The notes under the pieces: generated by a model | Seen by the model: only the letters and a program-made list of their open reading frames with translations | Databases searched by the model: none | Told to the model about the DNA's origin: nothing | Made by a program: the position numbers and the translations under genes | Part shown: positions 1-33,719 of the stretch, piece after piece | Position numbering within the stretch: the stretch's first letter is position 1 | Layout of the letters: the number at the start of each line of letters is the position of its first letter | From: Bacillota bacterium | GTDB taxonomy: Bacteria; Bacillota; Bacilli; Alicyclobacillales; SLC66 | DNA length: 33,719 nt | NCBI GenBank assembly: GCA_021846165.1 | Contig: JAJZCL010000008.1 | Coordinates: 1-33,719, forward strand | Direction of reading: 5' to 3'

Positions 1-643
1 TCTGATCCTGCACCGTCGCGCCGCGCACCAAGCCCTGCTCGTACACCAGTTTTTCCGCTTTGGCATAGTTGAGCGCCACCGCTCCGCGCGCCACCGCTTC
101 CTTGAGGATTTCCAGTGTTAAGCGGGCGTCGTCCGTGCGGTACTCCACGTAATACCCCGCGCCTTTTAGACCGGTCGGATTCAGCAGCGGTTCGACCCGT
201 AGCGCCTCCTCCTTGGTCAGCATGCGATTGCGTTCCGCTGGCTTTACACGCGCCAAACGGTCATACACGATGAGGCCGAGGGCGCTCATCAGCTTACCAT
301 AGGTACCCCCTTCGACAATCGGCAGCAGCATCCACAGCGGGGTCGTCACGTGCGGCGCGTTTTCATACACGATCGCGCGTTCCCGCCCGACCTCCACCAC
401 CACGCTAATATCGAACTGCTTGAGGTAGCGCAGGCCGCCGTGTACCAGTTTGGTCGAACGGCTGGACGTCCCCGCCGCAAAGTCCTGCATCTCCACAAGC
501 GCAACGCGCATTCCTCTGGTCTGCGCGTCCAGCAGAATCCCTGCGCCCGTTACGCCGCCGCCGATCACGAGCAGGTCAAGCGGCTCGTCCACAAGCGTTC
601 GAATCATCGCCGCGCGTTCCATTTGTGTAAACTTGATGCCCAT
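1..643 (-). CDS. glpD: Glycerol-3-phosphate dehydrogenase, FAD-dependent (3' end truncated by window edge)
   Basis: Own reverse translation from ATG at 643: [77 protein letters not shown]-binding GGGVTGAG and [17 protein letters not shown] are GlpD hallmarks; next to glpK. Not in the ORF track because the stop lies outside the window. Confidence 0.93.
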
Positions 644-668
644 GTCACTGCCCCCAGATTGAATTGTG

Positions 669-2165
<1,497 letters not shown>

Positions 2166-3443
2166 TCACCTCTGCATTTCGTGGTACCAACTTGGCGGGT
2201 GCGTATAACTGCCGATGCGAAGACCGGGACACTCGCTGGTGAGTGCGTCAATCATGGCGAGGATGCCGAGCGGTTCGCCGCCGCATTCGGAAATTCGCTC
2301 AGGAATCTGATCGAGGTACACGTCAGGATCAATATTCAGGTTGCGCAGTTGCACCAGACGAACGCCTGTCCGATGGACGAACCTGATCATGGCCTCCACC
2401 TCTTCTTCCGTGTCGGACACACCAGGGAAGTTCAGGTAATTGAGCGACACGATCACACCGTGATCGCTCGCGTAGCGGGCAGACGCTTCGACATCGGCGA
2501 ACGTGTACCCGCGCGGTCGGTAGTACGCATGGTAATGGTCAGGCATCGCGCTGATGATCGATACCCGCATCAGATCTAGTCCCGCGTCGACGATCGACCG
2601 GATCTGCGACGTCAGACCCGCATTCGTGTTGATGTTGATCGCGCCCGTTTGGGTGGCCTCACGAGTGCAAGCGATAGCGGCGGCAATCTCCCTGCCACGC
2701 AGCGACGGATCACCTTCGCACCCCTGGCCGAACGAGATCACGCCGTCATCCCCCGTCGTTCGCAGGTGGTGAACCATCAACTCGACCATCTCGTCCACAC
2801 TTGGTCGCACGGTTAAGCGTGTCTGCGGCGATACAAAGCCTGCATCGTCTGGCTGTTCGCTGATGCAGCCAATACACCTCGCGTTGCAGGTGGAGGACAC
2901 GGGTATCGCACCTTCTTGACGGGCGAAAAACGTATTCCTTGCGGTCATGCACTCGTAGTCAAGTGCGCACTGTGAGAGGTGTTCGTACAATCGGTTTTGC
3001 GGGAATTTCTGTCGCATGTTCGCCACCTTTGCCGCTGTGGCATCCGCCGTATACTGAAGCGGGTTCCAAGGCGTCGGGTCGTCGCTTTGCGTCGCCGCGA
3101 CATAAAATCGCCCCTTGTCGAACCCCACCGCCGTATACCCGAACAGGGGATACGGCTCACTGCCCGCCTGCTTGTGATAAGCGGGCAAGTACAACCTAGT
3201 GAACCCTTGCGGCAACAGCGCCCCGACTGCGTGATTCACGGCAGGCATGGCCTTGAGCGCACCTGTGATCGGATCGAAACCGAGCGCACGCGAATGAGGA
3301 AGCGACACGAGCGCCGCTCCCTCTGGCAGCGGAATCCACTCCACGTCATCGATCCACGTTGCCGCTCGGCCTGTCCGACCCGCCGCAAGCAGGGTTTGCG
3401 AATCATACAGACGACCGTCGGCGTCCGCATAGACAATGTTCAC
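2166..3443 (-). CDS. Radical SAM protein of unknown function
   Basis: 425 aa ORF; CNARCIGC = CxxxCxxC radical SAM cluster motif; about 170-residue N-terminal region not recognised. GTG start overlaps the rho stop (GTGA). Confidence 0.85.
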   Translation of the reverse strand: MNIVYADADGRLYDSQTLLAAGRTGRAATWIDDVEWIPLPEGAALVSLPHSRALGFDPITGALKAMPAVNHAVGALLPQGFTRLYLPAYHKQAGSEPYPLFGYTAVGFDKGRFYVAATQSDDPTPWNPLQYTADATAAKVANMRQKFPQNRLYEHLSQCALDYECMTARNTFFARQEGAIPVSSTCNARCIGCISEQPDDAGFVSPQTRLTVRPSVDEMVELMVHHLRTTGDDGVISFGQGCEGDPSLRGREIAAAIACTREATQTGAININTNAGLTSQIRSIVDAGLDLMRVSIISAMPDHYHAYYRPRGYTFADVEASARYASDHGVIVSLNYLNFPGVSDTEEEVEAMIRFVHRTGVRLVQLRNLNIDPDVYLDQIPERISECGGEPLGILAMIDALTSECPGLRIGSYTHPPSWYHEMQR

Positions 3444-4753
3444 GACGTTCTAGCGCTTACGCGCTTCCCTTCTGATCCTTCCCGCACCGAGTCGCGACTA
3501 CTGTCGCGCGACTCCGCTGTGCTTTCGAGCGTCGCCAGAAACTCCGTATTTGAACGCGTCTGCTTGAAGCGGCGCAAAAAAATCTCGGTAAACTCATTAT
3601 TGTCCCCGAGCGATCGACGCAAGGCCCAAATTTTATCGAGTTCCTCTGCCGTCAGCAGCACCTCTTCCCGGCGCGTGCCCGATCGGCGGATATCGATCGA
3701 GGGGAACACACGTTTTTCCGCCAGTTTGCGGTCAAGGTGCAACTCCAAATTGCCAGTGCCCTTGAACTCTTCATAAATCACGTCGTCCATGCGCGAACCG
3801 GTATCGATCAGCGCTGTCGCGAGAATCGTCAGGCTACCGCCTTCCTCAATGTTGCGCGCTGCGCCGAAAAATCGTTTCGGCCGGTGAAACGCAGCGGGAT
3901 CGATGCCGCCCGACAGCGTGCGGCCACTTGGCGGAATGACGAGGTTGTAGGCCCTCGTCAGGCGCGTGATGCTGTCCATCAAGATCACCACGTCGCGCTT
4001 GTGTTCAATCAGGCGCATGGCGCGCTCCAGCACCAGTTCCGTCACTTTGATGTGATTTTCCGGCAGTTCGTCAAACGTCGAGGCCACCACCTCGCCGTGT
4101 ACCGATCGTTGCATGTCAGTCACTTCTTCTGGTCGTTCATCGATTAACAGAACAAACAAATCTACATTTGGATAGTTGGCCGAGATGCTATTTGCGATTT
4201 CCTTCAGGAGCATCGTTTTGCCCGCCTTTGGCGGCGCTACAATCAGCCCGCGTTGCCCCATCCCCACCGGCGACAAGAGATCCATGATGCGCGTCGCAAA
4301 CCGGTTCGCGTCTGTTTCTAGCGTTAGTTTGTGCTGAGGGAATAAGGGTGTTAACGCGGGAAAGTGGGGGCGTTCGGCGGCAGACTCGGGACTAGTGCCA
4401 TTGACTGCCTCCACCTGCAAAAGCCCGAAGTACCGCTCATTTTCCTTCGGCGGCCTGACCTTTCCAGAAACCAGATCACCCGCACGCAGGTCGAAACGGC
4501 GAATTTGCGAGGCAGCGACGTATATGTCTTCCGCGCTCGGCAGATACCCGATCGGACGCAAAAACCCGTACCCATCCGACATGATATCGAGTACGCCCTC
4601 GGCAAAGATCAGCCCGTCCTTTTCCGCCTGCGCGCGCAGCACGGCAAAAATCAGTTCTTTTTTCTTCATGCCGGCATAATGAGGAATTTGAAACTCCTTC
4701 GCCAACTTATACAGCTCCGTGAGCTTCATCGTTTCTAGCTCTTTGATTTGCAA
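3440..4753 (-). CDS. rho: Transcription termination factor Rho
   Basis: 437 aa; [23 protein letters not shown] Walker [73 protein letters not shown]; closely resembles Bacillus Rho. Confidence 0.98.
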
Positions 4754-4860
4754 TTGAACCTGCCCTCGCCCTTTTTTTCAGATTATGAATTGATGATCGC
4801 ATGATGGTTCAGGTGTCTGCGTATCCATACTATATTCAGTTTAGCCAAGAAAAGACTTGT

Positions 4861-5826
4861 TCAAATCATGACCAGGTGGGGCTTTTTCTGCAACTTGTGG
4901 CGCGCTTCGATCAAGCGCACGGTGCCTGTACTTGACCGCATAATCAGCGTGTGTGTCGTCGCCACGTCTCCCGCCAGAAAGCGCACCCCGCGCAGCAGTT
5001 CGCCGTCCGTCACGCCTGTCGCCGCAAAAATCGCCTTGTCGCCGCGCACCAGGTCATCCATACGCAACACTCGCGACGGATCCTCGATGCCCATACTCAC
5101 GCAGCGCTTGTACTCTTCGTCACTTTGCGGTAGCAGTCTGCCCTGAAACTCGCCGCCCATGCACTTGAGCGCCGCCGCCGCGAGTACCCCTTCCGGCGCG
5201 CCGCCCGAACCGAACAGGATGTCCACGCCCGTTTCGGGAAATGCCGTATTCACTGCGCCCGCCACATCGCCGTCGGTGATCAGCTTAATACGGGCGCCTG
5301 CATTGCGCACCCGTTCGATGATCTCGCTGTGGCGCGACCGATCCAGAATCACGGCCACCACGTCCTCCACACGCTTGCCCGTCGCATGTGCCACCACGCG
5401 TAAGTTGTGTTCGATTGGCGCCTCAATATCAACCAGCCCTTTTGCGGCAGGTCCCACAGCCAGCTTGTCCATGTACATATCGGGCGCGTGCAGCAGCGAT
5501 CCGCGCGGCGCCACCGCAAGTACCGCCATCGCGTTCCACAGCCCCTTGGCGACAATATTGGTGCCCTCCAGCGGATCGACCGCCACGTCCACCTCCATCT
5601 TCCCGCTGCCGAGTTTTTCTCCGATGTAGAGCATCGGGGCCTCGTCCATCTCCCCTTCGCCAATCACCACAGTGCCGTCGATTTCGATCGTATCAAATAC
5701 CGCCCGCATCGCGGTCGTCGCTGCGTTGTCCGCCTCGTTCTTCTTGCCCAGTCCCATCCACTTAGCCGCCGCAATCGCCGCCGCTTCCGTTACCCGCGCC
5801 AGTTCCATCGTCAATTCCCGATCCAT
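4861..5826 (-). CDS. glpX: Class II fructose-1,6-bisphosphatase
   Basis: 321 aa; [55 protein letters not shown]; GlpX motifs; next to rho as in Bacillus. Confidence 0.97.
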
Positions 5827-5853
5827 ATGAGTCCCCTCCCATGATCCTTACAC

Positions 5854-7089
5854 TTAAAATTCAAACTTAACACCGCGCAACCTGCGGCTGATTTCGGCGA
5901 TGACCGCCCGTTCTGCCTCTTCCCCGTCCGCCTCAAACGTCACGCTCCAGCGCACAAACGCCCCCGCATCGTCCCACGGCACGGTGGAAATCTGCTTTTC
6001 TGTGATCAAATACTGCGAAAACGCCTCCGCCGATGCGAACCTCGGTCCATCCACGATGCCTTTTGGCGCAGGCGTATACAGGAAAAACGATCCCTTCGGC
6101 TTCTCCGCCGCAAAGCCCAGCTCCCTCAATGCCGCGACGAGGAGTCCGTGACGCCGCGAGTACTTCGCCGCGATCTGGCGCGTGATCTCAGGGTGTTCGA
6201 GCCCGTACATCGCCGCCTTCTGAATCGCGATGAACTGCCCCGAGTCGTTGTTGTCTTTGACCGTCGCAAAGCCCTTGATGGCAAGTTCGTTGCCTGCCGC
6301 AAAAGCGAGCCGCCAGCCGGTCATGTTGAACGCCTTGGAAAACGAGAACAGTTCGATCCCCACCTCTTTTGCGCCCGGCACCGACAAGAATGACAGCGGT
6401 TCCATCCCGTCAAAGGTGAGTGCCGCATACGCGGCATCATGTACGACCAGGATCTCGTAGCGCTTGGCGAAGGCGATCACTTCTTCGAAGAACTCTCTCG
6501 TGGCGGTAGCGCCAGTGGGGTTATTGGGGTAGTTCAGATAGAGGAGTTTTGTGCGCTTTGCCACGCTGTCGGGCACCTCTGCAAGGTTGGGCAAAAACCC
6601 ACGCTCCCGGATCAGCGGCAGGTGATATACCTCGCCCCCCAGCCACCTTGTGTGCGTCCCTAGCACCGGATAATTGGGTACCGGCATGATGCTGACTTCG
6701 CCAGGGTTGATGAACACACTCGGCAGCATCGCAAGCGCGGGCTTTGAACCAATCGCGTGATTGATCTCACGCTCCGGGTCGATGCCTGCGACACCGAATA
6801 CATTTTCAAGGTAACGCGCCGCCGCGCGCTTGAATTCAGGAATGCCGTTATCCGCATAAAACCGATTTTCGCGCAATCTCGCCTCGCTGGCGAGAATATC
6901 GACAATGCCATCGTCCGCCCGATCATCCGGTTCGCCGACGCCCATGTCAATTAACGGAACGTCTGGATGCGCGAGTTTTGCCGCCGCCTTGGCGCGTTTG
7001 ATTTTCTCGAACTTATACAGCACCGTATCCTTACCAAACGACTTGCCGCCAATGCGCTCCGCAAACAACCCCTGGATGTAACTTTCCAC
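5854..7089 (-). CDS. dapL: LL-diaminopimelate aminotransferase (PLP fold type I)
   Basis: 411 aa; DMGVGEPDDRADDGIV, YADNGIPEFKRAAARYLENVFGV, NYPNNPTGA, SFSKAFNMTGWRLAF; DapL-type start and motif spacing. Confidence 0.85.
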   Translation of the reverse strand: MESYIQGLFAERIGGKSFGKDTVLYKFEKIKRAKAAAKLAHPDVPLIDMGVGEPDDRADDGIVDILASEARLRENRFYADNGIPEFKRAAARYLENVFGVAGIDPEREINHAIGSKPALAMLPSVFINPGEVSIMPVPNYPVLGTHTRWLGGEVYHLPLIRERGFLPNLAEVPDSVAKRTKLLYLNYPNNPTGATATREFFEEVIAFAKRYEILVVHDAAYAALTFDGMEPLSFLSVPGAKEVGIELFSFSKAFNMTGWRLAFAAGNELAIKGFATVKDNNDSGQFIAIQKAAMYGLEHPEITRQIAAKYSRRHGLLVAALRELGFAAEKPKGSFFLYTPAPKGIVDGPRFASAEAFSQYLITEKQISTVPWDDAGAFVRWSVTFEADGEEAERAVIAEISRRLRGVKFEF

Positions 7090-7122
7090 GATGCAAATTG
7101 CCTCCCTCTCCGCCTAGTTCCC

Positions 7123-7770
7123 CTATGTTCTTTGATTACTGCTGTATATCCCATAATATAAAACCATGGCGCCGAGTGCCTGAAACAGGTAAAACATTTC
7201 GTAAATGTTGGCGGCTTTCCCCACGGCGCCGCCAATCGAAAACAACAAGACGCCAACCGCGATCCAAACGTTGAACGCCCTTCTTGTGCGAATCCATGAA
7301 TAGACGGCTCCAGCAAAAACAGCAATGGCTCCAATTCCGCTCAGGAGCGCGAAGAAAACATCGACAGACCTCGGCACAAAATTCTGCGCTTTTTCCCCGG
7401 CGGGCATCGTCGCAAGATGGAGGACTGGCGTAACTGCCAGGGTCACCAGCATCGCCAACGCGATGAGCGACATTACGACCACGTAAATGCGGCCAATCCG
7501 TCTTGAAAACAGGTGTACCGTTCCCGCGCCCATGTATGCAACGAGTGTCGCTGCGGCAAACAAGTATAAGCGGTACTGCCAGAGGTTCCAACCGTGTGTA
7601 AAATAAGAGATGAAGTCCATCACGGCCGCCAAAAACGCCAGCCAAAACGAAACCGCCCACCAAAAAGCGTGTACGCGGTGGTTCCGCCGATAGTCGCGCA
7701 GCAACAAAATCCCGAGTACGAACATAAACAACACAACGATGCCAGAAGAAAAAGAGCCAAACAACCACAA
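7123..7770 (-). CDS. Predicted seven-transmembrane-helix membrane protein, unknown function
   Basis: 215 aa ORF with seven hydrophobic segments separated by short charged loops; no recognised catalytic domain; sits between dapL and the transaldolase-like gene in the same orientation. Confidence 0.7.
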   Translation of the reverse strand: MWLFGSFSSGIVVLFMFVLGILLLRDYRRNHRVHAFWWAVSFWLAFLAAVMDFISYFTHGWNLWQYRLYLFAAATLVAYMGAGTVHLFSRRIGRIYVVVMSLIALAMLVTLAVTPVLHLATMPAGEKAQNFVPRSVDVFFALLSGIGAIAVFAGAVYSWIRTRRAFNVWIAVGVLLFSIGGAVGKAANIYEMFYLFQALGAMVLYYGIYSSNQRT

Positions 7771-7779
7771 CCCTCCTTC

Positions 7780-8436
7780 CTACTTGGTTTCTTTGGCTCC
7801 TGGATGTACCCAAGGGGTAAGCGCACGCACAATCGCTCGATCGGTCAGCGGATGATACACAACCTCCCGCAGCATATTCCAGGTCATGACGAGCGCATCC
7901 ACGCCCAGCGCCGCAATTCGGTTCGCCTCCGCCACCGTCGGCGCATCGTCCACCCACACTTCACAGTGACCGTCCTCCTGCCGCAGGTGTTGGCGTACGC
8001 TGACGATCAACTCCGCAAGATCAATACTCATGGCGTGAAAGTGGCTGGCATTGAAAAACAGGATATGAGCGCCGGCGCGAGCGCTGGCCAGCGACTGTAG
8101 CAGTGTCACGGCATGCTGAACCCCGATTCGAACCGCAGCCGGGCGGGTACCTGCCAATTGCAGACTGGCGATCGTCATGGGCACAAATGCGATGATGCGT
8201 GCCGGATCCATTTGTTGATAAGGACTTAGTTCTGTTGCCAACTGATGTGAGGAAAGTGCTTTGAGTTCAATGCCAATCATGGAATATGGGTGTTTCAAGG
8301 ACGAGCGAATCAGGTTGTCGTAGTGGCGGCCTGTCCGTTCCGCTTCTGCACGGGGAAGAAAGACTCCATCGACAAATCCGAATTGAGGAGCCTTGTCCAT
8401 CTCTTGCTCACGGCCAGTTTTCAAAATGAAGCGCAA
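7780..8436 (-). CDS. Transaldolase/fructose-6-phosphate aldolase-like protein lacking catalytic residues (possible pseudoenzyme)
   Basis: C-terminus ALGVDALVMTWNMLREVVYHPLTDRAIVRALTPW matches the transaldolase C-terminus (…KHPLTDKGIE.FL.DW); N-terminal FGFVDGVFLPRA aligns to GILAGVTTNPSL and IIAFVPMT to ITVKIPMT (Lys replaced); locus position matches tal (ywjH) between spo0F and glpX. The exact start (TTG at 8436 or internal) is uncertain. Confidence 0.7.
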   Translation of the reverse strand: MRFILKTGREQEMDKAPQFGFVDGVFLPRAEAERTGRHYDNLIRSSLKHPYSMIGIELKALSSHQLATELSPYQQMDPARIIAFVPMTIASLQLAGTRPAAVRIGVQHAVTLLQSLASARAGAHILFFNASHFHAMSIDLAELIVSVRQHLRQEDGHCEVWVDDAPTVAEANRIAALGVDALVMTWNMLREVVYHPLTDRAIVRALTPWVHPGAKETK

Positions 8437-8633
8437 ATCCCCCAGCCTCCGCGAAACTCATCGTACCGGTCATCAACGCGCACGGCGCGTCGATCACACG
8501 ATCTTGCTTAGTTTGCGCGACCCGCACTGGAAATTAAACATGTATGATTCTTTTATAACTGTGTCTGGACGAGAGTGCAACTCCATCCTGACGATTTTAT
8601 AATAATTTTGTGACAATCATCGTTTTAGGTGCT

Positions 8634-9002
8634 TCACATTGCCAACTCTCCGATTTCCTGGTTAACAGCGTGCAGAATGTCGTCAATGTCAAAAGGCTTA
8701 GAAAAGATATCGATCACGCCAAGTTCCTCCGCTTCGCGGATCGCAATGTGTTCATTGTACGCAGTGATGACCACCACTTTCAAATCGGGCTTGATTTCAC
8801 GGATCTGATGCAGAATCTCAAGCCCTCCCATACCGGGAATCTTCATGTCCAAAATGGCCAACGACAGGTCGTGTTCGTGAAGAAGCGCAAGTGCTTCCGG
8901 CCCGTTCGCGCATGTGTATACCTCATACCCTTCGCGCGTAAAAATTTCGCTCAGCAGCATGCGAATGCCAGCCTGATCGTCGACCACCATGATTTTTTTC
9001 AA
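8634..9002 (-). CDS. spo0F: Sporulation phosphorelay response regulator Spo0F
   Basis: 122 aa single receiver domain; VVDDQAGIRMLLSEIFTREGY, LDMKIPGMGGLEIL, ITAY, SKPFDIDDI match Spo0F; TTG start with GAGGTGA SD. Confidence 0.92.
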   Translation of the reverse strand: MKKIMVVDDQAGIRMLLSEIFTREGYEVYTCANGPEALALLHEHDLSLAILDMKIPGMGGLEILHQIREIKPDLKVVVITAYNEHIAIREAEELGVIDIFSKPFDIDDILHAVNQEIGELAM

Positions 9003-9013
9003 GAATCTTCACC

Positions 9014-10711
<1,698 letters not shown>

Positions 10712-10717
10712 TTACCT

Positions 10718-10746
10718 ATCGTACAAACTGACCGTTCTACTGTCAA
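10718..10746 (-). promoter_or_regulatory. Sigma-A type promoter for pyrG
   Basis: Minus strand: TTGACA (10746-10741), 17-bp spacer, TACGAT (10723-10718); located between the rpoE stop and pyrG. Confidence 0.75.
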
Positions 10747-10764
10747 GGAGCAAAACCGCGCTCA

Positions 10765-11289
10765 CTAATACTCCTCTTCTTCATCCGTTTCCTGGTCGTC
10801 TTCGTCCAAATCTTCTTCTTCGATCTCTGATTCTTCTAAAAATTCATCACTTTCTTCTTCAAATTCCTCTTCATCCACAACGTCATCGTCTTCAAAGGCA
10901 AACGGCTCTTCCTCGATCAGGTCTTCCTCTTCGAGTTCGGACTCGTCTTCGACCTCTTCCACCTCATCGTCTTCCACCACTTCTTTGCGCACAAACCGCT
11001 TGGAAGTACCGCGTTCCGTGACGCGCTCCACCGGATACCAACGCCGCAACCCCCAAACGCTGTCGCCAATGCACACAAAGCGACCGTCGATGTTGATGTC
11101 GGTGTAAAGCCGCGCAATCACTTCATCAACCTCAGACTGATCCATGTGCCGAAGCCCGGCTAGTTTCTTCATCAAATCCCGATAATAGTGCGGTTCATTG
11201 GTGTCTGCTAAGACTTGATACGCAAGTTCAATCAGCGGCAAATTCTGAATTTGCTCCATTGAAATAGATCCCATTTTTTGCTTAGCCAA
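10765..11289 (-). CDS. rpoE: DNA-directed RNA polymerase delta subunit
   Basis: 174 aa; N-terminal LIELAYQVLADTNEPHYYRDLMKKLAGL…LYTDINIDGRFVCIGDSVWGLRRWYP (HARE-HTH) plus a long Glu/Asp tail; upstream of pyrG as in Bacillus. Confidence 0.95.
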   Translation of the reverse strand: MAKQKMGSISMEQIQNLPLIELAYQVLADTNEPHYYRDLMKKLAGLRHMDQSEVDEVIARLYTDINIDGRFVCIGDSVWGLRRWYPVERVTERGTSKRFVRKEVVEDDEVEEVEDESELEEEDLIEEEPFAFEDDDVVDEEEFEEESDEFLEESEIEEEDLDEDDQETDEEEEY

Positions 11290-11351
11290 CCAGCCATCAC
11301 TCCCTACGTGCCTACGTAAGTATTAAATCACACAATGCGACGACCGGGCAA

Positions 11352-12329
11352 TCAGTGTTCGTGCGTCATCAGCGTATACGCCCTCATAAGCGCCCGCGAA
11401 ACGGTCACCGAGTTGTCGACTACCCCTTGTTTTAACTCGTCAAAACGCGTGTCCTCCACCCACAATCGCCGCACCTCTGACACCACCCGTTCTTCGAGGC
11501 GCTCGCGCAATTCCTGTAGGCGCCCCCGCCCCCGCCGCAGGTCAAGGCGATTCGCTTCAGCCAAAAAAGCACGGTGTCGCGAGAGTGCCTGCGCCACGCC
11601 CTCCACCCCGTCACCTGTGGGAGCGGAGGTTAGCAATACCGGCTCACTCCATTCGGAAAATGTGCCAAGATCCCATGTGCGCTTGGCGCTTTGCTTGATT
11701 TTGACCATGTCCTCAAGTTCGCCCTTCATGCGCTCGGCGCCGGGCAAATCGGCTTTGTTCACGATCAGCAAATCAGCGGTCTCCATCACGCCCGCTTTGG
11801 CGGCCTGCACCTGATCGCCGCCAGCGGGGGTGAGGACGACCACCACCGTATCGGCCACGTACATCACATCGAGTTCCGATTGACCGACGCCCACGGTTTC
11901 CAGCACGATTTTGTGGAAACCGCCCGCTGCGAGTACCTTGATGGCGTCGCGCACCGGCCTAGCGAGCCCCCCCAAACTACCGCGCGACCCCATACTGCGA
12001 ATAAACACCCCGTCATCAAGCGTATGGCGCATCATGCGCACGCGGTCGCCCAGCACAGCGCCGCCACTGAAGGGGCTGCTCGGATCGACAGCAATCACCG
12101 CCACGCGTTCACCATCACGGCGAAAAAGTCCGACCAAGGCGTCACTAAGGCTGCTTTTGCCGGCGCCCGGCGCACCCGTGAGACCAATGACGTGAACCTC
12201 TTGAAGCACGCCTTGTTCGATCCGGCCAAGCAGGCGTTCCGCTTCGGCGCCGCCCTGTTCCACAACAGAGAGAGCCCGCGCAATTGCACGCGGATTCCCC
12301 TCCAGCACCTGGCTCCATCCGTTTGCCAT
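11352..12329 (-). CDS. meaB: MeaB/ArgK-type methylmalonyl-CoA mutase-associated GTPase
   Basis: 325 aa; HVIGLTGAPGAGKSSLSDALV, VIAVDPSSPFSGGAVLGDRVRM, ETVGVGQSELDV, VNKADLPGAE. Confidence 0.93.
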   Translation of the reverse strand: MANGWSQVLEGNPRAIARALSVVEQGGAEAERLLGRIEQGVLQEVHVIGLTGAPGAGKSSLSDALVGLFRRDGERVAVIAVDPSSPFSGGAVLGDRVRMMRHTLDDGVFIRSMGSRGSLGGLARPVRDAIKVLAAGGFHKIVLETVGVGQSELDVMYVADTVVVVLTPAGGDQVQAAKAGVMETADLLIVNKADLPGAERMKGELEDMVKIKQSAKRTWDLGTFSEWSEPVLLTSAPTGDGVEGVAQALSRHRAFLAEANRLDLRRGRGRLQELRERLEERVVSEVRRLWVEDTRFDELKQGVVDNSVTVSRALMRAYTLMTHEH

Positions 12330-12352
12330 GGTTCCAATCCCGCCCCAGCGCT

Positions 12353-13501
12353 TTACTTTGCGTCGCGCAGCAGTTGACTGGCGATCACCATGCGCTGCAC
12401 CTCGTTGGTGCCTTCATAAATCTGCGTGATCTTAGCGTCGCGCATCATTCGCTCCACGGGGTAATCACGCGTGTAACCGTACCCGCCATGGATCTGCACC
12501 GCTTCCGTCGTCACCCGCATGGCCACGTCGGATGCCGTCATTTTTGCCATTGCCGACGCCTTGCCATACGGCAGGCCGTTATCTTCCAGCCAGGCGGCCT
12601 GGTACGTCAGCAAACGCGCCGTTTCAATCGCTGTCGCCATGTCGGCCAGTTTGAATTGGATCGCCTGAAATTCGGCGATCGGCTTGTTGAACTGCGTGCG
12701 GTTTTTGGCGTACTCAAGCGCCGCATCAAGCGCCCCCTGTGCGATGCCGAGCGCCTGCGCCGCGATGCCGTTGCGCCCGCCGTCCAGCGTCATCATGGCG
12801 ATCTTGAAACCTTGCCCGCGCTCGCCGAGAATGTTTTCTTTCGGCACCCGGCAGTCTTCAAAAATCAGTTCCACGGTCGGTGATGAACGGATACCCATCT
12901 TTTTTTCTTTTTTGCCAAAAGTAAAGCCTTCCATTCCTTTTTCCACGATAAAACCCGTAACGCCACGCGATTTTTGATCTGGATCGGTACTCGCAAAGAC
13001 CACATAGGTATCTGCCACGCCGCCGTTGGTGATGAACACCTTGCTGCCGTTCAAAATGAACGAGTCGCCGTCTTCCGTTGCCGTCGTACGCAAACTGGCC
13101 GCATCCGTTCCGGCGCTGGGTTCGGTCAAGCCATAAGCGCCAATTTGCGCACCTTCGGCAAGGGGTTTCAGGTACTTTAGCTTCTGTTCTTCATTCCCGA
13201 ACTTGTAAATCGGCCAGGAGGCGAGGGACAGGTGTGCGGACAGCGTCACGCCCGTTGAGGCACAAACTCGCGACAGTTCCTCGACCGCGATCACATAGCT
13301 TAAAAAATCCATTTCCGCGCCGCCGTACTTTTCCGGCCAAGGAATGCCGGTTAACCCGAGTGCGGCCATCTTGTCAAAGATCGTACGGTCAAAGCGCTCC
13401 TCTTCGTCGCGCTCCGCCGCGCTCGGCGCCACTTCCTTCAACGCGAAATCACGCACCACTTTGCGCAGCGCCTGCTGCTCGTCATTCAAAGTAAAATCCA
13501 T
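12353..13501 (-). CDS. acdA: Acyl-CoA dehydrogenase (AcdA-like)
   Basis: 382 aa; [91 protein letters not shown]; close to Bacillus AcdA. Confidence 0.93.
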
Positions 13502-13525
13502 GGCAGTTCCCCCTCGTCAGTTCCG

Positions 13526-14665
13526 TTATTGAGTCAACGCCTTAGCCACCACAATTCGCTGGATCTGGTTGGTACCTTCGTAAATTTGCGTCACTTTTGC
13601 GTCCCGCATAAACCGCTCGACCGGATACTCTTTCGTGTAGCCGTAGCCGCCCAAAAGCTGCACCGCATCCGTCGTCACCCGCATGGCCATATCGGTCGTG
13701 TACAGCTTGGCCATCGACGCTTCGAGCGTGCAGGGAAGGTCGCGCGCTCGAAGCGACACGGCGCGATAGGTCATCAGTCGCGCGGCCTCAATGCCTGTTG
13801 CCATATCGGCAAGCATCTCCTGGATCGCCTGAAATTCCGCGATCGGACGCCCGAATTGGCGCCGCTCCATCACGTAGGCGACCGCGGTGTCATAGGCAGC
13901 GCGAGCGATGCCAAGCGCCTGCGCAGCGATGCCAATGCGTCCGCCATCGAGTTGCGACATGGCAATGCGAAAGCCTTCGCCCTCTTCACCAAGCCGCTGG
14001 TTCACCGAAATCCGCATATCGTCAAACAAAAGCTGCGCGGTGGCCGAGCCGTTCAACCCCATTTTACGCTCCTTATGACCAATCACAAAACCCGGTGTTC
14101 CGCGCTCGACGAGAAAAGCGGTGATGCCGCGCGAACCTTTAGCCGGGTCGGTTTTCGCGAACACGTTGTAGACGTCCGCCTCACCGCCATTTGTAATGAA
14201 CACCTTGCTGCCATTTAGCACGTACGTGTCGCCGTCGCGCACCGCGCGCGTTTGAATCCCTTTCGCATCCGACCCGGCACCGGGCTCAGTCAACGCAAAA
14301 GCGCCGATCATTTCCCCTGTGGCTAATTTCGCCACATACTTCTCGCGTTGTTCTGGCGTACCGAAGTGGAGAATGGGCAGTGTGCCCACCGACGTATGTA
14401 CAGCGAGAATTACGCCAACGGCGGCACTGGCATAGGAAATCTCTTCAATCGCAAGCATGTAGGACATGTAGTCGGCACCTACCCCCTCATACTCTTCGGG
14501 GATAGGCAGTCCAAGCAGACCAAGATCCGCCATTTTGCGAATGATGGCACGGGGGAACTCATCCTTGTCGTCAATACTCGCAGCGTGCGGAATGATCTCT
14601 TTTTTGGCAAAATCGCGCACCAGTTTGCGCATGGCGGTTTGTTCCTCTGTCAAGCGCAGATCCAT
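13526..14665 (-). CDS. Acyl-CoA dehydrogenase (second paralogue, butyryl-CoA dehydrogenase-like)
   Basis: MDLRLTEEQTAMRKLVRDFAKKEI…, [54 protein letters not shown]; start at internal ATG 14665 preferred over the track start at 14686. Confidence 0.92.
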   Translation of the reverse strand: MDLRLTEEQTAMRKLVRDFAKKEIIPHAASIDDKDEFPRAIIRKMADLGLLGLPIPEEYEGVGADYMSYMLAIEEISYASAAVGVILAVHTSVGTLPILHFGTPEQREKYVAKLATGEMIGAFALTEPGAGSDAKGIQTRAVRDGDTYVLNGSKVFITNGGEADVYNVFAKTDPAKGSRGITAFLVERGTPGFVIGHKERKMGLNGSATAQLLFDDMRISVNQRLGEEGEGFRIAMSQLDGGRIGIAAQALGIARAAYDTAVAYVMERRQFGRPIAEFQAIQEMLADMATGIEAARLMTYRAVSLRARDLPCTLEASMAKLYTTDMAMRVTTDAVQLLGGYGYTKEYPVERFMRDAKVTQIYEGTNQIQRIVVAKALTQ

Positions 14666-14686
14666 GGCCGCGCACCTCCTCACCAA

Positions 14687-15532
14687 TCAGGCGTATTGAT
14701 AAAACCCGCGCCCTGATTTTTTGCCCAAATACCCTGCCTCCACGTATTTGCGCAGCAGCGGACACGGACGGTACTTGGAATCGGCGAAGCCTTCGTAAAG
14801 TACCTCCATGATGTATAGACAGGTATCCAGCCCAATAAAATCCGCGAGTTGCAGCGGTCCCATCGGGTGACTCATGCCCAGCTTCATGATCTCGTCGATC
14901 GCTGCGGGCTCTGCGACGCCTTCATAAAGGCAGTAAATCGCCTCGTTGATCATTGGCATCAATATGCGGTTGGAGATAAACCCAGGAAAGTCCCGCACCG
15001 CGATGGGCGTTTTGCCCATGTCTTTTGCGAGTGTTTCTATCGCCTGATACGTCGCGTCAGAGGTCTGCAGTCCGCGGATCATCTCGACGAGCTTCATCAT
15101 CGGCACGGGGTTCATGAAGTGCATGCCCATCACTTGCTCAGGGCGACGAGTCACCGCCGCGAGTTCAGTAATCGGGAGCGACGAGGTATTGCTCGCCAGC
15201 AGCGCGTCCTGCGGCGCGATCTGATCCAGTTTGCGGAAAATCTCCTTCTTGACGTCCATTTTTTCAATGGCCGCTTCAATCACCACGTCCGCCTCGGCGG
15301 CCATGGCAAGATCGGTGGTTATGCGGATGCGGCCAAGTGTCGCTTCCACGTCTTCTTGCGTCAGTGTGCTTTTTTTGACGAACCGTTCCAAGCTCGTGCG
15401 AATCGTTTTCATCCCGCGCTCGGTAAACTCGTCCTTCACGTCCTGCATGATGACGGAAAAACCAGACTGCGCCGCCACCTGAACGATGCCGCTTCCCATT
15501 TGGCCGGCACCTATAATCATTAATTTTGTCAT
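14687..15532 (-). CDS. hbd: 3-hydroxybutyryl-CoA dehydrogenase
   Basis: 281 aa; [77 protein letters not shown]. Confidence 0.96.
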
Positions 15533-15536
15533 CGTA

Positions 15537-16724
15537 TCAAACGTCCTTTCCTGGCACTTCGATTAACACGGCGTCTCCTTGCGCGGCACCGCTGCAAATC
15601 GCAGCCACGCCAAGTCCACCGCCCCGTCGCCTGAGTTCGTAAATGAGCGTCATCAAGATCCGTGCGCCGCTGGCGCCGATCGGATGACCAAACGCGACCG
15701 CGCCGCCGTTCACGTTGACGAGTTCGGGGTCAATGCCGATCATCTGCATGCTGGTAAGCGCGACCGCCGCAAACGCCTCGTTAATCTCAAACAGCTTAAT
15801 ATCACTCGCGCTTTTGCCCGTCTTTGCAAACAGCTTTTGCATCGCAAGCGCCGGGGTAGTGGCGATGTACTTCGCCTCGGCTCCCGCCTCGGCGTGACCG
15901 TGCAGTATGGCGAGTACGTCACGACCCTCGCGCCGCGCCCGCTCTTCGCTCATGACGACGAGCGCCCCCGCGCCATCGTTGACGCCGGGCGCGTTGCCGG
16001 CCGTCACAGAACCAGTCGGATCAAATACTGGGCCTAGCCGTGCGAGTTGCTCTAGACTCGTGTCCTTACGCGGTGCCTCGTCGGCAGACACGACGGTGTC
16101 GCCTTTTCTGCCCTTCACCGTGACGGAAACGATTTCATCAGATAGACGGCCTTCCTCCATCGCCGCGATTGCACGCTTTTGTGAGCGTAGCGCCCACTCG
16201 TCCTGCGCCTCGCGAGTAATGCCGTACTCCCTGGCCACGGTTGAACCGTGAACGGCCATATGCACACCGTGAAAGGAACACATGAGCCCGTCACGCAGCA
16301 TCAGATCCTCCACCTTGCCGTCATTCATACGCAGGCCAAAGCGCGCACTCGCAAGCGCATATGGCGCGTTCGACATGCTCTCCATGCCGCCAGCGACGGC
16401 GATCTCGATGTCGCCCGCGCGAATCATCTGATCCGCGAGCGTGACGGCGCGAAGACCGGATGCGCAGACCTTGTTAATCGTTTCTGTTGCCGTTTCCCAA
16501 GGGATGTCAGCCTTTCGTGCGGCTTGCCGCGAGGGGATCTGCCCCGCTCCCGCCTGCAATACCATGCCCATGATCACTTCGTCGACTGCATCTGGCGCCA
16601 CTCCTGCTCTTTGCAACGCCTCGCGGATCACAACCCCGCCGAGTTCCACTGCGGGCAAACTAGCCAGCGCCCCACCAAACTTACCAAACGGCGTACGCGC
16701 CGCTCCGACGATCACACTTTTCAA
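15537..16724 (-). CDS. Acetyl-CoA C-acetyltransferase (thiolase)
   Basis: 395 aa; [12 protein letters not shown] active-site Cys, ELNEAFAA-type [50 protein letters not shown] start. Confidence 0.96.
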
Positions 16725-16748
16725 AGTGTTCCACCCCGTTTCCGTTGT

Positions 16749-16770
16749 CGACCGAGCGTTCGTTCGGTCG
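16749..16770. promoter_or_regulatory. Palindromic TetR-type operator upstream of the thiolase operon
   Basis: CGACCGA-gCGttCGt-TCGGTCG: perfect 7-bp arms plus symmetric internal CG pairs, 22 bp, just downstream of an AT-rich TATGATAAT -10-like segment and about 25 nt upstream of the thl start. Confidence 0.65.
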
Positions 16771-16874
16771 TTTGCTCTAGATTATCATATTTTTGTCACT
16801 CTCAAAAGGGGGAAAGAAGAAATTAATTGCGATATGCGGAATCGTAACCTGATCCCTCATCTCGCCAACAGCAA

Positions 16875-16913
16875 AAGGCCCGTTCAGCGACAATATGTCA
16901 CTGAACGGGCCTT
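16875..16913 (-). terminator. Intrinsic terminator of fadF
   Basis: AAGGCCCGTTCAG cGACA ata TGTCa CTGAACGGGCCTT near-perfect stem (one mismatch) followed on the minus strand by TTTTGCT, about 25 nt past the fadF stop. Confidence 0.85.
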
Positions 16914-16936
16914 ATTCTTCTAGCGACGGTTATCAA

Positions 16937-18928
16937 TCAGATCGCCTGCAGCAACAGCTCCGCCACATCGAACGTCAACACTTCCTCCTCGACGCCCTTC
17001 GCCTTCGTGCCGTCGATCATCATCGTCATGCAGTAAGGGCAGGCCGTCGCGATCGTCGTCACCCCTGTCGCCAGCGCCTGTTCCGTGCGCAAGACGTTGA
17101 TCCGCTGCTTGCCCGTTTCTTCCTTGAACATCGAGCCGCCGCCGGCCCCGCAGCACATGCTTCTGTTGCGCGTACGATCCATTTCCACCAGCTTCAGCCC
17201 TGGAATCCGAGACAGAATGTAACGCGGTGCGTCATACACATCGTTGTAGCGTCCCAGATAGCAGGAGTCGTGATACGTCACCGTGCGCTCCACGGCCTTT
17301 GTCGGTTGAATCTTACCCGCCTTCATCAGACCGGCCAAAAACTCCGTATGGTGAATGACCTCCGCCTCAAGACCGAAGTCCGGGTACTCTTTTTTGAAGT
17401 TGTTATATGCATGCGGATCGGTGGTGATGATTTTTTTGACCCCATACTCCTTAAACAGCTCCACGTTCGTTTGCACGAGTTCCTGATACAGAAATTCGTT
17501 GCCAAGACGCCTCGCCGTGTCGCCGTCGCTCTCTTCTTCTGTCCCCAGCACGGCAAAGTCCACCCCTGCCTGCCGCAAAAGCTCCACAAACGCCCGCGCG
17601 ATCTTCTGATTGCGCACATCAAACGACGCCGCTGACCCCACATAGTACAGGTACTCCACCTTGCCTTCGACATCCGCCATCGTTTTTACATCAAGGCCAT
17701 CCGCCCACTCCAGCCGCGCCGAACGCGGGCGCCCCCACTCGTTCGACTGCCGCTCTAGGCCTGTAAACGCGCGATTGATCTCACCCGACGCCTTGCCCTC
17801 CGTCAACACGAGGTTGCGGCGCAAATCGATGATCAGGCTGACGTGTTCATTCCACACTGGACAGGCTTCTTCGCAGGCACGGCAGGTCGTGCAGGCCCAA
17901 ATCTCGTTCTCCGTGTACACCTCACCGACCAGCGACGGCAACTCTACTTCTTCCAAGGTTTCGGCGCCCGCCGCTTTTGCCATATTTTGCCGCTTGACCA
18001 GACTCGGCCCCGCCTCCACCAACGCTTCTTTCATTTTCAGAATCAGATACTTGGGCGACAAGTCTGTGCCGCTCATCATTGCGGGGCAGTTGACGTGACA
18101 GCGCCCGCACTCCGTACACGCAAACCCATCGAGCAACTGCTTCCACGTAAATTGCGTCACTTTTGCGACGCCAAACTCCTCCACGCTTTCGTCCGACAAA
18201 TCCAGGGTTTTGATCTTGCCGACGGGGCCCAAATTGCGGTAATACGAATTCACCATCGCCCCGATCATGTGCATGTGCTTCGAGCGTGGAATCAACACAA
18301 GAAACCCGAAGATGGAAAGCGTGTGCGCCCAAAACAACACTTGAATCCAAACGCTCGCCACGACCGGACTGACGCCAAAAAAGAGATGGCCGAACAGGTT
18401 CGACATCGGCGCCGCCATGCCTGGCATCACGCCCGTACGCGCCGCATCAAGGCCCCCGACGAGGAACGTCGTCGTGACGATGACAAAGATCAAAAACAGG
18501 ATAAATCCCGCTTCAAACGTCGGCTCAATCCGAATCGGCCGCACAATGTAGCGACGGATCAGCGCGACCACCACGGCAATCATCACAAACACCGCCGCCC
18601 ACTCCTGCAAGAACGTGAACCAGGGTGCCGTAAAACCTGGAATGTGCGACCCCGACAAGCCAAACGCGAAAAAGTCGAGTTCGCCAAACGCCAACACAAT
18701 GAAGCCCCAGAATATAAAAGAGTGACCGATTCCCGCAGGTTCCGCCAACACCTTAGCCTGTCCGAGTACATACTTTACAAAACTGCGGACGCGCAGATTT
18801 TTGGGTTCACTGCGGTCTTCCGCCTGACCCAATCTCACAAACTGATAGCGGCTGTATACCCCCGACCCGAATCCAGACAGCGCTGCGATCGCCAACACGA
18901 TAAATAGGATGAGATTTAAAAAGTACAC
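16937..18928 (-). CDS. fadF: Membrane-anchored iron-sulfur oxidoreductase, FadF/HdrD-like
   Basis: 663 aa; N-terminal NarI-like membrane segments, two 4Fe-4S motifs (CTECGRCHVNCP, CTTCRACEEACP), two CCG domains (CYLGRYNDVYDAPR…CCGAGGG); adjacent to acdA-rpoE as in Bacillus ywjF (fadF). Confidence 0.88.
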   Translation of the reverse strand: MYFLNLILFIVLAIAALSGFGSGVYSRYQFVRLGQAEDRSEPKNLRVRSFVKYVLGQAKVLAEPAGIGHSFIFWGFIVLAFGELDFFAFGLSGSHIPGFTAPWFTFLQEWAAVFVMIAVVVALIRRYIVRPIRIEPTFEAGFILFLIFVIVTTTFLVGGLDAARTGVMPGMAAPMSNLFGHLFFGVSPVVASVWIQVLFWAHTLSIFGFLVLIPRSKHMHMIGAMVNSYYRNLGPVGKIKTLDLSDESVEEFGVAKVTQFTWKQLLDGFACTECGRCHVNCPAMMSGTDLSPKYLILKMKEALVEAGPSLVKRQNMAKAAGAETLEEVELPSLVGEVYTENEIWACTTCRACEEACPVWNEHVSLIIDLRRNLVLTEGKASGEINRAFTGLERQSNEWGRPRSARLEWADGLDVKTMADVEGKVEYLYYVGSAASFDVRNQKIARAFVELLRQAGVDFAVLGTEEESDGDTARRLGNEFLYQELVQTNVELFKEYGVKKIITTDPHAYNNFKKEYPDFGLEAEVIHHTEFLAGLMKAGKIQPTKAVERTVTYHDSCYLGRYNDVYDAPRYILSRIPGLKLVEMDRTRNRSMCCGAGGGSMFKEETGKQRINVLRTEQALATGVTTIATACPYCMTMMIDGTKAKGVEEEVLTFDVAELLLQAI

Positions 18929-18979
18929 GCAGTTCCACTCCCCCGTTATGTTAATATCCCATACTTCCCTTTGAATTTT

Positions 18980-19008
18980 ATCATACCACCGTCGTCAATG
19001 AGTGACTA
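18980..19008 (-). promoter_or_regulatory. Candidate sigma-A promoter of fadF
   Basis: Minus strand -10 TATGAT (18985-18980), 17-bp spacer, -35 TAGTCA (19008-19003, 4/6 match) embedded in the palindrome below. Confidence 0.55.
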
Positions 19009-19016
19009 GCCATTCA
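18999..19016. promoter_or_regulatory. FadR (TetR family)-like operator at fadF promoter
   Basis: TGAGTGACTAGCCATTCA: imperfect palindrome (TGARTGRCTAGYCAYTCA) resembling the Bacillus FadR box TGAATGANTANTCATTCA; overlaps the candidate -35. Confidence 0.65.
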
Positions 19017-19030
19017 TTATTCTTTTTTTC

Positions 19031-19062
19031 ATGAAAAATCCGTGAACATCGTTCACGGACGT
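19031..19062 (-). terminator. Intrinsic terminator of the chemoreceptor-cytochrome gene
   Basis: Minus strand CCGTGAAC-GAT-GTTCACGG followed by ATTTTTCAT, immediately 3' of the stop at 19072. Confidence 0.8.
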
Positions 19063-19071
19063 ATTTTTAAT

Positions 19072-21228
19072 TTATTTTTGAGTTTGTTGAACCAGCCAAT
19101 TTGCCACTGTCTGAATATCGCTGGAGTTTGTCAAGCCTCCGCCGGGCGGCATCACCGTTCCGCCAGTCTTGATCTTATCTGCGATCTGGCTCAGACTTAA
19201 CCTGTTGCCAATGCCAAGCAGCGCCGGTCCGACACTTCCCTGCAGGCTTTGTCCGTGGCACCCTGAGCAATCCTGCATGAAAATTTGGTATCCTGGCATG
19301 TTGACGTCGAGTATGCCGTTTTTGGAAACACTCGCTTGCTGCGACGGCGCTGGATTGGTGATTGCCGTATGCGATTTGCTGAAATATTGCAGCGAAATCC
19401 CGGTTCCGCCTCCGACCACCACGACCACCACCGCGGCAATCGCCCATAACGCGCGTCTTGACAGCGGTTTGCGCCCCCCGCCCCCTTGCTCTGCGATTCC
19501 CCCCACTCGCCGCGCATCTTGCGTCATTTCCGATTGATTCATCTTAAAGTGGGAGACCAGTTCGTTCAGCCCCATCGACAAATTGCTCGTCCCTTGCGCC
19601 GTGGTCGCAAGGTTCTCCATCACACGCTCAATCTCGTCCGTCGTTTGTCTGACGCGCTCTGCGCTCTCCGCCGTTTCGGCCACCTTACCCGCCACCCTGC
19701 GCACTGCCTCCATCATCTCTTCTGAGCGGCTAACTTCAGCATTCGCAACCTCGGCAATTTTGCCCACTTCACCCGCAGTGTTGTTAACAGCCACAATGAT
19801 TTGCTTGAGCGACTCGCCGGATTCATTGGCCATCGTCACGCCCGCTTCCACCGCTTGCATGCTTTCCCGCGAAGACAGCGCGCTGGCTTCCGTGATGCTG
19901 AGGATTTCGTTGAGGATAGAACTGACCTGTGCCGACTCTGCGCGCGTCTGTTCCGCCAGTTGTCGCACTTCTTCCGCCACCACCGCAAATCCGCGCCCAG
20001 CCTCTCCCGCTCGCGCGGCTTCAATCGACGCATTCAAGGCGAGCAGGTTGGTTTGTTCCGCAATTTCCTGAATTGTTCCAGCGATGGTTTCCACCTGATT
20101 GGAGTACTGTTGGAGTTCCGTCATGCGCTTTTCTGTTTCTTGCGACTTGCTCCGAATCTCCTGAATATTCTCCAGTGTTCGTCCAATCGTCGCTTGACCA
20201 ATCCGCGCAACCCGCTCCGCCTCTTCGGCGAATTGTCGGGTGGTGGTGATCGATGTTTGCGCAGTTCGCACCAGTTTGACCAGTTCCTCAAGCGCGCGCG
20301 TTGTCATTCCGATATCTTTTTCCTCGTCCAATGCGTTCTGCGCGGTGCTTTGCATTTGCCTGGCAATTTCCGATACTGACGCCGCCGCTTCCTGAATGGA
20401 CGAGGCGTTCTCTTCCGACGCCGCATTGAGATCCTTCGCGCTGTGCCTGATTCCTTCAAGCAGTTCGCGCAAATGAGCGACCATCTGGTTGGTGGCGGCC
20501 ATCGTCTCGCCAATTTCGTCGCCTGAGGTCACGCGCAGTTCTTCCACACCCAAATACCCGGCCGCGACTTCTTCCGACACGCTCATCAGTTTACGTAACG
20601 AGTTGGCAAACTGGTTGGAGTACAGGTAGGCGATCACCAGGCCAAGCAGGATGACCACAATGGAGATCGCCCACTCGATAATGTTGGTGACGGTGTCATA
20701 CGCACTCACGCGCTTGTTCAAACTGTTCTCCGCCGTTTTCTTGCTTTGCTGATACTTGACCAGTGGCTCGATCATCGTTTGGTAAGGCACATTCGTGTAC
20801 TGTTCCTGCGCGATGCGCAGGTTCCTGCTCTTGATCAGTTGGAATGCGCTTGCATTCCCGTTCAGGTAAGAGCCGAAATTGCTGCGAAACTGATTCAGTA
20901 GCCCCGCATTCGCGGCGTTGGTGGTCAGATTGTTGAGTTGAATCCATTCGCGGTTGATTTTCGCCACATACTGATGGTATTCATTTAGCATCGCTTGCTG
21001 CTTGCTCGGCGGCGCGAGCAGGTACCACGCGCCATCGTCGTTCATCTGACGCACTTCGCTGTCGATGGTCTGTGCGAGCAGCACTTCTTGGTTGTTGGTC
21101 ATCATCTCGTTGTTTAGCGTGTTGATCTGGGAGCGAAAGTAGCCGCTTAGAATGCTGGATATCAGCACCAGTACAAGGATGATCGAAAAACTCAACATCA
21201 GTTTGGCACGTATCGACAAGCCCTTCAT
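19072..21228 (-). CDS. Methyl-accepting chemotaxis protein fused to a C-terminal transmembrane helix and c-type cytochrome domain
   Basis: 718 aa: N-terminal TM, 4HB-like sensor, second TM ([22 protein letters not shown]), HAMP, MCP signalling hairpin ([40 protein letters not shown]), then [31 protein letters not shown] (third TM) and [22 protein letters not shown]…[12 protein letters not shown]…IQTVANWL (class I cytochrome c). Confidence 0.92.
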
Positions 21229-21368
21229 GTATTCAATGACTCCTTTGTCGTAAAGTTTTTATAACCGATCATAGAAACTTCTCATAATATACTTGAAATC
21301 ATGACGGTCTGCATCAAGCGCTTTTATCTCAAATTATAATCGATGTTTTTTTATTTTTGTCTACAATA

Positions 21369-22646
21369 TTAACAATGGAAAAATATACGATCTACCACAG
21401 CATCGTGATGACGTACAGCTTTTACAAGAAATGACGTTTGCGACAACGGTGTCGCCTTCCCCAGATCGTCAAAAAGATAGATTTCTTTCGATGCCGATAA
21501 CCCTCCCTCTCGCTGTCCGATCACTTCACGTACAGGTGCGCCATTGTCCTGATAAGCGCGACTGTCGATCCTGTCGTGAATCAGGTAGTATTCAAGCGGG
21601 TATCCCGCCTGCTCAACCTGTTTTCGGATCGAATCGTACAGGCTTTGCGCATCATCGCTGCCGACATCGACGCTGCGAAACATGCGCCGATCTAGCAGCC
21701 GCTCAGCCAAGTCGCGCAATACTGGGTCTGCGTGCCGCGACCAAATCCGCATCGCCGCCCACAAAATGTTGTCGTCAAGCTCTAGATACGCCGCCACCGC
21801 ATCCCTCTCGCCACTTTTCATTTCACCGCGCATCAAGCGGTTCAGCCCGTCAAACCCAGAAATATACGCATTTACCGCCTGCGCACGGGTGAGCATTTTT
21901 TCCAGCATCACTTCGGCCACGCGCGTCGTGCGATGAAAATAGACATTCAGGTACATATAGTAACGGCTCATGATGTAGTCTTCGGCGATGCTCTGCCCTT
22001 TTTTCAGATCGAGCCCCACTTCTACCTCGCCATCTACCTCGCCAATCCGCATCACATGCAGCAGCCATTCGACGTCAAACGCTCCGTATCCCGCGCCCGT
22101 AAACAAGGAGTCACGCAGCAGATAGTCCGTCCGATCCATATCAAGCTGACTGGAGAGGAGTTTGACGACGGCACGCGAAGGGGCAAACGTTCGCTCGACC
22201 ACTTCCGCCACTTGATTGGAGAACCCGCGCTGGTACGCCTCCAGCACCTGGTGAACCTCCGTATCGGGAGCGCGCAGAATGGCGATCGTCCAACGTTCAT
22301 GAGGTTCATTTGTCACCGATTCAAGCGCATGCGAAAACGGACCGTGCCCAATATCGTGCAGCAAGGCAGCCGCCATCGCGACGTGGCGAAACGAATACAG
22401 ATCCGATTCCAGCGCACCACGTTGCAATGCGGTCATATCCAGAAACCGCCGCATCAGGTGCGCGACACCTAGAGAGTGCAAAAACCGCGAGTGTTCCGCG
22501 CCAGGATACGCAATGTGACTCATGCCAAGCTGACGGATACGGCGCAGACGCTGCACTTCTTTCGTGTTGATCAGATCCACCAGCAACTGGTCATTATCGT
22601 CAAAAGCGATTAAGTTGTGTACGGGATCGCGAAAGCTTTTCACCAC
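21369..22646 (-). CDS. HD-domain phosphohydrolase (YwfO/dNTPase-like)
   Basis: 425 aa; RLRRIRQLGMSHIAYPGAEHSRFLHSLGVAHL, AALLHDIGHGPFSHALE (HD motif), QLDMDRTDYLLRDS. Confidence 0.9.
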   Translation of the reverse strand: MVKSFRDPVHNLIAFDDNDQLLVDLINTKEVQRLRRIRQLGMSHIAYPGAEHSRFLHSLGVAHLMRRFLDMTALQRGALESDLYSFRHVAMAAALLHDIGHGPFSHALESVTNEPHERWTIAILRAPDTEVHQVLEAYQRGFSNQVAEVVERTFAPSRAVVKLLSSQLDMDRTDYLLRDSLFTGAGYGAFDVEWLLHVMRIGEVDGEVEVGLDLKKGQSIAEDYIMSRYYMYLNVYFHRTTRVAEVMLEKMLTRAQAVNAYISGFDGLNRLMRGEMKSGERDAVAAYLELDDNILWAAMRIWSRHADPVLRDLAERLLDRRMFRSVDVGSDDAQSLYDSIRKQVEQAGYPLEYYLIHDRIDSRAYQDNGAPVREVIGQREGGLSASKEIYLFDDLGKATPLSQTSFLVKAVRHHDAVVDRIFFHC

Positions 22647-22750
22647 AGACCTCCTTAGCCCTCAGACATATTGCCATTGCCAAACACTTCGAAACATGGG
22701 ATGCTAGAATGTAAGTATGAATGGGACAACCCCGGGAGGCTAGGTTCTTT

Positions 22751-23686
22751 ATGAATGCGTATGAGCAAACCGTACTTTGCGATTGGCTGCGCGATGACGC
22801 CCAACCGGAAAAGCTGCCCGAGCGCTTGACCCGCCACTTTTCTGGCGGCGTCGGACGACTGGTGAGGGGCATCGAAAGACTCAACCACAAAAAGACACAG
22901 GCACTTTACGCCCGCCTTCAAGATGCGGCAAAAGCGATGATAATCCGCATTTTGGAACAATCTGCGTCGACCAAGCAATTAGATCGAGTGGAAAAGACCA
23001 TTCGTTCGCTTGGCGGCAACGCACACAGCGCCAGCGAGATCCGCATGCTGCCGCTCGCCATCAAGGACGAAGCGGCGCGACGCTTAGCTCAAACGCAGAC
23101 GATCACCGTCAGCGCGGAAGGCGTCACAGCCGGATTTTTGACGTCCCTGTTCGAACTTGTGCCGGGTCTTCAGGGCTTGATCGTGCCGACCATCCTTGCC
23201 GACCTCTACGCGACCATCCGACTGCTCGCGCAAAGCGCGGTGCAAATCGGCTACAGCTATGGGTACAACCTTCGCAACGAAGAGGACCTGCCGCACTTTC
23301 TCGTCGCCATGGCGCCCACAACCACCGATGCCCACCTCATCGAAGCCAAGCTCACCGCCCACCTGGCCGTGCGCGAATCGGCCACACTGGCGATGCGCAC
23401 CGCTTTGCAAAACGTCACGGTCAGCGCCTTGATGAGTGGTTCGCCATTCCTCGGTTCCCTTGTCGACGCCTTGGCCGCAAGGATTGCCCTGTATTTTATC
23501 GAAAAAGAAGGCAGTCTTCTCATCCCCATCGCAGGTGCCGTCTTACAAGGGGCGATCAACGCCTCCTTCGCCCGCATGAACTACCACGACGCCAAACGTT
23601 ACTTTCAACGCCAACACTTTATTGAGCGTTACGGCGTTGATTACCTTGAAGCGCAACTGGATTCGCTCCGACAAGGGACTGCCTAA
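22751..23686 (+). CDS. EcsC family protein
   Basis: AEGVTAGFLTSLFELVPGLQGLIVPTILADLYATIRLLAQSAVQIGYSYGYNL resembles the EcsC domain; start at internal ATG 22751 (GGGAGG upstream) preferred over 22721. Confidence 0.7.
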   Translation: MNAYEQTVLCDWLRDDAQPEKLPERLTRHFSGGVGRLVRGIERLNHKKTQALYARLQDAAKAMIIRILEQSASTKQLDRVEKTIRSLGGNAHSASEIRMLPLAIKDEAARRLAQTQTITVSAEGVTAGFLTSLFELVPGLQGLIVPTILADLYATIRLLAQSAVQIGYSYGYNLRNEEDLPHFLVAMAPTTTDAHLIEAKLTAHLAVRESATLAMRTALQNVTVSALMSGSPFLGSLVDALAARIALYFIEKEGSLLIPIAGAVLQGAINASFARMNYHDAKRYFQRQHFIERYGVDYLEAQLDSLRQGTA

Positions 23687-24111
23687 CTGTACTCTTCCCA
23701 CGTCAGGTCAAGCAGGATTTGCAGCGGCACCGCCTCGCTGTTTTGCAGCGTCATCCACGCCGACAGCGCTACGTTCAGGCCGCGTTCCTGCACGCTGACC
23801 TTCAATTCGGAGGTATCGACTTCCAGTCCAAGTTCCCCTTCCGGGAACCGATAAAACCCCTCCGTTTTTTTGCCGCTGACAAATGCATAATCGCTGGCCA
23901 CTCTGCCTTTGCGAACAATGCGCAACAGCGGATTTTCGGGATCGCTCACGTCAATGCTCATGCGTGCGCTCGTTCCCTTCCATTCTTCGCCTTCCTCTTT
24001 ATAAACAATCACGTATTTTTGATCAAAAAACGCGATCCGCGCCGTCGTGACCTGATCGGTTTCCAGTGAATGCATGCGCAGCGTTCCTAACGCCTGTCTT
24101 CTCTTCTCCAT
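23683..24111 (-). CDS. DUF1934 (YwiB-like) family protein
   Basis: MEKRRQALGTLRMHSLETDQVTTARIAFFDQKYVIVYKEEGE…KTEGFYRFPEGELGLEV beta-barrel pattern; adjacent to speB/speE. The upstream TTG at 24126 is an alternative start. Confidence 0.75.
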   Translation of the reverse strand: MEKRRQALGTLRMHSLETDQVTTARIAFFDQKYVIVYKEEGEEWKGTSARMSIDVSDPENPLLRIVRKGRVASDYAFVSGKKTEGFYRFPEGELGLEVDTSELKVSVQERGLNVALSAWMTLQNSEAVPLQILLDLTWEEYS

Positions 24112-24131
24112 CGTACCAACCTGCAAAATAA

Positions 24132-25016
24132 TTAGATGGCAAACGTGAGCAGCGCTTCTCGCACGATTTTCGCCGCCACGATTTGCGTTCGTTCTGTCGG
24201 ATCAAGCACTGGCGCCACTTCGACAAGATCAAACCCAACGACATTCAACCCCTGCATGACGTGGATGCTCTCGATCATTTCCCGCGACGTGATCCCACCC
24301 GCTTCGGCAGTGCCAGTCCCCGGCGCAAATGCGGGATCGAGTACGTCAATATCGATCGTGACATAGACGGGCGCATCGCCAAGCGCCGCCGCCACCTTGC
24401 GCAGCGGATTCAACACTTCATACGGGTAAAAATTCGTATAGGCGCGAGCGTACGCAAACTCTTCGCGCGTGCCCGAGCGAACCCCAAACTGGTATATATT
24501 CTCAGGCTTTAACAAATGCGCCGCCTGTTTGATCACCGCCGAGTGTGAAAGCGCCTCGCCCTCGTACTCGTCGCGCAAGTCCGCATGGGCGTCGATGTGG
24601 ATGATTTTCAAGTCTGGAATGCGGTTGGCAGCCGCGCGGATCGCACCGAGCGTCACAAGGTGTTCACCACCAAGACCCATCGGCAGCTTGCCGTCGTCCA
24701 GCCAGCGTCCCACATACCGCTCGATCAGTTCCAGGCTGCGACCCGCGTGACCGAACGGCAAAGGGATATCGCCGATGTCGAAGTACGCCGCCGCCTCCAG
24801 GTGCCGATCCAAATACGGGCTGTACTCTTCTAGCCCAATCGACACCTCGCGAATGCGCTGCGGCCCAAGCCTCGCCCCCGCGCGAAAAGAGGTCGTCCAG
24901 TCCATCGGCATGCCGTAAATCACGGCGCTTGCCAGGTCATAGTCATTGGTTGAACCGATAAACGTGCGTCCTGAATAAGCAAAATCAAACGGTTCCCGAT
25001 GCGACTTTTCTGTCAT
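24132..25016 (-). CDS. speB: Agmatinase
   Basis: 294 aa; [66 protein letters not shown]; ureohydrolase motifs. Confidence 0.96.
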
Positions 25017-25843
25017 TTTAGCAATTCCCCCACAAACCGCGGCAATTCAAACGCAGAACGGTGAAGCTCCGGCGTGTAATACTTAGTGACAAGGCTGGCA
25101 CTCCGCGCCTGATCTGCAATCACCTGCGGGTCATACGTTTTCGAGCCGATGGTAAAGCTCCACAGCCCGCTTGGATAGGTGGGAATGGAGGCAAGGTACA
25201 GACCCGTGATCGGAAAGAGTGAACGCACATCAGCCTGAACACCGCGAATCAAGTCCCCATTAAAAAACGGCGACTCGCTTTGCGCGACGAACATCCCGTC
25301 CGGTTTCAGACCATGGTAAATGCTTTCGTAAAATGACTTGGCAAAAAGTCCGACCGCAGGTCCGATCGGATCGGTTGAATCGACGATGATGATGTCGTAC
25401 TCTCCCGGGTGTTCCTGCACATGGGCGATGCCGTCCCCCACTTCCACACGCGCACGCGCATCGTCAAGCGCCACAGAGATTTGCGGCAGGTATTCCTTCG
25501 CCACCTCGATCACGCGATCATCGATCTCCGCGAGTACCGCCAGTTCCACCGTCGGGTGCTTTAACACCTCTCGGATCACGCCGCCGTCGCCGCCGCCCAC
25601 CACCAGCACCTTTTGCGGATTCGGGTGCGCCGAAAGAGCGATGTGGACAATCATCTCATGATAAATGAACTCGTCCCGGTCGGTCGTCATTACGCACCCG
25701 TCCAAAACCAGCATACGCCCCCATTCCAGCGTATCGAGCATGGCCAGTTCCTGGTATGACGTGGTTTCCGTATGTAGGGTTTCCTTCAATTTTGCGGTGA
25801 TCCCAAAGTGCGGTGTCTGCTGCTCCGTATACCACAATTCCAA
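25013..25843 (-). CDS. speE: Spermidine synthase (polyamine aminopropyltransferase)
   Basis: 276 aa; [61 protein letters not shown]; 4-nt overlap with speB. Confidence 0.97.
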
Positions 25844-25872
25844 ACCTGTTCACCCCTTTGCATTTCGACGCT

Positions 25873-25881
25873 ATTATACCA
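25873..25881 (-). promoter_or_regulatory. Extended -10 promoter element for speE-speB
   Basis: Minus strand TGGTATAAT (TGnTATAAT) about 30 nt upstream of the speE TTG start; no canonical -35 at 17 bp. Confidence 0.5.
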
Positions 25882-25955
25882 CTAGACGGCAAGTCAAGGC
25901 CGTTTAGGAATCCTCCCCTCAGGCGATACTAACCATGGAAAAGGGAGGAAGCCAA

Positions 25956-28028
25956 ATGGCGCATGACACCCACCACACCATGAGAAGGTCTTTTTCGATT
26001 AGCAAACTATTTATTATACGGAGCAAAATCCCAAAATCCGTGAAGCGCTTTGCGACGGCCTCGGTGGTCACCGGATTCGGGCTTGCCGCGCTGCTTGTCA
26101 CGTATTTGCGCTTTACGCCGCTCCCCCCTAGCGTCATGTACGACCCTTCCGATATCAAGGCCAAGAACGGCACGAGCCTCGGTCACCTGATTGCGGACGG
26201 GGTAGAGCGGGAAATTGTTCCGCTCCAGTCTGTGCCGATCTACCTGCAAGAGGCAACCATCGCGGTGGAGGACAACGCCTTTTACAGCCACAACGGCGTC
26301 AATTTGAAAGGCATCATCAGGGCGTTTCTCGCCAACCTGCACGCTGGACGCATCGTTCAGGGCGGTTCCACGATCACTCAACAACTCGCTAAAAACCTAT
26401 TTCTGAGCAACGACCGCACCATCTGGCGCAAGGTTCGCGAAACCCTGTACGCGCTGCAACTAGAGTGGCGCTTCTCCAAATCGCAGATCCTCGCCGATTA
26501 CCTGAACAGCATTTACTACGGGAACGGCGCGACAGGAGTTGGTACGGCGGCGGAATACTACTTTGGCAAGCCGGTTGCGCGTCTTGACCTTGCAGAAAGC
26601 ACGCTGCTCGCTGGTTTGCCGAAAGGACCGAGCCTGTACTCGCCGTTGCAGCATCATCATGCGGCGAAAGAACGGCAGCGCGCCGTGCTGGAGGCGATGA
26701 TAAACGCCGGATTCCTGACGCCGAGCGCAGCCCACGCCGCTTTTCTCGAACCCCTGCACTTTGCCCATCACCAAGCGGTCGGTTCGATCGCCCCGTACTT
26801 TCTAGATGCGGTTGAAACGGCGGCGACACGAGATTTTTCCCTGAAAAAAGAAGACCTTTACCGCGGCGGCTATGTCGTTCAAACCGCTATCGCAGCCCCT
26901 CTGCAGAGAACCCTCAACCGTTCGTTCGCCACGCGCCTGGCCGACTACCCCGGACTGGAGGCGGCGGCGGTGGTGCTTGATCCGAAAACCGGAGACATTC
27001 TCGCCTATGCGGGCGGACGCAACTACCGCACCAGTCCGTTTGATCGCACACAAGCGCGGCGCCAGCCTGGCTCTACGTTCAAACCATTCTTGTTTGCGGC
27101 CGCGCTCGACCACGGATTGACGCCCGCCCTGCACATGCTGAGCGCTCCTAAAATCATCCACTATGACAAAGGACACCCTTATGTCGTCCACAACTTCGGC
27201 GACCTATACACGCACCGGCAAATCAGCATGCGCCAGGCGATTGCCCACTCTGACAATGTGTTTGCGGTTTCCACGGAAATGCTGACCGGTTTGGATCAGG
27301 TCATCCGCGAGGCGAAACTGTTTGGGTTACCGCCTAACATGTTGCCGTACCCTTCGCTTGCGCTGGGCGTGTTCCCCGCATCGACGCTCGAACTGGCAAG
27401 AGCCTACGCCGTGTTTGCCAACGGTGGGTACCTGATCAAACCGCGTTTTTTTTCGCAAATCACTGACAAGGAAGGCCATTCGCTCTACCAGGAACCAGAG
27501 GAAAAGATACTCGCCATTTCGCCCGCTACCAGTTATCAGATTGCCGATCTGCTCAAAAGCGTGATGGAACAAGGCGGCACCGGGTACCGCGTGGCGCGGC
27601 GATTGCCTTCTGGCATCGCGGCCAAAACTGGCACCACCGATACGGATGCGTGGATGGTCGGATTTACGCCGAGTCGCGTGTGCGCGGTCTGGGTCGGCTA
27701 CGACAGGCCGCGTCCGCTCGACAGCGTCGAATCCCACTTGCCGTCAACGATTTTTGCGGATGTGATGAAAGCCGCCTTAGCCGCCGCCCCGCGCGACACC
27801 GTGCAGGTGCCGGGGGAACTGGTGCGGCGCGCGATCGACCCGGAAACGGGGCAACTGGCCACCAGCGCTTGCCCCACTCAGGAATCCGATTATTTTGTCA
27901 TGGGCAGCGAACCGGCAGAGTCCTGTGCCGCTCATCCGGTTCATACCGCTGCCCCTGGCGACCACGTACACCAACTCTTTCATTCGTTTACGCGCTGGTT
28001 CCAAAAAATAACGAGCCAAATGCACTGA
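25956..28028 (+). CDS. pbpG: Class A penicillin-binding protein (PBP1A family, PbpG-like)
   Basis: Transglycosylase motifs AVEDNAFYSHNGVN, GGSTITQQLAKNLFLS, and transpeptidase SXXK QPGSTFKPFLF, AHSDN, KTGTTDTDAW; start at internal ATG 25956 (AAGGGAGG SD) preferred. Confidence 0.93.
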   Translation: MAHDTHHTMRRSFSISKLFIIRSKIPKSVKRFATASVVTGFGLAALLVTYLRFTPLPPSVMYDPSDIKAKNGTSLGHLIADGVEREIVPLQSVPIYLQEATIAVEDNAFYSHNGVNLKGIIRAFLANLHAGRIVQGGSTITQQLAKNLFLSNDRTIWRKVRETLYALQLEWRFSKSQILADYLNSIYYGNGATGVGTAAEYYFGKPVARLDLAESTLLAGLPKGPSLYSPLQHHHAAKERQRAVLEAMINAGFLTPSAAHAAFLEPLHFAHHQAVGSIAPYFLDAVETAATRDFSLKKEDLYRGGYVVQTAIAAPLQRTLNRSFATRLADYPGLEAAAVVLDPKTGDILAYAGGRNYRTSPFDRTQARRQPGSTFKPFLFAAALDHGLTPALHMLSAPKIIHYDKGHPYVVHNFGDLYTHRQISMRQAIAHSDNVFAVSTEMLTGLDQVIREAKLFGLPPNMLPYPSLALGVFPASTLELARAYAVFANGGYLIKPRFFSQITDKEGHSLYQEPEEKILAISPATSYQIADLLKSVMEQGGTGYRVARRLPSGIAAKTGTTDTDAWMVGFTPSRVCAVWVGYDRPRPLDSVESHLPSTIFADVMKAALAAAPRDTVQVPGELVRRAIDPETGQLATSACPTQESDYFVMGSEPAESCAAHPVHTAAPGDHVHQLFHSFTRWFQKITSQMH

Positions 28029-28086
28029 ACTCCTTGTTTTGTGGTAGAATCGAAGACGAATTTTGGATTGATAAGTGAGGGATCCC

Positions 28087-29286
28087 ATGCTGGAATTATC
28101 CGCTCGGGCGAAGTCGATCTCGCCATCGCCCACGCTGTCTATCGATACTAAAACGAAAGCGCTCAAGGCTTCTGGTGTGGACGTGGTCAACTTGAGCGTA
28201 GGGGAACCGGATTTCCCTACACCTGATCGCGCCGCCTTGGCTGGTGTCGCGGCAATCACCAGCCAGTTCACGAAATACACTGATGTGTCGGGCATTTTGG
28301 AACTCAGGCAAGCCATCGCAGACAAGCTCAACGCAGAAAACGGACTATCGTATGCCCCCTCGGAGATTATCGTTTCCTCGGGCGCCAAGCACTCTCTTTA
28401 CAACATTTTTATGGTTATTCTGAATCCCGGCGACGAGGTACTGCTGCCCGCCCCGTATTGGGTCAGCTACCCCGAGCAAATCCGCCTAGCGGGCGGAGTG
28501 GTCGTGGCCATGCCAACGAATGAGTCGACTCACTTCAAGATTACGCCCGCGCAACTTGAGGCGGCAATCACGGACAAGACCAAGGCGATCCTGATCAACT
28601 CGCCAAGCAACCCGACGGGCGCGGTGTACACGCAAAATGAATTACAGGCATTAGCGAAAGTGATCGAACAGCACGATCTGTTTGTCGTCAGCGACGAGAT
28701 CTATGAGCAACTGATCTATGGTGTGGAACACTATAGCATTGCGAAATTCAGCGAAACGCTTAAAGAACGCACGTTTCTCGTGAACGGCTTTTCCAAAACG
28801 TACGCCATGACCGGCTGGCGCGTCGGCTACGTGGCTGGCCCTGCGCCGTATATTAAGGCGATGTCGAGCTTCCAATCGCACACGACCGCTAATCCCGCCT
28901 CGATTTCACAGAAGGCCGCGCTGGGGGCGCTCGGCACGTTTGATGCCAGGCATCGAGAAGAGTTTCAGGCGCGCCGCGACTACGTTTTGGATCAGCTGCG
29001 AACGCTGAACGGCGTGACCTGTGCAAAGCCGGACGGGGCGTTTTATGTATTTCCCAACATCAAGGGAGTGCTTGGCAAGCGCTTTAAAAAAGGCAACGGG
29101 GACACGGTTGCCCTTCAATCGGTCGATCAGTTTTGCGAGGAGTTGCTGACCGAGGTGCATGTTTCCACTGTGCCCGGCACAGGGTTTGGTGCGCCAGACA
29201 ACTTCCGCATCTCCTACGCGACATCGCAGGCGCAATTGGAGAAGGCGATGGGGCGCATGAAGGACTTTTTTGGACGAATTGAGTAA
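28087..29286 (+). CDS. Aspartate aminotransferase (fold type I PLP enzyme)
   Basis: LSVGEPDFPTPD, NSPSNPTGAVYT, VNGFSKTYAMTGWRVGYVAGP, FRISYATS; start at ATG 28087. Confidence 0.93.
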   Translation: MLELSARAKSISPSPTLSIDTKTKALKASGVDVVNLSVGEPDFPTPDRAALAGVAAITSQFTKYTDVSGILELRQAIADKLNAENGLSYAPSEIIVSSGAKHSLYNIFMVILNPGDEVLLPAPYWVSYPEQIRLAGGVVVAMPTNESTHFKITPAQLEAAITDKTKAILINSPSNPTGAVYTQNELQALAKVIEQHDLFVVSDEIYEQLIYGVEHYSIAKFSETLKERTFLVNGFSKTYAMTGWRVGYVAGPAPYIKAMSSFQSHTTANPASISQKAALGALGTFDARHREEFQARRDYVLDQLRTLNGVTCAKPDGAFYVFPNIKGVLGKRFKKGNGDTVALQSVDQFCEELLTEVHVSTVPGTGFGAPDNFRISYATSQAQLEKAMGRMKDFFGRIE

Positions 29287-29308
29287 ACTCGCTGATTTCT
29301 GCAGCATC

Positions 29309-29358
29309 GACCCCTCATTGGGCTTTTTTGCCGCCCTGTAGCAGGGGTCTTTGTTTTT
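29309..29358 (+). terminator. Intrinsic terminator of aspartate aminotransferase gene
   Basis: GACCCC … GGGC…GCCC … GGGGTC nested stem followed by TTTGTTTTT. Confidence 0.6.
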
Positions 29359-29423
29359 GCACCATACCGCGCCCGCACTCATACCTTAAAAGTGGATCCG
29401 TGTTTTTTAGGGGGGGAAACGGC

Positions 29424-30044
29424 ATGAATCCAATCCGTTTAGTCAAGATGGAAAGCCCACAACCAGTCCGCGGCAAAAAATCAGTATCCACACGAAGCCG
29501 CGGCAGGTCTGCCAGCGCCAGCAAACGTCCACAGAAAAAACGCCCGACAAGTTCTTCCACAAGTTCATCCAAAGCGACATCCGAAACGCCTAACTGGAGC
29601 AAAATCCTATCGCCCAAAAACATGGAAGATTCGCTGAACACCATCTCTACACTGCGCAACTTTTGCAAGCGGTGCATTCGCTATGTGCAACAAGCGGACG
29701 GACTGCTCGATACACTGTATGTGACCACCAATTCCCTTCAAGAGTCCGGTCTCCTTAAAAAACTGGCCGAAACGAAAGGAAAGAATTTGAATACTGCGGA
29801 TTTGACCACGATGCTGATGGCACTGATGAATTCGCCGCTCGGCAACTCGTTTTTCAAGCGCTTCACGAGCGGTGCCGACACCTCAGACAACACGACCGAA
29901 GTGACGGCGCCAAACGCGAGCGCCCAGCCCGCGCCACTGCCTACACCCGCACGCCAACCGCAAAGCGCGGCTGCAACTGAACAAAGTCAACTAAGCCGCC
30001 CACAGTACCCGAACGGCATGCAGCCTCCCCCCTATGGGTATTAA
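29424..30044 (+). CDS. Hypothetical Ser/Arg/Lys-rich protein with Pro-rich C-terminus (possible spore-associated)
   Basis: MNPIRLVKMESPQPVRGKKSVSTRSRGRSASASKRPQKKRPTSSSTSSS… ending QYPNGMQPPPYGY; ATG at 29424 with a GGGGGG SD. Confidence 0.65.
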   Translation: MNPIRLVKMESPQPVRGKKSVSTRSRGRSASASKRPQKKRPTSSSTSSSKATSETPNWSKILSPKNMEDSLNTISTLRNFCKRCIRYVQQADGLLDTLYVTTNSLQESGLLKKLAETKGKNLNTADLTTMLMALMNSPLGNSFFKRFTSGADTSDNTTEVTAPNASAQPAPLPTPARQPQSAAATEQSQLSRPQYPNGMQPPPYGY

Positions 30045-30092
30045 AAAAAGGCGTCATCCCGTTCGAGGTTGGAAAGGGATGACGCCTTTTTT
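30043..30092. terminator. Bidirectional intrinsic terminator between convergent genes
   Basis: AAAAAAAGGCGTCATCCC…GGGATGACGCCTTTTTT perfect long stem flanked by A and T tracts. Confidence 0.92.
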
Positions 30093-30534
30093 ACTTGACA
30101 AACTTTTTGATTTCCTTGATGGTTTTTTCATCCACCCGATCGGCCGCATACTTTTTGGCGATTTCCTCCACCGACATGTTGGGCCCTTTGTCGCCCGCGT
30201 TTTTGGTGATGTCGGTATACGCATTCATAAAGGCGTCGATTCGCTTCGGATCCACCTTGACGCCGATTTCCTGCGCGATGTTTTCCGTAAGCTGCCTGAC
30301 CGTTTGCGGATCCCTCCACTCTTCCGGCTTCATGTTCTTTACCTTTTTGAGGGCGTCGAACAGATTGCCGCGGTCAATGCGCTTGATGTTTTCTTTCAAA
30401 ATTTCCAAGGATCCGGCAGGTTCAGCTACTGGCGCACTGTCATGCGCGGCAGCGCTTCTGCTCGGTTCCGCTGGCGCACGGGTTTTGGCACTTTTCTTCG
30501 GCGCACCTGTTCGTTTTGCCATGTTTTTTCGCAT
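30091..30534 (-). CDS. Small basic protein, possibly SpoVIF-like sporulation protein
   Basis: MRKNMAKRTGAPKKSAKTRAPAEP… then NLFDALKKVKNMKPEEWRDPQTVRQLTENIAQEIGVKVDPKRIDAFMNAY, weakly like SpoVIF (…DEKTVRQLI…); ATG 30534 preceded by AAGGGGG. Confidence 0.55.
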   Translation of the reverse strand: MRKNMAKRTGAPKKSAKTRAPAEPSRSAAAHDSAPVAEPAGSLEILKENIKRIDRGNLFDALKKVKNMKPEEWRDPQTVRQLTENIAQEIGVKVDPKRIDAFMNAYTDITKNAGDKGPNMSVEEIAKKYAADRVDEKTIKEIKKFVK

Positions 30535-30705
30535 GCGAATCCCCCTTGTCAAGCGATCGTTCTTTGTTGACGCTACACTATACGGACAGGAGATTGATTC
30601 AGTCACCGCTAACGCCCAGATTGCGCCGTTCCATTCCTTTCGCTGCGCTTGACCATACGCGCAACGCGCGTGTTGCATACCTTGAATGCAAAGGAGGTAT
30701 CCCTT

Positions 30706-31386
30706 ATGCACCTATCCGTTTACGGCGACTCCATCGCGGCCGCATACGGCCTCAATCCCGCGCAAGGATTCGTTCCCAAACTCGCGAACCACCTAAGCAC
30801 TTATTCGCAGACCGTCACGCGCTATTTCAATTTCGGACAGGACGGCATGACCAGTTGGGAACTCGCGAGCGCGTTTCTGAATCACGCCGATTGGTGGGAC
30901 GGTTTGCGCGGCGCAAGCGCGATTTGCATTCTGATCGGCGGCGACGACCTGATACAGGAGGCGGCGATCCTGCTCGGAGCGCACTCTGACCGTGCGCAAA
31001 AGCGCACGTTTGCACGCAGTCGCACTGCGTACTTGGCACTGCTCGCCGCGGCGTCAAGTCTTAAAAATAAGAGTGCCAGACTCGCCGTCGGCACCCTGTA
31101 TAACCCGTTCCCGCAAACGCCTGCCGCCGAGGCGGCGATCAACTTGTACAACACTCAAATCATCCTTCCCGCCGCGAAGCGTTACGGTGTTCCCGTCGCC
31201 CCGATTCACGCTGCGTTTGCGGGTGCGCAAGCGGAGTTGATCCTCGGGTACAAGACCGGTGTCGCAGGGACGCCCGGCAACCACGGCGTGCGTTACCCGA
31301 TACACCCGAACGCGCACGGCCAAACGGTGATTGCGGGCGCATTCGCCTCGACGCTCGTGGGCTCACTCCCGTCACCAAAACAGTGA
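30706..31386 (+). CDS. SGNH/GDSL-family hydrolase
   Basis: VYGDSIAAAYGL (block I), GGDDL in the block III position, HPNAHG (block V); ATG 30706 preceded by GGAGG. Confidence 0.8.
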   Translation: MHLSVYGDSIAAAYGLNPAQGFVPKLANHLSTYSQTVTRYFNFGQDGMTSWELASAFLNHADWWDGLRGASAICILIGGDDLIQEAAILLGAHSDRAQKRTFARSRTAYLALLAAASSLKNKSARLAVGTLYNPFPQTPAAEAAINLYNTQIILPAAKRYGVPVAPIHAAFAGAQAELILGYKTGVAGTPGNHGVRYPIHPNAHGQTVIAGAFASTLVGSLPSPKQ

Positions 31387-32691
31387 TACGGCAAACACCG
31401 CAATCACGAACGTGATCGCCCAGGCGCGCCACGTGGCAAACGCGCGATTGCGATAGATCCCCATCAAGCGGGAATTGGACGTGAGCAGGGTGAGAAAGAC
31501 GAGAATGGGAATCATCAAAACCGCAGCGATCGCCTGCGTCGCCACCGCAAGTCCGGTGAGCGGCAAGTGGGGGATCAGAACAATGACAGCGGCCAGCACA
31601 AGGCCGCCGACATAGACGGCGTAAAACTTCGGCGCCTGCCAGGGACGGTCATTAAGGCTTTTTGCCCAGCCAAACACGCTCGCGTAGGTCCACGAGGTGG
31701 AGAGCGAGATGGTGGTGGCAGCCAAGAATCCGGCGTTGATCAGCCCGAGCGCGAACAGGTCACGCACATACACGCCGTAGGTCGCGTAAAACCCGTGAAA
31801 CATCGCTAACGGGACGGTAGCCGCAGTCGGGTGGGTCAGCCCGAACGGGAACAGGCTCGCGCCGCAAAGGACAATGGCAAAGGCGATTGTCGACTGCACC
31901 GCGCTGCCCAGCGCCGTATCAAGGCGACCGTAGTGCAGGTCGCGATGAGTCATGCCCTTGTCGATGACCGCGCTGCCTTGAAAAAAAATCATCCACGGCG
32001 CCACGGCGTTGCCGATGGTCGCCAGTACATAGTAGCCCATCAACCGGGCGGATCCGCCCGACCACTGCCAGGTAATGGCGACTTTTGTTTGCAATTGGTG
32101 ATGCAGCGTGTAAATCGCAATTCCCACAAACACCAGATTTAGTGCGCCCACGATCAGCGCCAGTCGCTCTTTTGACCAGTATCTGCCAAACAAAGCAAAA
32201 GCGACGGTTGTCACCAGACTGATGGCGTCTGCCCACATAAACGGCACACCCAGCACCGATAAGCCAATGCTCATCCCGATCAATTCCGTCACAAGCGTCA
32301 GTACATTTTCAATCAACAGCGTCAGCAAAGAGAATGATCCCCAAAATTTACCGAAGTGAGTATACACCAAGACTGGAAATGGCTTTTGACTGACCAAGCC
32401 GAGCCTCATCGACATTTCCTGAATAGTGTAGGTGACGGGCGCGAGCAACAGCACCATTGGCAAAAACACGCTGAACCCAAACCTGACGCCGGTTGCCGCG
32501 TAACTGATGACGCCTCCTGCGTCGTTGTCGCCAATCATCGCGATCAGACCTGGCCCGAGCAAAACCCAGACAAGTCGCCACCACCTGATTTTTTCGAGTC
32601 GTGACGAAACGCGGGCAAGCGATAGCGCGTCGAGTGCGCCCGCGCCTTCGACTGAATTCTGTTCTTGAGAGCAGGGAGGCTTTGGATACAC
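31372..32691 (-). CDS. NRAMP/SLC11-family divalent metal transporter (divergent, possibly Mg-type)
   Basis: 439 aa polytopic; GPGLIAMIGDNDAGGVISYAATGVRFGFS (TM1) and ATIGNAVAPWMIFFQGSAV (TM6) align to NRAMP TM1/TM6 but with DPGN and MPH altered; GTG start. Confidence 0.85.
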   Translation of the reverse strand: MYPKPPCSQEQNSVEGAGALDALSLARVSSRLEKIRWWRLVWVLLGPGLIAMIGDNDAGGVISYAATGVRFGFSVFLPMVLLLAPVTYTIQEMSMRLGLVSQKPFPVLVYTHFGKFWGSFSLLTLLIENVLTLVTELIGMSIGLSVLGVPFMWADAISLVTTVAFALFGRYWSKERLALIVGALNLVFVGIAIYTLHHQLQTKVAITWQWSGGSARLMGYYVLATIGNAVAPWMIFFQGSAVIDKGMTHRDLHYGRLDTALGSAVQSTIAFAIVLCGASLFPFGLTHPTAATVPLAMFHGFYATYGVYVRDLFALGLINAGFLAATTISLSTSWTYASVFGWAKSLNDRPWQAPKFYAVYVGGLVLAAVIVLIPHLPLTGLAVATQAIAAVLMIPILVFLTLLTSNSRLMGIYRNRAFATWRAWAITFVIAVFAVSLFW

Positions 32692-32734
32692 AAAAATTCC
32701 CCCTTCGCTACGTAAACTCTACTCACGAAGGGGG
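32691..32734 (-). promoter_or_regulatory. Hairpin containing the SD of the NRAMP gene; also terminator-like for the upstream M32 gene
   Basis: Minus strand CCCCCTTCG-(18 nt)-CGAAGGGGG-AATTTTT-GTG: the 3' arm is the SD, and the T-run immediately precedes the start codon. Confidence 0.6.
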
Positions 32735-32761
32735 CAAAAGGTGCCTGTTATCTAATCAATG

Positions 32762-33719
32762 TCAGCGGGTAAACCCGTAAAGCGTGCCGAATTTTCTATC
32801 AAAGTAGGTAAAAATCGCACTGGTGTCAACGCCTTCCCCAGTCGCGCGACGCAGAATTTCTTCCGGTTTATAAAGCGAGCCGTACTGATGAATGTGGGTT
32901 TTCAACCAGTCGCGGATGCCCGCAAACTCGCCCTTCGCCACCTGTTCGCGGTAGTCGGGAAGGTCTTTCTCCAGCGCCCGCGCGATCTGTGCGGCGTAAA
33001 TGTTGCCGAGCGAGTAGGAGGGAAAGTAGCCAAAGCTGGCATCTGACCAGTGTACGTCCTGAAGCGCACCGTCGCGGTCGTCAGGCGGCGTGACGCCCAA
33101 GTACTCATGCATTTTTTCATTCCACGCGCCGGGCACATCCGCAACGTTCAGGTCGTCAGTGATCAACGCTTTCTCCAGTTCGTACCGCAGCATGATGTGC
33201 AGGTTGTACGTCACCTCGTCCGCCTCAACGCGAATCAATGACGGTTTCACCGCATTAACCGCCGCATAAAAACGGTCTGCATCCACATCACTGAGTTCGG
33301 ATGGAAAGCGCTCTTGCAACTCGGGAAAGTAGCGCTGCCAGAACTCCCGACTGCGACCGATAATATTTTCCCAGAAGCGGGACTGTGACTCGTGAATGCT
33401 CATCGACACGCCCGTGTGCAGCGGCGTTCCCGCCAAATCAGCGCTGATGTTTTGCTCGTACAAGGCATGCCCGCCCTCATGGATCGAACCGAACAACGCT
33501 GAATTGAAAAAGTTCGGCAGGTATCTTGTGGTCACGCGCACGTCGCCTGGCGCGATCCCCGTCGCAAACGGATGTGCGGTTTCATCCAACCGCCCGGCGT
33601 CAAAGTCGTAGCCGATTTCGCGGAGAATATACTCGCTAAACTGACGCTGCAGGTCGGGATCGAAGCGACGGACGAGGAAGCTCGTATCCGGTTGCGGTGC
33701 CGCCTGAATCTTGTCGAGA
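32762..33719 (-). CDS. M32 family carboxypeptidase (Taq-like), 5' end truncated by window edge
   Basis: GSIHEGGHALYEQNI (HExxH), GVSMSIHESQSRFWENIIGRSREFW; the reading frame stays open to the window end (LDKIQAAPQPDTSFLVRRFDPDLQRQFSEYILREIGYDFDAGRLDETAHPFA). Confidence 0.95.
   Translation of the reverse strand, partial: LDKIQAAPQPDTSFLVRRFDPDLQRQFSEYILREIGYDFDAGRLDETAHPFATGIAPGDVRVTTRYLPNFFNSALFGSIHEGGHALYEQNISADLAGTPLHTGVSMSIHESQSRFWENIIGRSREFWQRYFPELQERFPSELSDVDADRFYAAVNAVKPSLIRVEADEVTYNLHIMLRYELEKALITDDLNVADVPGAWNEKMHEYLGVTPPDDRDGALQDVHWSDASFGYFPSYSLGNIYAAQIARALEKDLPDYREQVAKGEFAGIRDWLKTHIHQYGSLYKPEEILRRATGEGVDTSAIFTYFDRKFGTLYGFTR

Follow-up and report, generated by a model that had tools for sequence, protein, structure and literature searches.

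Can a bacterial chemoreceptor carry a cytochrome c behind its cytoplasmic signalling domain and, if so, what would the haem do there? The question is raised by a gene in a 33,719-nucleotide stretch of DNA from an uncultivated member of the Bacillota (the window, by which we mean the whole stretch that was analysed), in which positions 19072-21228 on the reverse strand form a single uninterrupted ORF of 718 aa with an ATG start, as read from the sequence and its ORFs. The features of the locus are listed here from the 5' to the 3' end of the gene, with identities referring to a comparison with an ortholog from a second species.

21240-21246, (-): Shine-Dalgarno sequence AAAGGAG 5' of the ATG, by sequence reading; AAAGGAG also lies 5' of the ortholog's ATG
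19072-21228, (-): mcp-cytochrome c fusion gene, 718 aa, ATG start; intact 716-aa ortholog at L044:3240-5390
21145-21201, (-): TM1, residues 10-28, by hydropathy; 74% identity
20683-21144, (-): extracytoplasmic four-helix-bundle (4HB) sensor, residues 29-182, by Pfam 4HB_MCP_1 and TarH
20626-20682, (-): TM2, residues 183-201, by hydropathy; 79% identity
20464-20619, (-): HAMP, residues 204-255, sub-threshold (Pfam HAMP, 20.7 bits against a cut-off of 25)
19690-20232, (-): core of the MCP signalling domain, residues 333-513, by Pfam MCPsignal (E 5e-36); closest solved structure 2ch7
19939-20106, (-): hairpin tip region, residues 375-430; 95% identity between the two orthologs
19450-19539, (-): cytoplasmic Gly-rich linker and basic RKPLSRR, residues 564-593; 10% identity over residues 564-588, with in-frame gaps
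19390-19449, (-): TM3, residues 594-613, by hydropathy; 65% identity, GGGTGxS invariant in both orthologs
19318-19389, (-): outer polar linker, residues 614-637; 17% identity
19075-19317, (-): class I cytochrome c domain, residues 638-718, by Pfam Cytochrome_CBB3, NCBIfam c550/c551 and PDB 1b7v; lowest dN of the protein
19255-19269, (-): CSGCH haem c attachment motif, residues 654-658, from the sequence
19150-19152, (-): Met693 (VMPPGGG), candidate distal axial ligand; matched by a Met of 1b7v in the alignment and shared by the anchored and QcrC relatives
19038-19060, (-): terminator-like hairpin directly after the stop codon, 10 pairs and a T-run; weak, as shuffled sequences give about as many

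The N-terminal part of the protein has the make-up of an MCP: a sensor lies between TM1 and TM2 (4HB_MCP_1 at residues 4-146, E 6e-11), HAMP follows in the expected place between TM2 and the signalling domain, albeit below the Pfam cut-off, and the MCPsignal match, whose closest solved structure is itself a methyl-accepting chemotaxis protein, contains a conserved tip. The two arms of the hairpin are alike in length (end of HAMP at 255, tip at about 399-408, canonical end at about 563), so the C-terminal end of the hairpin should sit near the membrane, with TM3 within reach of a linker of about 30 residues. Hydropathy gives exactly three TM segments (residues 10-28, 183-201 and about 589-613), the third of them lying past the signalling domain and ahead of the cytochrome domain. 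The latter is matched by Cytochrome_CBB3 at residues 645-712 (E 1e-9, above its cut-off) and follows the class I pattern, with CSGCH and then, 35 residues past the haem His, Met693 in the C-terminal half. The first-pass annotation had described one fused ORF with TM1, a 4HB-like sensor, TM2, HAMP and an MCP hairpin, followed by CSGCH and a candidate distal ligand, and all of this is borne out; its third helix, placed at about 19381-19455, is also present, within the slightly narrower limits listed above.

Is the fusion genuine? The second species of the genus, represented by an independent MAG (G002; JAJZCW01, 'Bacillota bacterium JA4.bin15'), encodes the intact ortholog, which is 64% identical over its full length, and a third genome of the genus (G003) holds the N-terminal 336 residues of the receptor up to the end of a contig. 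A G-rich run (GGGGGCGGGGGG) upstream of TM3 is a plausible indel site, and a frameshift at about 19350-19520 that splits two genes had been considered from the start; the intact ortholog, with an in-frame linker of its own, shows that the reading frame is genuine, and a frameshift or an assembly chimera joining two genes is ruled out. As dS has reached saturation in nearly every region, conservation was compared by dN alone, without dN/dS. By this measure the cytochrome is the most conserved large domain of the protein (dN 0.165, 79-80% identity between the two orthologs), with values of 0.26 for the signalling part and about 1.0-1.2 for the linkers; the low identity of both junction linkers, each with in-frame gaps, stands against that of TM3. 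No start codon in the linker is conserved between the two orthologs, the window's genome having ATGs at codons 563 and 568. Since in-frame starts near the junction are not common to both, a separately translated, conserved cytochrome is unlikely, and on these sequences we reject it, although the window's genome alone may still use an internal start. From these observations, we conclude with great confidence that the fused gene is genuine and has been conserved.

Upstream of the receptor, a gene for an HD-domain protein is kept in G002, with a sigma-54-activator-like ORF (by reading) in between, and the genes downstream differ between the window and G002. In the window, the gene just downstream of the fusion gene (16937-18928, reverse strand) encodes an Fe-S protein with CCG domains and a hydrophobic N-terminal part; adjoining it is a beta-oxidation-like cluster (12353-16724, reverse strand) of acyl-CoA dehydrogenases, a 3-hydroxyacyl-CoA dehydrogenase and a thiolase, by reading.

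The full-length MCPs that we read in related genomes mostly end 155-161 residues past the hairpin tip, without a second module, whereas the fused receptors continue for 308-310 residues. Two related MCPs (L088, L093) have about 30 extra tail residues, with no hydrophobic segment, and small soluble MCPs end earlier. A profile of TM3 and the cytochrome domain was searched against all 59 genomes of the order, 400 of the class and 399 of the phylum, the last at a threshold of 1e-18; among the matches listed, a long open frame occurs only in the window's genome and G002, all other listed matches being frames of at most 334 aa. The class-level result applies to the matches listed, and the strict phylum threshold could miss weak or unrelated cytochrome fusions. 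A scan of public contigs with two short peptide patterns, which returned six loci, is a weak census. An architecture already common and described, as the first-pass annotation had envisaged it might prove, is thus not what we encountered: within this sample it is confined to one genus, and no description of an MCP-TM3-cytochrome c architecture was found in the open-access literature. The fusion is a real and apparently undescribed design.

Chemoreceptor fusions of another kind are present in relatives. In proteins of 837-979 aa, an N-terminal APC-type amino acid permease (PF13520) precedes HAMP and MCPsignal; two of these (L094 on G016:C24, and L087 on G002:C40, from the window's genus) were confirmed by Pfam, and one (L095 on G005:C70) was assigned solely from a similar arrangement of helices. 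We found no relevant description of a transporter-chemoreceptor fusion in the open-access literature.

What kind of cytochrome has been joined to the receptor? The nearest NCBIfam families are Bacillus cytochrome c551 and c550, at 62 and 62 bits against cut-offs of 125 and 118; among solved structures, a c553 (1b7v) is closest in sequence. A predicted model of the domain, of low confidence (pLDDT 58), has its best fold matches in c6 and c553 (E 0.008-0.02); the matches to sequence profiles are clear. Within the order, the domain is most closely related to solo cytochromes (175-232 aa, with a single N-terminal anchor) and to QcrC proteins of 256-264 aa, and both kinds are also encoded in the window's genome. 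Visualizing the relatedness of the domains as a tree, we observed that the two fused domains are united (100/97) and lie among the solo anchored and QcrC cytochromes of the same family, the tree assigning their origin to neither the solo nor the QcrC branch. These sequence relationships suggest that the tail is a captured local domain, from either an anchored carrier or a bc-type cytochrome. In three other genomes (L062, L063 and L065, in G001, G002 and G003), the solo anchored gene is divergent from an adjoining ORF of 280-288 aa, which in G001 and G002 is a small soluble MCP; in the window's genome (L060) the genes next to the solo gene are different ones.

Because the TM count is odd and c-haem is attached on the outer face of the membrane, the cytochrome domain is predicted to lie on the outer side, which supports the first-pass placement of the cytochrome outside by the positive-inside rule. 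The full-length structure prediction is poor (pLDDT 51), and neither topology nor packing rests on it. The window contains no che genes, as had been noted, yet this holds only locally, for the genome has two matches to the CheA dimerisation domain elsewhere. It also has a Ccm (system I) haem c maturation operon with CcmA, B, C, F, E and H (G000:C103; L099, 5000-14000). A search of five genomes of the family did not find ResB, of system II, and maturation by system II is rejected, the Ccm genes being present instead. Maturation of haem c by Ccm is probably unusual for Bacillota. Flagellin and COX1 were not found in the window's genome, which is 83% complete; both were found in siblings.

The usual account of energy taxis invokes receptors that give an indirect reading of FAD, quinones or gas-binding haem. 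We hypothesize that here the third membrane helix exports a CccA-like (c550-type) cytochrome c domain beside the receptor's own four-helix-bundle sensor, where it would serve as a tethered redox antenna whose haem exchanges electrons with the electron-transport chain of the cell or with an external donor. Its redox state would be read by lateral contact, the cytochrome and TM3 lying against the sensor and the TM1/TM2 bundle, and the read-out would bias CheA, giving redox or energy taxis; the conserved GGGTGxS in TM3 would suit the packing of this helix with TM1 and TM2. Being rich in Gly and hardly conserved, the cytoplasmic linker speaks for a tether and against rigid helical transmission through TM3. 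The canonical hairpin tip, the His/Met pattern, the kinship to bc-complex and anchored cytochromes and the presence of CheA and Ccm genes are all consistent with a redox reading; the failure to find flagellin and COX1 in this 83%-complete genome speaks against it. We stress that we infer the topology, haem loading, electron partner, signal and coupling direction, and we put at about even the chance that the receptor has a redox module tethered on the outside and used in redox or energy taxis. Of the inputs proposed earlier, redox state or electron flow is the most fitting, given that the domain's nearest families are the electron carriers c550/c551 and that it has a candidate Met ligand; sensing of O2 or NO is less likely. 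Our more specific suggestion, that the input is respiratory electron flow, sampled outside by a tethered bc-complex-type cytochrome and reported to the kinase through TM3 and the neighbouring sensor, is tentative. If it is true, a carrier-type cytochrome c on a receptor would report electron flow directly, wiring electron transport to chemotaxis; with this compact design, cells could navigate according to the state of their electron transport, and an MCP could accept a second external module at its C-terminal end.

With the 4HB domain retained, the receptor may not take its input from the cytochrome, which could instead be an ordinary membrane-anchored electron carrier that the MCP part places in polar receptor arrays or merely accompanies, the two ends of the protein working independently. 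The likeness to c550/c551 carriers, the nearly unconserved, tether-like linkers and the solo anchored and QcrC relatives in the same genome would all agree with this. The MCP half, however, resembles a working receptor, with its full sensor and its canonical, 95%-conserved tip, and the genome already has a dedicated anchored carrier; we therefore regard two independent ends as unlikely. The ends might also be parted after synthesis, if TM3 acted as an internal signal peptide and signal peptidase cut near its outer end to yield a free MCP and a free cytochrome. In favour of this, TM3 combines a basic n-region and a hydrophobic core with small residues towards its outer end, where both orthologs have G-x-S, but an AxA motif is not clear, the helix that anchors the solo relatives looks uncleaved, and TM3 is 65% conserved, near the values for TM1 and TM2, so that cleavage seems distinctly improbable to us.

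We give little credence to a direct gas sensor whose haem binds O2 or NO: c-haem sensors of Geobacter release the Met on oxidation and bind NO (PMC8396549), but the domain here is class I and c550/c551-like, with a candidate His/Met pair that is conserved across anchored carriers and QcrC and would normally be six-coordinate. A recent, near-neutral read-through fusion of mcp with a downstream cytochrome gene, without joint function, or else an assembly or frameshift artefact, would accord with the G-rich run at the junction and with the restriction of the fusion to one genus among the genomes sampled. This explanation is already largely refuted, for an independent MAG encodes the ortholog with a different in-frame linker, the cytochrome is under strong constraint, and no linker start codon is conserved between the two orthologs; we consider it very unlikely.

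The tethered redox module that we favour can be set beside several known systems. For redox sensing, the c-haem chemoreceptors of Geobacter and DcrA offer a precedent (PMC8396549). DcrH-type chemoreceptors resemble the fused receptor in having a redox/O2-related module, a C-terminal hemerythrin, after the MCP signalling domain (PMC13401364); that domain is di-iron rather than haem, and no TM helix is described in between, whereas the module of the fused receptor would be exported. Bacillus cytochromes c550/c551 (CccA/CccB) and c553 provide the best family and structure matches, and the family's solo relatives have an anchored single-TM plan, but c550, c551 and c553 are stand-alone carriers and, at 59-62 bits, the fused domain falls well short of the NCBIfam cut-offs of 118-125 bits. 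QcrC, the cytochrome c subunit of the bc complex, falls into one group with the fused domain and the family's solo cytochromes, and differs in having its own membrane part and operon. Closest in kind are Geobacter GSU0582 and GSU0935 and Desulfovibrio DcrA, MCPs with extracytoplasmic covalent haem c that are proposed redox sensors (PMC8396549) and whose mode of action our receptor may share. In those proteins the haem is in a periplasmic (PAS-like) sensor domain (PMC8396549); in the fused receptor CXXCH occurs at residues 654-658 only, so the N-terminal 4HB sensor is haem-less and the class I cytochrome c stands at the C-terminus, behind TM3. The receptor would thus be a variant of the c-haem chemoreceptors with its haem at the end opposite to that of the described cases.
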